Part shown: positions 1 to 64,000 of the stretch, piece after piece
Layout of the letters: each line of letters opens with the position of its first letter
How positions within the stretch are numbered: position 1 is the first letter of the stretch
Origin: Croceimicrobium hydrocarbonivorans
GTDB lineage: Bacteria > Bacteroidota > Bacteroidia > Flavobacteriales > Schleiferiaceae
Direction: 5' to 3'
Assembly: GCF_014524565.1 (NCBI RefSeq)
Contig: NZ_CP060139.1
Coordinates: 3,045,501-3,109,500 of the forward strand
DNA length: 64,000 nt
Position numbers and translations under genes: made by a program
The notes under the pieces: model-generated
Seen by the model: the letters and a program-made list of their open reading frames with translations, nothing else
The model's database searches: none
What the model was told of the DNA's origin: nothing

Positions 1-980
1 ATCTCACTTTGCTGCTTGGTGGCGATATCAATGCGGTGAATTTTACCCATATAGCTGCAATAGAGGTAACGACTATCTGGACTAAAGGCCATGCCTGGCA
101 ATACGCCCAGAGTGGCGATAGACTCTTGCTCATCCCGCTGTACCGGGTAGGCCAACCATTCTTCGTCGCCCGTTTCGAGATTGCGCAGTACTAAACCGGT
201 CTCCGTTTCATAGCGACTGCCATAAACCAGGTATTTTCCGTCGGGAGAAAGAGTAGGCGTGAAGCCCGATCCATAGCGGGCGGTAATGCCTTCCAATTCA
301 CCTTCTTCCATATCATAGCGACGAACTTGATATTGCGGTAAACCGGCATTGTAATTCCAGGCACTGCTACGGGAAGAGAAATAAATGTAGCGACCATCCG
401 GACTAAAATAGGGGTCGCTGCATTTTAGGCTTTCCGGCTTTTTAATGATTTGCGCCCCACCGCCTTTCTCAACATGGTAGAGGTGTAATTTTAAGTTTCG
501 ACGACCCTTGGCCGCTACCAAATACTGTCCATCCGGACTCCAGCTTGCTGAAAAATAGTTCTGATTTTTATCCTCTGTTATCTGGCGTTCTTTCTTGTTG
601 CTAAGGTCCATTACCCACAGGTTTTGGGAGCCGCTTTTATCAGAAATATAGGCCAGACTTTTACCATCGGGTGAAAAGCGAGGATGCACTTCATAGGCCA
701 TGCCCTGAGTTAGGGCCTCGGCTTTACCACCTTCAATGGGCATGAGGTAGAGGTCGCCCATGGCATCGAAAACAATTTGCTTACCATCCGGACTAATATC
801 CAGCGAAAGCCAAGTAATGCCCGGGTTCTTTATTTGAATTTGCCGTTCGGGTTCCAAGGGTAATTCCTTGGTCGCTTTTTTGGTGGAGTCTTTGGCTTCG
901 GCAGAATCCTCTTGTGCCGATAATGGAAGGCTGAAAACTGAAATGACAGCCAGCAGGTAAAAAGCAGTAATAGATCGCAT
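1..980 (-). CDS. Amidohydrolase-family protein with PD40 (TolB-like) propeller, partial (C-terminus outside window)
   Basis: The visible 326 codons start at ATG 978-980 with a Sec signal peptide (hydrophobic core AFYLLAVISVFSLPLSAQ), so the protein is exported. After a charged linker come repeated PD40 blades, each marked by SPDGK or SPDGR (for example DISPDGKQIVFDAMGDLYL and RFSPDGKSLAYISDKSG). The stretch TPTLSPDGKYLVYGSRYETE followed by TGLVLRNLETGDEEWLAYPV is characteristic of the long amidohydrolases that carry an N-terminal propeller. The metal-dependent amidohydrolase domain itself would lie beyond base 1 and is not seen, so the enzyme part is inferred from the propeller type. The substrate cannot be told. 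The gene stands alone, transcribed leftwards, with 66 bp separating its start from the end of the aminotransferase. Confidence 0.8.
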   Translation of the reverse strand, partial: MRSITAFYLLAVISVFSLPLSAQEDSAEAKDSTKKATKELPLEPERQIQIKNPGITWLSLDISPDGKQIVFDAMGDLYLMPIEGGKAEALTQGMAYEVHPRFSPDGKSLAYISDKSGSQNLWVMDLSNKKERQITEDKNQNYFSASWSPDGQYLVAAKGRRNLKLHLYHVEKGGGAQIIKKPESLKCSDPYFSPDGRYIYFSSRSSAWNYNAGLPQYQVRRYDMEEGELEGITARYGSGFTPTLSPDGKYLVYGSRYETETGLVLRNLETGDEEWLAYPVQRDEQESIATLGVLPGMAFSPDSRYLYCSYMGKIHRIDIATKQQSE

Positions 981-1046
981 GCTTGGTGTTTTGGCGGCTT
1001 GAATTTATCTAAAATCCGTGGATATTCGCTGGATGAATATGAGGCC

Positions 1047-1958
1047 CTAAGGAATGGCCACGGCTAGATCATCAATTTTAGCTTGATAATAGGCTTGTAT
1101 TTGTTGGCAGAGCGGGCCCTTCTCCGCTTTTCCGATTTGACGGCCATCTACATTTTTCACCCAACTTAGGGCGCCCATGGTGCCAGTGGTAAACATCTCA
1201 TCGGCAGTATACATTTCCGTCATGCTCAGATTTTTCTCCCGGGCTTTAATGCCTAATTCGGCGGCGATTTCCAGCACTCTTTCACGGGTTAATCCCGGTA
1301 AGCAAGCATCCGCGAATGGAGTTAGCAATTCCCCTTTACGTACCAAGAAGATATTGGTAGCATTGGTTTCGGCGATAAAGCCATTTTGATCGAGCATTAC
1401 CGCATCATCGACTCCCGCATGATTGGCTTCGATCTTGGCCAAAATATTATTGATCAGATTGTTGTGGTGAATTTTCGAGTCCAAGCTATAAGGGGCATTG
1501 CGCCGTATGGAACTGGTGATGAGTTTAAGCCCATCTTCACCATATACCAAGCCTTTGTATTCGGGCAGTATGATTAGGGTACAGCCATAAATATTCAATT
1601 GGGGATTCATGCCGGAGGTGCTTTTTACACCGCGGCTAAGAGTGAGACGGATATGCACCCCATCACTCATATTATTCGCTTTTAAGGTGCCGAAGATGGC
1701 ATTGCGGATTTCAGATCGACTGGGAATATTCTCGAATTGAAGCACATGCGCTGAATCGAATAGGCGATCCAAATGTTCTTCTAATTGGTAGATCTTGGAA
1801 TTATACACGCGCAGACCTTCCCAAACGGCATCACCACCCTGCACTACCGAGTCGAGCACGGAGACCTTCGCCTCGCGCCTTGGCACCAGCCCATTTACAT
1901 ATACCAAGGTATTTTCATTACGCGGGTCGGGGAGATTGTATTTGCTCATGGGCGGCAT
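1047..1958 (-). CDS. Class IV PLP-dependent aminotransferase (branched-chain / D-amino-acid type)
   Basis: A 303-residue fold-type IV aminotransferase. Visible signatures are the candidate Schiff-base lysine Lys162 in SLDSKIHHNNLINN, the PLP-phosphate motif ETNATNIFLV (about 197-206), GLTRERVLEIA (about 222-232) and the late loop TGTMGALSWV. The length matches the family (about 280-310). It would move the amino group between an amino acid and 2-oxoglutarate or a related keto acid. Whether it works on branched-chain or other substrates cannot be decided by eye, because the active-site arginine pattern of true IlvE is not obvious. The start ATG (1956-1958) lies inside the end of the upstream sulfotransferase-like gene; a second ATG three codons later (1947-1949) also overlaps it. 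The 32-41 bp overlap implies translational coupling. Confidence 0.85.
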   Translation of the reverse strand: MPPMSKYNLPDPRNENTLVYVNGLVPRREAKVSVLDSVVQGGDAVWEGLRVYNSKIYQLEEHLDRLFDSAHVLQFENIPSRSEIRNAIFGTLKANNMSDGVHIRLTLSRGVKSTSGMNPQLNIYGCTLIILPEYKGLVYGEDGLKLITSSIRRNAPYSLDSKIHHNNLINNILAKIEANHAGVDDAVMLDQNGFIAETNATNIFLVRKGELLTPFADACLPGLTRERVLEIAAELGIKAREKNLSMTEMYTADEMFTTGTMGALSWVKNVDGRQIGKAEKGPLCQQIQAYYQAKIDDLAVAIP

Positions 1959-2652
1959 TTTTTAATAGTTCATAATAGGCTAAACATTCCTGATAAAGCT
2001 CCAGGTCTTCACCAGATATAGCGGGGAGATCTAATTTTTGTTGGGCCTCAAAGCCGGTACTTTGATGCACGCGCTGGTACCAGAATTGGGCCCAAAGTCC
2101 ATCCTCCTTAATGGGACCAGCTGGCCATTGCAACATGCTTTTCGAAAAAGGAATTTCCAAGTGTTCGCAAAGTTTTCGAAGCTCCAATTCCGGATTTTGT
2201 GCTAGGGCATCCGAATCGAGGAGATAATAGCTTTTACCTGCTTTTTGTAATTCTTGCAGCCATTGCCATTGCTCGCGATAAGCCAGATCGAAAAGACTGA
2301 TCTCTGCCATATTCTTCCGATAGCTCGCGATAACTGCTGCCGGATGCCGGAAGAGTAAAACGGCCTTCCATTCAAGGGCGGCATCTTTGGGCACTAAGCT
2401 TATATGATTGGCCATATTCTTTAGGAATAAGGGGCCATTTTCGGCTTTCGCCTGAAGCGACTCTAAGACTTTTAAGGGCTCTAATTCCATGTTTTGAAGC
2501 ACCAGCTCCCGCGAGGGGCGATAGACTGGATACTGCTTTAGGAAGGCACCAAAAAAGGGTTCGTCTGATACTTGGAAATCACCTCGATGCGCAAAGAAAT
2601 ACATCAAGGCGGTAGATAAATTTCGCGGTCCGGACCAAAGGGCAACAATCAT
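1918..2652 (-). CDS. Sulfotransferase-like P-loop protein coupled to the aminotransferase
   Basis: A cytosolic-looking 244-residue protein. The N-terminus IVALWSGPRNLSTALMYFF is a sulfotransferase-type phosphate loop (5-PSB-like, residues about 2-20). VLLFRHPAAVIASYRKN (about 118-134) matches the 3-phosphate-binding segment with Arg and Ser. Such proteins bind PAPS or a related nucleotide, but catalysis has not been shown for this subfamily. The gene overlaps the downstream class IV aminotransferase. From memory, plants have proteins called branched-chain aminotransferase-like that fuse a similar P-loop domain to a class IV aminotransferase, so a joint role is a reasonable inference. Its start codon abuts the divergent start at 2653. 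There is no signal peptide. Confidence 0.75.
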   Translation of the reverse strand: MIVALWSGPRNLSTALMYFFAHRGDFQVSDEPFFGAFLKQYPVYRPSRELVLQNMELEPLKVLESLQAKAENGPLFLKNMANHISLVPKDAALEWKAVLLFRHPAAVIASYRKNMAEISLFDLAYREQWQWLQELQKAGKSYYLLDSDALAQNPELELRKLCEHLEIPFSKSMLQWPAGPIKEDGLWAQFWYQRVHQSTGFEAQQKLDLPAISGEDLELYQECLAYYELLKNAAHEQIQSPRPA

Positions 2653-3003
2653 ATGGGCTGCTTAGAAGCTTCTAAATGTCTTAATTTCCCGTCAAAATCT
2701 GCTATTTATTGTTTAGTCTATCGTTTTGAAGTTAAAGCCGATTCCGAAGCCCGATTTCTGGAAGCTTGGAAAGAGTTAACCTTGCTTTTTCGGGAGCATT
2801 GCGGAGGATTGGGTTCCCGTATTCATTGGGATAGCCAGGGTCATTTTTTCGCTTATGCCCAATGGCCTGATCAAGAAACGAGAGAAAGAGCTTCGGACCT
2901 TTTACCTGCTTCGGCCCAAGCCTGGCGAAGCCAAATGACAGAATCTTGCCTGAAGATTGAAACGGTATTAGAAGGGGAGATGGAGATCGATCTACTTACT
3001 TAA
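2653..3003 (+). CDS. Antibiotic biosynthesis monooxygenase (ABM)-fold small protein
   Basis: A 116-residue protein. From residue 20 onward it shows the dimeric ferredoxin-like ABM pattern: a first strand YCLVYRFEVKADSEARFLEAW, a helix, then GGLGSRIHWDSQGHFFAYAQWP with the Trp and Pro usual at the end of strand 3. Members include small monooxygenases and many uncharacterised proteins, so no substrate is proposed. The first 15 residues precede the domain and look atypical. There is no other ATG, GTG or TTG in frame before the domain, so ATG 2653 is kept although its codon directly abuts the start codon of the divergent gene. The 3-prime end overlaps the convergent helicase gene by 12 bp. Confidence 0.65.
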   Translation: MGCLEASKCLNFPSKSAIYCLVYRFEVKADSEARFLEAWKELTLLFREHCGGLGSRIHWDSQGHFFAYAQWPDQETRERASDLLPASAQAWRSQMTESCLKIETVLEGEMEIDLLT

Positions 3004-5706
3004 TTCGTACAAAGCCTTAACCAAAGATTTTCGGGCTTCATCGGGCATTCTAGACCAATGACTGTAAAATACGGGAAGGCTTTGAATGCCAATGCGGGAA
3101 AGGGTTTGATAGCGCTCCATGTGGAAACCCAATGCATAATCGCCGGGATAACCGATAAGATCAATAAAGATGTGCTTATCCTTATACTTGATGATGAGGT
3201 CTAAAATCATTCCCGCTATGGGGTGGGCAGGATGAATGGATTCACAAGTTTCCAGTCCTTTCAAAAACTCAATGATTTCTGCTAAAAATTGGTCATGTTC
3301 AGGGGCAGGCCGAGCTACTTTGTGGCGATTTTTCAAAAAGTGTAAGTAGCGGTGTAAGAGATGCTCGCTGCTACTAGGGACCGTACTTAGTGAATGGAAA
3401 ACTATTTGCTTACTGATGGCTCTCGTTACACTTACATTAAAGACTTCCGCTTTATTTAAATGGGTGAATGCAGCGCTGTGCGCCTTATCATCCAAGGCAA
3501 AGGAGATGAGCATTATTTCGCGCTCCGAACCTTGAAAATGGTAGGGGCCGCCGATCCATAAATCATGACCTTGAATAAAATCTCGATTGAATTCTTCAGC
3601 AACTCTTGTCTTGAGCCAGGAAACCTGTGCACTAAAGGGCGAAAGTACTCCAATGCTGGGTTTTAAAGCTTGGTATTTGTATTCGCTTTTCAGGGCTTTA
3701 AGCTTTGAAATAAGGGCTTCACCTTCTATTTCGTTTACGCCATCCTTATTTCGTTCACCATCGCAAGGATGAAGCTCAATGGCATCTTCCTGTTGATGTT
3801 GAGGACCCGATTTTAGCACTTCCAGTTGACCAGCGTAAAACTCTTTATTACTGAATTCAATTATATCCGGACTGGATCGAAAATGCTCCCTTAAAAAGCT
3901 GAGTTGATCTTGTTCTGCCAATTGACTAAGAAAGAAATCCAAAATACTGCGATTGCGATAGTCGAAATTGGTATCGGGGCTTAGGCCATATTTCTTTTGG
4001 AGTTGAGCTTGCTTATTTTGAGAGAGGAAGGAATAATGTCGCAATTGATTGGGATCGCCCACAATGCAACTGTGCTTGGCGCGATAAATTGCTGGCAGGG
4101 CTAGGGCTAAATCCACTTGACTGGCTTCATCAATAATTAAAAGGTCAAATAGTTCTAGTTGTTGGGGCAGCACATTATTAAGCTCCGGAAGGTGTACCAG
4201 CCAAATTGGGAAGATATTGAGCAGCTTAGAATAGTTGAGCTCCTGCATTCGCTTTTTGGATTCGGTGAAGCTTTCACTTTCCAAGGCTTGCTCATAAGCC
4301 GCAATGGCATTGCGATGACTATTTCGGTGTTGAAAGCGATTTAAGTGAATTTTTTGATCCGAATATTTTTTAATCCGCTTGTCGATATCCTTCCGAATTT
4401 CCAAGCTTTCTAAATAATGCTGCAGGTAAAGGTCATATGTTCTGAATGCATTCGATAACCAGAGCTTTTCAATGCTGTTTTTTAGGCTCTTTTTAGATTT
4501 CGGCTTTTCCAGCTCAAGCCTACGTAATTCACGTTCCAATTCTTTTTGGTAGGCTTTTTCCGAAGCCTTCATCTGATTGTCGATCTCAGTGAGGTTGGTC
4601 AAGTTTGTTGACAAGCCAGGCCGTCTTTCAATGCCTTGCAGAAAACGCCTTACCCGAGTAAGTAAACTACGACGGTAGCCATGCCCCGAGCTCTGGATCA
4701 AATAATCTTTGAGGTCGTATTTCGATTCAAGTATGCCTCGTACCACTTCTACTGCTGACTTGGTTTTGGAGGCGATCATGATACTCTTTCCCTGAGCAAT
4801 GGCCTCGGCCGTAATGGCAGCGATGGTGTAGGATTTGCCGGTACCAGGGGGACCAATTATCACTGAACCTGGATATTGAAAAGTATTCTGTAATGCCTTG
4901 TATTGTTCTCTGTTTAGTTGATAACGAAACCAGGACTCAAGCTTAGGCTTTTTCAAGGTCTGTGCTTCGAGCAGATTCTTTAATACCTCAGGATAGGCAT
5001 TGCTTTGAGCCATAAACTCTAAATCCTGTAGCACCCCCAAACTGTTTTGGTTTTTCTCCAATAAAAGATAGGCTGCCGCTGGTACTACTTTAAAGGGATC
5101 CTTAAGCTGGATTTCTTTTAATGTGCTTTGAATTTTGCTCGATTTCCAGAGCACGGGCCATTCTACCAGGGCTTCAGTATCCAGATTTTGGTAGAATTCT
5201 TCCAACAAGGCTTTTATAGAATAGACCCCTCCATCTTGGGATAGAATCATTTCGGCTTTGGCTAGAAACTCATCATGACCCTTGCTTTCATTTTTCAAAT
5301 CCAACAAACGCAAGGCTTCAGCATTAATGATCAACTGATCCCAACCCAAGTCTAAAACCGCCTCTTCGCCTTCCATTAAATGGGCAGGAATTAAAAAGAG
5401 GGGACTGGCTATTTTAGAACTACGCTGGAAGCCACTTCGGTCCATCCCTAAAAGGAAAAAGGCTCCGTAATAGAGTCCCATTTCCAAACTGTAGAGAAGA
5501 AGTTGTTCTTTAACCTCATCAATCTTAGGATGGTCAAAAGCCGAAAAACGCTGCTTTTTCTCCAGCACTTCTTCAGTTCCACCAACAAAGTGCTTCAGTT
5601 TATAGCGACTTTGAAAAACGGAACGAATGTTTAGGTTGCGATTATCAGCTTCGTAACAATCTCGAAAATAGGAGTAAAGCGCTTTTGCTTTGGGAATGGA
5701 CTTCAT
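2992..5706 (-). CDS. Superfamily 1 DNA2/UPF1-like helicase with C-terminal Vsr-like nuclease-type domain
   Basis: A 904-residue protein. Residues 1-260 resemble the DUF4011-like front part of large bacterial helicases (SPLFLIPAHL). Walker A is GPPGTGKSYTIAA (about 286), followed by motif Ia, a coiled-coil insertion, Walker B LLIIDEASQ (about 523) and GDPNQL (about 549). Motif IV is LREHFRSSPDIIEFS, then IGVLSPFSAQ and the late motifs HFQGSEREIMLISFA and NVSVTRA. These are the AAA_11/AAA_12 helicase set. The last 90 residues (AGMILDLIIKYKD, then HIFIDLIG, then MERYQTLSRIGIQSLPVFY) resemble Vsr/DUF559 endonuclease tails, but the catalytic set looks incomplete. Related helicase-nuclease proteins occur in genome defence and repair. 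The gene is single and overlaps its convergent neighbour. Confidence 0.8.
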   Translation of the reverse strand: MKSIPKAKALYSYFRDCYEADNRNLNIRSVFQSRYKLKHFVGGTEEVLEKKQRFSAFDHPKIDEVKEQLLLYSLEMGLYYGAFFLLGMDRSGFQRSSKIASPLFLIPAHLMEGEEAVLDLGWDQLIINAEALRLLDLKNESKGHDEFLAKAEMILSQDGGVYSIKALLEEFYQNLDTEALVEWPVLWKSSKIQSTLKEIQLKDPFKVVPAAAYLLLEKNQNSLGVLQDLEFMAQSNAYPEVLKNLLEAQTLKKPKLESWFRYQLNREQYKALQNTFQYPGSVIIGPPGTGKSYTIAAITAEAIAQGKSIMIASKTKSAVEVVRGILESKYDLKDYLIQSSGHGYRRSLLTRVRRFLQGIERRPGLSTNLTNLTEIDNQMKASEKAYQKELERELRRLELEKPKSKKSLKNSIEKLWLSNAFRTYDLYLQHYLESLEIRKDIDKRIKKYSDQKIHLNRFQHRNSHRNAIAAYEQALESESFTESKKRMQELNYSKLLNIFPIWLVHLPELNNVLPQQLELFDLLIIDEASQVDLALALPAIYRAKHSCIVGDPNQLRHYSFLSQNKQAQLQKKYGLSPDTNFDYRNRSILDFFLSQLAEQDQLSFLREHFRSSPDIIEFSNKEFYAGQLEVLKSGPQHQQEDAIELHPCDGERNKDGVNEIEGEALISKLKALKSEYKYQALKPSIGVLSPFSAQVSWLKTRVAEEFNRDFIQGHDLWIGGPYHFQGSEREIMLISFALDDKAHSAAFTHLNKAEVFNVSVTRAISKQIVFHSLSTVPSSSEHLLHRYLHFLKNRHKVARPAPEHDQFLAEIIEFLKGLETCESIHPAHPIAGMILDLIIKYKDKHIFIDLIGYPGDYALGFHMERYQTLSRIGIQSLPVFYSHWSRMPDEARKSLVKALYELSK

Positions 5707-5885
5707 TTTTTTAGATCGCAGAAATCAGATTTTCAAGATGCCTATCTAATGGCATATTTCAAAATATTAAAGCATTAAGCGCGCACATTTACATTCTCAG
5801 CTGCTCCTGCCCCAAATTCCAATCGGCCGGCGATTATGCTTCAAAGCAAGGTTTGCCATGGAAGTATTCGATGACCCGCATTTTG

Positions 5886-6380
5886 CTAATTGGCTTTAGA
5901 AAGGGAGTCAAGATCAATGCGCAAGGTTTTGGGCTTCTCCAGCTTAAAGCTACCGGGAGCCAGAATTTCTTCCGGTGGATTCCTTTGTAATTGTTTGAAT
6001 TGGGATTTGTCGCCTTGCCAAACTACAGAGTAGAGCCATTGATCGTCGCGAGGATCCTGAATCTGATTGCGCTTAAAAAAGGATATTTCTAAGCTTAAGG
6101 AATTGCCGGTAAGCACCGGATGATGCACCACCAGATCTATCTCCTGGAAAGGACAATTAAGCTTCGAAGCAGGGATAAGTAAGCTATCTATAATCCGATC
6201 ATCCTGAGGAGTAGCCGGACTGCCCATCTCATCAAGGAGATAACATTGGAAGATGCTGGCGCTGTCCGAACTCCTTGAAAGCAAGGCATAGGCCTGAGCT
6301 TGTAATCCTGCTAAGGGATAAATTCCCAATACGAATAGAATTAGAAGCATGGATATTGACTTTTTTGACTTAATATTCAT
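5886..6380 (-). CDS. Secreted protein of unknown function
   Basis: A 164-residue protein. It starts with a clear Sec signal peptide (MNIKSKKSISMLLILFVLGI to AGLQAQA, cleavage near residue 29). The mature part is mixed beta with conserved-looking hydrophobic strands (EIDLVVHHPVLTGNSLSLEI, LRIDLDSL) and two cysteines (about 46 and 76) that could pair in the periplasm. I recognise no family. It has no sorting domain and no lipobox, so a periplasmic soluble location is likely. It is divergent from the TPR regulator at 6489, and the two share an 80-110 bp AT-rich intergenic region. Confidence 0.6.
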   Translation of the reverse strand: MNIKSKKSISMLLILFVLGIYPLAGLQAQAYALLSRSSDSASIFQCYLLDEMGSPATPQDDRIIDSLLIPASKLNCPFQEIDLVVHHPVLTGNSLSLEISFFKRNQIQDPRDDQWLYSVVWQGDKSQFKQLQRNPPEEILAPGSFKLEKPKTLRIDLDSLSKAN

Positions 6381-6488
6381 GTTTTTCAGGCTTTTAGGAG
6401 CTTATGTTAATTTTATTTAGTCCTTTTAAAACTATTTAGTAATTATGTGCTTGCTTGAATTTTGTATTTAAACAACCAAAACAGGGGG

Positions 6489-8360
6489 ATGAGTTTGTTG
6501 ACTTTCATGGTTTCATATTTAGTAAACCGGGGGGAGGAAGTTAAAAAAAGCGCCAGGCAATTCAGAGCTATTTTCTGTCTATTGCTATTCATGGTTTCGC
6601 TGAACCAATTAAAAGCCCAGGAGTTTCCGAATTCCTTTAGGGGAACTTTAAGGGCGATGTCGGATTCCAGCTTCAATACCGATCGCTTAATTCGATTGGA
6701 AACCCACATTTTTAGTATTGCTCAAAATAAGGGGGATAGCCTGGGGAATTGGTTCCTACCGGCCTACGAAGATTATATTGATAGTCTTGACCCCAAGCTG
6801 CAGGCCGAGGCTTTAGAGTCTATGTTGATTATCTGCTACCAGCAAATCGGCAATTTGGATATGGCCGAGGGCTTTCTGGAAAAACGCATCCAGATTCTGG
6901 AAGAAATAGGCCATGAAGAAATGTTGGCCGTGGCCCTCTCACAATTGATGTTCCTCCAAGCTGATCAGGAAGAAAAGGAAAAGGCGATTGAAACCAGTAT
7001 TCGTTTAAGGGAAATGATTCGCTTAAAAGGGGATATGTTGCCCGAAAGGAAATCCTTTCTCTATCGCCAATTATGTGGTTTTTACCATAAAGTGCGTGAA
7101 ATTCAGCTGGGCATCGAAATATGTAATGTTGGGGCAGAATATGCCGAAGATGAAAATGATGATCGAAATTTGGCCGGTATTTATGAAGCTTTAGCGCTCC
7201 TACATGAAAATAAAGGCAGCTCGAACGATAGTATTATCAATTACCGAGAAATGGCCATTAGCAAGGCCGAAGCTGCTGGAGATAGCTTTTTACTGCGCAC
7301 CCTCTATCGCAATATGGCTCGTACTTATGCTAAACTGAATAGAATCGAGGTAGCCCGAGAATATTACGAGAAGACTTTTAAGATCTACGAGAACTATCCC
7401 TATTTATTTGGCTGGATAACGGATATGACCTCCTACGGGAATTTCTTGTTGGATGTTCAGGACGTGAAACGGGCAGAGGAGCTGTATCAGAAATTAAGTT
7501 CTTTATATCCAGAGTATGCGCACCATGATGAAAGCGTAAAGCATCTTGCCAACTTAGGGATGAAGATCATGGTTAGCCGAGCCGATGTGGATTCCTTCAA
7601 TTACTACAAAACAATCTACGATTCACTTTGGATAGATGTTCTGGAAAAGGATAAGCTGGAGGTGCGTGAGGAGCTTTTGGTAGAATATGAAACCAAGGAG
7701 AAGGAAGCTCAGAATAAAATTTTGGAAGCTCGAAATCAGGGAACGATGATCGCCTTAATTGCCGTAGGCCTGGTGGCAATCCTCCTTATTTTTCTGGTAA
7801 ATACCATTGTGAAAAGGCGCAAGGCGGAAAGAATATTGCATGAGCAGAAAGAAGCCTTAATGGCTTCGGATTTGAAACGCACCGCCCTAGAGAAAGAACA
7901 AAGCGAGCAAAAGAATAATCAGCTTAAAGCCGAACTGCAGGAGAGGGTAAAGCAAATTACCGAGCATCAAATGCTTAATGCCGAGCTCAAACAATTGTTG
8001 AACGACCTTAACAATAATCTGGAGCAACCGGAAAATCGAAAGTTAACCCGCCAAATGAAGAACCTGGTGGGCCGCAAAGCGACCGAAGCGGCTTTGGAAG
8101 AAATTGCCCAAAAGATCAATGATTTTTACCCTGGCTTACAAGATCAATTAGCGGGTAAATTAGGGGAGAAAAAAGAAGCCGAAGTGTATACCACCATGCT
8201 CTATTTAATGGATTATCGAACCGAGGATATTGCTAAACTTTTACAGAAAACTGAAAAGGCCGTTCGCAATATTCGCTACCGGGTTCGCAAGAAATTAGAC
8301 ATGGCAGAGGAGCTCGATTTCCAGGATGGAGTGAAGGAAATATTACAATTGGTCTCTTAA
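6489..8360 (+). CDS. Membrane-anchored TPR sensor with cytoplasmic coiled coil and LuxR-like helix-turn-helix
   Basis: A regulator of about 623 residues. A hydrophobic export segment (RQFRAIFCLLLFMVSLNQLKAQ) leads into an extracytoplasmic all-helical TPR region (about 60-400; for example EAAGDSFLLRTLYRNMARTY). One transmembrane helix (about 418-440, MIALIAVGLVAILLIFLVNT) follows, then a coiled coil (about 445-520), then a C-terminal HTH (EVYTTMLYLMDYRTEDIAKL with ENIRYRVRKKL-like recognition part, about 566-614). This is the common Bacteroidota one-protein TPR/HTH transcription-factor layout. The start is uncertain: TTG 6462, ATG 6489 and ATG 6507 are all in frame, and only the segment from about 6540 looks like a signal peptide. 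It lies 155 bp before the giant surface-protein gene on the same strand and may control it (inference). Confidence 0.8.
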   Translation: MSLLTFMVSYLVNRGEEVKKSARQFRAIFCLLLFMVSLNQLKAQEFPNSFRGTLRAMSDSSFNTDRLIRLETHIFSIAQNKGDSLGNWFLPAYEDYIDSLDPKLQAEALESMLIICYQQIGNLDMAEGFLEKRIQILEEIGHEEMLAVALSQLMFLQADQEEKEKAIETSIRLREMIRLKGDMLPERKSFLYRQLCGFYHKVREIQLGIEICNVGAEYAEDENDDRNLAGIYEALALLHENKGSSNDSIINYREMAISKAEAAGDSFLLRTLYRNMARTYAKLNRIEVAREYYEKTFKIYENYPYLFGWITDMTSYGNFLLDVQDVKRAEELYQKLSSLYPEYAHHDESVKHLANLGMKIMVSRADVDSFNYYKTIYDSLWIDVLEKDKLEVREELLVEYETKEKEAQNKILEARNQGTMIALIAVGLVAILLIFLVNTIVKRRKAERILHEQKEALMASDLKRTALEKEQSEQKNNQLKAELQERVKQITEHQMLNAELKQLLNDLNNNLEQPENRKLTRQMKNLVGRKATEAALEEIAQKINDFYPGLQDQLAGKLGEKKEAEVYTTMLYLMDYRTEDIAKLLQKTEKAVRNIRYRVRKKLDMAEELDFQDGVKEILQLVS

Positions 8361-8403
8361 AGGTCTTTAGTTCTTAATTATTGAATTTCAGTGTTCTATA
8401 ATT

Positions 8404-8444
8404 TTTGAGGCCCGTTTGAGGTCCTCTCTGAGGCCTATTTGAGG
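8404..8444 (+). promoter_or_regulatory. Four helically phased TTTGAGG-like direct repeats ahead of the giant adhesin gene
   Basis: The heptamers TTTGAGG (8404-8410), TTTGAGG (8415-8421), TCTGAGG (8427-8433) and TTTGAGG (8438-8444) recur at 11, 12 and 11 bp, about one helical turn, in the 155-bp gap between the TPR/HTH regulator and the 10.6-kb gene starting at 8516. The spacing suits a protein binding along one DNA face, possibly the neighbouring regulator. Function is inferred only from spacing and place. Confidence 0.4.
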
Positions 8445-8515
8445 CTTAAAATATAAGAGTGGGAGCAGGAGTCCCGATTAGTTTTATATCCGCTAATTAA
8501 ACTCCCCCCAACTCT

Positions 8516-11500
8516 ATGAATCTACGCTTACTCTACCGATTGTTTTTGAGTCTGCTTTTTGCCATTTGGGCAAGTGCGGCTTTTGGACAATTATCATCGG
8601 GTGTTAATGCACCCCATTGCGCTTTTACCGGTACCCTGGAAGTAGGAGATACCTTATTCTTCCGTTCTCTGGATACTGCGCTTACCAATCACAATCTTAA
8701 TTTTCAATGGTACACTTGCGATGATAAAAGTGGAACCGGACGCACTGCTATTTCTACTGCAACCGACAGTGCTTATATTCTCCGGGAAGCGGATACCGCC
8801 AAGTTTATCCAATTGGGAGTTTTTCCTCAAGGTGGTTATTATACCGGAGCTGAAATCAGAACCGCTACTTATGGGATTGTCTATAATCCACTTGAGTTCT
8901 TTTTAAGCTCTCCAGGGATGACAGCCCCTTATGCCTTCCGTTTAAGTCCGGGTGATATTCCTTCTAATGCACCTTTTCAGCTCAATACCGCTTCACTAGG
9001 AGTATTAATTCCTCAAATGTCTGGGGCTTATCCCAATGGTGATGACGTATATATCTATGGCTTTATTGAGCCTTTTTCTACCAATTCATCACAAAGAGCT
9101 TATGGCTATTACAATAGTGGATTTGGCTGTGTGTATAAATTTGATCTGTCCTTTTACAGCAAGAAGAGCACCGACTCGCAGCATGTGAAATTGGTTGATT
9201 TAAGTGGCTATATAAATGTTCAAGGATCCGCGGCCTATCCTCCCGGTTCAGGTTTAAGTCCAGATCATTTTAGATTCACTTGCAGTTCCTTGAACTTCAA
9301 TAATATGGCCGCTAGTAATAGTGTGATAGGAACCGTTAATACCTTTCTTTTAGGCTTTAAATTAAATCTGGCTTCCATTGGTATTGTTACCGCTTTGAAT
9401 ACCTCAGAAAGCACTAAAAACCATCTCCTTCAGGTAGAAACTGATACCGCGGATGGAACCTTGGATCGCATTCTGATAAAGGATATCAAGGATTTGAAAT
9501 TCCTGGATTTTGTTGTAGAATCCAGTGTAAGCCTAGAGAATGATATAGATGCCAGCGAAACCCAAACCTGGAATAATGGCAAAGGCTGGGAGCCTCTTTA
9601 CCGTCGTTTCAATGGTCTAGGCATGAGTCCGGATTTTAAGCCGGATCAAGTTGGAATTTATTTGGAAGGTGGAAATCACACGATTAAAGGCCTTTATATA
9701 AATCGACCCAACGAAGATGAAGTCGGAATTTTTCAAGAATTAGCAGGCGCTTCTTATGTTCGGAATCTAGCCTTGGAAGAGGTTGATATTAAGGGGAAAG
9801 ATAAAGTTGGTGCCATTGCTGGTAGCTCAGCAAGTAACTACTCCAACGATATCATAGCTGTAACCGGAAGTATTGAAGGTCAGAATTCGGTAGGAGCCTT
9901 ATTTGGCGAGGTAGAAATAGCCAAGAGCCTTAGTCTAAATTATGCTTATTCTACCGCCCAAACTCAAAGTGCAGATGGCTCCGGTGCCCTAATTGGGAAT
10001 GTAATTGGCAGTGCCAACCTGAATCAAGTATATGCCAGTGGCGCAGTTTCCGGAACCCGGGCCTTAGCCGGTGGTACAGGCGGAGTAGTGGCTACGGAAA
10101 GCTATTACAATAGTGATAGCGTAGCATCTTCCAGTCAAGGATTGCCATTAACCACTGCTCAAATGAAGCAGTTTAACAATTATAACAATTGGGATTTTTC
10201 GAATGTATGGGGAATCACGCCATTGGTAAATAATGGCTTTCCCATTTTAAGAGCATTTTACCCTGCTTTGACGGTCGATGTGCTAGCTAATCAAAATCCA
10301 TTCTGCCCAAGCGACAGCATCGGATCCATTCAAGCATATATCAATGGTGGAGCTGCGCCTTACCAGTTTAGCTGGGGGGATGGAGATACTAGTTTGCAAA
10401 GGACTGGATTAGCGGCTGGAAGCTATTCCTACCATGCTATCGATGCTCTGGGAGATACCTTAAATGGAAGTTTTAGCCTAAACGCATCAGACAGTATCGC
10501 CCCCAATTTTAATTTACCGGGCTTTACAACTAAGTATCTCGATGCCGCGGGAAGGCTGAATATTCAAGGTTCTGATTTCCTGAGCTACGCCTCCGATAAT
10601 TGCAAATTAGACTCTCTTTGGCTTTCCATCGATAGCCTCGATTGTTCGGTGATAAGCAGCGGGCCGGTGCCTGCCTCCGCCTACTTCGACGGAATTAATG
10701 ACTTTGCCTGGGTAAGCAATAATCCTTCTTTAAATTTTGATCAAGGGATTATCTCACTGTGGGTGAAGCCCGATTCTTATAATAGTAATGCCGGAATTAT
10801 CGCGATGCGTGGTAATACCAGTCGCTATTCTTTCCACTTAAATCAGAATGCTAATCAGCTGGGATTGTGGAATAACATTTCCTATAGCACTTTAGATTAT
10901 TCCAAAGGCTTTGATGCCGGTCAATGGTACCACATAGTAATAGTGATTAAGGGCACTACCGCTAATCCTGAGGTTTGGATAAATGGAGAAAACATAGGCA
11001 GCTTCACGGTTAACATCAATTTTGATATTAGCAATGAAAACTTTGTCTTAGGCTCCTCCAATAGTTTTGGCGAATTCTTTAAAGGAAGTATTGCTAATGT
11101 GGCGCTATATGATAGCCTGCTTAGCCCTTCTGATATGAACCTCTTATGGGCTCAGGATTCTTTAACTGAAATCCCTCACCTAGTAGCCTATTATCCTCTT
11201 TTAGAAACAGGCACGGTATTAAAAGATTATGGTCCAAATGCTTACGATGGACTCTTTGTGAATTGGAACTCTAGTGATCGTCAATTTAATGCCAAAGAAT
11301 TGTGGGTGTATGCTGAGGATCACAATGGTTTAATCGATTCTGCTCGCACCTGGATTTTTGCAAAAGACACCATTAAGCCTCAAATTACCTTTGTTCCAGC
11401 TAATATTTCAGTACAAGCTGATAGTAATTCCTGCGGCGCCATTGTAAATTATAGCCTGCCACAAGCCAGCGATAATTGTGCTTTAGCCAGTTTAAACCTT

Positions 11501-14500
11501 GTTTCCGGTTATGCCAGTGGAAGTGTATTTCCGGAAGGAAAAACCATTGTAACCTATGAGTTTAGAGATAGTAGCGGAAATGCCGAAACCTGCAGTTTTG
11601 AAGTTTTGGTTACCGATACTATCGCCCCTCAATTTCTGACTTGTCCTCAAGATCGAAATTTTGATGATTACTTTCATACCTGCGATTTTGAGCAAAGATT
11701 CCAAGCACCTAATTTTGATACAGCCTGCGCAGCTAAGGTTGATCACCAGATTACCCAAAGTAGTTTAACCACTGCCTTTTCTTTTAATGCCTCCAATAAG
11801 TTTGGTCCAGAGCCAACCGGGATCGTTCGCTTTTTTGATTTAGATCAGGATGGTATTCAAAACAATTATCATTTGAAGGGAATCACCTTTGGAATAGGTG
11901 CTGTTCCAGATGGAAATGTATATGAAGTGCGTATCTATCGTTTCAGCGAAGTTACCCATGGTGATAGCGTATTTGACTTCCTCTCTGACGAGAATCGAAT
12001 CGATTTAAATCGTTATCACCCGACCATCATCAGGACCAATCATTATACTCACAATCAAAGTTTCGGTTTACAAACTGTGCCTGTTGATTTGCAATTAATC
12101 CCTTCGGATAAAATCATCGTTGAGATTTTAGGTCCTGGAGTGGCGGGCTCCTTCGCTGGAAATACCGACTTAAATAACCAAACTGTGCCGGGCTATTGGG
12201 GCCGAAATGATGGATATGCCACGATTAACCCAGCTAACCGCTCAGGAGTTGTTCCGATTATTGCCCTGGAAGGTGAGGAGTATATCAATTTAAAAACGGT
12301 TCAATATGCCGGACCCGAATCAGGGACTTATTTACCCTTCGGTAAAACTGATATTGGCTATTACATAGAAGATGGTAGTGGTAACCGCGATAGCTGCTCC
12401 TATAGCTTCACGCTCAATGATTCATCTGCTGCAACTGATTTTGACATTTCAAGAGAAGTGGCTACCAGCGATACTACCTGTGATGCGCAATACAATTGGG
12501 GGCCAATTGAGAATTACTTTACCGAGTGCAATTTGGATACAGTAGTTCAATTAAGCGGATTGCCCTTGGATACCATTTATCCATTAGGTACCACGGTGAA
12601 TAGCTATCTTGTTTATGATACTTATGGTAATGTTTCCGATACTTCCTATCTGCGACTTACCGTAAAAGATCTAAGTAGTCCGGATGCGCAATTGGTATCC
12701 AATGTTCAAGTTTATCTGGATTCTAATGGACTGGGCTCTATCGACTCATGGAGCCTCGATAGTGGATCGACCGATAATTGCGGTTTAGTCGACAGTATTG
12801 TTTTGACCGACAATGTATTTACTTGTCGCGATGTGGATTCTTACTTTTCGGAAGGGGCCACCGCTTCCTATCTCAGCTTTGATGGAATAAATGATACGGT
12901 TACGATCGACCTGGATGGTGTGATTGATCAAATTGATACCTTCTCCATTCAGTATTACCACCGGCAAGATATTGTCAATAGACCCTATTCTCAGCTAATT
13001 GGCGGAGTTTTTAGCTTACGAAGCGGTACCGAGGAAATATTAGGATATAGTTTTTCGAATTTCTTCACCTTGGTGACCACTGGACCTACTGTAAGAGGAG
13101 CAGGTGTAGTGAGTGCCCATATGCCTTTTAATGTTTGGCATAAATTCACCTTCAGTTATGCTAAGCCTGATCTTAAAGTCTATCTCGATGATAATTTGAT
13201 TATCACTGCAAATTATGCCATCGATTCGTCTAAGGTTTCAAACCTAAATCTGGTATTGGGAAAGGCAGGGACTACGAATCCCAGTTTTAGTCCTTTAAGT
13301 AATGTAGACCTGGATGATTTTATCATATACGATACCCTTGCCGATGGCTTAACGAGTCCCGATCCCAGTCATATTCTCGCATCCTTTGGATTTAACCAAG
13401 CTGGCGATTCAGTATTGTTTGATCAGGGACCCGGTGCCTACCATGGGCAGCTGCACAACTTCGATGTGGATTCAGCCTGGCATAATGTGAGCGATACCTT
13501 ATTGGTTTATGTGCAAGATGAGGCCGGAAACCGTACGCCGGTAAATCTTCCTATTGATGTTATCGATACCATAGCACCTAGTATTCAGGTGCTGAATGCT
13601 GGCTATTATTTAGATAGCAATGCTCAATTTATCGTCGATTATAATTCGGTGATTTCCAATGTTTGGGAAGCTTGTGAGCTAGATACGGTATTCTGGAATG
13701 CGGATACTTTAACCTGTGCTGACCTCGGCTTAAACGAGATTCAGATCACGGCGAGCGATATTTATGGAAACAGTCGAACCAGCGTCGCCCAATTAACTTT
13801 ACTGGATAGCATTGCGCCAGCCGTTTATGCTAAAGGCATAGATCTTTTTTTAGATGCAAGCGGTCAAGCTTCGGTTTCAGCCTCCGAAGTTGATTCCAAT
13901 TCCTATGATCCTAATTGCAGCCTGGATACTTTGTATCTGAGCCAGACGGAATTTACATGCTCCGACCTGGGGACTCCAACGGTTTACCTTATCGGGATAG
14001 ACAATTCGGGTAATAAAGACAGTAGCCTGGTTGCCATTTCGGTTCTGGATACGGTGAAGCCGGATGTTCGGACACGAGATATTCAAATTTATCTGGATGC
14101 CAATGGTCAGGCTGCTATAGTGCCGGCCGATATTGATTCTGCTAGTACTAAACTCTGTGCGAATCTCAATCTTGATATTTCCCAAAATAACTTTAGTTGC
14201 GCTGATCTAGGAAGCAATACGGTTTGGCTTTTCGCCGATGATGGATTAGGGAATCGGGATAGTGCTAGCGCTCAAGTACTGGTTCTAGATACTCTTGCCC
14301 CTCAATTACAGGCCCTCAATCAGATCCTATACCTTGATAATGCTGGACAGGCAGGTTTAAGTGTTAATGAAGTGAATAATGCCAGTACCGATAACTGCGC
14401 TATCCAGCAAATTAGCATTTCCAAAACCCAGTTTGATTGTGATGATCTGGGAATTCAGAATTACTACCTAATTGCCAGTGATGCATCTGGAAATTCGGAC

Positions 14501-17500
14501 AGCATTTCCTTTAGCGTAGAAATTCGCGATACCATTAAGCCGGTGGCAGATGCCCGTAACAGAGTCCTGTATTTAGGGGCGGATGGAAGCGTAAGTCTCG
14601 ACCCTCAATCGGTAAACCGCGCCTCTGTTTCCAATTGTAATGTGAGCTATGCGCTAAGTCAATCGACCTTCACTTGTGCCGATGAAGGACTAAACTTAGA
14701 AACCTTCTATATCACAGACTTGGCCGGAAATCAAGATTCTGCGACCTTCCTGGTAGAAGTGCGCGATACCATTAGTCCAGTGGTTATTCCACGTAATATC
14801 ACCGTTCAATTAGGAGCAACCGGTCAGGTTAGTGTGGCTGCTTCTCAGGTAGATAGCGCCAGTTATGATAACTGCTCCAATCAATTGTTCTACTCCATTA
14901 GTAAGAGTAGTTTCAATTGTAATAATCTGGGTCTAAATACGGTAAGCTTAACCGCTACCGATGGTCAGGGTAATAGCACTACTGCTCAAGCTCAGATTTT
15001 GGTAGAAGACAATATTCTGCCTGTCGTGCGCTCACGTAACCTAAGCCTTTATTTGGATGCCAACGGAATGGCGAGCATCACAACCGGCATGCTTGATAAT
15101 GGCAGCACTGATAACTGTAGCATCGATTCCTTAGCCCTTTCGCAAAGCGATTTTAACTGTGCAGATTTAGGTCAGAATACCATTAGTTTCCAAGCTTTCG
15201 ACCAAAGTGGAAATTCCAATAGTACCAATGCCATCATTACGGTTATCGATACCATGGCTCCGGTCTTGAATACCCAATCCATTAATGTGTATCTCGATGC
15301 TAACGGTCAGGCTAGCATTACAGCCAATGATCTGGATAATGGTAGTACCGATAATTGCGCCATCCAAAGTTTACAGATCAGTCAAACAAGCTTTGATTGT
15401 GGCGATTTAGGTCAGGTGGCGATTCAATTTACTGCCAGCGATGCTTCCGGCAATAGCCGCAGCCAAATGCTAAATGTGATGGTGCTGGATACCATTTCAC
15501 CTATCGTAGTTGGAGGAAGCTTAAGCTTAAACCTCGATGCCATTGGTCAGGCTAGTATTAGCGCTGCTGATATCAATGCAAGTAGCTCTGATAATTGCGG
15601 AATCAGCCAGTGGAGTCTAAGTCAAACTAGCTTTGATTGCACAAACTTGGGTTCTAATACCATTAGTTTAACCGGTACCGATGCTTCCGGCAATAGTACA
15701 TCTGCAGATTGGACTATTAGCATTGTAGATAATGCCGCACCCACAGTACTAGCTCAAAACCAAACACTTTATCTGGATGCCAATGGCAGTGCCAGCTTAA
15801 GCGCTAGTCAGGTTGATGCCGGCTCCTCTGATAATTGCGGTATTCAAAATCTAAGCTTAAGTCAAAGTACTTTCGACTGCAGCGATATTGGTACCCTCAA
15901 CCTTAGCCTTTCGGCGGATGACGCCAGTGGCAATATGGCCAGTACCAATTTTGTAGCTACCGTATTAGATACTATGGCTCCAGTGTTGAGTACCCAATCC
16001 ATCAATGTGTACTTAGATGCCAATGGTCAGGCTACGATTAGTGCTACTGATTTGGATAATGGCAGCACAGATAATTGCGCGATTCAAGATTTACAAATCA
16101 GCCAAAGTAGTTTCGATTGCAGTGATTTGGGTAATCAGACCCTTACTTTCACCGCAGTAGATGTTAATGGTAACCAGCGTAGTGCCCAAGTAGGAATTAC
16201 CGTTCTGGATACCATTTCACCTCAGGTAGTTGGAGGAAGTTTAAGCTTAAACCTCGATGCCAATGGCCAGGCTAGTCTTACGGCCGGCGATATCAATGCA
16301 GGCAGCTCTGATAATTGCGGAATCAGCCAGTGGAGTCTAAGTCAGACTAGCTTTGATTGCAGCAACCTGGGTTCTAATACCATTAGTTTAACGGGTACAG
16401 ATGCTTCGGGTAATAGTACATCTGCCGATTGGACTATTAGCATTGTAGATAATGCCGCACCCACAGTACTGGCTCAAAACCAAACGCTCTATCTGGATGC
16501 CAATGGCAATGCTAGCTTAAGCACCAGCCAGGTTGATGCTGGCTCTTATGATAATTGCGGCATTCAAAATCTAAGCTTAAGTCAAAGTTCTTTCAACTGC
16601 AGCGATATTGGTACCCTCAGCCTCAGCCTTACGGCGGATGATGCCAGTGGCAATATGGCCAGCGCCAATTTTGTAGCTGCGGTATTAGATACTATGGCTC
16701 CGGTACTAAGTACCCAGTCTATTAATGTGTATTTGGATGCCAATGGTCAGGCTACGATTAGTGCTACTGATTTGGATAATGGTAGCACAGATAATTGCGC
16801 GATTCAAGATTTACAAATCAGCCAAAGCAGTTTCGATTGCAGTGATTTGGGTAATCAGACCCTTACTTTCACGGCCGTAGATGTAAATGGCAACCAGCGT
16901 AGTACCCAGGTAGGAATTACCGTTCTGGATACAGTTTCGCCCGTTGTTCCTGGCGGAAGCTTCACCTTGAATTTGGATGCCAATGGAGCGGCAAGTTTAA
17001 GTCCAGCTGACATTAATAGCAATGCCAGTGATAATTGTGGGGTTATATCCTGGAGCCTAAGCCAGACTAGCTTCTCTTGTGCTGATGTGGGTTCTAATAC
17101 AGTGAGTCTCACTGCTACTGACGCATCAGGCAACAGCCAAACTACCAATTATACTATTCTGGTAGAGGATGTTTTAGCTCCGGTCTTAAACCTTCAAAAT
17201 ATTACTGTTTACCTCAATGTCAATGGCATGCGAGCAGTGGCCGCCACGGAAGTAGATAATGGCAGCAGCGACAATTGTTCGATTGCCAGTCGGGTGCTGG
17301 ATATCGATACCTTCGACTGTGCTGATTTAGGTCAAAACCTGGTGAACTTTACCGCCACGGATGTGAATGGCAATGCCGCTTCGCAAAATGTGATTATCAC
17401 GGTTAAGGATACCATCAGCCCCAGCATTGTAAATCTTCCGGCCAATATCACGGCTTATACCGATGCCAATCAATGCGGAACCATTGTACAATGGCCAGCC

Positions 17501-19096
17501 ATTTTGGGTAGCGATAATTGTGGCAGTGCTACGGTAAGTACCTCGCAAACCAATGGCGGACTTTTCGCGAAAGGTTTAACAACCGTGAATGTCTTGGTGC
17601 AGGATGCCAATGGCAATAGTCAAAGCGGAAGCTTTAGCATTAATGTTTTGGATACCATTGCTCCTCTAATTAGCAATGTACCGCAGGTGTATACGGTATT
17701 ACCTAATGCCGCATCTTGTGACGCTGGTGTAAACTGGATTCCTCCGGTGGCTAGCGATAATTGCGGAACCGCTACCCTTACGAGTAATTATGCTCCGGGT
17801 GCCACCTTGCCGGTGGGTACCACAACAATTGTGTACACCGCCACCGATGCCGATGGTAATAGTCGTAGTGTAAGCTTTGATGTAACCGTTACTGATGCGA
17901 TTGCACCCCAGTTTAGCAATGTACCCGCCGATATTGTACAAGCCAATGATGCCGGTCAATGTGGGGCCAATGTAAATTGGACCGCTCCTAATGCTACGGA
18001 TAACTGTACGGTAAGCACCTTTAGCAGTAGTCATAATTCCGGCGATTTCTTCGCTATTGGAACTACGACCGTTACGTATACCGCTAGCGATGCGGCGGGT
18101 AATCAAACTAGCATAAGCTTCGATATCACTGTAGAGGATCAGGAGAAACCTGTAGTAAGTTCAGTGCCTGCAAATGATACGGTAGGCCAATGTGGTGCAG
18201 CCTATGTGTACAGCCTACCAGTGGCGACCGATAATTGTGGTACTGTAAACGTTCAGCAAATCGCCGGATTAGCTCCTGGAAACGTATTCCCCATCGGGGT
18301 AACCCAGAACAGCTTCCGTATTAGCGATGCTGCTGGAAATGATACGGTGGTTGGCTTTACGGTAGTGGTGATTCCTCAAGGTCAGGCTAAGTTGCCAGAC
18401 TTATTAGAGATTTGTGCTAATGCTCCGGCAGTGGATATTACCGAAGGACAAGCCAGTATTAATTGGTCTGGTCCAGGGATTATCAATAGCGGAACCACCT
18501 TCGATCCGGCTCGCGCAGGGACCGGCAGAAAAACCCTCACTTACACCTTTGTAGATGACTATGGTTGTTCGGTAAGTGGTTCGATTATCGTAACCGTATT
18601 ACCGGTGCCAAGCACTCCACAGATTGTGCAGGTTGCTTCGAATACCCTGTCTACCACTCAGACTTATTCTACTTATCAGTGGTATCGAGATGGAGTAGCG
18701 ATTCCGGGTGCCGTGAATCAGAATTACTCCTACACCCAGAGTGGACATTATCAGGTGATTGTAGGAAATATTTCCGGTTGTGAGGTATTTGGTGCAGGCT
18801 ATGCGATTGGACCGATCCACGGTGGTATTGGGGTAGACGAATTCAATTGGTCGGATATGCAAGTGTATCCGAATCCGAATGATGGATTGTTTACCATCGA
18901 TTTTGCCGGCCTCACGAAAGAGAATATGAAGGTTCAAGTGCTTTCTACCGATGGAAAATTGGTTTATGAAAGTCAACAGAAGCTGAATGCTGAAAGCCAG
19001 ATCCGCATTGATCTGCGGGGCTTACCGGCTGCAGTTTACTATCTCCGTGTCTCCAATGGCGCGATCCGAGAAACACGCAAGTTGATCATTTACTAA
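8516..19096 (+). CDS. Giant T9SS-secreted repetitive surface protein (SprB, LamG and HYR domains)
   Basis: A 3,526-residue exported protein. Domains in order: signal peptide (1-24); N-terminal beta region and GLUG-like segment (about 390-480, VGIFQELAGASYVRNLALEE); a SprB-like repeat (about 585-655, GGAAPYQFSWGDGDTSLQRT); a LamG lectin-like domain (about 722-925); a HYR domain (about 946-1038); a second LamG (about 1449-1655); 16 uninterrupted repeats of about 80 residues (1684-2964) with consensus YLDANGQASI, STDNC, SQTSFDCSDLG and DASGN; four HYR domains (2965-3288); an Ig-like linker; and a type A T9SS sorting domain (from VYPNPNDGLFTIDF to RKLIIY). Each repeat keeps two cysteines, probably a disulfide. 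A gliding or adhesion role is inferred by analogy with SprB. An OmpA-family gene follows after 19 bp. Confidence 0.9.
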   Translation: MNLRLLYRLFLSLLFAIWASAAFGQLSSGVNAPHCAFTGTLEVGDTLFFRSLDTALTNHNLNFQWYTCDDKSGTGRTAISTATDSAYILREADTAKFIQLGVFPQGGYYTGAEIRTATYGIVYNPLEFFLSSPGMTAPYAFRLSPGDIPSNAPFQLNTASLGVLIPQMSGAYPNGDDVYIYGFIEPFSTNSSQRAYGYYNSGFGCVYKFDLSFYSKKSTDSQHVKLVDLSGYINVQGSAAYPPGSGLSPDHFRFTCSSLNFNNMAASNSVIGTVNTFLLGFKLNLASIGIVTALNTSESTKNHLLQVETDTADGTLDRILIKDIKDLKFLDFVVESSVSLENDIDASETQTWNNGKGWEPLYRRFNGLGMSPDFKPDQVGIYLEGGNHTIKGLYINRPNEDEVGIFQELAGASYVRNLALEEVDIKGKDKVGAIAGSSASNYSNDIIAVTGSIEGQNSVGALFGEVEIAKSLSLNYAYSTAQTQSADGSGALIGNVIGSANLNQVYASGAVSGTRALAGGTGGVVATESYYNSDSVASSSQGLPLTTAQMKQFNNYNNWDFSNVWGITPLVNNGFPILRAFYPALTVDVLANQNPFCPSDSIGSIQAYINGGAAPYQFSWGDGDTSLQRTGLAAGSYSYHAIDALGDTLNGSFSLNASDSIAPNFNLPGFTTKYLDAAGRLNIQGSDFLSYASDNCKLDSLWLSIDSLDCSVISSGPVPASAYFDGINDFAWVSNNPSLNFDQGIISLWVKPDSYNSNAGIIAMRGNTSRYSFHLNQNANQLGLWNNISYSTLDYSKGFDAGQWYHIVIVIKGTTANPEVWINGENIGSFTVNINFDISNENFVLGSSNSFGEFFKGSIANVALYDSLLSPSDMNLLWAQDSLTEIPHLVAYYPLLETGTVLKDYGPNAYDGLFVNWNSSDRQFNAKELWVYAEDHNGLIDSARTWIFAKDTIKPQITFVPANISVQADSNSCGAIVNYSLPQASDNCALASLNLVSGYASGSVFPEGKTIVTYEFRDSSGNAETCSFEVLVTDTIAPQFLTCPQDRNFDDYFHTCDFEQRFQAPNFDTACAAKVDHQITQSSLTTAFSFNASNKFGPEPTGIVRFFDLDQDGIQNNYHLKGITFGIGAVPDGNVYEVRIYRFSEVTHGDSVFDFLSDENRIDLNRYHPTIIRTNHYTHNQSFGLQTVPVDLQLIPSDKIIVEILGPGVAGSFAGNTDLNNQTVPGYWGRNDGYATINPANRSGVVPIIALEGEEYINLKTVQYAGPESGTYLPFGKTDIGYYIEDGSGNRDSCSYSFTLNDSSAATDFDISREVATSDTTCDAQYNWGPIENYFTECNLDTVVQLSGLPLDTIYPLGTTVNSYLVYDTYGNVSDTSYLRLTVKDLSSPDAQLVSNVQVYLDSNGLGSIDSWSLDSGSTDNCGLVDSIVLTDNVFTCRDVDSYFSEGATASYLSFDGINDTVTIDLDGVIDQIDTFSIQYYHRQDIVNRPYSQLIGGVFSLRSGTEEILGYSFSNFFTLVTTGPTVRGAGVVSAHMPFNVWHKFTFSYAKPDLKVYLDDNLIITANYAIDSSKVSNLNLVLGKAGTTNPSFSPLSNVDLDDFIIYDTLADGLTSPDPSHILASFGFNQAGDSVLFDQGPGAYHGQLHNFDVDSAWHNVSDTLLVYVQDEAGNRTPVNLPIDVIDTIAPSIQVLNAGYYLDSNAQFIVDYNSVISNVWEACELDTVFWNADTLTCADLGLNEIQITASDIYGNSRTSVAQLTLLDSIAPAVYAKGIDLFLDASGQASVSASEVDSNSYDPNCSLDTLYLSQTEFTCSDLGTPTVYLIGIDNSGNKDSSLVAISVLDTVKPDVRTRDIQIYLDANGQAAIVPADIDSASTKLCANLNLDISQNNFSCADLGSNTVWLFADDGLGNRDSASAQVLVLDTLAPQLQALNQILYLDNAGQAGLSVNEVNNASTDNCAIQQISISKTQFDCDDLGIQNYYLIASDASGNSDSISFSVEIRDTIKPVADARNRVLYLGADGSVSLDPQSVNRASVSNCNVSYALSQSTFTCADEGLNLETFYITDLAGNQDSATFLVEVRDTISPVVIPRNITVQLGATGQVSVAASQVDSASYDNCSNQLFYSISKSSFNCNNLGLNTVSLTATDGQGNSTTAQAQILVEDNILPVVRSRNLSLYLDANGMASITTGMLDNGSTDNCSIDSLALSQSDFNCADLGQNTISFQAFDQSGNSNSTNAIITVIDTMAPVLNTQSINVYLDANGQASITANDLDNGSTDNCAIQSLQISQTSFDCGDLGQVAIQFTASDASGNSRSQMLNVMVLDTISPIVVGGSLSLNLDAIGQASISAADINASSSDNCGISQWSLSQTSFDCTNLGSNTISLTGTDASGNSTSADWTISIVDNAAPTVLAQNQTLYLDANGSASLSASQVDAGSSDNCGIQNLSLSQSTFDCSDIGTLNLSLSADDASGNMASTNFVATVLDTMAPVLSTQSINVYLDANGQATISATDLDNGSTDNCAIQDLQISQSSFDCSDLGNQTLTFTAVDVNGNQRSAQVGITVLDTISPQVVGGSLSLNLDANGQASLTAGDINAGSSDNCGISQWSLSQTSFDCSNLGSNTISLTGTDASGNSTSADWTISIVDNAAPTVLAQNQTLYLDANGNASLSTSQVDAGSYDNCGIQNLSLSQSSFNCSDIGTLSLSLTADDASGNMASANFVAAVLDTMAPVLSTQSINVYLDANGQATISATDLDNGSTDNCAIQDLQISQSSFDCSDLGNQTLTFTAVDVNGNQRSTQVGITVLDTVSPVVPGGSFTLNLDANGAASLSPADINSNASDNCGVISWSLSQTSFSCADVGSNTVSLTATDASGNSQTTNYTILVEDVLAPVLNLQNITVYLNVNGMRAVAATEVDNGSSDNCSIASRVLDIDTFDCADLGQNLVNFTATDVNGNAASQNVIITVKDTISPSIVNLPANITAYTDANQCGTIVQWPAILGSDNCGSATVSTSQTNGGLFAKGLTTVNVLVQDANGNSQSGSFSINVLDTIAPLISNVPQVYTVLPNAASCDAGVNWIPPVASDNCGTATLTSNYAPGATLPVGTTTIVYTATDADGNSRSVSFDVTVTDAIAPQFSNVPADIVQANDAGQCGANVNWTAPNATDNCTVSTFSSSHNSGDFFAIGTTTVTYTASDAAGNQTSISFDITVEDQEKPVVSSVPANDTVGQCGAAYVYSLPVATDNCGTVNVQQIAGLAPGNVFPIGVTQNSFRISDAAGNDTVVGFTVVVIPQGQAKLPDLLEICANAPAVDITEGQASINWSGPGIINSGTTFDPARAGTGRKTLTYTFVDDYGCSVSGSIIVTVLPVPSTPQIVQVASNTLSTTQTYSTYQWYRDGVAIPGAVNQNYSYTQSGHYQVIVGNISGCEVFGAGYAIGPIHGGIGVDEFNWSDMQVYPNPNDGLFTIDFAGLTKENMKVQVLSTDGKLVYESQQKLNAESQIRIDLRGLPAAVYYLRVSNGAIRETRKLIIY
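13565..17407 (+). repeat. Tandem array of sixteen ~240-bp coding repeats
   Basis: Units begin at DTIAP-like codons at 13565, 13805 and so on to 17168, each close to 240 bp (80 codons). Every unit carries a DxxG loop near position 16-20, DNC near position 36, a Cys near position 51 and SGN near position 70. The three-unit block beginning at 15248 recurs at 15968 and 16688, a higher-order period of exactly 720 bp. The array lies wholly within the giant gene. Confidence 0.9.
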
Positions 19097-19115
19097 TCCC
19101 ACAAAGCATTTGACC

Positions 19116-20309
19116 ATGAAAACGATAAAATTCATCAGCCTAAGCCTACTCTGCTTAAGCTTACAAAGTACTGTAGCACAATCCACAAATGAGGCTTCGC
19201 GTTGGAGTCTGGGAGCCCGAATCAATCATCTCTATGATATTGGTGCCTATCGTTTCGATACAGAATTATCGAGGGATATGCGCGGGCTTAACGGCTCCTT
19301 CACCCAATTCGATATTGGTTATAGTTTCTACGCCGAGCGCATGTTTAATCCGCTCTTTGGTTTGCAATTGGGTTATCATGGAGGGAGCATGACTGGCGCC
19401 AATCAAGTGGAGTACTATGAGAATAGTTTTAATGAAGCGCAGTTAAACCTGATCCTGATGTTGAGCAATTTCAGCTCCTCTTTTGCGCAGTCACCCTGGA
19501 ATGTGTACGGAAAATTCGGATTGGCCAATGGTCGGTTCGAGTCGACCCAATACTTGCAGAGTGATCAGGTGGAGGATAATAGCTTCGCCGATAATTATTG
19601 GAAATACCAGGGGGGACTGGGTTTGCAATATGAGCTAAATAGAGCCTGGCGATTGGAGCTCGATTTTAGCTTGAATAGCGTCTTGAACGATGGTTTCGAC
19701 GGCTATAACAGTGCTTCGGGTTCGGATGTCTATTGGGCTACTGCTTTGGGAGTGGCTTATAGCTTCGGGCCAAAAGCGCAAAAGGCAGAGTTTCAAAAGC
19801 CCATTTTTAGTGCATTGGCTTGCGATGGCCCTCCTCAAACTAAGGTTACAATTGCCAATGACAGTTTGAAGTGGGAAGAGCAGGCAGCGCAAATGGCGGC
19901 TCTGCAAGCTGACTTGGAGCGTACTCAGGCCGAATTGGAAAGCCTGAAGCAAGCTCAAGCTCAGCCAAAACCCAGTAGCACAAAGCCAGAGACAGAATCC
20001 TTGTCCGTTTACTTTGGCTTTGATCAATCGTATCTCAGTAGCACTGCAAAGAAGGCCATCTTCGAGCAGGTGCGGGGTCTGAGGAATATAGAGGGGACAA
20101 GGTTTGTTTTAACTGCTTATGCTGACGCCACAGGCCCCGAATCCTACAACGTTAGCTTAAAGCAGGCGCGTGCCCATGCGGTACGTGATTTCCTTTTGAC
20201 TTTGGGCTTTAGCGCTGCTCAAATTCAGATTGGACTTGCTAAAAATCAATCTCCCGAAGAATTGGGTAATTCTTTTCTTAATCGGCGAGTAGATGTAGAG
20301 TGGGAGTAA
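19116..20309 (+). CDS. OmpA-family outer-membrane protein partnered with the giant surface protein
   Basis: A 397-residue protein. A signal peptide (MKTIKFISLSLLCLSLQSTV) is followed by a beta-barrel-like region with alternating aromatic strands (about 25-220, ending ATALGVAYSFG), a short coiled coil (about 250-285, MAALQADLERTQAELESL) and a C-terminal OmpA peptidoglycan-binding domain (about 295-397). The latter shows LSVYFGFDQ, then TAYADATGPESYNVSLKQAR, then NRRVDVEWE, including the Asp and Arg that hold meso-diaminopimelate in this family. It would anchor the outer membrane to the cell wall. A TTG six bases earlier is in frame, but ATG 19116 gives the better signal peptide. It follows the giant gene by 19 bp, so co-transcription is likely. 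Confidence 0.8.
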   Translation: MKTIKFISLSLLCLSLQSTVAQSTNEASRWSLGARINHLYDIGAYRFDTELSRDMRGLNGSFTQFDIGYSFYAERMFNPLFGLQLGYHGGSMTGANQVEYYENSFNEAQLNLILMLSNFSSSFAQSPWNVYGKFGLANGRFESTQYLQSDQVEDNSFADNYWKYQGGLGLQYELNRAWRLELDFSLNSVLNDGFDGYNSASGSDVYWATALGVAYSFGPKAQKAEFQKPIFSALACDGPPQTKVTIANDSLKWEEQAAQMAALQADLERTQAELESLKQAQAQPKPSSTKPETESLSVYFGFDQSYLSSTAKKAIFEQVRGLRNIEGTRFVLTAYADATGPESYNVSLKQARAHAVRDFLLTLGFSAAQIQIGLAKNQSPEELGNSFLNRRVDVEWE

Positions 20310-20336
20310 GTCCTGGAATTAATTCGGACCTTGTTC

Positions 20337-20363
20337 AAAGGGCTCCTTCGGGAGCCCTTTTTT
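20337..20363. terminator. Bidirectional rho-independent terminator
   Basis: A perfect 10-bp stem (20337-20346 with 20351-20360) closes a TTCG tetraloop, and a T-run follows to 20363. The 3-prime A-run also makes it usable on the minus strand. It separates the OmpA gene from the convergent pentapeptide-repeat gene, whose stop codon at 20362-20364 lies in the T-run. Confidence 0.85.
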
Positions 20364-20931
20364 ATTTCTCGATTTTTATGCGATGCTCTAAAAGCAAGCC
20401 GGGTAATTGATCGAGATTAAAATGCGCGCCTTTAATGCGGTTCCCTTGTGGATCGATTTGCAAATTGCTGCTGCCCCGGAAATCACAGGCCATAAGATTG
20501 CTGTTTTCGAAATGAGCATTGCGTAAATCGCAGTCTCGTAAGATGCTATTCTGCATTTGCGCCGAAGTGAAATCCACTTCCCATAATTGGCAATTCTCAA
20601 AGGAACATCGGCTGAGGTCTAGACCGAAGAAATTGGAGCTATCGAGTCGGCAATTTTGCATTTTAAAACTCAGGCCAAAGCTGCTCAGCTCATCAAAGCG
20701 AATACCCAATAGTTTACAGTTTTCGAACCAGGCATCTTGCAGGCGACTTTCTTTCCAGCGCAGATTACTGAGATCGGAATCGATAAATTCACATTCACTG
20801 AAGTTGAAGTCACTCAGGTGCAATTCTTGAAACTGGCAATTGATAAAACGACAGGCTTCGTATTCCCCTTTCGCTAAGCTTTGTTTCTTAAAGTCAATGT
20901 TTTCGTATTCCTCTTCGCAGAAATAGGCCAT
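20362..20931 (-). CDS. Pentapeptide-repeat protein
   Basis: A 189-residue protein made almost entirely of A(D/N)LXX-type five-residue repeats read as right-handed quadrilateral beta-helix coils (CRFINCQFQELHLSDFNFSE, CDLRNAHFENSNLMACDFRG). The ending IDPQGNRIKGAHFNLDQLPGLL is typical of Qnr/McbG-like cytosolic members, in which the helix mimics DNA and can shield gyrase. No signal peptide is present. Whether this one protects gyrase cannot be told from sequence, since most members are uncharacterised. It is monocistronic, with a short AT-rich region before the divergent protease gene. Confidence 0.85.
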   Translation of the reverse strand: MAYFCEEEYENIDFKKQSLAKGEYEACRFINCQFQELHLSDFNFSECEFIDSDLSNLRWKESRLQDAWFENCKLLGIRFDELSSFGLSFKMQNCRLDSSNFFGLDLSRCSFENCQLWEVDFTSAQMQNSILRDCDLRNAHFENSNLMACDFRGSSNLQIDPQGNRIKGAHFNLDQLPGLLLEHRIKIEK

Positions 20932-21031
20932 GGTAGTGCTTTGGCGTAAAATTAGAAAAGGGAGAGGCTTATCCTTAATTCTTTAGGTATGCTTTTTAAG
21001 CTTTTATAAATTGCGGAGCCAAAAACCAAGC

Positions 21032-23116
21032 ATGCCTTCGCTTTATTCTTACCCCCAATTTGCCCAAGTCTGGCTGAAGAATCTCTTGCTCAGGTTCCTT
21101 CTATTCTCTTTATTCCTAGCTGCTGTGAGTACAAGGGCGCAGGTAGATTCTCTGGACTTAAAGGCTCGTTCCATTTTACATATGGCGCGGGATTTCCATT
21201 TTCAAGCTCCCCTTAATGATTCTGTTTTTTCGCAGCGGGTGTATGATGAATTAATGCAGTCCTTGGATCAGGATGGCCAATTTTTTACGCAGAAGGACCT
21301 TAGTCAAATTTCACCTTATCAGGCTATAGCCGCCCGCAATGCCCAGTCGCGACAAGCGCTGGTACAAAGCTTAAGTGAGGTGTATCGGTTGAGGCTACAA
21401 GCCCTGGAATCTTTGTTGGAGGCCGAAAGCCAAAAGCCCCTGGATTTTACAATAAAGGAGCAGTACCGTATTGAAACCGATGGCATTCTTGAAGAAGCCG
21501 AATGGAAAGAACATTGGCGTAAATACTATAAAATGCGGGTGCTTTGGGCCCTTTTCAATCATCAGGATACGGCCGCCAAAAGCTTTAATCCTGATTCCGA
21601 AACTAAATTGCATTGGCAAAAGTATATCGGCGAAAGCATGGTTTGCCGCTTGCGAAATGATTTAGATCATTATGAGGCTTTGGACCGCTATATTCAAGAA
21701 CAGTATTTAAAGGCTTTAGCGAAAGCATTGGATCCGCATAGCGCCTATTTTTCCAGCTCTGCCCGACAAGGTTTTCAAAATTCACTTTCTCAGAATGAAT
21801 TGTCTTATGGCATTGAGCTCTTTCGCAATGCAGATGGAGAAATAGAAGTGGCTTATGTGGTGCCCGGTAGTCCGGCCTGGCAGAGTGGTAAGGTGAACGA
21901 AGGTGATATTATCCTGGGACTGAGTTCCGAAGCCAGCGATGAAGATGCCCTGGCTTGTTTAGGAACGGCCGAAGTGCGGGCCTTAATTGAGTCGGCAGAT
22001 GAAGCTGAAACCAAATTCCAATTGCGAAAGCAAAGCGGGGAGAAGTTGGAAGTGGAACTCAGCAAAGACTATATCGCAGTGGAGGAAAACCATGTGGAGT
22101 CATTCGTTTTAGAAGGGGAGCGCAAAATTGGTTATATCTATCTGCCTTCTTTTTATGTGGGGGATGAATTTGCGGAATCGGTGCAGGGCTGTGCCGTGGA
22201 TGTGAGCAATGCCCTGATTCGCTTGAAGCGACAAGGAGTGGAAGCCTTAATCATGGATTTGCGCGACAATGGCGGCGGGGCGATGTATGAGGCCCTGCGA
22301 TTAGCCGGAATTTTTGTGGATTATGGAGCGCTTTCTATTTACTCGGATGGGCAAGAACATCAAACTCTAAAGGATATGGATCGCGGGGTGATCTATGATC
22401 AACCGATGCTGATTTTGCAAAATGCTTTTAGTGCTTCGGCCTCGGAGCTTTTTGCGGCCGCTTTGCAAGATCGAAACCGCGCTATTATTGTAGGGCAGCC
22501 CAGTTATGGGAAGTCTACGGTACAAGAAATTGTGCCTTTGCTACAATACCATGAAAATTCGGATACCGCTCTGATTCCCGGTTCCTTTATTAAGCTGAGC
22601 ACGGCGGCTTTTTATCGGGTAACAGGAGCTAGTCATCAGGCCATGGGAATTCAACCCGACATCCCATTGCCCGCTTTGTACAATTATGATGCTTACCGCG
22701 AAAAGGCGTATTCGAATTATCTTAAGATCGATTCGATTAAAAAGAAGACCTATTATTTCCCGGAAGCTGAATTACCCTTAACAGACCTGAGAGAACTTAG
22801 TGCCCAACGCATTAAGGCCGATAGTCTTTGGCAGTGGGAGGCGAATCAAGAACTGAATACAGGTACTGAGACTAGCATACCGCTTGACTTAGCGGGCTTT
22901 TCGGCTTATATGGCGAAGGATGAAGTGTCGGAGGATTATGAAGAACAGCATTGGGAGCCCGCCTTAAAGGTGCATTCACTGAAGTATTTACTCAATTATC
23001 GATTGGCAAATGAGGAGGAGGGCTTGACTGTTAAAGCGGCCATCTCCGAGGATTTATACATCCGCGAAAGCTTTTTTATACTTAATGACTATTTAGAATT
23101 CAAATCAACACAATGA
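21032..23116 (+). CDS. Tail-specific (Prc/CtpA-like) S41 protease with PDZ domain
   Basis: A 694-residue exported protease. After a signal peptide (LLLRFLLFSLFLAAVSTRAQ), residues 30-215 form the Prc N-terminal domain (MQSLDQDGQFFTQKD). A PDZ domain follows (about 250-345, VVPGSPAWQSGKVNEGDIIL), then the S41 core: LIMDLRDNGGG (about 408) and FSASASELFAAAL with probable nucleophile Ser469 and catalytic Lys494 in YGKSTVQ. The Ser-Lys spacing of 25 equals that of E. coli Prc. It would trim C-termini of periplasmic proteins. An in-frame TTG lies at 21011, but ATG 21032 is preferred. It overlaps the next gene by 4 bp (ATGA), so the two are translationally coupled. Confidence 0.9.
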   Translation: MPSLYSYPQFAQVWLKNLLLRFLLFSLFLAAVSTRAQVDSLDLKARSILHMARDFHFQAPLNDSVFSQRVYDELMQSLDQDGQFFTQKDLSQISPYQAIAARNAQSRQALVQSLSEVYRLRLQALESLLEAESQKPLDFTIKEQYRIETDGILEEAEWKEHWRKYYKMRVLWALFNHQDTAAKSFNPDSETKLHWQKYIGESMVCRLRNDLDHYEALDRYIQEQYLKALAKALDPHSAYFSSSARQGFQNSLSQNELSYGIELFRNADGEIEVAYVVPGSPAWQSGKVNEGDIILGLSSEASDEDALACLGTAEVRALIESADEAETKFQLRKQSGEKLEVELSKDYIAVEENHVESFVLEGERKIGYIYLPSFYVGDEFAESVQGCAVDVSNALIRLKRQGVEALIMDLRDNGGGAMYEALRLAGIFVDYGALSIYSDGQEHQTLKDMDRGVIYDQPMLILQNAFSASASELFAAALQDRNRAIIVGQPSYGKSTVQEIVPLLQYHENSDTALIPGSFIKLSTAAFYRVTGASHQAMGIQPDIPLPALYNYDAYREKAYSNYLKIDSIKKKTYYFPEAELPLTDLRELSAQRIKADSLWQWEANQELNTGTETSIPLDLAGFSAYMAKDEVSEDYEEQHWEPALKVHSLKYLLNYRLANEEEGLTVKAAISEDLYIRESFFILNDYLEFKSTQ

Positions 23117-24138
23117 AACAAACATTAGCCATCTGTTTATTGCTATTAGGCGCTTTTTCAATGCAAGCTCAATCGGCTGGAGAAGCGGCCGCTTATATGG
23201 GCCAAATCGGGGAAAGCATCGAAGAAATGAAAGGTGAAACCTGGAGTTATCTAAAAGCCGCCACCCGTGGTCGTAGTGCCAGAACCCTGGAGCGCAAACG
23301 CCAATCTATTATTGAGGAGCTGAAAAACGTAAAATCTGAAATTCGTAAAATCGGTGCTTTTAAGGGCGATCGCAGCTACCAGCAAGAGGTGATTAATTAT
23401 CTGGATATGACCGATATCGTGCTTCGTGAAGACTATGCGAAGATTATGGATATGGAAGATATTGCGGAGCGTTCTTACGACGGGATGGAAGCCTATCTTT
23501 TAGCGAAGGATATTGCCGGTGAAAAGATGGATAGTGCCTTTAGTATTTACAAAAATGCGGAGGAGGCCTTTGCCAATAAGTACGGTGTAAATCTGATAGA
23601 AGGAGAGAAGACCAAGAAGGATGAAAAAATTGCCAAGGCCAATAAGGCTTTGAAATACTACAACCGCATTTTCTTGGAGGTTTTCCGCGCTCAGGTGCAG
23701 GAAGCTTATGTTGTAGAAGCTTTGAATAATGCAGATTTAGTGAGTCTGGAGCAAAATCTGAATGCTTTGAAAACTGCGGTAGCTAAAGCCCAGGCTAATT
23801 TGGATACCTTCTCAACTTTTGGAGGAGATAAGAAATTACTGTACTCGGCTCAGCGACTTTTGAAGTACTATGAGAATTCTTGTGCGAATAATTTACCTAA
23901 GCTGGTTGACTTTTATGTGAAGAAGGACAATTTTGATCGCCTGCAAAAGAAAATGGAAGCCACTAAAAAGCGTGATTTAACGCAAGAAGATGTGGATGCC
24001 TTTAATGCAGCCGTAGAAGATTACAACAAAATGGTACCGGAGTTTAACAATGTTAACGAGCGCAATAATGAGGCGCGAGAACAGGCTATAAAATCCTGGG
24101 AAGACGGGGTTGAGGACTTTTTTGATCAGCATGCCTAA
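23113..24138 (+). CDS. Secreted helical protein coupled to the protease (LIC11966-like)
   Basis: A 341-residue protein with a Sec signal peptide (MKQTLAICLLLLGAFSMQAQ). The mature part is nearly all alpha-helical, lysine/glutamate rich and with long amphipathic helices (for example RKRQSIIEELKNVKSEIRKI and LEQNLNALKTAVAKAQANLD). It resembles what is called LIC11966 family surface protein, but I hold that name loosely. There is no lipobox and no sorting domain, so it is probably periplasmic. The ATGA overlap with the Prc-like protease suggests that it is a cofactor, adaptor or substrate of that protease, as other helical or TPR partners are for Prc. That role is inference. Confidence 0.7.
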   Translation: MKQTLAICLLLLGAFSMQAQSAGEAAAYMGQIGESIEEMKGETWSYLKAATRGRSARTLERKRQSIIEELKNVKSEIRKIGAFKGDRSYQQEVINYLDMTDIVLREDYAKIMDMEDIAERSYDGMEAYLLAKDIAGEKMDSAFSIYKNAEEAFANKYGVNLIEGEKTKKDEKIAKANKALKYYNRIFLEVFRAQVQEAYVVEALNNADLVSLEQNLNALKTAVAKAQANLDTFSTFGGDKKLLYSAQRLLKYYENSCANNLPKLVDFYVKKDNFDRLQKKMEATKKRDLTQEDVDAFNAAVEDYNKMVPEFNNVNERNNEAREQAIKSWEDGVEDFFDQHA

Positions 24139-24339
24139 GCTAAGGCGAGCTTAATTGTGGGCTTCGGAGAACTATAGATAAAGTTTATCCAATATGCCGT
24201 ACTTTTATCCTCTGTTAGGTTTCACCGAACAGAGATTTGAAACTCGTATAGTTCAAATTTTCACTTGCTTTTTGGGGTAATAGAAGGCAAGATTTAAATC
24301 CCGGGTTCTTTATGGATTCCGGGATTTTTTATTTCAGGA
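24139..24339 (+). other. Structured intergenic segment (possible small RNA or 3-prime UTR)
   Basis: A near-perfect hairpin lies at 24210-24234 (7-bp outer stem CTCTGTT/AACAGAG, one mismatch, then GGT/ACC around a TTC loop). A second inverted repeat TTTGAA/TTCAAA is at about 24236-24257, and a terminator follows at 24296-24334. I see no open reading frame of note. No known RNA family is recognised. Confidence 0.35.
24296..24334 (+). terminator. Rho-independent terminator downstream of the protease operon
   Basis: A 9-bp stem (24296-24304 with 24319-24327), GC-rich core CCCGG/CCGGG, is followed by a T-run on the plus strand. It lies about 155 bp after the last stop codon of the operon and in front of the convergent gene ending at 24340. 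Confidence 0.75.
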
Positions 24340-25872
24340 TTAAGAATTAAGTCCCGCTAAAATTTCCTTAATCCCCTCTAAGCTGACTTCTTCAAATTGC
24401 AATTCACCCAATTCTTCGCCAATGATATAGTCCTGGACGGCGATAAAGCTCTTTCCGTTTACATATTTAGTTGCAATAATGTTTACGGGTTCTCCTTTGG
24501 GTATGTCTTTATAGTAGAAATTGCCTCTACGGTAGGTGTTTGGTGGCAAAATAGAATTTCGATTCTTAAAGACCATTTTCACATCCACATGATTAGCCGG
24601 TTTTAGAGGGATGTTTAAAGTGGTCAGTTTAGAAGCCTGCCAATTGGAAAAAGCATCAATATTGATCCATCCTAATTGCGCATTGTTGAAGATGTAATAG
24701 TTTAAGTCTGAAGAACTAATGCTACCCTTGGCAATGTCGGCTTCCATTTCCTTGCGTTCCTCATTACGTAAATAGGAATAGAGCTCTTCGTAGGTTTTGA
24801 TTGGGGCTTCTCCTTGGCGATTGGAATTAATGGCCAGCATGAGTGCATCTACATTTTCGACCCCATATTTTTCAAGAAAATGAGTAAAAGCCCCACATGG
24901 ATTTTCACCACCTCTGGATCTACTCGATCTAGCAGCAGCATTGTCTTTATTAAAGCCAAATAAACTTCCCATCCGGCACCAAAAATTACAAGGCTGTGGA
25001 TTTCGACCTAAAGAACAACACCAGAGAAAATCATTCATGCTTGTGCTTTGCAAAGTGCTGCCATTAGTGCGGGTCCAATTGATATTAGCAAGGCTATCAT
25101 GCTGGTTACCATTGAAGACTAGTGCACCGGGGATAGATCTTTCGCTTGGAATGTAAAAAGTTACATCTCTTCGTTTTCGCAATTTCAATTTGCGCTGGCC
25201 TTGAAAGGCCTCCACCTTAAACATGCCTCCACTTTCAAGCATGCGGCCATTAGAGCTGGTGCTGAGATTATTCAAAAGCATTTCACTTTTGGTAATTACT
25301 TCTGTAAACTCTATACGTACTTTTTCTTTGGGACGAAGATTACTGAAGGCCTTGGCGGGAATGTGAAGGATACTGCCCCCTTTGGCCTTGAGGATGGTGT
25401 CTTTAAGCGGGTCGATTTCGAAGACCTGTGGCGGTGGGCAGAGCTGCTTCAGTAATTCTGCAATGCCTGGTCCATAATCCGGTTCCGGCGCTAATTGAAT
25501 AATCAAATCAACTCTGCGCTGGGAATTTTTATAGAGGTTGTCTGGCTGACCTTCATCCGCAAAGTTTTGGTGCTTAATTGAGCTATCTGCAAATTGCTTT
25601 TGAATTTCATTTTGCAAGCTGAGGATTCGGTTCTTGCCAAGGGCCTCATTATGAGCTTTGGATCCTGGGCCATCGCAATAGGCATTAAGTGCAAAGCCTA
25701 AAACTCTTTCATTGGGTAAACTGTCGAGCAGCTTTTGCAAGCTTTGGATTTGCGTGGCTTGGAGCTCAGTTTCATTGACTTCGAAAAAATAGCTTTTGCG
25801 GATTTCTGTTTTTTGGGCAAGGGCAGATAGGCCTAAGCTAAGAAAGAGGCAGAGGTAGAAATAGGGTCGCAT
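24340..25872 (-). CDS. Exported OmpA-like domain fused to a Bacteroidota beta-domain protein
   Basis: A 510-residue protein with a signal peptide (YFYLCLFLSLGLSALAQ). Residues 25-130 form an OmpA-like domain (ALNAYCDGPGSKAHNEALGK, then NSQRRVDLIIQ). Residues 155-255 contain GGSILHIPAKAFSNLRPKEK and LLNNLSTSSNGRMLESGGMF, the same domain seen in the two lipoproteins at 55.5 and 57.4 kb. A cysteine-rich segment follows (about 283-300, CCSLGRNPQPCNFWC), then a domain with AQLGWINIDAFSNW that also matches those paralogs. It is probably anchored at the peptidoglycan through the OmpA part. The exact function is unknown. It is likely monocistronic and convergent with the protease operon. Confidence 0.7.
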   Translation of the reverse strand: MRPYFYLCLFLSLGLSALAQKTEIRKSYFFEVNETELQATQIQSLQKLLDSLPNERVLGFALNAYCDGPGSKAHNEALGKNRILSLQNEIQKQFADSSIKHQNFADEGQPDNLYKNSQRRVDLIIQLAPEPDYGPGIAELLKQLCPPPQVFEIDPLKDTILKAKGGSILHIPAKAFSNLRPKEKVRIEFTEVITKSEMLLNNLSTSSNGRMLESGGMFKVEAFQGQRKLKLRKRRDVTFYIPSERSIPGALVFNGNQHDSLANINWTRTNGSTLQSTSMNDFLWCCSLGRNPQPCNFWCRMGSLFGFNKDNAAARSSRSRGGENPCGAFTHFLEKYGVENVDALMLAINSNRQGEAPIKTYEELYSYLRNEERKEMEADIAKGSISSSDLNYYIFNNAQLGWINIDAFSNWQASKLTTLNIPLKPANHVDVKMVFKNRNSILPPNTYRRGNFYYKDIPKGEPVNIIATKYVNGKSFIAVQDYIIGEELGELQFEEVSLEGIKEILAGLNS

Positions 25873-25916
25873 ACAGGGTTCTTTAGGAAATTTTAACGGC
25901 AGTTTTTGTCCAATTC

Positions 25917-26597
25917 TTATTCGCCAGGTGAATTTTTAAGACTGCCCAACCAGGCTAGGGCCTGATCTTCATCCTCAATGGCCTTTAGTTTCAAGCCGCC
26001 GTATTGCAAGAAAATGCTTTGTCCGGCCTGACTGCCTTTAAACTGATGGGAGATCCAAAAATAATTATCACCCGCATGGATTGGTAAATAGCCCAACTCT
26101 CCTTTTACCAAAAAGGGAATGGAATCTTGGGCGGAATCCAGGTTGAGATAGATTACTGCTTGATCTTTAATTTCGCGCTCTTGATCTTGTATCTCGATCC
26201 AGAAATCATAATTCTTGGAGGGAATTCCGCCCAATTCATCCCGAAAGAGAATCAGTCGGGGAGCCTGTGACTGAGATTTACTAAAGGCCGCTTCAGATAC
26301 TTGGTAGAGGCTGCCTTCCAGGTATTGACCTTCTTGTACAAATTTGTGGAAGTACACCAAATTTCCATGGTGGGCCTTGGCTTTAGCGCGGATATCCGCT
26401 TCAATCTCTGGCCAGCTTTGATGAGGGTAAGCCAGTTTAAGATCACCCACTTTTATTTTGTTGGGAAATTGATCAGGCTCGGCGGTAAAATGAACCCTGT
26501 CTATCGAAATCGCCTGCACATCGGGGTTGAGGTTTAAAACCTTATTGTTTACACAGCCCTGGCAGAGTAGCAGGAAGGAAATTGAGGCAAAGCGCAT
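25917..26597 (-). CDS. Lipoprotein of unknown function
   Basis: A 226-residue protein beginning MRFASISFLLLCQGCVNN with a lipobox (LCQGC, lipidated Cys15), so it is membrane anchored. The mature region is about 210 residues and beta-rich, with a short helical part (WPEIEADIRAKAKAHHGNLV). I recognise no family. It lies 44 bp upstream of the OmpA-like gene on the same strand and could be co-transcribed with it. Confidence 0.6.
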   Translation of the reverse strand: MRFASISFLLLCQGCVNNKVLNLNPDVQAISIDRVHFTAEPDQFPNKIKVGDLKLAYPHQSWPEIEADIRAKAKAHHGNLVYFHKFVQEGQYLEGSLYQVSEAAFSKSQSQAPRLILFRDELGGIPSKNYDFWIEIQDQEREIKDQAVIYLNLDSAQDSIPFLVKGELGYLPIHAGDNYFWISHQFKGSQAGQSIFLQYGGLKLKAIEDEDQALAWLGSLKNSPGE

Positions 26598-26629
26598 AGT
26601 CTTATTTTGTACTAAGATAAAAGCAATCT

Positions 26630-27004
26630 TTAAGCCATGCCTAAGGCTTGGATACGGTATTTCACCATGGCAATGATCAGGTCTTTGGGTAGGGGTTTAT
26701 TTAAGGGGAACTGCAGGGTTCCTTTCTTTACAATGGCCTCTTGCAATTGATCTTTAAAGGCTTCAATGGTATCCGGATGGGGGTAGAGGCTTACATGTTT
26801 TTTGTAGCCGGCCATCATAATTTGCTTATCCATTTTAGCGCCTTCTTCCAGCGCAAAAACGGGAATATTGTAATTGATTTTCTCTACCGCTTGGGGTGCG
26901 GCTTCTAAAATACAGGCCCTTAATTCCAAAAGCTTGTCTCTACATTCTTCGCTTTGATCCGCGAGGTAGTCGGCTACCTGATTGTATTGCTTCATTTTTG
27001 CCAT
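26630..27004 (-). CDS. DUF1801 / YdhG-like protein
   Basis: A 124-residue cytosolic protein. The pattern ILEAAPQAVEKINYNIPVFA, then MMAGYKKHVSLYPHPDTIEA, then GTLQFPLNKPLPKDLIIAMV is the DUF1801 (iron-chaperone-like YdhG/frataxin-resembling) fold. The biochemical role of most members is unproven. Two starts are possible (ATG 27004 and the ATG at codon 4). It is 32 bp upstream of the lipoprotein. A second DUF1801-type protein sits at 54742. Confidence 0.8.
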   Translation of the reverse strand: MAKMKQYNQVADYLADQSEECRDKLLELRACILEAAPQAVEKINYNIPVFALEEGAKMDKQIMMAGYKKHVSLYPHPDTIEAFKDQLQEAIVKKGTLQFPLNKPLPKDLIIAMVKYRIQALGMA

Positions 27005-27333
27005 GGAAGGAAGGTAAGGCTTTTAAAGGGTAAGGCCTAAGGCTGGGCCAAGCTGCTTATTTTAAGTCTATCACCTTATGTAAAAAAAAAATCTTCTTTG
27101 CATTTTAAAAGGGTGGCTAAGACTGGATGTCTTCAGAATAAAGGATCTAAAATATTGAATTGGGAGTGTAAATGCTCATGAATTTTCAAGTGTTATTCGG
27201 AACTAAAGATTTTCAATAGATAGTTGCCTGTTTTAATTGTCATTAGATTTGTGTCTCATTTATTATAATTAATGATCAGTTGTAAATACTAGATAAATAG
27301 TGGAAATGTTAAATATTATCGAAGGTGAATTCT
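27005..27333. other. AT-rich intergenic region with a weak promoter candidate
   Basis: No gene is seen in these roughly 330 bp. A TAnnTTTG-type -7 box (TAGATTTG, 27244-27251) faces the gene at 27334, but the -33 element is poor. An A-tract lies near 27080. This is the left edge of the AT-richer accessory stretch. Confidence 0.3.
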
Positions 27334-28500
27334 ATGCAATCCATTTTTAATCATTTAAAAATAGGCAGGTTTAAGTATTTCACGCTGCTTATTTTCTTTT
27401 CGACAAATTTGACACTTGCGCAAAATTGCCTTCAAGGATCTGTTGATCCTGAGTTTACTTCTTTTTATTCAAGCTCACCGGGTCAATCGCTATATCAGGC
27501 ATATAATGCAGGACTTGTTTCTATTAATGAGGATCCGTTTTTTTATTGGATAGACACCACTAAGTCTTTGATTTCTCTCAGGTTGCAGAACCTACAAAAT
27601 CAGGAAGAAGCTTTTTATTCATTGAAGACCTTGGAGGGGAGTGTGAAAACTTTACCTAGCATTTCCTTTCTGGATGAACATAGGTTCTATATAATCGGCC
27701 CAGATAATCGCTCTGTTCTGTTGTTTAATTTTAAAAAGAATGAAGTAGAGGCAAACTATCCACTGAATAGGGCCTTGGAAGATGGTGAAATACTATATAC
27801 AAGGCCAGATTCAAAAATTAATAGGGTGGGCGACTACTTGGTGATTCCTACAATTTATAGCAAATCCGATTATTCGATCCAAAGTACAAGGCAAAGAATT
27901 TTTAGTGACTCTCCATTCGTCTTGTTTGATTTAAAGAATAAGAAAGCACTGAAACCTAATTCAGGTAATTTCTGGCCCTCTTCCTATAAGAATGAGTTTC
28001 AAATGCCTGATTACCTACCTCACATTTCACACAATTCCATTGATGAAGTTTATCTGGTTTTTAGGTTTTCAGATACTCTGGTCTCTTATAATTTGATAAA
28101 CGAAGCCTTAAGTTATCAATCACTAAATATAGGTCAGGAATTCCCCAAAACAGGGCTGGAGAATGCTGAAATGTCCGAGGAGAGAAAATTTTTTATTGAG
28201 CAAGCTCAAATATCAAATTACCTCTACTGCCCAGAAAAGAAGAAGCATCTTATTGCATTTAAACCAAAGGCGCCATTTATTTCGAACGATAGAATTAACA
28301 CTTATTATTCGATTGACTGGAACCTGTTTATTTATTCGGAAGACTTCAAGTTGGAGACAGCCTATTGTCTAAACCCAAAAAAGGATGCTGAATGGTATCA
28401 GCTAGGGATCTTTAATGGACAGGTCTTATTACCTGCGCATTCCACAACTAGTGATGATGGCAGGGAGAGTAGGAGTTTTAAAGGATTCCATTTAAATTAA
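27334..28500 (+). CDS. Secreted beta-propeller-like protein (DUF4221-like)
   Basis: A 388-residue protein. Its signal peptide covers about residues 10-30 (YFTLLIFFSTNLTLAQ) and the mature part begins near Cys33. The repeating strand pattern (SFLDEHRFYIIGPDNRSVLL, DSPFVLFDLKNKKALKPNS, SIDEVYLVFRFSDTLVSYNL) looks like a propeller of the DUF4221 or six-bladed type common in Bacteroidota. The family call is tentative. There is no sorting domain. An in-frame GTG at 27325 exists, but ATG 27334 follows an AAGG-like site. The downstream CxxC protein is 7 bp away and is probably co-transcribed. Confidence 0.6.
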   Translation: MQSIFNHLKIGRFKYFTLLIFFSTNLTLAQNCLQGSVDPEFTSFYSSSPGQSLYQAYNAGLVSINEDPFFYWIDTTKSLISLRLQNLQNQEEAFYSLKTLEGSVKTLPSISFLDEHRFYIIGPDNRSVLLFNFKKNEVEANYPLNRALEDGEILYTRPDSKINRVGDYLVIPTIYSKSDYSIQSTRQRIFSDSPFVLFDLKNKKALKPNSGNFWPSSYKNEFQMPDYLPHISHNSIDEVYLVFRFSDTLVSYNLINEALSYQSLNIGQEFPKTGLENAEMSEERKFFIEQAQISNYLYCPEKKKHLIAFKPKAPFISNDRINTYYSIDWNLFIYSEDFKLETAYCLNPKKDAEWYQLGIFNGQVLLPAHSTTSDDGRESRSFKGFHLN

Positions 28501-28507
28501 TGTCGCC

Positions 28508-28921
28508 ATGGTGGTACTAAGCCTTATCGTTTCATTCCTTTTTAGTCATAGCTCCCATGATTCCAGAGCCTTTGAGTCTTATCTTAAACAAAATCAATTA
28601 CCAGTAGAGGAGCATCAAGTTTATATTGTGATTTCAGGAAATACTTGTGTTGCTTGTTCTAATACTACGAGGGCGACTTTAATGCGCTATAGCTCATGTT
28701 CAAATCTTGTAGTGATTACTGGAGATAGGATGGTCAAAGAGGATTTAGAAGGAAAGGCAGTCAGTGTTTTGTTTGATGAGGCCTTTGATTTCGACTATTT
28801 ACCCTACAATTTCACTTATACCAGTATTGTTAAAATCGAAGGAGAGAAGCTGGAACTTGAGTCTTTTGGAGTGCTTGATGGGGATAGATTTGAGCGACAG
28901 GTTTCGCATTATTGTGAATAA
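28508..28921 (+). CDS. Thioredoxin-like CxxC protein, membrane-anchored or exported
   Basis: A 137-residue protein with an N-terminal hydrophobic segment (MVVLSLIVSFLFSH). The segment VYIVISGNTCVACSNTTRAT has a strand followed by CxxC (about residues 45-48), as in thioredoxin-like folds. Two further cysteines are present (about 57 and the penultimate residue). The family is not otherwise recognised. It lies directly behind the propeller gene, so it may supply a redox or reductant role for that protein (inference). The 3-prime boundary is clear, with a terminator 105 bp on. Confidence 0.5.
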   Translation: MVVLSLIVSFLFSHSSHDSRAFESYLKQNQLPVEEHQVYIVISGNTCVACSNTTRATLMRYSSCSNLVVITGDRMVKEDLEGKAVSVLFDEAFDFDYLPYNFTYTSIVKIEGEKLELESFGVLDGDRFERQVSHYCE

Positions 28922-29025
28922 ATGCAGTCTTTGTTCGAGCTCTTCCCTTGACTTTAAATTGGCCAGTCAGGAATCTAAATCTAAAACTCCTTCCATTTTA
29001 CTAAAAACTGCAGAATCATTAAATT

Positions 29026-29066
29026 AAAACCTCCGCTACTAATTGAAAAAGAAGCGGAGGTTTTTT
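29026..29066 (+). terminator. Rho-independent terminator
   Basis: A 12-bp stem (29026-29037 paired with 29053-29064, core CCTCCGCT/AGCGGAGG) with a 15-nt loop and a T-run on the plus strand. It ends the two-gene unit beginning at 27334. The flanking A-run and T-run also permit use on the other strand. Confidence 0.8.
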
Positions 29067-29072
29067 GTTGAC

Positions 29073-29138
29073 CATGCTTATGTTTTCCTTCAAACATGCT
29101 GATGTTTTGACTCAAACATGCTGATGGTTTTATTTAAA
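29073..29138. repeat. Three tandem 22-bp repeats
   Basis: Units at 29073-29094, 29095-29116 and 29117-29138 share CATGCTGATG-like starts and CAAA or TAAA ends, with no spacers between them. The stretch is non-coding. It lies just after a terminator and about 210 bp before the next gene. The rest of 28922-29345 holds nothing recognised. Confidence 0.75.
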
Positions 29139-29345
29139 CTCTATTAAACTTTTGCTTGTCCGTAAAAGAAGGGGAAGGATTTAAATTTAGGGAAGTGTAG
29201 TAAGGGGGATCGGGATATAAAGTGGCCGCTGTTATTTTATCTACAATAAAGACATCATTTTTACTTCATTAGAGGTGAATTGTTGAAAGTCTGGACTAAC
29301 TTGTTCAATTCAATTAATTAAACCGAATTTCCGACGAGCGAAAAA

Positions 29346-30887
29346 ATGAAGGCTGACATTATAAATAAGGCAGTAAGCATAGTTTTCATTTTATGCTTAC
29401 TGCCTTTCTTGGGCTTAAGTCAATGGAATAAAGATGTTCGAATCATCAATTTACATGATTCAATCTTTTATGCAAAAAGAGAGCCGTTTGAAATCAGGAC
29501 CTTTGGGGATTCTGGAGTTTCAATTTTTGGTGCTGCCTTTTACCAAGGCTTGACTACAACTCACTCTAGAGCCATTGAAGCTGAAGTTAATTCTGCGGAT
29601 GGCTCCTTTATAAGGTCTTCTTCTCCTTCCGGATTATCAGGATATAATGGTTACTTTTCGAAAGTTGCATTCGCCTTTCCTAATCATGATAGGCTGATTG
29701 TGCATAATAGGATACTAAATAATTCTGATCAGTTCGATACGGTGGTAATCAAAGAAACTTCCAGTGATTCAGTAATCACCACCTTCGAGGGTGATTGGAA
29801 GGTGCTGAATCATCAAGAAACTACTTTGAGTTCGGAAGCTTGGCTTTATAGAAAGGATAGTACACTAGTTTGTAAAAGAATTGATTTAACTGATGGTTCT
29901 TTAAAGTGTTATATCGACTTAAGCTTAGTGCTTGACGATTCGCTATTTGGTACTAGGCCTCAAGATTATTCATTGAAGAACATAATTCTGAGTGGCTCTA
30001 ATTTGGTGACAGAATTTACGAGGGCAAACCCAAGTTTTATAGACCCAATTACGGGGTCATTTTATTTTGAACAGGCTACTTTCAGTATTGACACCAGTAG
30101 TCTCAGTATAAGTAAGAAGAAATACCAAAGGATACCTTCGAGCCAGGTATCTGTCTTTGCAAGTAGTGAATGTGAGGATATCCTTTATTTAGATGAAAGC
30201 AGTGTTAAGGGAACGATGGATACAACCATCCGTAGAAGCCTTGTTTTTGCAAAGTACCAGGATGATTCAAGCATAAATATATCTTATCGTGCTAAGTTTT
30301 ATATTAATATTTTAGGGGCTGAGAAAGTGCCGGGAAATGTGATTTATACCCAAAACGGGTATTATTTAATCTTTATCCCTACTCTTAACTTTCCTCCAAA
30401 TGGTAGAGTACTGGATGGGGTGAGATTGGTCTTGTTTGATTCAATTGGTCGTCTTGTATTTGATGTTGAGACTAAGAACGAATGGCTGCATTTGTACTTT
30501 AACCAAGCAAGAATTTCTAAAAGAGGGGAGGTTTATTTTAATATTCAAGAGGAACGTCCTTCCGAAAATATCATCTTGGGTAAAATTGATTTAGCGGGTA
30601 CCAACCCTTTGTTCAGGAAAAGTCCATTATCGATTGATGTTGTACCTGATCCCAATATTTTAGTTAGTCTTTATCCTAATCCGGCATTGAAATTTTTCGA
30701 GGTGGCAAGTGATTCAGCTCTGGATGAAATAAGCATTGTTAACAGTTTGGGGGACCTGGTATATACTGCTGAGATAAAGGGATACAAGCATCTAGTTGTA
30801 ACAGAGTCTTTTGCGAGAGGAATCTATATAGTTAGAATTAGGTCGAAATCCGGCAAGATGAGTCATAGCAAATTGCTTTTGAAGTAA
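29346..30887 (+). CDS. T9SS-secreted propeller-like protein, paralog 1
   Basis: A 513-residue exported protein. The signal peptide (AVSIVFILCLLPFLGLSQ) ends before WNKDVRIINLHDS. The mature region is beta-rich and matches the protein at 37646 along its full length; both have EPFEIRTFGDSGVSIFGAAF-like, YINILG, YTQNGYYL and RGEVYFNIQE segments. The C-terminus is a type A sorting domain (SLYPNPALKFFEVASDSALD, then FARGIYIVRIRSKSG, then KLLLK). The protein would be exported by T9SS and attached at the surface or released. The ligand is unknown. No partner gene is evident. The stop codon is 3 bp from a stranded NTF2-like tail on the other strand. Confidence 0.8.
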   Translation: MKADIINKAVSIVFILCLLPFLGLSQWNKDVRIINLHDSIFYAKREPFEIRTFGDSGVSIFGAAFYQGLTTTHSRAIEAEVNSADGSFIRSSSPSGLSGYNGYFSKVAFAFPNHDRLIVHNRILNNSDQFDTVVIKETSSDSVITTFEGDWKVLNHQETTLSSEAWLYRKDSTLVCKRIDLTDGSLKCYIDLSLVLDDSLFGTRPQDYSLKNIILSGSNLVTEFTRANPSFIDPITGSFYFEQATFSIDTSSLSISKKKYQRIPSSQVSVFASSECEDILYLDESSVKGTMDTTIRRSLVFAKYQDDSSINISYRAKFYINILGAEKVPGNVIYTQNGYYLIFIPTLNFPPNGRVLDGVRLVLFDSIGRLVFDVETKNEWLHLYFNQARISKRGEVYFNIQEERPSENIILGKIDLAGTNPLFRKSPLSIDVVPDPNILVSLYPNPALKFFEVASDSALDEISIVNSLGDLVYTAEIKGYKHLVVTESFARGIYIVRIRSKSGKMSHSKLLLK

Positions 30888-30890
30888 AAG

Positions 30891-31001
30891 CTAAGCAAAA
30901 GGCTCAAAGCAATCGTAATTGCGTTGGCGGTAGATTTTACCTTCTTTAAATTCAAAGACCTGTGTGAAATAGGCGGTCATTTGATCGCCAATTTCTTTTA
31001 T
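30891..31001 (-). pseudogene. Remnant: C-terminal tail of an NTF2/SnoaL-like protein
   Basis: A 36-codon open stretch, stop to stop, reads IKEIGDQMTAYFTQVFEFKE followed by GKIYRQRNYDCFEPF. That is a plausible last helix and strand pair of SnoaL/NTF2-like proteins (the fefkdGKI pattern). It has no start of its own and overlaps the end of the phosphatase gene in another frame. It looks like the 3-prime end of a lost gene joined to the phosphatase. The identification rests on a short motif. Confidence 0.4.
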
Positions 31002-31548
31002 CTACTAATCGTAGATTTTCGACAGCCTTTATTTTTTGCAGATATTTCCTTAAGAGCAGTAATTCCCTATCCTCTTGATCACCAAGATATTCCTTGATGA
31101 TTAGGGCATTGCCATAGTTATCCATCACTTTTTGTGGACTGTCGTCTATCATCAAGATTTTTCCCAGGCTATAGCCAAGTTTCTTGACCTTTTTGAGGCG
31201 TTTCACATAATAGAATTCCTTGTGGGCGATCAGGCTTTGCTCCATTCGATTGGAATGGGTATTTCTTCTTAAAGTGGTTCGAGAGCGGGCCCAAATAAAC
31301 TGCACTAAACCTTCCAGGCCAATCAGTTTAGTGATCGCTTCAACATAGGCGTCTGAGGCTGAGGACCAGATCGCAAATTCGAAATGTGTACTCAGGAATT
31401 CAATAAAGCGATGGAATTGGGGGCGCAGGTAAATATGATAATCGCCAAAGATAAAATCAGCCGGATACTCTAAGGGCTTGCTTCGGGCATGAATGAGGGT
31501 TTCATCCAGGTCGAGAATAATTAGCAAATCTGAGGGGTGCTTTTCCAT
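30952..31548 (-). CDS. FCP1/NLI-interacting-factor-like HAD phosphatase
   Basis: A 198-residue HAD-superfamily protein. Motif I is LLIILDLDETLIH (DxDxT nucleophile Asp13 or Asp12). The FCP1-like middle has YIYLRPQFHRFIEFL-type and FEFAIWSSASDAYVEAITKL segments, the latter carrying motif II Ser/Thr. Motif III/IV is KILMIDDSPQKV. These proteins dephosphorylate protein tails in eukaryotes, but bacterial substrates are unknown. The last 10 or so codons overlap an NTF2-like remnant and may be altered by that junction. The first 60 bp are duplicated at 34722-34781. The gene starts 52 bp after the end of the T9SS gene at 31601 (minus strand order). Confidence 0.8.
   Translation of the reverse strand: MEKHPSDLLIILDLDETLIHARSKPLEYPADFIFGDYHIYLRPQFHRFIEFLSTHFEFAIWSSASDAYVEAITKLIGLEGLVQFIWARSRTTLRRNTHSNRMEQSLIAHKEFYYVKRLKKVKKLGYSLGKILMIDDSPQKVMDNYGNALIIKEYLGDQEDRELLLLRKYLQKIKAVENLRLVDKRNWRSNDRLFHTGL
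31489..31548. repeat. 60-bp direct repeat, copy 1 (5-prime end of the phosphatase gene)
   Basis: This segment equals 34722-34781 in 59 of 60 positions by hand alignment and in the same orientation. It spans the first 20 codons of the phosphatase. Weak similarity continues a few bases upstream of the start codon. Confidence 0.9.
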
Positions 31549-31600
31549 AGTAGCAAAGGCCTATGCAATGTAAACACTTATTGAAGGAAATTAGGCCTTC

Positions 31601-33154
31601 TTATTTCTTGATAAACAATTCTGAAAAGTGTAATTCAGGAATTAGCAGAAGGTAGGTGCCGGCATTTAAGTCTTGGATGTAAAGGCCTGATCTATTGTCT
31701 TGAAAGCTTCCTTTTTTAAGGATGGCACCCTTAAGGTCTCTAATTTCATAGCCTAAGTTAGTTGAGCTATTTGGGAAGTCTAGATAAATGTGACTATTTG
31801 CTGGGTTGGGATAAATAGATGAACGTAGATTTTGATGAAAGTGTCGGGTGCTTAATACATTCCCGAATTCATCGAATATCCAAACTTGAACTCTTAGGTT
31901 AGGGAGACTATCACTGCGCCAATCAAATTCATTAAATGAGATTGCAATATGGTTGTTGGAAAGTCTGGCAATATTCTGATAGCTATTGGTTAAAGGGGTA
32001 GAAATAAATTTTTGCCAGTTTAAGGTGTTGGAATTTAGATTGTAACTGATAAGGGTGAAAGGTGTGGTATCTTTCGAAGTGTAATTGTATTGCCCAATTT
32101 GATTAACCCCTTGGATGATAAGCACGGAATCCAGATTGCTATAATCAATAGCGTCAATTTCAAAAAAGAGTCCACTTGAAATTTTTTCCGAGGTTTGGAA
32201 ATCAAATCCGGAGAGTGGTAAGGTATCCAGCTTAGTGACATTTCCGGAAGAGTCCAGTTTTGCGATACCAATATTCCAATAACCTAATCTTTGTGGGATA
32301 AAAGGTAAGCTGTCAAAGAAAGATCTTGAATTTCCAATTTGATACATTCCATTGGAAGTCTGTATAAAACGTCCATGGCTTTGAAGTGTATTTGGGTACA
32401 TGCCACTTGCGGGGTCTATAATAGAGCCACTATCCAAAATGCTAAAACTTGTATCAATAATATAATTGCTGTAAAAGTCTGGGCCATACTGGGGCCAAAA
32501 ATTTGCTATTAAATTCCCATTAACCATTGAGGGATTAAGGCTCTCTTGGCGTGGTTTGCTTGAGGGAAACTTTTGACCAATATCGGTCCAGGCAAGCTTA
32601 TTTGAAGAACGATTGACAAAGCCAATTCCAGCTGAATATAGGTTAGTGTCACAATAAGTGATATAGCCACCTAATAAAATGAAATCGGATTCTATTGTCA
32701 TTGTGCCCAATTGAATATTGGTGCCTGGCTCTGAGATAATTACTTCATCGAGAACATTTAAATTGCTATCCAGTTTTGTTAGTGCCGTTGCAATGTTGGT
32801 ACAGGACCCGCTGCCTGTGTCTTGTGCAGAACTTAAGATCAGAATTCCGTCCTCATACTTTTGAATGTCCCAAAGAGAAACAGCAAGGTTTGAAGCTCCG
32901 CCATTCACTAAGCCATTTAATTTTATGGAATCAATCGTTGCGAGGTTGGAGGAGTTTAATTTATAGACATAGGCATCCTCTCTACCCGTTTCAAAAAACT
33001 GATTTTTTTGAATACCTAGGTAAACTGAATGATTTCTGGCTCCAATACAGTGGCTAAAGGTAAAAGGGAATGGCTTAATTACTCGATTTACTGCTTGAGC
33101 ATTTAAAAGTTGTCCGGCAAAAATGCCGATAAGAACTATGAGAATTCTTCGCAT
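31601..33154 (-). CDS. T9SS-secreted beta-propeller-like protein
   Basis: A 517-residue protein. Its start is taken at ATG 33154, since the extension to 33160 would need TTG. The signal peptide is RRILIVLIGIFAGQLLNAQ. The beta-rich body has repeated four-stranded patterns (DAYVYKLNSSNLATIDSIKL; KYEDGILILSS). The type A sorting domain runs from SSIYPNPANSHIYLDF to HFSELFIKK. Cysteines are few. The function of the body is unknown; many such cargo proteins are propellers that bind sugars or other surface ligands. It probably shares a transcript with the lipoprotein upstream (51 bp gap). Confidence 0.75.
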   Translation of the reverse strand: MRRILIVLIGIFAGQLLNAQAVNRVIKPFPFTFSHCIGARNHSVYLGIQKNQFFETGREDAYVYKLNSSNLATIDSIKLNGLVNGGASNLAVSLWDIQKYEDGILILSSAQDTGSGSCTNIATALTKLDSNLNVLDEVIISEPGTNIQLGTMTIESDFILLGGYITYCDTNLYSAGIGFVNRSSNKLAWTDIGQKFPSSKPRQESLNPSMVNGNLIANFWPQYGPDFYSNYIIDTSFSILDSGSIIDPASGMYPNTLQSHGRFIQTSNGMYQIGNSRSFFDSLPFIPQRLGYWNIGIAKLDSSGNVTKLDTLPLSGFDFQTSEKISSGLFFEIDAIDYSNLDSVLIIQGVNQIGQYNYTSKDTTPFTLISYNLNSNTLNWQKFISTPLTNSYQNIARLSNNHIAISFNEFDWRSDSLPNLRVQVWIFDEFGNVLSTRHFHQNLRSSIYPNPANSHIYLDFPNSSTNLGYEIRDLKGAILKKGSFQDNRSGLYIQDLNAGTYLLLIPELHFSELFIKK

Positions 33155-33205
33155 GTTCAATTAAATTAAATGGAGGGGTAGGCCCAACCCCTCCAGATAA
33201 AAATA

Positions 33206-34261
33206 TTAATTCAAACCTAATGAATTAGGTCCATAATTAGCATTTAAGTTTGCATCGATGTTTTTTGAGAGAATTCCATCAAACTCCCACCGCGTGGTGC
33301 CTAAAGCAGCACCGTTTAGCACTCTTAAGCTTGAAACTCCATCCCAATATGTCCTTTTAAGAACAATATCATACAATTCATCCGATAACCTTTGGCTGTA
33401 TGCGTCTTGCTGTTGAGGTGTAATACAATTAGCAACAGGAACAGGATTTTGATGTGCGGTAAAAATTGCATCTGGGTGACCCAACATCCAAGACCCATCG
33501 AAGTATCTTTGAGAAATTTGTCCTAGGTGAGAGCTGAAAGAAACCACATTGTATCTAGGTCTTCTAAAGTTGTAATTAACAGGGAAAAGTAGAGAGGGAA
33601 GAGTCTGGCGAGCTTGCCATTGTACATGTTTCCAAGCACCTTTTCCTGTAATGCTGTTACAATCCGCATTTGCTCCAGCTCTTCTAGAAATAGAGGCGGG
33701 TGGAACATTAGGCCAACTATATGATGAGACACTTGAAGCGTTTACTAAAAAACTTGTACTAAAAAGTAATGTTATTTCACCACTAGAAATGTCTGATACT
33801 CTTACGTCTGTTATATTATAAGAGTAATCATCATTATTGGATAAAGTATTTGCTATTTCATCATAAGCACTGGAAAAGTTAGAGGCTATATCTCCATTAA
33901 TTATTTCTTCATTTGAATTTATCTCAAATGTGTAGGTGTTATTTAGGTAAATAATAGTGTCTTCTTCTTGATAAGTCGAGTCGCCGTAAAATGCATTAAG
34001 GTTTCCTTCTATTACCCAAATTGATTTATTGACAGGAGTGTAATCACCTGCATTTTGACTATCAAAAATAGATATGGAGCTCTCCTCAAATTCGGAAAGT
34101 GCATTTGAAGGTTCTGTAGGAGTATATACTTCATAAGGAAACTCCTCTGCCAGCATTTGAATTGGACTAGGTATACTTGAAATTTGCATTTCTTCCTTTT
34201 GTTCACAACCGATAATCCCGATGGCAAAACTTGCGATAATTCCTAATTTAAAAAATTTCAT
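33206..34261 (-). CDS. Lipoprotein of unknown function
   Basis: A 351-residue protein. The signal sequence FKLGIIASFAIGIIGCEQKE carries a lipobox (IIGC, Cys19). The N-terminal half is acidic and Ser/Asn-rich with YTFEINSNEEIINGDI. The C-terminal half has a distinctive basic and aromatic region (CNSITGKGAWKHVQWQARQT, then RRPRYNVVSFSSHLGQISQR). No family is recognised. Codon use is AT-rich compared with the core genes. It is followed 51 bp later by the T9SS protein at 31601, suggesting an operon. Confidence 0.6.
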   Translation of the reverse strand: MKFFKLGIIASFAIGIIGCEQKEEMQISSIPSPIQMLAEEFPYEVYTPTEPSNALSEFEESSISIFDSQNAGDYTPVNKSIWVIEGNLNAFYGDSTYQEEDTIIYLNNTYTFEINSNEEIINGDIASNFSSAYDEIANTLSNNDDYSYNITDVRVSDISSGEITLLFSTSFLVNASSVSSYSWPNVPPASISRRAGANADCNSITGKGAWKHVQWQARQTLPSLLFPVNYNFRRPRYNVVSFSSHLGQISQRYFDGSWMLGHPDAIFTAHQNPVPVANCITPQQQDAYSQRLSDELYDIVLKRTYWDGVSSLRVLNGAALGTTRWEFDGILSKNIDANLNANYGPNSLGLN

Positions 34262-34818
34262 TTTGTGATTTTTCAGGTATTAAGTATTAAAATTAAACAG
34301 GCCTTTTTTAATTCTGCTAATTTAATACGTGCGTTAATTGACTTGCAAATAGTTTTTATTTATTACTTAATAGGGTTGTGTAATGGTGTGATTGTTACAA
34401 TTTCTATAAAAATAATCATTATGATCTATACCTTTTTTTGGAAATTAATCTACTGTTATTTTTATGTTTGTAAAAGTTTAGGTTTAAGTCGATTATTGGA
34501 TTTGTCTTAAAAAGGGTTCACGTGGTGATTAATAGCATGAATGTTAACTAGATTAACTGTAGTATATAGATTGGTATGTGATATGGGAATTGAGAATTTA
34601 CTGAAGTATCAACTACATGCTTGACACCTTTATGAAGCTTTAAAAAAGAATGGTGGTGGTTAGCAGAAAGAATAATTTTCTACTTCGTTGGTAGAAATTA
34701 ACGTCTTTTAATGTCTTGCAGATGAATAAGGGTTTCATCCAGGTCGAGAATAATTAGCAAATCTGAGGGGTGCTTTTCCATTTTAATAGCAGAAGGAAGT
34801 AGCAAGTTAAGGCTTCAC
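34262..34818. other. AT-rich intergenic region containing a duplicated gene fragment
   Basis: No convincing gene is seen. An 81-codon open frame at 34265-34510 on the plus strand is AT-rich, lacks codon bias and looks like chance. The only recognisable item is the phosphatase fragment at 34722-34781. Confidence 0.6.
34722..34781 (-). pseudogene. Duplicated 5-prime fragment of the FCP1-like phosphatase gene
   Basis: The minus strand reads the first 20 codons of the phosphatase, MEKHPSDLLIILDLDETLIH, then leaves the homology and runs into unrelated sequence. It is 59/60 identical to 31489-31548. No further part of the gene follows, so it is a broken copy or a displaced gene start. Confidence 0.85.
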
Positions 34819-35295
34819 TCAAAAAAGTCGAATACCACAGTCAGGGCAAAATTGATCGCTTGCTACAATGGGGTAGGAGCAGGCGGGGCAAGGGCTGGTG
34901 CTTTGATTCTTTAACTCTTGGGCGCTGCGCGGTGCCAGTTTTTGAGGGGATTTCCTGAAATGAAGTTTAGTGCCTTGAAGGGCATAAATTTCCACCTTTA
35001 ACCAAAGGCTAATTTCGCTAGAAGTATTAATGATATAATATTTACTCTGACTAAGATGAGTGCCTTCTATAAAGAATACGGCAGGCTTTATCCATTTTTC
35101 TTTTGGAAAGGGAGCATTATCCCAGTCTAGACCAGAGGGGCTATGCTGTTCTAATAACTTCAGATTGGATTTTTGCAAATACTCATTAATTTCCTTTTCG
35201 AAGTTATAGAAATAGCGGAGGTAATTGAGGCGTAAGGGGATAGCCAGGCCAATGCCGAACAAGAGTACGATAATCAGGAAATGTAGAATGGTCAT
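34819..35295 (-). CDS. Membrane-anchored zinc-ribbon protein
   Basis: A 158-residue protein with one N-terminal transmembrane segment (LHFLIIVLLFGIGLAIPL). A middle region of about 95 residues shows no known motif. A C-terminal zinc ribbon has two CxxC knuckles, SPCPACSYPIVASDQFCPDCGIRL (given here as CPAC and CPDC separated by about 11 residues). Topology is probably C-terminus in the cytoplasm. The function is unknown. Confidence 0.65.
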   Translation of the reverse strand: MTILHFLIIVLLFGIGLAIPLRLNYLRYFYNFEKEINEYLQKSNLKLLEQHSPSGLDWDNAPFPKEKWIKPAVFFIEGTHLSQSKYYIINTSSEISLWLKVEIYALQGTKLHFRKSPQKLAPRSAQELKNQSTSPCPACSYPIVASDQFCPDCGIRLF

Positions 35296-35713
35296 TGAGC
35301 AGGAGCTGAGGACTTATTAGGTTGGGGTTCGAGCAAATTACAAAAGTCAATAGCGGAATTCAGTCTTTCTTGCCCTTGAAATTTACGTTCAGCAATAAAA
35401 TTGGATATTCCACAGAGGCTTTTCCTTTGCGGATGCGAAATTCAAGCAATATGTGTTCAGATTGTTCCAGGAAGAATCTTGGAGCGAGGTAGGCATCTGC
35501 AATGGATCTGATTCCCCCAATGCATAAGCCGAAGATTCTACAATGTCCTCTAAAGACGGGAGCAGAATCTAAAGCCTATTAAATCATGAAAATGGATACC
35601 CTCTTTCATGTTGACACATGAAATGTCTCGTAAAGGAGACTCTAAGCTAGCAACTTTTCAAAAGAAAGAGAACAGCGATACATTAAAATAGTGCATTGAT
35701 GTTCTATAACTTC
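35296..35713. other. Intergenic region with possible decayed coding remnant
   Basis: On the minus strand about 35365-35580 holds two overlapping open stretches in adjacent frames (one includes LEDIVESSAYALGESDP, the next LEFRIRKGKASVEYPILLL ending in a stop). Neither has a start, which suggests a frameshifted leftover gene. An inverted repeat TTTCATG/CATGAAA with a 6-nt spacer lies at 35604-35623. Nothing else is recognised. Confidence 0.3.
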
Positions 35714-37243
35714 TTATTTCTTGATGAACTTTCCGGATAGGATGGCTCCATTGGCAAGCCTTGCTTTGATATAATACAATCCAGGTGCAAAATCCTTAAC
35801 ATTCAAATAGAATTGTTGCCCTTTAGGTATTGTGATCTTTTGCTCTCGGCCCAAAGCATCAACAATGTTCAAATCAGCAATTTCGGAAGAAGCTTTTATT
35901 TGAATCTCATGATCCGCTAAATTTGGAAAGACTTCAAGGCGGGCGTTTCCTACCCGAAGATATTCCTCATCAATGGCGAGGTAGTTAGTACCATTAGTAT
36001 CGACGAAAAGAATCCTATATCCATCTCTTATAGCACCTATATTTAAATTTAAAATCGCTCGGCCATCGCTTAATACAAATCCATCAACAATTCTTATATC
36101 TGCATCACCTGAAAAGTCATTAGTAATTAAAGTCTTTTCGTAAAGAAGCTTGTTCCCTTTGTACATTCTAAGCAAGACAGTTTCGGTAGTTACTTGACCA
36201 AAATTAACCGTGTCGCGGTATTGATCTATCTCTTCCGCATAAAGGATGTAGTCACCTTTTTTTCTAGTCAAATAGAAACGGTTCTTTATGGGGAACTTCA
36301 TAGTATCTGGATGATATCTTAATGAATCCAGTAATAGCACTGTGTCAATCAGCGAGTTATAAATTCTCTCAGAAGTGATCGTTTTGCGATAAAAGTTTCC
36401 ATTTGGGTAGAATTCGATGCTGTCTTTCAAAATGCCAAAGCCATTAGGATCAAAGTAAAAAACCTCAGAGGGCCAGATAATAGGCGGAGCTAAAAGACTT
36501 AAGTCCTTCAAGTCAATTAAACTATAAAAGGACATGAAAGCTAATGGATTACCAACAGAGTCTCGCTTGACAAAATGTGCAAAGCCATAAGCGGAATCTG
36601 ATTTAGACTGTAAGGGAGCAAATAGTGAATACTCAAACAATCTATAGTCAGATGGGGCGGAATAATTCTGTGCAATGCTATCATAAGGAATTGTTAAGAT
36701 AGTATCACCTGTAGACTGATCAACTGCAGTAAACTCTTCACGAAGGATATTATCTATCCAAAACGTGGAGTTGGAGGCTACCGTAATTTGGGTTCCATTT
36801 CCATATGGAACGTATATAGAACCTTCGCCTTGCCATAGAATCGTGTCACTTCCGTATGCATGAAAAGAAAAGCATTGTGATAAAGTCGTTTGATCTTTGT
36901 AGCCATCATAGGTAGTAGTATCAGAAAACAACAAATACCCTTTTGAATTGGTCCAAGAAGTTCCTCTACCGACTGGGCAGTCCAAATTCACATTATTCAA
37001 ATCAAATAATTGAACCTGGCCTCCATAAGCATCGGTTTTAAGTAAGCGCGGATAGTCGGTCCAGGAAAATACTCTGTACCTGCCAACAGAGGCCATCATG
37101 AGGGAATCTCCCACAACATAGAGTTTAAAATGAGTGGATCGACTGGAATAATTTGAAAGCAATGCCTCCGATCTAAATGTGGCCTGACTTTTACCGCTCG
37201 AAAAGAAAACGAAAAAGATAACTATAGTGACGAAGAATCTCAT
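35714..37243 (-). CDS. T9SS-secreted protein of unknown function
   Basis: A 509-residue protein with a signal peptide (FFVTIVIFFVFFSSGKSQ). The beta-rich body has propeller-like strands (KLYVVGDSLMMASVGRYRVF; KGYLLFSDTTTYDGYKD). The C-terminal type A sorting domain has LEVFPNLADHEIQIKASS, DALGREQKITIPKG, DFAPGLYYIKARLANG and the end KFIKK. The usual PNP is replaced by PNL. Its start ATG overlaps the stop codon of the upstream T9SS pseudogene (TAATG), so it was probably once translationally coupled to it. The function is unknown. Confidence 0.75.
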   Translation of the reverse strand: MRFFVTIVIFFVFFSSGKSQATFRSEALLSNYSSRSTHFKLYVVGDSLMMASVGRYRVFSWTDYPRLLKTDAYGGQVQLFDLNNVNLDCPVGRGTSWTNSKGYLLFSDTTTYDGYKDQTTLSQCFSFHAYGSDTILWQGEGSIYVPYGNGTQITVASNSTFWIDNILREEFTAVDQSTGDTILTIPYDSIAQNYSAPSDYRLFEYSLFAPLQSKSDSAYGFAHFVKRDSVGNPLAFMSFYSLIDLKDLSLLAPPIIWPSEVFYFDPNGFGILKDSIEFYPNGNFYRKTITSERIYNSLIDTVLLLDSLRYHPDTMKFPIKNRFYLTRKKGDYILYAEEIDQYRDTVNFGQVTTETVLLRMYKGNKLLYEKTLITNDFSGDADIRIVDGFVLSDGRAILNLNIGAIRDGYRILFVDTNGTNYLAIDEEYLRVGNARLEVFPNLADHEIQIKASSEIADLNIVDALGREQKITIPKGQQFYLNVKDFAPGLYYIKARLANGAILSGKFIKK

Positions 37244-37522
37244 TAATACACTAAAAGCTTTTGGTTTGAGATAATACCTTCTGATGATACTGAAATAATG
37301 TAAAAACCAGATTTAAATCCTTCAAAATTAACCTCTGACTCATTTTCCAAAAGCTTTTTCTCAAACTTAAGAGTGCACTGTGAGTCATAAATTCATAGCC
37401 TTTTGATCGGTTTCAGCTCCATAAAGCTGCTCAAAAAAACCACCAATTTTTGGGTTTAAATAGTCTTGGGCATTAATAGAAAGCCCAATTGTGCAAAGCA
37501 TAAAAAAGTAAAAGTATTTCAC
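37243..37522 (-). pseudogene. Decayed T9SS cargo gene: signal peptide and sorting tail only
   Basis: From GTG 37520-37522 the minus strand encodes VKYFYFFMLCTIGLSINAQD and about 25 further residues, then meets a stop. About 150 bp further, in a shifted frame, it encodes a type A sorting-domain end: YDSQCTLKFEKKLLENES, then FEGFKSGFYIISVSSEG, then NQKLLVY and a stop at 37243-37245. The body is missing, which points to an internal deletion with a frame change. Confidence 0.75.
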
Positions 37523-37645
37523 GATTAATCAGTTTATATTATTAGCTACTGCAAGGTAGAAAAAAATAGTACCTTCACATTGAAAACCAGGTTATTAAAA
37601 ACAATTAGATGTTCTACAGTGAGAAATTGATAAAAATTAGTGTCA

Positions 37646-39187
37646 ATGAAGCTTAGAGTCTTTCACATAGTTAAAGCAATTATTTTGTTGCTGGTTTTTT
37701 CAACGAGTTTAAGCTATGGGCAGTGGAATACTAATGTGGCTATTCTTCACTTGCATGATTCAACTTATTCGGTGAAAAGCGAGCCCTTTCAAATTAATAC
37801 TTATGGTGATTCTGGGGTCTGTATTTTTGGTGGTGCTATTTACGATGGACTTATATATGCAGGTTCCCGAGCTATCGAAGCAGAAATTAATCCTGTTGAT
37901 GGGTCCTATTTAAGGTCATCTTCGCCCCGAAAACTGTCTCAGTCTAATGACTCTTACAGTAGTGTGTCATTCTCTTTTCCGAATCAAAACCGAGTTCTTG
38001 TACGAAATCGTTATTCAACTAGTGCTGTACAAATAGATTCGGTGAGCCTTAGAGTTACCTCCAGTGATTCGGTTTTAGCCATCTATGGAGGCGACTGGTC
38101 TGTAATAGAGTACGAGGGTGCTCAAGCAAGTTCTGAGGTTTGGCTGCGTAAAAATGGTGATGGTCTGATTTGTAAAAAAATAGATCTAGTTGATGCTTCT
38201 GAATTGCAGTATCTTGACTTGGAGAAGCATTTACACGACTCCTTGTTTGATGCTAAGAATCCTTCTTATTCTCTAAAGAAAGTATTAATTGATGGTTCGA
38301 ATATAGTGCTTGAATTTATTCGGTTTGATAATTCCATCCTTGATCCTATCACAGGATTGCCATACCTTGAACAGGCTACCTTATCCATTGATACTGTTTC
38401 CTTGGCCATTACAAATTCTAAGTATGCTAAAGTGCCTTACAAATCTGGTAATGTTGTAACAAGTAAAGAAGGTGATCGAGTATTATATGTCGATGAAACT
38501 AGTGTGCGAGATATGACCGATACAAGCATGAGGAAGAATGTGTTTTTGTATAATTACGCAGATAGCTCATCGGTAAGTATTTCATTCAAGTCAAAGTTTT
38601 ACATCAACATTTTGGGATATGAAATTATTTTTGGTTCAGGTATATATACACAGAACGGATATTACCTGATGTTTTCCCCGACTATTAATTTTCCCCCAAA
38701 TGGCATAAATGTATATGGGGTCCGATTTGCGCTTTTTGATTCTACGGGGCAAGTCTTGTATGATGTGCAAACCAACAATGAATGGGTGCCATTATACTTT
38801 AATCAAGTGAAAATCCCGAAACGAGGTGAGGTCTATTTTAACATACAAGAACATCGGCCGGCAGATAATATCATTCTTGGTAAGATTGATTTAGCTGGTA
38901 ATAACCCCTTATTTGTGAAGAGCCCATTGTCTAGGAATGAATTATCGATTGACAATTCTCAAATTTCACTTTTTCCAAATCCTGCAAGCAGTTATGTTGA
39001 AGTAGCAAGCGACACGGCAATGGAGGAACTTAGAATAGTAAACTGCCTAGGTCAATTGGTTTATTATTCCGAGGTTAAAGGAAAAAATCACCTAATAGCT
39101 ACAAGGGAGTTTGCAAAAGGAGTTTATACAGTTACAGTAAGAACAGACCGCGGTTCGGTGAGCACTAGTAAATTGCTTATAAATTAA
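37646..39187 (+). CDS. T9SS-secreted propeller-like protein, paralog 2
   Basis: A 513-residue protein whose start is taken at ATG 37646 (an in-frame GTG lies 6 bp earlier). The signal peptide is AIILLLVFSTSLSYGQ. The body matches the protein at 29346 across its length (EPFQINTYGDSGVCIFGGAI, KFYINILGYE, YTQNGYYLMF, RGEVYFNIQEHRPADNI). A type A sorting domain follows (SLFPNPASSYVEVASDTAME, then FAKGVYTVTVRTDRG, then KLLIN). The two copies have clearly diverged, so the duplication is not recent. No gene is coupled to it. Its 3-prime end lies 192 bp before the tRNA-Arg. Confidence 0.8.
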   Translation: MKLRVFHIVKAIILLLVFSTSLSYGQWNTNVAILHLHDSTYSVKSEPFQINTYGDSGVCIFGGAIYDGLIYAGSRAIEAEINPVDGSYLRSSSPRKLSQSNDSYSSVSFSFPNQNRVLVRNRYSTSAVQIDSVSLRVTSSDSVLAIYGGDWSVIEYEGAQASSEVWLRKNGDGLICKKIDLVDASELQYLDLEKHLHDSLFDAKNPSYSLKKVLIDGSNIVLEFIRFDNSILDPITGLPYLEQATLSIDTVSLAITNSKYAKVPYKSGNVVTSKEGDRVLYVDETSVRDMTDTSMRKNVFLYNYADSSSVSISFKSKFYINILGYEIIFGSGIYTQNGYYLMFSPTINFPPNGINVYGVRFALFDSTGQVLYDVQTNNEWVPLYFNQVKIPKRGEVYFNIQEHRPADNIILGKIDLAGNNPLFVKSPLSRNELSIDNSQISLFPNPASSYVEVASDTAMEELRIVNCLGQLVYYSEVKGKNHLIATREFAKGVYTVTVRTDRGSVSTSKLLIN

Positions 39188-39331
39188 AACAGAAGCAAAA
39201 ATTAGGTGCAGGGCATTTGTTGTTGCAGATATGTGTCCTTCAATTATTCTGATGCCTTCTTACCTAACTCTAGGTAGCAATGCCGCTTAATCCCTGGTAA
39301 TAGCCTTTAATTGAGAAACTTGATAAAAAGC

Positions 39332-39366
39332 AAAAGCCCCACACAAATCGCTTTGCGGGGGCTTTT
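39332..39366 (-). terminator. Terminator downstream of tRNA-Arg
   Basis: A 9-bp stem AAAGCCCC-type (39332-39340 with 39358-39366) is followed on the minus strand by a T-rich tract (CTTTTTATC). It lies 14 bp after the tRNA 3-prime end in transcription order. Confidence 0.7.
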
Positions 39367-39379
39367 AAGGGTTTGGCAG

Positions 39380-39453
<74 letters not shown>

Positions 39454-39600
39454 GGCACTGTTTCCGTTTCTGTAACGGGGCTGCAAATATAAAGACAATT
39501 TCAATCCTCGCAAGTGCTTTTGAGATTTTAATTCAATTTTCGAGCGGCGGGGGATGCTTGTCCCTTGAAAGGCAGTGCGAATCAAGGCTGGATTAATTTT

Positions 39601-40794
39601 CTAGACCTGGGCTGGCGCTACAATTCTCCGTATCTGCCGAATTAAGATTACATAGAATAATGGGATCAAGATGATGCCAATAAGCAGACTGCTGAGCAGG
39701 ATGGAATTACCATCTAATTCTAGGGGTAAGATCAGATTTAGGAATTCTTGATAATAAGAGCGGAGGGCCAGGCTAAGCAAAGCGGCAATAAGCAATCCCA
39801 GCAGGCTAATGCCAATGCTTAGGTATTGGTAGAATTGGGCAATCCTCTTTACTGAATAACCCAATAAATGCAGGCTTCGTAATAAATCGCGGTTTTTCTG
39901 CAGGATAAGATGAGTGCTCAGCAAAACAAAGAAGAGCGCTAAAATCATGATCAGAATTCCCATAGCCGCTAAAAAGTACAAACCGCCTTCCATTAGAAAG
40001 GATAGCTTGTTGTATTCCATCTTTTCTTGATTGAGCTGATAATTATGCTCTTCGGCGAAACGCAAGAGTTCTTCCGCTTTGGGCGAATTTAAATCGAGGA
40101 TCAAGCGACTGCTTCTCCGCGCTTCTCCGCTGCCATATTTTCGATTGGCGGCACTTAGAAATTCATCCGGTACCAAAATCGAATTGATCTTAGTGCTGAA
40201 GCCTACAATCCTACTGCGGAACTGCGCTTTTTGGCCACGGCCATCCAGCTTTAGCTGAAAAGCAATTTGATTGATGGTGCTTTTTGAAACTACCGGTAAT
40301 CCCTGACTTTCAGCAAAGCCCAAATTGTAAAGGGTGAGATAGGATTCCGGTATAATGATGGGGACAAAATTTTGCCCTTCTTCCCAGTGCCAGTCTTTGG
40401 GCTTTAGGTCGAGATAAGCATCCGGGATACTCTCTAAAAACAATTCGCTGTAAAAGCCTGGCATTTGATTAGTGCCCTCTAAAAAGGCGCCCACCTTAAA
40501 TTGGGCCGCTTGAAACTGCGCCACCTCCTTAACATAGGGAAGGGCTTGGAGGGATTCCAACTCTTCCTCACTAAAGTAAATCCCGCTTTTATCCAGACTT
40601 TTAAAGAGGCTTACATTTTTACTGAGGATTAAATGCCTCTGATTAATCACCCCTTCCATTTCCTCAAATAGAGGCCCGAGGTCGGTTCTTAATTGGTAAA
40701 TACTAATGAATAGTGTACAACCGATAACAAAGCTCAGCAGATAGCCCAGTAATTGAAATTTATGCAGGGTTTTACGCAGGAGCTTGATCATCAT
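39601..40794 (-). CDS. FtsX-like ABC-type permease
   Basis: A 397-residue membrane protein. One N-terminal transmembrane helix (LLGYLLSFVIGCTLFISIYQ) is followed by a large periplasmic domain of about 215 residues, then three C-terminal helices (GGLYFLAAMGILIMILALFF; IGISLLGLLIAALLSLAL; LLSSLLIGIILIPLFYVILI). That is the MacB/LolE/FtsX layout. It starts at ATG 40794, which overlaps the stop of the ATPase gene (TGATG). Together they should form an exporter or mechanotransmission ABC complex; the substrate is unknown. The DUF4836 lipoprotein precedes both on the same strand. Confidence 0.8.
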   Translation of the reverse strand: MMIKLLRKTLHKFQLLGYLLSFVIGCTLFISIYQLRTDLGPLFEEMEGVINQRHLILSKNVSLFKSLDKSGIYFSEEELESLQALPYVKEVAQFQAAQFKVGAFLEGTNQMPGFYSELFLESIPDAYLDLKPKDWHWEEGQNFVPIIIPESYLTLYNLGFAESQGLPVVSKSTINQIAFQLKLDGRGQKAQFRSRIVGFSTKINSILVPDEFLSAANRKYGSGEARRSSRLILDLNSPKAEELLRFAEEHNYQLNQEKMEYNKLSFLMEGGLYFLAAMGILIMILALFFVLLSTHLILQKNRDLLRSLHLLGYSVKRIAQFYQYLSIGISLLGLLIAALLSLALRSYYQEFLNLILPLELDGNSILLSSLLIGIILIPLFYVILIRQIRRIVAPAQV

Positions 40795-41423
40795 CACAGA
40801 TTTAAATGTTGATCGATGCTTAAACTGGAATGGGGTTCCAGAGAGCTGATGATTAAGCCGGCATTACGCTCGCTTAGTTCCGCTTCAATAAGGCGGGAAA
40901 GCTGTTCGATATTAGCCTGGTCTAAATGACTAAAAGGCTCATCTAAGAATAGGAAATCAAAGGGTTGGCAAAGGGCTCGTATTAAGGCCAGTCTTTGTTT
41001 TTGGCCCAGGGATAGCTTCTTGCAAATTTGATGCTTATGGGCACTTAAACCCAGACTTTCCAGGTAGAAATCCAGTTTGCTTTCCGAACAGTACTGCGTG
41101 AGTTGGTTTTTCACTTGAAGGTTCTCCCAGGCGCTAAGCTCATCGAAGAGTTTTAAATCCTGGAAAAGGTAGCTTAGGTGCTGCTGGCGGATTTGGTCCC
41201 AATTTTTAGATTCTAGCCCTTCCCAAATAATTTCGCCACTGTACTGATTACTGCTGCCATAGATAAAGTGGAAGAGGGAGCTCTTGCCTTTGCCTGATCC
41301 GGCAGAAATTAAATAGCGTTTACCTTTCTCAAATTGTACTAAAGGTTCCAAATACACAGCAGAGGCCAAAACATCGGCCTCTGCTACATAATTGGGTTTA
41401 GTATTTTTAAGAATGATCTTCAA
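40794..41423 (-). CDS. ABC transporter ATP-binding protein
   Basis: A 209-residue ATPase. Walker A is SAGSGKGKSSLFHFIYG, the Q-loop is YLFQDLKLFDEL, the signature is KLSLGQKQRLALIRALCQ (LSLGQ in place of LSGGQ), and Walker B is FDFLFLDEPFSHLDQ. The H-loop position is weak (LIISSLEPHSS). The order fits the LolD/MacB/FtsE type. The frame begins with TTG at 41421-41423; no ATG precedes the Walker A region, so a TTG start is accepted. The gene follows the DUF4836 gene by 9 bp and overlaps the permease. Confidence 0.85.
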   Translation of the reverse strand: MKIILKNTKPNYVAEADVLASAVYLEPLVQFEKGKRYLISAGSGKGKSSLFHFIYGSSNQYSGEIIWEGLESKNWDQIRQQHLSYLFQDLKLFDELSAWENLQVKNQLTQYCSESKLDFYLESLGLSAHKHQICKKLSLGQKQRLALIRALCQPFDFLFLDEPFSHLDQANIEQLSRLIEAELSERNAGLIISSLEPHSSLSIDQHLNL

Positions 41424-41432
41424 AGGGCTGTT

Positions 41433-43145
41433 TTAGAAGATAAAGTCTTCAGACATCTTTAAGATTTCATGCAAGCTATTGTGTTCCGTTTTCTCCGTTT
41501 TCAACTGCAATTTCCCTTTATTGCTTCCTTCGCTGCTTACTTCTAAGCTGCGTAAACTTGAAACCCAATTCATAACTGTTTCAGGAGCACGCATTAAGCC
41601 ATCCCCAATCAGGCTTTGTACAATTTCAGGATAATCTGCCTTGTTTAGGTTCAGGTACAAGGTGACATGAGAATTCTTCATATTGGCAGCCATGGGGTTA
41701 TTCGAAAGGCTATTTTCTCCAAGTCCGTCCTTTTGGAAGGCTTTCACCAATTCGGGATCATTGCAGAATAGGGCCATATCATCTTTAAACTCGAAGTAGA
41801 ATACGGTTTTCCCCAGGTCCATTACATAAGACCCTTTCTCTGTTTTAACGATATTATTCTTCAACTTTTCGTTCTCCAAAAGCTTTTCGAAAGTGCTTTG
41901 GTCCTTAAGGTCAAATACAGAGGCTAGACGGGGAATGGCATTATTTTTAACCTCTTCTGTAGGAACGAAGTCAAAACCACCTTCGTAAACAGAATCGCCA
42001 ATACTATTGTCGTAATAGGCGAATTTCTTGGGATTGTATTCTTGCTTATAGGTGGAAATAGTGTCGGTGTGTGCTTCGAAACTATAAATGCTAAATGCTC
42101 CGGAACCGGCAAAACTGCTCAGGATATTATCCATGCTCATGCCAGTGGCTTGTTGAATTTGATTAAGCATCATATCCGTTTCGGGACTTTCGCCTCCAGC
42201 GCTCATGAATTTATACATGCCCTCGGGGTTAATGGCAAAGCTGGCATTCATATAACTTTCTTTGGGAAGGTAGTTGAGGAGCTTTTCATTGAAGCTCTGA
42301 TCGTATAGACCGTATTCCTTCTGTAATTTGGCTAATTCATCACTGTAATCATAAATAGATTCTAATTTGATCCCTTCATTCGTGAAGTCAATATGCAGCG
42401 ATAAATAGTTATCATCCAAGCTGTATGGCATGTTTGAAAGATCCTGATAGGCTGGAACAATATCCTTTAAATAAGCGAAAGAAAGCCAGAGGTTTAGGTC
42501 TGTACTACGCTCGTAAAAACGATTAAAGGAAGCCACATCCTTGATGGTGGCTTTACCATTTAAGGCAAATAGAGATTCGGTCTGGGCCATAAGGGCTTTG
42601 CTATCTTCGTTATTTTGGCCAGCCATGAAGAGCATTTTGGAATTATCCCAGGCGAGAATAGCATCATCAAAAACTACAGTTTTAAAAGTGCTGGCTTCTT
42701 CAATTTGAAATTGAGATGGGAGGTTCAGCTCTTTTTGGGATTCAGCCAACATTTGCGAAACAAAGGCTTCGAATTTTTTTCCATCCGACAAATCGGTACT
42801 TAGGGCTATATAGCGACCTTCGCCAGCATCGCGAGTGGAAAATAGAAAGAAATCTGAAAGTACATTAATGCCCGTTTCGCTGGGATTAGAGCGGTACTTT
42901 TTATAAAGTTCACCCAGTTCTTTGGATTCGTTACTCACTTCATCTTCCAATAATTGAAGACTCTTAAAATCGCCCGCATTCAATTCGGCCTTCAAGGCTA
43001 AACTTTTAACATCCAAAACGGATACGAGGGGGCTTTCTTTAGGAATGAGGTCTAATGCAGCCGGATTTTGACTACAAGAGCTAAGGAATAGTCCAAGCGA
43101 CAGGACTAAGATTAAATTGCGAAACATGGTTCTTTGATTTTTCAT
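41433..43145 (-). CDS. DUF4836-family lipoprotein
   Basis: A 570-residue lipoprotein. The signal sequence RNLILVLSLGLFLSSCSQ has a lipobox (LSSC). The following LIPKESPLVSVLDVKSLALK is the hallmark start of the Bacteroidota DUF4836 proteins, which have two long alpha/beta repeats. The molecular role is not established in the family. Two starts (ATG 43145 and the ATG seven codons on) are possible. The ABC ATPase and permease follow within 9 bp, so the three genes probably form one unit, and the lipoprotein may work with the exporter (inference). Confidence 0.8.
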   Translation of the reverse strand: MKNQRTMFRNLILVLSLGLFLSSCSQNPAALDLIPKESPLVSVLDVKSLALKAELNAGDFKSLQLLEDEVSNESKELGELYKKYRSNPSETGINVLSDFFLFSTRDAGEGRYIALSTDLSDGKKFEAFVSQMLAESQKELNLPSQFQIEEASTFKTVVFDDAILAWDNSKMLFMAGQNNEDSKALMAQTESLFALNGKATIKDVASFNRFYERSTDLNLWLSFAYLKDIVPAYQDLSNMPYSLDDNYLSLHIDFTNEGIKLESIYDYSDELAKLQKEYGLYDQSFNEKLLNYLPKESYMNASFAINPEGMYKFMSAGGESPETDMMLNQIQQATGMSMDNILSSFAGSGAFSIYSFEAHTDTISTYKQEYNPKKFAYYDNSIGDSVYEGGFDFVPTEEVKNNAIPRLASVFDLKDQSTFEKLLENEKLKNNIVKTEKGSYVMDLGKTVFYFEFKDDMALFCNDPELVKAFQKDGLGENSLSNNPMAANMKNSHVTLYLNLNKADYPEIVQSLIGDGLMRAPETVMNWVSSLRSLEVSSEGSNKGKLQLKTEKTEHNSLHEILKMSEDFIF

Positions 43146-43366
43146 TGATGATTATTTGGATTGGCGTGATTTATATAGCAATGCTCCTTCCATGGACCCA
43201 TGGTCTTGGAAGATGAATGCTTGGGATTCTGATTGATTTTGAGGAAAGCGAAACAGGAAAGGCTTAGATATTAATGGTTTAAGGGGCCCTAAAATTAGAA
43301 AATTTTATAGAAGGGCAGCTGAATCTCTAAGCTTAATTGAAGGGGCTAAAAAGGGGAGGGGAGTCT

Positions 43367-43648
43367 CTAGTTGATTTCCGCGCTCAATCCTCTTTCTAGA
43401 AGACTGCTGCAACGAGGTTCCAGCTCGGCATAGGAGCCGGACTTAACCGAGCATTTTCCTTTGTAATGGGTGATCACCGCACATTGTTCGGCTTGCTCCG
43501 GACTGTGTTCACAGATTTCCATTAAACAGTGGATTACCCAATCGAAGGTATTTACTTCATCATTAAAAAGAACGATCTCATGCCAGGCATCTTTTTGCTC
43601 CAGCACCGCCGTTTCTTCCTGCGATTTCCATTGTTCTTCAAACTTCAT
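43367..43648 (-). CDS. clpS: ATP-dependent Clp protease adaptor ClpS
   Basis: A 93-residue adaptor. HEIVLFNDEVNTFDWVIHCL carries the LxNDxxNTF motif of ClpS, HSPEQAEQCAVITHYKGKCS contains the conserved His for N-terminal amine recognition, and the protein ends in ELEPRCSSLLERGLSAEI. It delivers N-degron substrates (Leu, Phe, Trp, Tyr N-termini) to ClpAP or ClpCP. The length is that of Bacteroidota ClpS. It overlaps the plsY stop codon by 1 bp (TAATG), suggesting one transcript with plsY. Confidence 0.9.
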   Translation of the reverse strand: MKFEEQWKSQEETAVLEQKDAWHEIVLFNDEVNTFDWVIHCLMEICEHSPEQAEQCAVITHYKGKCSVKSGSYAELEPRCSSLLERGLSAEIN

Positions 43649-44265
43649 TAGTCCTCCGCTCTTTTACGCTTCAATTTTACTTTGTTTTCTTCACCTCGCA
43701 GCAAACGCACAATGTTTTTGCGGTGGGTAATTAAAACGAGTAGGGCAATAGCAAAACTGAAAATGATTAAAACTTCCGATGGTTCTTTAAAACGGTAGAT
43801 CAGCCAAAGTGGTAAGCTCAAGGCAGCAGCCATGCTGGAAACGGAGACGATACGAGTGGCCAGTAAGAAGGCTACAAATACACCCATGGCTAGAAGGGCG
43901 GCTCCGCTATGCAGGGCAATTACAACGCCTAGTAGGGTAGCAATTCCTTTTCCACCTCTAAAGCCAACATAAATGGGAAAGAGGTGACCAAATACGGCTA
44001 AGAAGCCCAAACCTAACATGGCTATTACCGATTGCTGATCGGCAGGTAAGAGATGAATCAATTTTACCGCCGCAAAACCTTTTAAAACATCTAAAACCAA
44101 AACCAGCGTGCCCGCCTGTTTCCCTAATACTCTAAAAGCATTGGTGGCACCGGCATTTCCACTGCCATGCTCGCGCAAATCGATCCCGAACATCCAGCGA
44201 CCGATCCAAACAGACCAAGCCAGTGAACCCAGGAAATAGGCAATAAGCAATAAGGCAATTATCAT
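43648..44265 (-). CDS. plsY: Acyl-phosphate glycerol-3-phosphate acyltransferase PlsY
   Basis: A 205-residue multipass membrane protein. The family motifs are present: GSLAWSVWIGRW (motif 1), HGSGNAGATNAFRVLGK (motif 2 with the Ser/Gly/Asn set) and GHLFPIYVGFRGGKGIATL (motif 3). It adds the first acyl group to glycerol 3-phosphate from acyl phosphate, at the inner membrane. The length fits the family (about 200). The basic tail after the last helix (RKNIVRLLRGEENKVKLKRK) is in the cytoplasm. A TAnnTTTG box lies almost at the start codon. Confidence 0.95.
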   Translation of the reverse strand: MIIALLLIAYFLGSLAWSVWIGRWMFGIDLREHGSGNAGATNAFRVLGKQAGTLVLVLDVLKGFAAVKLIHLLPADQQSVIAMLGLGFLAVFGHLFPIYVGFRGGKGIATLLGVVIALHSGAALLAMGVFVAFLLATRIVSVSSMAAALSLPLWLIYRFKEPSEVLIIFSFAIALLVLITHRKNIVRLLRGEENKVKLKRKRAED

Positions 44266-44269
44266 TTTG

Positions 44270-44277
44270 CAAAGGTA
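44270..44277 (-). promoter_or_regulatory. Bacteroidota-type -7 box (TACCTTTG) of plsY
   Basis: The minus strand has TACCTTTG ending 5 bp before the plsY ATG, matching TAnnTTTG. A TTTA about 17 bp upstream could act as -33. Transcription would begin at or within a few bases of the start codon, so a leaderless or nearly leaderless mRNA is implied. Confidence 0.5.
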
Positions 44278-44365
44278 TTAATTTGCCTGAGGCTAAATTA
44301 ATCAGGGGCAAGGCTTTGAAGCCCAGTACTTAGGCTGAGCTTCAAATGCAAAGATGTTTTGGGCC

Positions 44366-46606
44366 TTAGCTGGCCATAATATCACCCAAAGAATTATCGT
44401 AAATCTTACGGTAATCCTCCATGTGACCCCAATCGGTATCGTCGATGCGGATGCTGCCCTTGGTAACGTGACCCATCAAATCGAATTCCACTCCATTCAA
44501 CATCATTAAGTCGATGAAGGCATCTTCATTATCAGGATTTACGCTCACAATTACGCGGCTCTGGCTTTCGCCGAAGAGATAAGCATCACGACGAATGGCA
44601 GAATCGGAAGTGATATCAAATCCTAAATTACCGGCCATGGCGCTTTCCATTAAGGCAACGAATAATCCACCTTCGGAAACATCATGAGCAGAAGCTAATA
44701 CGCCTTTGCGGATCAACATCTTGATTTGCTCCTGAGTGGCGAATTCTTCCTCCAGACTAAAGAAGGGAGTAGAGCTTTCTTGTACACCGTGGATTTCTAC
44801 CAAATACTGACTGGAGGAAATATCATTACGATTTTCACCAATCATATAAATAAGGTCACCTTTTTGAGCAAAGCCCAATGAGGTGATGTGTTTCTTGTCT
44901 TCGATAATTCCGATCATCCCAATAGTAGGAGTAGGGAATACCGGTTCGGTCTTTTCCTTGGTTACGGTTTGGTTGTAGAAACTCACATTACCACCGGTTA
45001 CAGGAGTTTGGAATTTCTCACAAGCCTTACCCATGCCTTTAATGGCATTTACAAATTGCCAGTAAACTTCAGGGTTGTAAGGGTTACCAAAGTTCAAGCA
45101 GTTGGTGATGGCAGAGGGAATTCCACCGCTCACTACGATATTACGCGCTGCTTCCGCCACGGCAATCATCGCACCGGCCTCTGGATTGGCATGCACATAA
45201 CGAGCATTGCAATCCACAGTCATGGCCAGGGCACGATTGGTATCTTTCAAGTTTACCACCGCCGCATCACTTGGGCGATTGGTACTCATATTTACGGTTC
45301 CCACCATAGAGTCGTACTGTTCATAAACATAGCGTTTAGAAGCAATATTGGGGTGTCCGATTAATTTCTTGGCTACTGCTTGTAAGTCATCAGGAACCTG
45401 CACATCATTGATATCGAATTCCTGATAGGCCTTAAAATAAGCAGGCTCTTTATGTTCGCGATAATATACCGGAGCACCACCACCTAATACCAGTGGATCG
45501 GCAGGGGTTTCGGCGATCAATTCACCATGCCAGTAATAGGAGAGACGGTCTTCATTGATAACCTCACCAATCTGAGCGCAGGGTAAATCCCATTTGTCGA
45601 AGATGGCCAGCACTTCGGCTTCACGACCTTTTTCGATAACGGCCAACATACGCTCCTGACTTTCGGAAAGCAGAATTTCCCAAGGCTTCATATCATCCTG
45701 GCGGGTTGGTACTTTATCCAAATGGATTACCATACCCAAGCCACCGGCAGCACTCATCTCAGAAGTAGAGCAGGTAATACCCGCGGCACCCATATCTTGC
45801 ATACCCACAATAGCACCGGTTTGGGCCAGTTCCATGGTGGCTTCCAAAAGTTTCTTTTCCTGGAAGGGGTCACCAACCTGAACGGATGGAATATCATCAG
45901 CCGAAGCTTCGGTTAAATCTTTGGAGGCAAAAGCAGCACCCGCGATTCCGTCTTTACCGGTATAAGAACCGATGATGAAAACCGGGTTTCCGGGACCACC
46001 ACTTTTAGCGCTGATCATTTTATCTTTTTCGGTATGCAGGATACCGGCAGAGAAAGCATTTACTAAGGGGTTTTGCTCGTAGCATGGGTCGAAATATACT
46101 TCGCCACCCACGGTAGGAATACCAAATGAGTTTCCATAATTACCAATACCCTTGGTTACACCTTTTAATAACCATTTGGTACGCTCACTGTCGGCCTTAC
46201 CAAAACGAAGGGAGTTTAACTGAGCAATGGGGCGGGCACCCATGGTAAAGATATCGCGGTTAATACCACCCACTCCAGTAGCAGCTCCTTGATAGGGTTC
46301 TAATGCACTAGGGTGGTTATGCGATTCGATCTTAAAAGCACAGGCTAAACCTTCGCCAATATCTACTAAACCGGCATTTTCTTCTCCGGCTTTAACCAGC
46401 ATGTGCGGGCCATCCTTAGGAAGGGTTTTAAGCCAAACGATGGAGTTTTTATAGGAGCAGTGCTCACTCCACATTACAGAATAAATGCTGAGTTCGTTGA
46501 AGTTAGGTGTGCGACCCAGGATTTCTTTGATCTTATCAAATTCTTCGGGTAAAAGACCTAATTCTTTTGCGGTTTCTACGGTGGTTGCTTCTAAGCTTTG
46601 ATCCAT
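44366..46606 (-). CDS. purL: Phosphoribosylformylglycinamidine synthase subunit PurL
   Basis: A 746-residue small-type PurL that uses ammonia from PurQ to convert FGAR to FGAM in purine synthesis. Motifs: RTPNFNELSIYSVMWSEHCS near the start, KIESHNHPSALEPYQGAATG with the catalytic His, GVGGINRDIFTMGARP, and the second PurM-like half with NCLNFGNP and PVTGGNVSFYNQ. ATG 46606 is chosen because the extension to 46624 needs TTG and crosses the promoter-proximal leader. It stands alone. PurQ and PurS are not in the window. The final codons lie 100 bp upstream of plsY. Confidence 0.95.
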   Translation of the reverse strand: MDQSLEATTVETAKELGLLPEEFDKIKEILGRTPNFNELSIYSVMWSEHCSYKNSIVWLKTLPKDGPHMLVKAGEENAGLVDIGEGLACAFKIESHNHPSALEPYQGAATGVGGINRDIFTMGARPIAQLNSLRFGKADSERTKWLLKGVTKGIGNYGNSFGIPTVGGEVYFDPCYEQNPLVNAFSAGILHTEKDKMISAKSGGPGNPVFIIGSYTGKDGIAGAAFASKDLTEASADDIPSVQVGDPFQEKKLLEATMELAQTGAIVGMQDMGAAGITCSTSEMSAAGGLGMVIHLDKVPTRQDDMKPWEILLSESQERMLAVIEKGREAEVLAIFDKWDLPCAQIGEVINEDRLSYYWHGELIAETPADPLVLGGGAPVYYREHKEPAYFKAYQEFDINDVQVPDDLQAVAKKLIGHPNIASKRYVYEQYDSMVGTVNMSTNRPSDAAVVNLKDTNRALAMTVDCNARYVHANPEAGAMIAVAEAARNIVVSGGIPSAITNCLNFGNPYNPEVYWQFVNAIKGMGKACEKFQTPVTGGNVSFYNQTVTKEKTEPVFPTPTIGMIGIIEDKKHITSLGFAQKGDLIYMIGENRNDISSSQYLVEIHGVQESSTPFFSLEEEFATQEQIKMLIRKGVLASAHDVSEGGLFVALMESAMAGNLGFDITSDSAIRRDAYLFGESQSRVIVSVNPDNEDAFIDLMMLNGVEFDLMGHVTKGSIRIDDTDWGHMEDYRKIYDNSLGDIMAS

Positions 46607-46634
46607 GAGGTGATTCGCTATCAAAAATGAAGCG

Positions 46635-46642
46635 CAAAGATA
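46635..46642 (-). promoter_or_regulatory. Bacteroidota-type -7 box (TATCTTTG) of purL
   Basis: TATCTTTG on the minus strand, 29-36 bp upstream of the chosen purL ATG, matches TAnnTTTG exactly. A TTTA lies 17 bp further upstream as a weak -33 candidate. Confidence 0.5.
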
Positions 46643-46680
46643 CGCTTATATCTCAGCTCTAAAGTTCAAGATATCCACAA

Positions 46681-47415
46681 ATGGACCCTTTTTACTTACT
46701 TCGCAGCATGTTATTCCGCAAGGCAAAAGGTCTGGAGATCGTAGTGATGGGAGCTGGCAGAGGAGGAACCTCCTTATTAGCAACCCTCTTAGATGCCCAT
46801 CCGCAATTGGAGGTGGCCAGTGAAGATCATGTGGCAGAATATCTGGTGGAAAAGAATCCGCGCTATCCGGATGTAAGTTCCAAATTAGCCGCTTTTGTAA
46901 AAGCCTGTACTAAGGATGCTAAGCGCAGCAAATTGCGTTATGGCAATAAAATCACCACGGAGCAATTAGGTTTTTTGGAGGACTTTAAAGCGAATCCGGA
47001 GGTTCGAGACTTGATTCGCCAGGAACTTTGGGAAGGTCGAAAATTAGTTTTTATTGTTCGGGATGGTCGCACATGCATCAGCTCCAAGCTGGAAAGAACG
47101 GGAGTTGATTATGATACTGCTCTGGGTTATTGGAAGCATTCTGTTTCCATACTTGGCTATTTAAAGTCGCAGGACCTGGATTTACATCTTATAAAATTTG
47201 AAGATCTGCTGCAAAATCCCCGCAAGGAATTGGAGCAGCTTTGTGCCTTTTTAGGACTTTCTTATTCTGAAAGTATGTTGAGTGGTACTTCTTCCGATCG
47301 CATTCTGGTGGATTACCGCCAACAAGATCTCGATGCCAACCGCGTTCAACGCACAGTCGATTCCCGAATAAACCTTGCAGATATCCAAGAGGAACTCGAC
47401 TTTCTGGCCTATTAA
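46681..47415 (+). CDS. Sulfotransferase-family protein
   Basis: A 244-residue cytosolic protein. The PAPS-binding loop is VVMGAGRGGTSLLATLLDAH (about 21-40), and the 3-phosphate motif is FIVRDGRTCISSKLE (about 123-137). HLIKFEDLLQNPRKELEQLC, then LGLSY are the typical late motifs of Sulfotransfer_3 proteins. It would transfer sulfate from PAPS to an unknown acceptor, perhaps a carbohydrate or lipid. It is divergent from purL, with 74 bp between the start codons. The giant surface-protein gene follows 79 bp later on the same strand but has its own promoter candidate. Confidence 0.8.
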   Translation: MDPFYLLRSMLFRKAKGLEIVVMGAGRGGTSLLATLLDAHPQLEVASEDHVAEYLVEKNPRYPDVSSKLAAFVKACTKDAKRSKLRYGNKITTEQLGFLEDFKANPEVRDLIRQELWEGRKLVFIVRDGRTCISSKLERTGVDYDTALGYWKHSVSILGYLKSQDLDLHLIKFEDLLQNPRKELEQLCAFLGLSYSESMLSGTSSDRILVDYRQQDLDANRVQRTVDSRINLADIQEELDFLAY

Positions 47416-47464
47416 TCAGAGGCTTATTTTAACATAGTGAAATATTCTGGTATGGATTATGTAG

Positions 47465-47472
47465 TATTTTTG
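47465..47472 (+). promoter_or_regulatory. Bacteroidota-type -7 box (TATTTTTG) of the 1,939-residue surface protein
   Basis: TATTTTTG matches TAnnTTTG and lies 22 bp before ATG 47495. No convincing -33 TTTG is seen. The site is the only strong -7 match in the 79-bp gap. Confidence 0.4.
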
Positions 47473-47494
47473 CCAGCGAAGAACTATTCATTCT

Positions 47495-50400
47495 ATGAAA
47501 AAAATTACTCTGCTCTTTCTGAGCATTTTTGCTCTAAGTGCTCAGGCTCAGACTTATAATATGATTCGTAATAGTAGTGACACTGCAAGTGATTGCAGCG
47601 GAACTCTATATGATCATGGCGGACCTACCGGTAGTTATTACAATTCCTCCAGCGATAATTTCTACATCCTGCCTCAAGGCGGGAGCTCAATCGACATTAC
47701 TTTTACTTCCTTCGGAACTGAGTCTTGTTGTGATCGAGTGCGTATTTACGATAATGTAAATGGTACTTTAATTGGTACCTATGGCGGTTACAGCTTACCC
47801 AATGGTGGTGCCCCCATTAATGTGCCCAGCGGAGAAGCACGCATTCTTTTTACTTCCGACATTTCTATTACCGGATCAGGTTTTGCCCTAAGTTGGACTG
47901 CAGGTGGTACTGCTAATCCTACTGCTTCATTTAGCCCCTCAGTAAGCAGTGCAGCTTTAATGCAACCAGTAACTTTTAACAATACCTCCACCGGTGGCGG
48001 TTCCAGCACCTGGTATTTTGGAGATGGAGATTCAGCCTCTACTAATAATCCAGTACATGCCTATAGCAGTCCGGGAACCTATACCATTACTTTAATTCAG
48101 AGCAATTGCTACGGTGCGGATACAACTACTGGTACCCTAAGCGTGCAAGCTGCAGCTACTGTTTCGGTAAGTCCGGATACCCTTGCAGGCTCCGCTCCTT
48201 GTGGAGGCATTTACCGCGATACCTTGCAGTTTAGCTACCTCAGTGGTGGGGCTGCTTTATACGATATTAATGTTCGTGCCTTAACCGATCAGAATTACCT
48301 CACGGCAAATTTCGAAAGTTCTTTAAGTCCATTTGTGCGATCAACCACGGCTCCTACTACCTTTAATTCCAATGTGGTTTTAGGAGGAGCCGGACAGGGG
48401 AATGCTTATCTCCAATTGAGTGGTTATGCGGCCATGCAAGATGGTGTTTATGCCAATGTAAATGCCAGCGATGCCAACTACTTCAGTTTTATGATTTCGG
48501 TGAATTCATCTTCACGCTCCTATGTACAATTGGGAGATGAAATTGGTGGCTATTACTATACACTCTTGGGTTTGGAAGCTTATTACGGTAACCTCCGCAT
48601 TCATGGTAATTATACCTACACTGTAGCCTTAAGTCCGAGTGTCTGGCATCAGGTGGAAGTGAAGAATATCGTCTATACCGCACGTACCTGTGATGTTTAT
48701 CTGGATGGTGTTTTGGCCGCGGGTGGACTTAGCTTCAATTACTATTTGGCTAATGAGATTGATCGCATTGATATTGCGAATTACAATAGCTCGGCTAATG
48801 TGGCCTACGATGCCTTTAACTTGAAGAAGATTGGTGATGTTTCTCTGGTGAGCCTGAGCGATACCTTAGGTGTTACCACCGGTACGCAAGATATTGCCGT
48901 GGAAGTTGATTTAGCTGGAGCGATTGCCGGCCTTCAGCAATATATTCTGGAAATTGCTACCAATGCTACCGGTGCAGATAGCTTAATTCAAGTGCCCCTA
49001 AATGTTACAGTGACCGGAACTCCGGTTTATAGCGCTAGTGCAGCTTGTTTCAATTTTGATACCGCCTACATCGGGATTGCTCAAAATGATTCTCTGCTGA
49101 TCTTCAACCAGGGTTGCGATACCATGGACCTGAACAGCTTGACTACTTCCAATACCGAATTTAGCTTGAGTCAAACGGCACTGAATATCGCACCCGGCGA
49201 TTCAGCTTGGCTCTATATCAGCTATTTACCCGCGAACATCGGTTTAGTTGATGATACCTTATTCCTCAATGGTAACCTGGATACCGCTATATGCCTTTCG
49301 GCGGAAGCCTTTACCGCACCGGCTATTGCCTTCGATAGTGCTTCATATACAGTAAATTCTTATGGCTGTAATGATAGTATCCCCTTCCAGTTTTACCTCT
49401 ATAATCAAGGCTCTGGGGCAAATTTGAACTGGACCTTAATTGGCGGAAACAGTCTTTTTGATGATTTTGAAAATGGCTTCGATCCTAGCATCTGGACCAC
49501 CCATGGTTCTAACCAAATCTTTAATGGTTGCTATGAGCATTCAGGAACCAGTGCCCTCTCTATGATGGGAACCCTTCGAACTTCTGAAACTGTAATGCTC
49601 AATCTTTATCAAGGGGATTCAGTTGGCTTTTGGGCCTTCCCCGGAAACGGTGGTGGAAGCGGTTGTGAAAACCCTGACGGTGGTGAGGACATGCATGTGC
49701 AATACCGTTTAAGCGGTGCTAGCTTCTGGACTACCATTGGAACGATTTACAATTATAATACCGCGGCCGCTTATTATTCCTTCCCAATCCCGGTAAGTGG
49801 TCAAATGCAAGTGCGCTTGTATCAAAGTTCTTATACCGGTTCTACCTACGATCATTATCGTATTGATGATTTCCGCATTGTAAGCAGCTCTGCTTCTTCA
49901 GATTTCAATCCGAATACCGGCTCAACCGTAGCTGGTGACTCCGTTTTAATTTCAGGATACCTTCAAGTTGGCAACCTCTATACAGGAAGCTATCCACGTA
50001 GTATCCGTGTTCAAAGTGATGATCCTTCTCATCCCGATACTTTAATTACGGTAAACATTAATGTATACGGTGAACCAGATTTATGGGCATCTGCAGCTTG
50101 CATGACCTACGATACCTTGTACACCGGAGCAAGCAGCATTGATTCGGTAATGATTATTAATCAGGGTTGTGATGATCTCAATCTCACTGCTTATAGTTTA
50201 GGTGGTACTCAATTCGGACATAGCTTATCTCCCTTAACTATTGTTCCTGAAGATACCGCCTGGTTAGCGGTGAGCTTTAATCCGGATGGAACCTTACTCG
50301 GTTTAATTCGCGATACCCTAACCGTTAGCAATAATGATAGCATTTGGAAGCTTTGCCTGGAAGGCTTTGCTCAAGGGGCACCAGTGGCATCCTTAAATCC

Positions 50401-53314
50401 GGATTCACTTTCAGTAACCGTTACATATTGCGGTGATTCGATTAGTATTCCGGTATACCTTCGCAATAGTGGTTTAAGTGGCCTCAACTTCGATTATATT
50501 CAAGGAAATGGAAGTAATGGCAAGATTAACGTTGGGGTGGTAGGAAGCTTTGTGTACTCTACCGAGAGAACCAATATCTACAATATTGCCCTGTCTATGC
50601 CTGAGGTGAATTTGGTATATGTTAATGCCAGTTCAGAGGCCCAGATGACACAAGAATTAGATACTATCGATGTATTGATCGTCCCTGAAAGTAGCTCCAT
50701 TTCTATGAGTACTACCTTCGGTCCGGCTTACCAAAACTTTGTGAGCAATGGTGGAGTAATCATATTTGGATACCAGGCCGTAGGATATTCAACGGCCTAT
50801 AATATTATGCCGATCAGCAATAGTTGGAACCCAGGCTCGCCCATTCCAATTTCAATGCCTTCGCATCCGATTGCATCCGGCTTACCTTCAACCGGTATGT
50901 CTTATTTAAGTGCTACCCAAAGAGCCGTTTTTGTAAATACCGCTGGTCTGGAGCGTATTATCGGTGCATTTGGAACGGATGAAGCAGTCGTAGCGGCCCA
51001 GCCTTATGGCGATGGTATAGCGATTCATATTGGTTATGACTTCTTCCAAACCAATACCGATTTGGAGAATGTATTGAAGAACTCCATTATTTGGGGAGCC
51101 AGCAGAACCGGTGCTCCGGATTTCATTAGCGCCAGTCCTGATTCAGGATTAGTAGCGGTGGGTGATTCTGTATTGATTAATATCAATATTAATACCGCCG
51201 GTATTAGCAATGGTACCTACGATTACGATCTATTCTTCCAAACTAATGATCCGGCAAATAATCCTCTTCGTTTACCCTTGCACTTAGTAGTTAATGGTTT
51301 AGCCAAGGCTCAGGTGCTAGATAGTACTTGCATCAGCTTCGGTTCATCTTTACAAGGTGCTGCGGTTAAGGATACATTTGAAATTTATAATGAGGGTTGC
51401 GATACCCTGGATATTACATCCTATCTGGCTAATAACAGTGATTTTACCATCAGCAATATTCCTATGAATGTAGCTCCTGGTGATACCGCCAAATTAGAAG
51501 TGATATTCTCACCTTTCTCCGTAGGTCTTAGTACAGATACCTTGGAAGTAAGCACCAATGATACCACCATATATATCTGTGTAAGTGGCATTGGAGTAGG
51601 AGCCGCCTTACCAAGAGTAGAAGATGACACCATTTATTATCGCTTGCAGAAATGTAAGGTGATTGGCAATAAGCAAATCAAGGTGAAAAACTTAGGCCAA
51701 GGTCAAATGAACTTTGATATTCAATTTGGTCGTTTCTCCGACAGTTCTCAAATCGCCTACAATGTACCTGGTGCTAGCACCTTACATAACTTTAGCGGAT
51801 TGCCTAATACCGCAGATAGTATCAAATTGCGCATCATTCTGAATGGTGATTACGATACCTATTCAGAGCGCGCTACCCTTTATTTGGATGGTAATTACTG
51901 GCAAACCCTTTACGATAACAACCGCTTTTATCAATTAGATACCCTGGAAATCTTTGTGGTGGGTACCCAAGTTGCGACCTTATTAGCAGATGGCATGCTG
52001 GATGTAGGTCTCTACAATGCTTCCAGCGTTGATGGTGGTGCCGGATCTTTCCACCGCGTAGAATTGGAAGTGGTGCAAACGGTAAACTGGGTTTCGGTAG
52101 TAGGCGCAAACGCCGGTTCCATTCCTGCCAATGATTCGGTAAACCGGAACTTACTCTTTAATGCAGCTCTATTGCCACTCGGTACTCACTATACTACCAT
52201 GGTGGTTAATAACAACAGTCCTAGTCAGCCCAATTATCGCAAGCCGGTTAAGTTTGATGTAGTGGCAGAGCCAGAAATGGTATTGAGTGATACCTGTGCT
52301 TATTTCACTCTAACGCGATTAGGTGATACCACCAGTCGTTCGGTTACTATCTACAATGATGGATGTATGCCGCTGGTGATTAGCAGTATGACCTCTACCT
52401 CCAATCAGTTTAAGATCTATCAAAATTCTGCCACCATACCGGTAGGGGATAGCTTGGTATTGGATATCGACTTCATTCCGACTTCCGTAAGTAGTTTCTC
52501 AGCTTCTATTTTCATAATAAGTAATGATAGTAACCGTACCATTTGCTTGAACGGGCAATCTGGATCTATGCCGGTTGCAGACTTCAGCTTTAGTGATGAG
52601 AATATCTGTATTGGTGAGGTTTCCTTTAATAATAGTAATTCGCAGTATTTCAATACCCTCTATTGGGATTTTGGTGATGGTACTTTCTCTAATCAGAATA
52701 ATCCAACTCATGTATTCCCGAATCCTGGTACCTACCGTGTAATTCTGCGTACCACAAATACCTTAGGTTTTGATACCATTTCTAAACTGGTAACGGTAAA
52801 TCCATTGCTAGTGAACTTCGGAATGAGCAATGATACTATACAGTTGAGTGATACCGCTTTCTTTAGTGATAGCACCCCTAATGCTGTGACCTGGATTTGG
52901 GACTTTGGTGATGGATCCAGCTCTACCCAACAGAATCCTAGTCACCAGTATACAGCTCAAGGCTTGTACAATGTGAAATTAACGGTGATCGATAATCGTT
53001 CTTGCAGCAATACCCTAACTAAGCAAATCCGAGTAGAAAATAAGATTGGCTTAGTTGAATGGCAATTGGAGAATCAGTGGAGCTTGTATCCAAACCCGAA
53101 TGAGGGTCGCTTTAAACTGCGCATGGAGCAGGGAGATTGGTCAGGCTTAGAAATCCAGATTCTGGATGCTCAGGGTCGTGTATTAGCGGCTCAGAAAGGC
53201 GGTCAGGAATCTGAACTTGACTTTGATTTAAAATTAGCCAGTGGGGTTTATCACTTGCAAATCTTGAAGCAGGGTAGCCTGATGGATCAGACTCGAGTGG
53301 TGATTCAACACTAA
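47495..53314 (+). CDS. Giant T9SS-secreted surface protein (CUB, PKD, split BACON-like and choice-of-anchor domains)
   Basis: A 1,939-residue exported protein. Signal peptide (1-20); CUB-like domain (about 25-140, FGTESCCDRVRIYDNVNG); PKD (about 141-219, STWYFGDGDSASTNNPVHAY); four super-repeats (about 223-608, 609-965, 966-1375 and 1376-1695); two PKD domains (about 1694-1849); and a type A sorting domain (WSLYPNPNEGRFKLRM to TRVVIQH). Each super-repeat is a BACON/Ig-like domain cut by an inserted domain, followed by a choice-of-anchor domain with a conserved Cys-x-x-Phe start (for example ACFNFDTAYIGIAQNDSLLI and NQGCDTMDL). The inserts differ: LamG-like, jelly-roll, GATase-like (about 1008-1205) and another jelly-roll. 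Adhesion or cell-surface binding is likely. A terminator follows. Confidence 0.88.
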   Translation: MKKITLLFLSIFALSAQAQTYNMIRNSSDTASDCSGTLYDHGGPTGSYYNSSSDNFYILPQGGSSIDITFTSFGTESCCDRVRIYDNVNGTLIGTYGGYSLPNGGAPINVPSGEARILFTSDISITGSGFALSWTAGGTANPTASFSPSVSSAALMQPVTFNNTSTGGGSSTWYFGDGDSASTNNPVHAYSSPGTYTITLIQSNCYGADTTTGTLSVQAAATVSVSPDTLAGSAPCGGIYRDTLQFSYLSGGAALYDINVRALTDQNYLTANFESSLSPFVRSTTAPTTFNSNVVLGGAGQGNAYLQLSGYAAMQDGVYANVNASDANYFSFMISVNSSSRSYVQLGDEIGGYYYTLLGLEAYYGNLRIHGNYTYTVALSPSVWHQVEVKNIVYTARTCDVYLDGVLAAGGLSFNYYLANEIDRIDIANYNSSANVAYDAFNLKKIGDVSLVSLSDTLGVTTGTQDIAVEVDLAGAIAGLQQYILEIATNATGADSLIQVPLNVTVTGTPVYSASAACFNFDTAYIGIAQNDSLLIFNQGCDTMDLNSLTTSNTEFSLSQTALNIAPGDSAWLYISYLPANIGLVDDTLFLNGNLDTAICLSAEAFTAPAIAFDSASYTVNSYGCNDSIPFQFYLYNQGSGANLNWTLIGGNSLFDDFENGFDPSIWTTHGSNQIFNGCYEHSGTSALSMMGTLRTSETVMLNLYQGDSVGFWAFPGNGGGSGCENPDGGEDMHVQYRLSGASFWTTIGTIYNYNTAAAYYSFPIPVSGQMQVRLYQSSYTGSTYDHYRIDDFRIVSSSASSDFNPNTGSTVAGDSVLISGYLQVGNLYTGSYPRSIRVQSDDPSHPDTLITVNINVYGEPDLWASAACMTYDTLYTGASSIDSVMIINQGCDDLNLTAYSLGGTQFGHSLSPLTIVPEDTAWLAVSFNPDGTLLGLIRDTLTVSNNDSIWKLCLEGFAQGAPVASLNPDSLSVTVTYCGDSISIPVYLRNSGLSGLNFDYIQGNGSNGKINVGVVGSFVYSTERTNIYNIALSMPEVNLVYVNASSEAQMTQELDTIDVLIVPESSSISMSTTFGPAYQNFVSNGGVIIFGYQAVGYSTAYNIMPISNSWNPGSPIPISMPSHPIASGLPSTGMSYLSATQRAVFVNTAGLERIIGAFGTDEAVVAAQPYGDGIAIHIGYDFFQTNTDLENVLKNSIIWGASRTGAPDFISASPDSGLVAVGDSVLINININTAGISNGTYDYDLFFQTNDPANNPLRLPLHLVVNGLAKAQVLDSTCISFGSSLQGAAVKDTFEIYNEGCDTLDITSYLANNSDFTISNIPMNVAPGDTAKLEVIFSPFSVGLSTDTLEVSTNDTTIYICVSGIGVGAALPRVEDDTIYYRLQKCKVIGNKQIKVKNLGQGQMNFDIQFGRFSDSSQIAYNVPGASTLHNFSGLPNTADSIKLRIILNGDYDTYSERATLYLDGNYWQTLYDNNRFYQLDTLEIFVVGTQVATLLADGMLDVGLYNASSVDGGAGSFHRVELEVVQTVNWVSVVGANAGSIPANDSVNRNLLFNAALLPLGTHYTTMVVNNNSPSQPNYRKPVKFDVVAEPEMVLSDTCAYFTLTRLGDTTSRSVTIYNDGCMPLVISSMTSTSNQFKIYQNSATIPVGDSLVLDIDFIPTSVSSFSASIFIISNDSNRTICLNGQSGSMPVADFSFSDENICIGEVSFNNSNSQYFNTLYWDFGDGTFSNQNNPTHVFPNPGTYRVILRTTNTLGFDTISKLVTVNPLLVNFGMSNDTIQLSDTAFFSDSTPNAVTWIWDFGDGSSSTQQNPSHQYTAQGLYNVKLTVIDNRSCSNTLTKQIRVENKIGLVEWQLENQWSLYPNPNEGRFKLRMEQGDWSGLEIQILDAQGRVLAAQKGGQESELDFDLKLASGVYHLQILKQGSLMDQTRVVIQH

Positions 53315-53332
53315 GAATAATTAAAATAGGCT

Positions 53333-53364
53333 AAAGCCCCTTCAGAAATGGAGGGGCTTTTTTA
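53333..53364 (+). terminator. Rho-independent terminator
   Basis: A stem of 8-9 bp (AAAGCCCC, 53333-53340, with GGGGCTTT, 53353-53360) is followed by Ts. It lies 19 bp after the stop codon of the giant surface protein and before the convergent Coq4-like gene. Confidence 0.8.
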
Positions 53365-53427
53365 ATGGAATTCTTCTGAATTCCAAGCAAGGCTATTATG
53401 ATTGAGCCCAGACTTTTGTTTTATCAT

Positions 53428-54129
53428 TTAGGCTTGCCTTGCTATCCAAGTCTTTTGACTTAGCATTGAAAGACTTATCAGACCTCCGGCCACCAAAATT
53501 GTCCCTCCCACAAAAGGTAATCCGGCTCCTATTAAATTGGCAAGATTAGCTGAGAATAGGAAGGGCAAGCAGGCAAGCATACCAAATAGCCCCGCCAAAA
53601 TAGTGGCATAGGCCGCAAATCTACTTTTAAGGTTTAGGTCCTTCGCCAAGACTAGCTGATTGGGATTCTTAATTTCCGATTGCAGGCTAGCTAAAGGCCG
53701 TTCTGCAAAATCTTCTAATCGCCAAGAAGCAATGGCGATGCATTCCTTTCCTTTTTGATAATCTTGATAAAAAGTGAACCAGGAGCTTGGAAGTAGCAGG
53801 GCACCGTAGAGTAAAATTGCTAAGCTTGGCAAGCTAAGGTTGCCATTACCAATCATAAATGCTTGTAAGCGAATTTCTCCTTCAGGACTCATGGGGTAAT
53901 TGAGTAGGACATGTTTTAAATCATGACTTTCATAACCGGGAATGAGACTCAATTGATGTTCATCCAGACATTTTGCTACTTCTTTTCCCAAGCTGCCATC
54001 TGGCATAAGCCTTAATTGAACGGCTTGATCATAGTACTCCTGCATATTGTGAACATGAGCTATGAATGCAACACTGGTTTTAAAACTCTTTTCAATAATG
54101 CTTTCGGCGAGTCTTCTGCGAATATTCAT
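53428..54129 (-). CDS. Coq4-like protein with C-terminal membrane helices
   Basis: A 233-residue protein. SHDLKHVLLNYPMSPEGE contains HDxxH, eleven residues, then Glu: the metal-binding motif of Coq4, an organiser of ubiquinone synthesis. FMIGNGN and SLPSLAIL follow, as in Coq4. Two C-terminal helices (AAYATILAGLFGMLACLPFL, LIGAGLPFVGGTILVAGGLI) are not part of ordinary Coq4. Bacteroidota use menaquinone and lack ubiquinone, so the function must differ: possibly quinone-related or lipid binding. Two unusually charged N-terminal residues (IRRRLAE) precede a helix. Convergent with the giant surface-protein gene. Confidence 0.65.
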   Translation of the reverse strand: MNIRRRLAESIIEKSFKTSVAFIAHVHNMQEYYDQAVQLRLMPDGSLGKEVAKCLDEHQLSLIPGYESHDLKHVLLNYPMSPEGEIRLQAFMIGNGNLSLPSLAILLYGALLLPSSWFTFYQDYQKGKECIAIASWRLEDFAERPLASLQSEIKNPNQLVLAKDLNLKSRFAAYATILAGLFGMLACLPFLFSANLANLIGAGLPFVGGTILVAGGLISLSMLSQKTWIARQA

Positions 54130-54256
54130 GCTGTTGTGGTTTAAAACAAGAACGAAAAGCTTAAAATTTAGTCTGCTACTTTTCAGACTTTAGGAAACTG
54201 TTAACAGCATTCAGGTCGCAGTGGAAATCTTACCTTGCTGAAGAAAAAAAGGACCT

Positions 54257-54739
54257 ATGAATCTTAAACCACGCTTCGAGACTTTTAAAGGATTAGTTTT
54301 GATAGGCTTGCATCGTAGGATGTCCATGGCCCAAAATCAAACCTTCGAATTATGGAAGGAATTTGGACCCCTGCGCAAGGCTCTGGCTCCCGAAGCCAAT
54401 TTGTATGCAGTTGAGGTTTATCCGGATACTGATTTTTTTCAGAAATTCTCTCCCTTGCGGGAATTCGAAAAGTGGGCGGCCATATCCAAATCGAATGTGG
54501 CTGAGGTTCCGGAAGCCCTCTCCGAAATCGAAATTCCCTACGGGGAATATGCCGTTTTTTCCTATCGAGGTAAACCCAGTGAAGCGCAAGCTACCTTTCA
54601 ATATATTTATGGGGAATGGCTCCCCAAATCAGACTATGAAATGGATGCCAGACCTTATTTTGCCTTGATGGATGAAAGCTATAAAGGTGAAGATCCTGAT
54701 TCGAAAGAGGAGTTTTGGATACCCATTAAAAAGAAATAG
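54257..54739 (+). CDS. GyrI-like / AraC-type effector-binding-domain protein
   Basis: A 160-residue stand-alone effector-binding domain. LKPRFETFKGLVLIGLHRRM, the acidic ligand-binding stretch and YAVFSYRGKPSEAQATFQYI, then YGEWLPKSDYEMDARPYFAL match the two-repeat GyrI/BmrR-type fold, which binds drug-like molecules. It has no DNA-binding domain. The SD-like AGGACCT precedes ATG 54257. The next gene (DUF1801-type) follows after 2 bp, so the two are co-translated. A palindrome CTGTTAACAG (54198-54207) lies in the upstream promoter region. Confidence 0.8.
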   Translation: MNLKPRFETFKGLVLIGLHRRMSMAQNQTFELWKEFGPLRKALAPEANLYAVEVYPDTDFFQKFSPLREFEKWAAISKSNVAEVPEALSEIEIPYGEYAVFSYRGKPSEAQATFQYIYGEWLPKSDYEMDARPYFALMDESYKGEDPDSKEEFWIPIKKK

Positions 54740-54741
54740 AA

Positions 54742-55131
54742 ATGCAAGAGGATATTGCTAAATACCATGCTGCCCTGGAAGGAGAAGACCTTCAAATTGC
54801 TGAACAATTGTATCAATTAATAGAATCCGAATTAAAGGAGACAGAGGCCAAGGTGTGGCATGCGCATCCGGTTTGGTTCATGGATGGAAATCCCATAGCG
54901 GGCTATAGCAAGTTAAAGTCATGCATGCGCCTGCTCTTTTGGAGCGGACAAAGCTTTGAAGAGGATTGCCTCAGTCCGGAAGGCAAGTTTAAAGCCGCCG
55001 AGATCCGCTTTACATCTGCCAATGATATTGATGAAGAGGCCCTGCGAAGATGCCTACAAAAGTCTATGGAGATCCAATGGGACTACAAGAACATTGTGAA
55101 GCGCAAGGGACGTTTGGAGCGTTTGAAGTAA
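54742..55131 (+). CDS. DUF1801-type protein
   Basis: A 129-residue cytosolic protein. AKVWHAHPVWFMDGNPIAGY, LRLLFWSGQSFEEDCLSPEG and AAEIRFTSANDIDEEALRRC fit the DUF1801 fold seen in YdhG-like and related proteins. It sits 2 bp behind the GyrI-like gene. Pairing of these two families is reported for Bacteroidota only from my memory. A role in handling small toxic molecules is a guess. The gene ends 6 bp from the stop of the convergent gene at 55138. Confidence 0.65.
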   Translation: MQEDIAKYHAALEGEDLQIAEQLYQLIESELKETEAKVWHAHPVWFMDGNPIAGYSKLKSCMRLLFWSGQSFEEDCLSPEGKFKAAEIRFTSANDIDEEALRRCLQKSMEIQWDYKNIVKRKGRLERLK

Positions 55132-55137
55132 TAGGCC

Positions 55138-55506
55138 TTAAAGTGCTTGAGGAAGCTCCAAAAGAAGTTCCTCTCCAGGACTAGGTTTTTCATCGTGCTT
55201 AATAGCCATTAGAGTATATTGAAAAATAAAGTTAGCTTCTTGATCCATTAGCAATTTCTGAGATCGCTCTCGATCGCTAAAATTCGAAAATGCCGGCATT
55301 TGCAGTTTTTCGGTCTCGCATGGGAATTGTTTATGCTGACTCATATGACTAAATAGAATTCGCGCCTTTACCCGCCAAAGATGCTCACTTTCCATAGACT
55401 TGAGCAGACTGTTTTGCGGTAAACCTTCAATTGGGATTTTTAGATTGGCTATAATGCCCCAAGATTCGGAGAGATTCCAGGAGTCGATAACTTTAACTTT
55501 CATCAT
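55138..55506 (-). CDS. Hypothetical protein
   Basis: A 122-residue soluble protein with no signal sequence. It begins with two adjacent ATGs (55504-55506 and 55501-55503). Features are the strands VKVIDSWNLSESWGIIANL and NFIFQYTLMAIKHDEKP, two histidine-containing stretches (LFSHMSQHKQ) and a single Cys in FPCETEK. No family is recognised. It follows no close partner. Codon use resembles the neighbouring core genes, which supports a real gene. Confidence 0.5.
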   Translation of the reverse strand: MMKVKVIDSWNLSESWGIIANLKIPIEGLPQNSLLKSMESEHLWRVKARILFSHMSQHKQFPCETEKLQMPAFSNFSDRERSQKLLMDQEANFIFQYTLMAIKHDEKPSPGEELLLELPQAL

Positions 55507-55546
55507 TGATATGCAAATGGCTCATCAGTTTAATCCCTTGTCGAGT

Positions 55547-57352
55547 TTAAAGGCAATTAGGGAAAGCCTTCGCCCAGAGCGCTGACATTAACTTATTTTC
55601 TGAACGCAATTTTGCTAATCTTTTATTCTCCTTGTAAAAGAAGTCCATATACTTCAAGTCTTCCTCGATGCTGTTTTCTTGTTTATAATCATCAAATTCC
55701 AGAAGAGTTTCTTCAATCTCAGATTTACTGGCCACAATTAAATTGAGGTTTAAAAGGTTGTCGACTTCTGTTTCAAACTCGGTAATTCCTAAATAGCTTT
55801 CTTCTCCAATATATGCGATGCTAATTATCCTTGCTGAGCTTTTTTGCGGCATATACATTTCGCGATCTTCTTTATTTCCCACGAAAAAGGTTTTAGAATC
55901 AATGCTATTCATCCGGTATATACTCTTTATTGAAGTGTACACCACGTAGCTATATATGCGATCGAAAGATTCAGAATTGTCGACAATGAGCTCGAGTTTC
56001 TTAGGGAACCAATTTTTACGGGCTGGACCTCTATCAATATTTATCCAACCTTGACTGGACCAGAGTAGGCCATAGCGTTCCATTCGATACTTTTCTCTTT
56101 TCCAGAGTACTTTTCGGTATTTGTCAGCAATTGTTTTGGCGACAGCTTTTTTAGCTTTTAATTCGGCTTGATACTTATCTCTTAAAGCTTTGAGCTCTGC
56201 TTTTACCTCTTCCAATTTATCCTGGTAAAAGTTCTTTAGCAGGGAGGCATATTGGTTTGCATTTTCCACTTTGCCTAATTTTTCACTCTGATACTGTCGA
56301 AAGGTTTTGGCAAGAGTATCATTTCCCAATATATTGGCAGCCATACTATCTAATTCCCAGAGGTTTTTATCCATATTTTCAATATAGATGTCGATTAGGA
56401 TCTGACCTTCCTTAGCAAAAAATATACTCTGCAACCTTTTTTCGAATTCGCGTGTGGCGATTAAGCTATTCTCAAATTTTGGCCTTCGAATAGTTTTAAT
56501 GGTGGCGGGATCTACGCCGCAATTTACTATTGAGTCAGATTGTCTTATTGAGCTGGTATCTAGTGCAACTTCTTCGTGCCAGGAAAAGGATTCAGCGGTG
56601 TATTCGCCGTTTACAATCTGACTATTGGGATTGTTAAAGGCTTCATTTAAAACAATAGTATCTCTATCTAAAGTAATGGGATTATTATAGTTAAGGCTGT
56701 AATACAAGCTATCTACCAGTTCTTTGCTTAGTTCCTCGTGTTTACGAAAGGGAAGTCCGGCTGCAGCCGTAGCTTCGAAATCTTTAGGGTAAAAATTGAG
56801 TAGATCGAGATCAACAGTTTGTAAAAAGGTTTCCAGCTTTTTAGGCTCAATCCAATCCATATTACCATTTTCATCTCGCAGTCCTTTATAAGCCATCATC
56901 CCAGCTTTGCGTTCTGCGGTGGGGATTTCTATGTAAATTGGATTATTAGGGTCAATCTTTAGATCCTCACCATTTGCACTGGCCTTGAGGTATATCATTC
57001 CATCTGTTTCGAGTAGATCTGTGCCCGAGGTAGTAGTGAGATTGGAAAGAATCATTTGATCCAAGGTCAAGGCTTCAGCTAACTCCAGTTGCACATTTTC
57101 TAAAACAGGCTCTCCTTTAGCATTAATAAAAGATCCTTTTGGTATTAACACCACAGTCCCTTCTTTGCCTTCTATTACTTGATTAGTCTTAGTATCAATA
57201 TCGAAATATTGACTTTCAACCATGCTTTCTTTAAAAGGGTCACTTGGATGGGATTTTAAATGGGCTAAGGCAGTTTTGGAATCCGTTTGACACTGCCAAG
57301 TCAGACCACAGATTAGACTGAGAGCAAAGAATTTGGAAAAGCGATTAAGCAT
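55547..57352 (-). CDS. Lipoprotein of a Bacteroidota beta-domain family, tandem paralog A
   Basis: A 601-residue lipoprotein (lipobox LTWQC, Cys21). The start of the mature part, SQYFDIDTKTNQVIEGKEGT, leads into VVLIPKGSFINAKGEPVLEN and LSNLTTTSGTDLLETDGMIY (about 65-165), the domain shared with the gene at 24340. A middle helical section has TREFEKRLQSIFF and NMDKNLWELDSM, then a coiled coil (KLEEVKAELKALRDKYQAEL). The C-terminal domain has SSQGWINIDRGP and ELIVDNSESFDRIY. The molecular role is unknown. It lies directly after paralog B on the same strand with a 77-bp gap. Confidence 0.7.
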   Translation of the reverse strand: MLNRFSKFFALSLICGLTWQCQTDSKTALAHLKSHPSDPFKESMVESQYFDIDTKTNQVIEGKEGTVVLIPKGSFINAKGEPVLENVQLELAEALTLDQMILSNLTTTSGTDLLETDGMIYLKASANGEDLKIDPNNPIYIEIPTAERKAGMMAYKGLRDENGNMDWIEPKKLETFLQTVDLDLLNFYPKDFEATAAAGLPFRKHEELSKELVDSLYYSLNYNNPITLDRDTIVLNEAFNNPNSQIVNGEYTAESFSWHEEVALDTSSIRQSDSIVNCGVDPATIKTIRRPKFENSLIATREFEKRLQSIFFAKEGQILIDIYIENMDKNLWELDSMAANILGNDTLAKTFRQYQSEKLGKVENANQYASLLKNFYQDKLEEVKAELKALRDKYQAELKAKKAVAKTIADKYRKVLWKREKYRMERYGLLWSSQGWINIDRGPARKNWFPKKLELIVDNSESFDRIYSYVVYTSIKSIYRMNSIDSKTFFVGNKEDREMYMPQKSSARIISIAYIGEESYLGITEFETEVDNLLNLNLIVASKSEIEETLLEFDDYKQENSIEEDLKYMDFFYKENKRLAKLRSENKLMSALWAKAFPNCL

Positions 57353-57429
57353 GGTTACGATTTAAGTTAATTGGATCTTAGCAAGGGTGGACAAGAACCT
57401 ATTTCAAGATGAAAGGAAATTAAGGTTTT

Positions 57430-59196
57430 TCAATTATCCCTGCATCCGGGAAAGGCTGTCTCTCTTAAACGGTTTAGGCTTTGATTCCATTGTAGTTTTG
57501 GCTGAGCATTGCGATTTTGTCGCAAGGCGCTCAGTAATTCAAAGTCACTATTACTTTCCCAAGTATAGTAGTTCAGGTCCCTGATTTTGATAGCCAAGTT
57601 ATTTGGGCTGATAGGCTTGGGATCCATTTTTATAGATCGGGAATGCCCGGTTAAGACATAATTAAGGCCGAAAAAGTATTGTTTGTTTTTTACTGCCAAG
57701 CAAAGCATTATCGCCGAATTTTCAGGAGCTATGAGCATTTCTTGATTTTCAGGACTTCCCAAATTAAAGCTTTTGGAATCGGAGCTTTTCATTGGGTAAA
57801 TACTTCGTTTGCTGGTGTTGATGAAGTAACAGTCTATTCGATCAAAGCTGTTTCCATTTTCAACTAGCAATTCCATTTTTTGGGAAACACAAGAGTCTAT
57901 TGGACAGGATCGAGCTACATTAAGCCAACCTTGATCAGTCCAAGTGAAGCCATAGCGTTCTGAGAGGGATACTTTCTTTTTCTTCTGGAAAATTAAAAAC
58001 CTGGAATAGGAGCTATCATCTGCGGCTTGACCATTAGAACCTTTTCCGTAGACTACAACATCCCGGGCTTCTCTGAATTGTTTTAATACGCTTTGGAGCT
58101 TTTTCCTATAATAGTCCTTTAAGATGGAAACGTGGATATTATCTCCTTGCACAGAGCCCAATTTTTCATTTTGATAGGCTCTGAAAACTTGAGACAGCGA
58201 ATCATTTTTAATCGCATCTGCCACAAGGCTATCTAATTCCCAAAGGTTTTTATCCAAATTATTTGTGTAGATATCCAGTATTTCACCGGATCGGCAGAAG
58301 TATAAGCTCTGCAGTCTTTTTTGAAACTCCCGACTGCCTATGAAGCTGTCTCGGTAGTCCTCAGAGCGAATGGCATTAATTTTTAGGGGATCAATGCCAC
58401 AAAAATTAGTCCCGCTTTTTGTCTGTGCTTGTTTAAAATCAATTTTAGAGCTGTCATGATTATGGGAGCCTACTTCAAATTTTCCTTTCAACTCTCGGTC
58501 GACCATCATTGTACCAGATTTTCCGTTCCAGTTTGATAAACTGTAATAAAGGCTGTCTAAAAGAGCATCAGAAATCTTTTGATTTTTGCCTATCGGAAGG
58601 CTCTTGGCTACTTCTAATTTAAAATTGGGAGGGTAAAAATTGAATAGTTCGAGCCCAAGTGGAATTATATAGGATTCTAAGTTCTTCGGATCGTACCAAT
58701 CCATATTGCCATTTTCATCCCTGGTTCCTTTATAAGCCATCATCCTGGTTTTACGCTTCGAACTAGGGATTTCGATATAAATAGGGATTTCAGGGTTAAT
58801 GTCTAGGTCTTGGCCTTCAGCTGTAGCTTTAAGGAAAAGGATGCCTGCTGTTTCTTTTAGCTCCCCTTGATAGGCGGAACTAAGATTGGAAAGTACCATC
58901 TGGCTACTTTGTAAAGCTTCGGCTAATTCTAGCTTAACCGTTTCCATAACGGCTTTGCCATTGGGATAAAGAAAGCAAGCCTTTGGCATCACTATCACAG
59001 TGCCTTCTTTCCCTTCAATTACCTGGTCTAGCTTAGTGTCCACCTCAAAGAATTGACTCTCGACCATATTGATTCGATAGGGGTCTTTAGGATGATGTTT
59101 AAAGAGGGTGGGAGTGGAAGGCGCTTCAGGTTGGCATTGCCAAAGGGATAAGCTAAAAAAGCCTATGCAAAGGAATCGTATAAAGCGAAGATTCAT
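57430..59196 (-). CDS. Lipoprotein of the same family, tandem paralog B
   Basis: A 588-residue lipoprotein (lipobox LSLWQC, Cys21). It matches paralog A end to end: VESQFFEVDTKLDQVIEGKE, GTVIVMPKACFLYPNGKAVM, SNLSSAYQGELKETAGILFL, SREFQKRLQSLYFCR, NLDKNLWELDSLVAD, then FTWTDQGWLNVARSCPIDSC and the end domain. The loop that is coiled coil in A is shorter here. Two extra cysteines occur in the SCPIDSCV stretch. The upstream regions of A and B share GGGTGGACA and nearby bases, so the copies arose by tandem duplication. No other partner is evident. Confidence 0.7.
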   Translation of the reverse strand: MNLRFIRFLCIGFFSLSLWQCQPEAPSTPTLFKHHPKDPYRINMVESQFFEVDTKLDQVIEGKEGTVIVMPKACFLYPNGKAVMETVKLELAEALQSSQMVLSNLSSAYQGELKETAGILFLKATAEGQDLDINPEIPIYIEIPSSKRKTRMMAYKGTRDENGNMDWYDPKNLESYIIPLGLELFNFYPPNFKLEVAKSLPIGKNQKISDALLDSLYYSLSNWNGKSGTMMVDRELKGKFEVGSHNHDSSKIDFKQAQTKSGTNFCGIDPLKINAIRSEDYRDSFIGSREFQKRLQSLYFCRSGEILDIYTNNLDKNLWELDSLVADAIKNDSLSQVFRAYQNEKLGSVQGDNIHVSILKDYYRKKLQSVLKQFREARDVVVYGKGSNGQAADDSSYSRFLIFQKKKKVSLSERYGFTWTDQGWLNVARSCPIDSCVSQKMELLVENGNSFDRIDCYFINTSKRSIYPMKSSDSKSFNLGSPENQEMLIAPENSAIMLCLAVKNKQYFFGLNYVLTGHSRSIKMDPKPISPNNLAIKIRDLNYYTWESNSDFELLSALRQNRNAQPKLQWNQSLNRLRETAFPGCRDN

Positions 59197-59368
59197 GACT
59201 ATTAAGCCAATTAGGGTGGACAGATTATTCCGGTCAAGATCGGAAATTATAGGTTTTTATTTAGCTATCCGAGAACTATTGCTTGGAGAATCGCGCATTG
59301 GTACTACTTGACCTGAATCATGTGGGTAATTTTTCGGTAGAATTCTCTATGAGTTCTTTAAATGAAAC

Positions 59369-59815
59369 CTATTCCGGTTGGGTATAAGTCACAATGTCAA
59401 TTCCAATGCCATTGGGGTCTACAATGGCAAAATGACGATCTCCCCAAACTTCATCGCGGATATCAATGGCAATGGGTACTCCGGCTTCTTTTAATTTCAG
59501 ATACATCTGATCAACATCCTCCACCTCGATCGTAATATAAACTCCATTCCCTTGAAAGGGTGCTTGGAATAAGGCTTGTTGACTGGGATGATTAGGCTTT
59601 AAAAAGCTGATTTGAGATTGGCCTCCGGGACTATGCAACAAAAGGTAGAATTCATTTTCAAAACTGATCCCGAAGCCTAATACCTCAGTATAAAAGCTTT
59701 TTACCTCTGGTAAATTTTCGGTGATAATGCCAGCGTTCATTTTCATAGTTGGTGAATTTTGGGCCTTAGCTAAACTAAGGCTGAGACAGAAGCTAATTAG
59801 TGCTAAAAATTTCAT
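59369..59815 (-). CDS. Secreted VOC-superfamily (glyoxalase-like) protein
   Basis: A 148-residue protein. A signal peptide (MKFLALISFCLSLSLAKAQ) is followed by one VOC module pair: MKMNAGIITENLPEVKSFYT to LGFGISF and VYITIEVEDVDQMYLKLKEA to WGDRHFAIVDPNGIGIDIV. These include the Glu-type positions used by metal-dependent members. VOC proteins are usually cytosolic, so the export signal is unusual. ATG 59815 is preferred, since the extension to 59821 starts with TTG. The AraC regulator gene lies 66 bp upstream on the same strand. Confidence 0.75.
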   Translation of the reverse strand: MKFLALISFCLSLSLAKAQNSPTMKMNAGIITENLPEVKSFYTEVLGFGISFENEFYLLLHSPGGQSQISFLKPNHPSQQALFQAPFQGNGVYITIEVEDVDQMYLKLKEAGVPIAIDIRDEVWGDRHFAIVDPNGIGIDIVTYTQPE

Positions 59816-59881
59816 TTTCAATTTATTGATAGCACAAAACTAGATGGGCGGGAAATGCCTTCTTTGTAAAAATCAGACATT

Positions 59882-60694
59882 TTAATCGAAGGCTTCGGAA
59901 GGAGTAACGCCGTAAAAGGTTTTAAAGCTTTTAATGAAATGGGCCTGATCATAAAAGCCTAGGTCAAAATAGAGTTTATCTCTTTTTAGACTTTGTCGAC
60001 TGGGATTGGCCTTCAGAATATGCTGAAAGCGAACTACATTACTGAATGATTTAGCCGTGGTGCCAATATAGAAATTGAAAATTCGCTGCAAGTGGCGTGG
60101 ACTTAGTCCCGTATCTAAGTCAGTCTCGGTGTTCAGATATCCTTTTCTTTCCAGGATTATTGCTAATGATTTTAGAAAGCGTTCATCGTAGCTTTTAGAG
60201 TCAAGATTGAGCTCGGACTTCAATTTAGTATTGAGGATGTCAACAATGGTCTGGAAACTTTGATCTGCCTTGATTTCAGATTGAATCCATTGGGCCAATG
60301 CTGGTAAATGAAGTTTTAGTTCCGAATCGCGCTCACTCAGACTTTTTGCATTAATTCCAAAAAGCATGGGGAACATCGCCGGGCGAAAACGGATGCCGAT
60401 ATAATTGAAAGAAGTACCAATGGAGAATTCGGTGTACTTCCGGCAAAAGCCCATCAGGAAACTTTCTGCTGGCTTATGGTGATTAAAGAATAGGTCAATA
60501 CAGCCATCGGATACTACTCGATATTTAAAGTCCTCTGATAGATCCTTTTCAGTTTTTAACTGCCAATAGCAATAGATGAAATCAGATAGTTCCTCGCTCG
60601 ACTTGTATTCCAGATAGATTAAGTCACCCTGAGTGCTTTTAACAGCGGGTTGAATAGGACTGTATAGGTTTTTTAAGTGCTGTAGTTCTTTCAC
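59882..60694 (-). CDS. AraC-family transcriptional regulator
   Basis: A 270-residue regulator starting at GTG 60692-60694 (no ATG gives the full N-terminal domain). Residues 20-150 resemble the DUF6597 N-terminal sensor (YLEYKSSEELSDFIYCYWQL, DGCIDLFFNH, IGIRFRPAMFPMLFG). Residues 175-270 form two AraC HTHs with LSPRHLQRIFNFYIGTTAKS and YFDLGFYDQAHFIKSFKTFY. It probably controls the VOC gene downstream and perhaps itself (inference). The inducer is unknown. Confidence 0.85.
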   Translation of the reverse strand: MKELQHLKNLYSPIQPAVKSTQGDLIYLEYKSSEELSDFIYCYWQLKTEKDLSEDFKYRVVSDGCIDLFFNHHKPAESFLMGFCRKYTEFSIGTSFNYIGIRFRPAMFPMLFGINAKSLSERDSELKLHLPALAQWIQSEIKADQSFQTIVDILNTKLKSELNLDSKSYDERFLKSLAIILERKGYLNTETDLDTGLSPRHLQRIFNFYIGTTAKSFSNVVRFQHILKANPSRQSLKRDKLYFDLGFYDQAHFIKSFKTFYGVTPSEAFD

Positions 60695-60722
60695 TTCTTT
60701 TTAGGCCGCGATCCACTTGTTT

Positions 60723-61082
60723 TTATCCCCCAATCTTCAGGCTGGCACTAGCTAGTAGACCGTATATTAAAATGGGGAGCAAGGGGACCAAACTTATAAT
60801 TAGGCTGTCAAGAATTCGGTTGTCTTTGGAAAGTTTTGGATTAGCACGCCAAATGAAGAACAAGGCTGTAATCCAAAAGAATAGACTTGCAAAGCTCAGA
60901 ATTAGTAAATGTTTGACTCCATCGAGGTATTCATTTTCCAATAAAATTGATAAAGCAAAACTAAAAAGCGAGCCTCCCATAAAGCTGAAACTAATACTGA
61001 TCATTTGCCCCGGACTCTTTTGACTTCGGTGCAACCAGCGCAGGCAAAGGAAAAGCAGAGCTAAATAGAGGAGGATCGACAT
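60723..61082 (-). CDS. Small four-helix membrane protein
   Basis: A 119-residue protein with four predicted transmembrane helices (LLYLALLFLCLRWLH; ISISFSFMGGSLFSFALSIL; LLILSFASLFFWITALFFIW; SLIISLVPLLPILIYGLLAS). Positive residues lie between helices 1 and 2 and after helix 3. No family is recognised. It is 28 bp upstream of the AraC gene on the same strand and may be in the same unit as the regulator and the VOC protein. Confidence 0.6.
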   Translation of the reverse strand: MSILLYLALLFLCLRWLHRSQKSPGQMISISFSFMGGSLFSFALSILLENEYLDGVKHLLILSFASLFFWITALFFIWRANPKLSKDNRILDSLIISLVPLLPILIYGLLASASLKIGG

Positions 61083-61117
61083 AAGGGGTGATTAGGGTTC
61101 ACTAAAGATCATAAAAA

Positions 61118-61147
61118 AAGCCCAAAGCAATTTCTTGCTCTGGGCTT
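61118..61147 (-). terminator. Terminator of the T9SS gene at 61177
   Basis: A stem of 12-13 bp with one mismatch (AAGCCCAAAGCAA with TTGCTCTGGGCTT) and a TTTC loop. On the minus strand it is followed by a run of Ts (complement of the A-run 61112-61119). It ends the gene 61177-62220. Confidence 0.8.
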
Positions 61148-61176
61148 AAATTTAAGCTGCTCTGAGCTTATTCAGC

Positions 61177-62220
61177 CTATTGCTTTACAAAGCGCAGACT
61201 GCTGCTCTCGCCATTGGCTAGGTCTACATTCATCACATAGATACCGGCAGGCAAATTCTCAATATCTATGGCATTTCCACGGATGTACTCACCTTCTTGG
61301 AAAAGAGTGCCACTTAAATGATAAATACGATAATTGGCATTTTGCTCTAGGTCCAAACGGATTTGCTTTTGAGCAGGATTAGGGTAGATCTCAAAGTCGA
61401 ATGCTTTGGCACCTTCCACTAAACTGAAGAAAGTTTCGGTACTTAAAATATAGGTGTCATAAATATTCCAATCATCATTCATGTCCTTTTCATAGAAACT
61501 GAACTCATAAACCAATCCATTGGCATCAACCTTAGTGCGAACTTGTTCTTCAATCTCACCACTTAAATTGTTCATCAGGTTAATGCTGTCCAAAGAACCA
61601 TTTACATTTTCATAGTAGATGAGGGTTTGGATAGGATAGGGTACTCCTGCAAAGGTGATTCCGATGATCAGGGAGTCTAATTTTCCAACGGCATTACGAC
61701 GGAACATATAAATAACCTCATTACCAATTCCGCCACCGGGAGCATTAACCGCAGCACTATCGATCCCGAAATTATTGTAGTATATGTGTAAATCCTGAAC
61801 CTTTACCAAATTACCGGTACCCGCGGTATCCATGTAAATTTCAGTAAGAGTGTCCTTGCGATTCGCATCGAAATACAGTTTTTCGTACTGCAGCGAGTCA
61901 CCGGTTTGAGCGTCTACAATGTAAACCTCGTTTATATTACCACTGTGTGAGCAATTCCAGTTGGTAGTAATGTTTCCTTCGAAGGTTTCACGACCGTTAA
62001 GGAAGTTACCATTGACATCGCGATATACTTCTATTAATCCGAAAGTGTCGATAGGACTGGAGCTCGGATCGATATTAATGATCTTATTGTAGGGGATTAA
62101 ATAGCCATCAAATAGCATCTCTAAATTGCGATTGATCGCAGGGGAATAATCATAATCTTGAGCCCAAAGTGCAGCGGGAATCAAGAACAGAGCTAGGAAC
62201 GTTTTTTTCATGTTTTTCAT
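61177..62220 (-). CDS. Small T9SS-secreted protein
   Basis: A 347-residue protein. The signal peptide is KKTFLALFLIPAALWAQ; two ATGs, at codons 1 and 4, are possible. The body consists of short beta repeats (DTFGLIEVYRDVNGNFLN, DTLTEIYMDTAGTGNLVKV, DSLIIGITFAGVPYPIQTLI) as in the YD/propeller-like extracellular repeats of Bacteroidota. The type A sorting domain is FEIYPNPAQKQIRLDLEQ to SSSLRFVKQ. The ligand is unknown. It lies alone between two terminators. Confidence 0.75.
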   Translation of the reverse strand: MKNMKKTFLALFLIPAALWAQDYDYSPAINRNLEMLFDGYLIPYNKIINIDPSSSPIDTFGLIEVYRDVNGNFLNGRETFEGNITTNWNCSHSGNINEVYIVDAQTGDSLQYEKLYFDANRKDTLTEIYMDTAGTGNLVKVQDLHIYYNNFGIDSAAVNAPGGGIGNEVIYMFRRNAVGKLDSLIIGITFAGVPYPIQTLIYYENVNGSLDSINLMNNLSGEIEEQVRTKVDANGLVYEFSFYEKDMNDDWNIYDTYILSTETFFSLVEGAKAFDFEIYPNPAQKQIRLDLEQNANYRIYHLSGTLFQEGEYIRGNAIDIENLPAGIYVMNVDLANGESSSLRFVKQ

Positions 62221-62278
62221 CTTTATAACACTTGCAAGACGCTGTCTGTGCTAAGAAGGTTGGAATATGGGAAATAAA

Positions 62279-62308
62279 AAACCGCCTCCTTTTTCAAGGA
62301 GACGGTTC
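62279..62308 (-). terminator. Terminator of the aconitase gene
   Basis: A stem of about 11 bp with one mismatch (AACCGCCTCCTT with AAGGAGACGGTT) and a TTTC loop, followed on the minus strand by TTTTTATTTC. It lies 20 bp after the aconitase stop codon. Confidence 0.85.
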
Positions 62309-62327
62309 AAAGCTAATGATTTGAAAA

Positions 62328-64000
62328 CTAGGCTTTATTCTCAGCCTTAATCTTATTCAAAGCGCTACCGGCACGGAACCAGGCGATTTGACTTTCATTA
62401 TAAGTATGCTCACAAGTGATGGTATCTTCAGATCCATCAGCATGTTTCAATTTCAAATGGATAGGCTTGCCTTCCTGGAATTCGTTTAAATCCAAAGTAT
62501 CGATGGTATCATCTTCCTGGAATTTGTCGTAATCCGCTTCATTAGCGAAGGTTAAACCTAACATACCTTGTTTCTTAAGGTTGGTTTCGTGAATACGGGC
62601 GAAGGACTTCACCAACACGATACGCATTCCTAAGTGACGAGGTTGCATAGCAGCATGCTCACGAGAAGACCCTTCTCCGTAGTTATGGTCACCCACAACA
62701 ATGCTTGGAATTCCTTCTGCTTTGTAGGCACGTTGTACATCAGGCACCGAACCATACTCTCCAGTCAACTGATTTTTAACTAAACCAGCCTCACCATTAA
62801 AATAGTTAATGGCACCGGTTAAGGTATTGTTGGAGATATTGTCCAAATGACCACGGAAACGCAACCAAGGACCCGCCATAGAGATATGGTCGGTGGTACA
62901 CTTTCCTTTAGCCTTGATGATCAATTTCATGCCCTCGATGTTTTTGCCATCCCAAGGCTGGAAAGGATCTAATAATTGTAAACGCTCAGAACCCTGGGCC
63001 ACTACCACTTCTACATTGCTGCCATCAGAGGCAGGCTCATGGTAACCATTGTTCTCTACGGCATAACCTGCGGGTGGCATTTCAATACCTAAAGGCTCTT
63101 CCAGACGTACCTCTTCACCGGCCTCATTAACTAAGGTATCGGTCATGGGGTTAAAGGTCATGTCTCCGGCAATAGCCAAAGCAGTTACCAATTCAGGACT
63201 GGCAACAAAGCTGTGGGTATTAGGGTTTCCGTCATTACGCTTGGCGAAGTTCCGGTTGAAGGAAGTAATAATTGAGTTTTTACGATCTGGATCATCGGTA
63301 TGACGAGCCCACTGACCGATACATGGTCCACAAGCATTAGCCAGCACTACACCACCCATAGCGTCGAAACGATCTAAAAGACCATCACGCTCAGCGGTAA
63401 AGCGTACTTGCTCAGAACCTGGAGTTACGGTAAACTCAGATTTTACCTTCAGTTTTTTATCAATAGCCTGCTGCGCAATAGAAGCGGAGCGGGTTAAATC
63501 TTCATAAGAGGAGTTGGTACAAGAACCAATTAAACCTACTTCCAATTTTGCAGGCCATCCGTTTTCTTTAACGGCTTTGGCGAACTCAGATAATGGAGTA
63601 GCGCGGTCTGGAGTATAAGGTCCATTGATATGAGGCTCTAAAGTACTCAGATCGATTTCAATTACCTGATCAAAGTATTGCTCTGGATTAGCATATACTT
63701 CGGCATCACCGGTAAGGTGCTCGGCAATTTGATCGGCAGCATCAGCTACTTCAGCACGACCGGTACCACGTAGGTACTCACCCATTTTGGCATCGTATCC
63801 GAAGGTAGAGGTGGTAGCGCCAATCTCGGCACCCATATTACAGATAGTACCTTTACCAGTACAGCTTAAAGACTCTGCACCAGGACCGAAATATTCTACA
63901 ATAGCTCCGGTTCCACCTTTTACGGTAAGGATACCCGCTACTTTTAAGATAACGTCCTTAGAGGCAGTCCAGCCACTTAATTTACCGGTTAATTTAACTC
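62328..64000 (-). CDS. acn: Aconitate hydratase, mitochondrial type, partial (N-terminus outside window)
   Basis: The visible 557 codons run from the window edge (frame [20 protein letters not shown]) to the stop at 62328. [4Fe-4S] cysteine ligands are in [14 protein letters not shown] and [11 protein letters not shown]. The [13 protein letters not shown] stretch and the swivelling domain with [20 protein letters not shown] are standard. It isomerises citrate to isocitrate in the TCA cycle. The full protein should be about 755 residues, so about 200 N-terminal residues are missing. The gene stands alone with its own terminator. Confidence 0.95.

Follow-up and report, generated by a model that had tools for sequence, protein, structure and literature searches.

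The closest described counterparts of the protein presented here are the split domains of RTX adhesins, on which Graham et al. reportedly worked in 2024 (doi 10.1002/prot.26689). According to the excerpts on which we draw, split Ig-like domains of the adhesins AhLap, FrhA and MpIBP make ligand-binding domains stand out from the axis of the protein (PMC12077191, PMC10865825), and in the AhLap construct 9CSE a single strand of the split domain precedes the exit of the chain (PMC12077191). Domain insertion in general follows an A1-B-A2 architecture, for which the excerpted text gives medians of 115 residues for the insert and 199 residues for the host (PMC13114784). As regards the ASH/BACON_2 domains of T9SS proteins, the titles and abstract openings listed, mostly of open literature, contained no description of such inserts.

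The window, that is, the whole stretch of 64,000 nucleotides of Croceimicrobium hydrocarbonivorans DNA analysed, is part of a single-contig genome of 4.04 Mb. An ORF at 47495-53314, on the plus strand like all of its features below, encodes a protein of 1939 aa, and orthologs of the same family align over nearly its full length. From the N- to the C-terminus the layout comprises a CUB domain (aa 32-133; 47588-47893; PF00431, E 4.1e-6), a PKD domain, four super-repeats, two more PKD domains (aa 1693-1850; 52571-53044; PF18911, which matches three stretches across the protein) and a C-terminal T9SS sorting domain of type A (aa 1864-1938; 53084-53308). The last of these scores above both cut-offs (PF18962, 35.6 bits against 27; TIGR04183, 32.9 bits against 23), which marks the protein as predicted T9SS cargo. 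A gene 96 percent identical to this one is present in the Flavobacteriales MAG UBA7878. A close relative harbours two adjoining gene copies, 96 and 56 percent identical to that of the window (G001:C22:30890-42820; L002, L031), and both specify the same four insert types.

With a probability of about 0.72, the central part of the protein consists of four host-spacer pairs, eight consecutive ASH/HYDIN-type Ig domains in all, the hosts carrying complete foreign domains and the rod displaying these inserts. The chain of each host would exit after the third main strand, in the C-D loop (strand letters A-G are our own reading of the alignments), fold a complete foreign domain and then come back to complete its own Ig fold. 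The partner of the host in each pair, which has no insert, would act as a spacer holding neighbouring inserts apart. The Ig row may form a rod from which the four inserts stand out sideways, and the T9SS domain would direct the protein to the cell surface or export it. The site and the relation of host to insert are established at the level of sequence, spacing and homologs and, for repeat 4, also by superposition of a predicted model; the function would be that of a secreted rod displaying several binding domains, comparable to RTX split domains but with another insertion point and secretion route.

An Ig-like host interrupted by a complete second domain is common to RTX split domains and to this protein, where the repeat 4 model, the spacing and intact homologs bear it out. 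As far as the excerpts on RTX adhesins go, both also have several different inserts in one long secreted protein and uninterrupted Ig-like domains between the hosts. Whereas RTX adhesins depend on type I secretion, the 1939-aa protein has a T9SS type A C-terminal sorting domain instead; and whereas the break point in AhLap 9CSE, as excerpted, falls after the first strand, here it falls after the third main strand. Proteins of the present type also differ from RTX adhesins in that filled and empty Ig domains mostly alternate, and ligand binding by their inserts is putative. The protein is not filed as a member of the RTX split-domain group because of the third-strand break and the T9SS signal; its host is ASH/HYDIN/BACON_2-like, the comparison with the RTX host being one of descriptions rather than of structures. 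With ASH/HYDIN/PapD-like Ig domains (HYDIN, CEP192, CFAP65, FimC/PapD), host and spacer share sequence profile, fold and tandem arrays. Here, however, every second domain has a large insert in one loop, whereas the matching chaperones and 2qsv are uninterrupted; the distinction from BACON_2 (PF19190) is likewise that natural hosts here are interrupted. Relative to the medians excerpted from PMC13114784 the sizes are reversed, with hosts of about 100 residues and inserts with a median of 210.

Domain boundaries were set from the sequence and from an alignment of 16 orthologs. The fronts of the super-repeats start at aa 224, 610, 965 and 1373; a front half of 40-42 aa is followed by the insert (184, 151, 201 and 118 aa, respectively), a rear half of 57-62 aa and a spacer of 100-105 aa. 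Front and rear strings quoted in the initial annotation as recurring four times are all present in the ORF. In the first super-repeat, the host halves (aa 224-264, 48164-48286, from the sequence, the ortholog alignment and iterated profiles; aa 449-508, 48839-49018, from the latter two) enclose a ConA/LamG-like insert (aa 265-448; 48287-48838) that, in the model of aa 224-964, superposes on 5mqr (Z 19.6, 163 aligned, 2.2 Å) and resembles ConA-like domains of sialidases and laminarinases by structure comparison. The uninterrupted spacer that follows (aa 509-609; 49019-49321) is choice-of-anchor D / HYDIN-like by family and iterated profiles. The halves of host 2 (aa 610-651, 49322-49447; aa 803-859, 49901-50071; both from the ortholog alignment and iterated profiles) surround a jelly-roll resembling a reelin subrepeat (aa 652-802; 49448-49900; 2ddu, Z 17.0, 146 aligned, 2.4 Å). 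This insert scores 22.4 bits against PF21471 (E 1.1e-4), under the cut-off of 27, and has no relatives by sequence among solved structures at E up to 1. Spacer 2 (aa 860-964; 50072-50386) is recognized by Pfam and iterated profiles, as is spacer 3 (aa 1269-1372; 51299-51610).

Host 3 consists of a front half at aa 965-1005 (50387-50509; Pfam match of the spliced host, ortholog alignment, iterated profiles) and a rear half at aa 1207-1268 (51113-51298; included in the Pfam match of the spliced host). Its insert (aa 1006-1206; 50510-51112) has a ThuA/class-I-GATase-like fold (1t0b, Z 18.1, 192 aligned, 3.0 Å) and nothing above cut-off in Pfam. Host 4 was delimited by pilus-chaperone matches (model 408-628 = aa 1372-1592), which give the front half (aa 1373-1412; 51611-51730) and, by superposition, the rear half (aa 1531-1592; 52085-52270), and skip the insert (aa 1413-1530; 51731-52084). 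In the model insert 4 contains eight strands and one short helix, and none of the structure matches listed covers it; because it is mostly beta and unmatched in this list, a jelly-roll is plausible rather than established. Spacer 4 (aa 1593-1692; 52271-52570) closes the series. The four different inserts proposed initially are therefore borne out by fold for LamG, the reelin-like jelly-roll and the GATase-like domain, with the second jelly-roll as a plausible fourth. Outside the insert, each super-repeat (48164-52570) has four cysteines, of which the host front contributes one and the spacer three. Of the 16 in all, 13 are invariant across 15 aligned sequences; these cysteines might form disulfides within or between adjacent Ig domains.

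Sequence comparison and predicted models support the view that each super-repeat contains one ASH/HYDIN (PapD-like) Ig domain interrupted after the third main strand. Once its halves are spliced, host 3 matches PF22544, the HYDIN/CFA65-like Ig family, across the junction (residues 3-93, E 3.8e-7). At E up to 10, host 2 matches TRAP_beta alone (E 0.058) and hosts 1 and 4 match zero Pfam families; these three, having no clear family, are assigned through orthologs, spacing and models. Twenty spliced hosts chosen from the 16 orthologs share invariant columns at Cys15, Gly74, Asn85 and Asp86 (first-row numbering). At E up to 0.1, 13 of them match PF22544, which places them among ASH/HYDIN-like Ig domains, and 11 match BACON_2, the one score listed being 28.6 bits for a host derived from G035 (curated cut-off 25). 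For the four hosts of the window itself the corresponding counts are one (host 3) and zero. The description of the repeats as BACON-like thus has some foundation, but the HYDIN-like family accounts for more of the hosts. A spliced-host profile aligns at positions 18-97 with residues 135-217 of 2qsv, a solved and uninterrupted protein of Porphyromonas gingivalis (E 5.4e-5). The same profile matches HYDIN over the whole chain at E 2.2e-18, yet each single stretch falls below threshold. Uninterrupted host copies occur in other Bacteroidota (G110 and G305), where profile positions 1-102 are contained in 300 bases with 77.5 and 75.6 bits.

AlphaFold2 models were obtained for aa 965-1692 (mean pLDDT 82.6, pTM 0.47) and aa 224-964 (mean pLDDT 82.3, pTM 0.36); domain orientation and insert projection are uncertain in both because pTM is low. 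Structure comparisons are given as residue ranges. Eleven first domains of pilus chaperones (FimC/PapD) superpose on repeat 4 with Z 11.5-12.2, 99-103 aligned residues and 2.1-2.4 Å, among them 1qun_A (Z 12.2, 103 aligned, 2.3 Å) and 1kiu_A (Z 12.1, 102 aligned, 2.1 Å). They cover about model residues 407-628 (aa 1372-1592, some 221 residues), and host 4 without its insert amounts to 102 residues. Prediction of each super-repeat had been suggested as a check on whether the halves form separate complete domains: in repeat 4, the sole host resolved on its own, the chaperones match front and rear together and skip the insert. Mouse sperm CFAP65 (9ijj_h, chain 69-487 / 69-489) spans each whole model with 382 and 385 residues aligned, against 409 and 406 residues for four Ig domains without inserts, at large rmsd values of 13.6 and 30.7 Å. 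The PapD-like beta-sandwich of hosts 1-3 is suggested by these whole-model alignments, that of host 4 by its individual superposition. Ciliary proteins top the Foldseek matches listed for the models, with TM-scores of at most 0.46. Three main strands precede the insert in the models, and repeats 3 and 4 have in addition a three-residue strand there.

A survey of the spacing between fronts and rears covered 530 ORFs from the window and 204 loci, with a separate profile for each half, run leniently (E up to 1 each). Uniterated profiles, trained on hosts only, paired 183 fronts and rears; the gap is -3 to 10 in 24 of these pairs, 44-45 in two and above 90 in 157. Iterated profiles produced 448 pairs in 102 ORFs, of which 220 are short (-20 to 59), 223 are long and five, with strongly negative gaps, fall in neither class. 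Iteration recruited spacers, 178 of the short-gap pairs overlapping spacer-profile matches; the uniterated run gives the count before this step. The spacing is bimodal, near 0 or 103-311 residues, with four pairs between. Mispaired fronts and rears of neighbouring intact domains were considered as a source of the long class and ruled out, since none of the 223 inserts matches the host, front, rear or spacer profiles at E < 1e-3; ten of the 223 filled pairs overlap spacer-profile matches. The 60 analysed stretches were taken from the top-scoring matches listed in a genome profile search that scored at most 12 candidates per genome and are not a random sample; the contig scan favours LamG-bearing proteins because it was run with one peptide pattern, derived from the LamG-like insert.

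A choice-of-anchor D / HYDIN-like Ig domain closes every super-repeat, and PF22544 and NF012200 each match four stretches of the protein. Spacer 4 superposes on the ASH domain of CEP192 (6fvi, Z 13.7, 99 aligned, 1.4 Å) and on HYDIN (2ys4, Z 13.0, 98 aligned, 1.7 Å). Host and spacer match the same Pfam family, and a joined-host profile finds one spacer of the window protein weakly (E 5.4e-4). The choice-of-anchor domain noted initially behind each super-repeat is indeed found four times; it is not, however, a different kind of domain but an uninterrupted relative of the host. Iterated front and rear profiles detect eight consecutive domains with gaps of 186, 0, 146, 0, 202, 0, 116 and 0, so that the empty site occurs four times within the protein itself. 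Judged by sequence, the spacer belongs to the superfamily of the host and the eight Ig domains alternate between filled and empty.

Alternation was also counted outside the family set, which comprises all loci L102-L121 and the genome-search orthologs, was omitted from the identity and alternation counts and, being so defined, contains some non-orthologs (e.g. L113 and L114). Across 33 distinct runs of at least three domains (39 before runs of similar spacing were collapsed), 104 of 128 transitions alternate, whereas 2000 shuffles average 68.3 and never exceed 82. Three of the 33 runs, which do not alternate, are uninterrupted arrays of L199. In contrast to the filled rows, this locus has long host-type arrays, none with a detected insert, and 11 domains in one run.

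The 223 inserts measure 103-311 aa (median 210) and form 26 BLAST clusters, or 20 groups at an hhalign probability of 70 or more; such profile grouping is insensitive for single-member clusters, and several beta groups may share a fold. Representatives of 20 of the 26 clusters were scanned against Pfam: three exceed a curated cut-off (NIDO, DUF4394, Laminin_G_3) and most have no match at E up to 0.01. The kinds identified are ConA/LamG-like, reelin-like jelly-roll, ThuA/GATase-like, nidogen-like (partial) and DUF4394; ThuA/GATase-like inserts of other proteins remain below the Pfam cut-off and the reelin-like insert exceeds it in L036. Different insert clusters are held by 52 of the 58 ORFs with at least two filled hosts, orthologs included. 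Seven filled hosts are found in a 4072-aa protein (L180:3064-15279, minus strand) and four in one of 3591 aa (L177:2386-13158, minus strand), several hosts of these ORFs carrying ThuA-like inserts.

The joined-host profile matches in 155 of 392 evenly drawn Bacteroidota genomes and in 23 of 59 relatives, and two filled hosts each were seen in MAGs labelled Latescibacterota (L122) and KSB1 (L124). In the genome of the window, all seven matches of the ASH host at E up to 1e-3 lie inside the ORF at 47495-53314. In the preferred reading, the host loop has served as a socket over evolution: modules duplicate as pairs, and a host lineage sometimes comes to carry an unrelated insert. We see even chances that ASH-type Ig domains generally serve as natural sockets through their C-D loop, in secreted proteins across Bacteroidota and in some neighbouring phyla; a socket Ig and a spacer Ig would then be the repeating unit of rods displaying many unrelated folds, and host lineages would exchange inserts. 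If so, the specificity of surface proteins would evolve by replacing the insert, not the rod.

The opposing view, which we consider unlikely, holds that host and insert are a fixed, anciently fused module that is duplicated and shuffled whole, its loop taking no new domains at a relevant rate. The ortholog family lends it weight. Among the 17 members with four inserts, the insert type is the same in all 17 at positions 1 and 4, in 16 at position 2 and in 15 at position 3, and insert length per position varies little in 16 orthologs (118-126 at position 4), with the exception of G021 at position 2 (216). As all 17 members agree in the types of inserts 1 and 4, exchange appears rare in this family; the earlier proposal of a scaffold that accepts foreign domains thus fits long times, but the insert set and its order are mostly kept among orthologs. 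Host identity points both ways. Outside the family set, hosts of different ORFs are more alike when they share an insert type (mean 0.341, n 785) than when they do not (0.260, n 7347), as a fixed module would predict; within one ORF, with relatedness ignored, hosts with different inserts (0.292, n 85) also exceed this background, and those with the same insert reach 0.330 (n 39). In favour of a fixed module is also a thermolysin-type protease of G047, in which the ThuA-like, LamG-like and reelin-like inserts recur in that order, which is not the order of the window; against it are the 26 sequence clusters at one site. The protease (L036:1067-8770, plus strand) belongs to the M4 thermolysin-like type and combines PKD, CUB, GEVED and T9SS domains with its three insert-bearing host modules.

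At position 3 of the family, 16 of 19 proteins have the ThuA-like insert, and the other three (G019, G024 and L107) have a cluster 13 domain unrelated to it (hhalign probability 0.09); of the two partial orthologs, L107 differs and L112 keeps the ThuA-like insert. Hosts plus spacers of G019 and G024 fall inside the supported R3 clade (99/93), from whose tree L107 is absent, and their spacers find other R3 spacers as best matches. Either the insert was exchanged, or an ancestral five-module protein or R3 duplicates underwent differential loss. Under both histories R3-type hosts carry two unrelated inserts, which speaks against a fixed module. A clean swap at position 2 of G021, where cluster 13 is also present, was considered and is weakened, as the tree places that host with R3 (90/89, long branch); this grouping again suits the fixed module. 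Host orthology is not clean, because the tree puts two R3 modules, those of G011 and G029, with R2.

Within the preferred reading of a displaying rod, the inserts would be the working, probably ligand-binding parts: two resemble lectin or jelly-roll modules, and the ligands of the lectin-like insert are probably glycans. A protein that is mainly a structural or matrix rod, with inserts that provide bulk or stability instead of ligand binding, is a doubtful alternative. It can draw on the zero binding or catalytic residues demonstrated in the inserts and on insert 3, ThuA/GATase-like by fold, yet without a Pfam match above cut-off; the likeness of insert 1 to domains of sialidases and laminarinases argues otherwise, as does the fact that insert types differ while host and spacer are kept. 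The idea that the insert lies between two small domains of which front and rear each form one, to which low pTM and the detection of each half by its own profile might lend colour, is extremely improbable and was dismissed in view of the chaperone superposition on repeat 4, the intact homologs and the bimodal spacing.

To our knowledge, many long T9SS proteins are without known function. The display reading offers a rule for reading them: Ig domains alternate between filled and empty, and the segment from the third host strand to the rear half would be a complete inserted, probably functional domain, which could be excised for testing. The split-domain idea would reach beyond RTX adhesins to a further phylum and a different secretion route, and natural pairs of empty and filled domains would permit study of how a small beta-sandwich copes with inserts of roughly double its own size.

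A second long protein of the window, a giant of 3526 aa at 8516-19096, contains HYR-like 80-aa repeats broken at profile positions 53-57 around two LamG-like domains, and perhaps a third broken repeat around a domain near aa 1086-1254. A profile built from 14 uninterrupted 80-aa repeats gives front matches (profile up to 53-54) at 659-712 and 1394-1440; behind each come a LamG-like domain and a weak rear match (profile from 57; E 0.004 and 0.00094 for the rear by itself, in a search space of one sequence). Joined front and rear gave no single continuous match to the HYR-like profile, and the ASH host profile has none in the giant at E up to 10. The initial annotation had seen the same principle at work in both proteins: the breaks around LamG agree with this, but the rear matches are weak, the joined match is not continuous and the host is not ASH. 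The HYR-like repeat is a possible second insert-bearing host family in the same genome.
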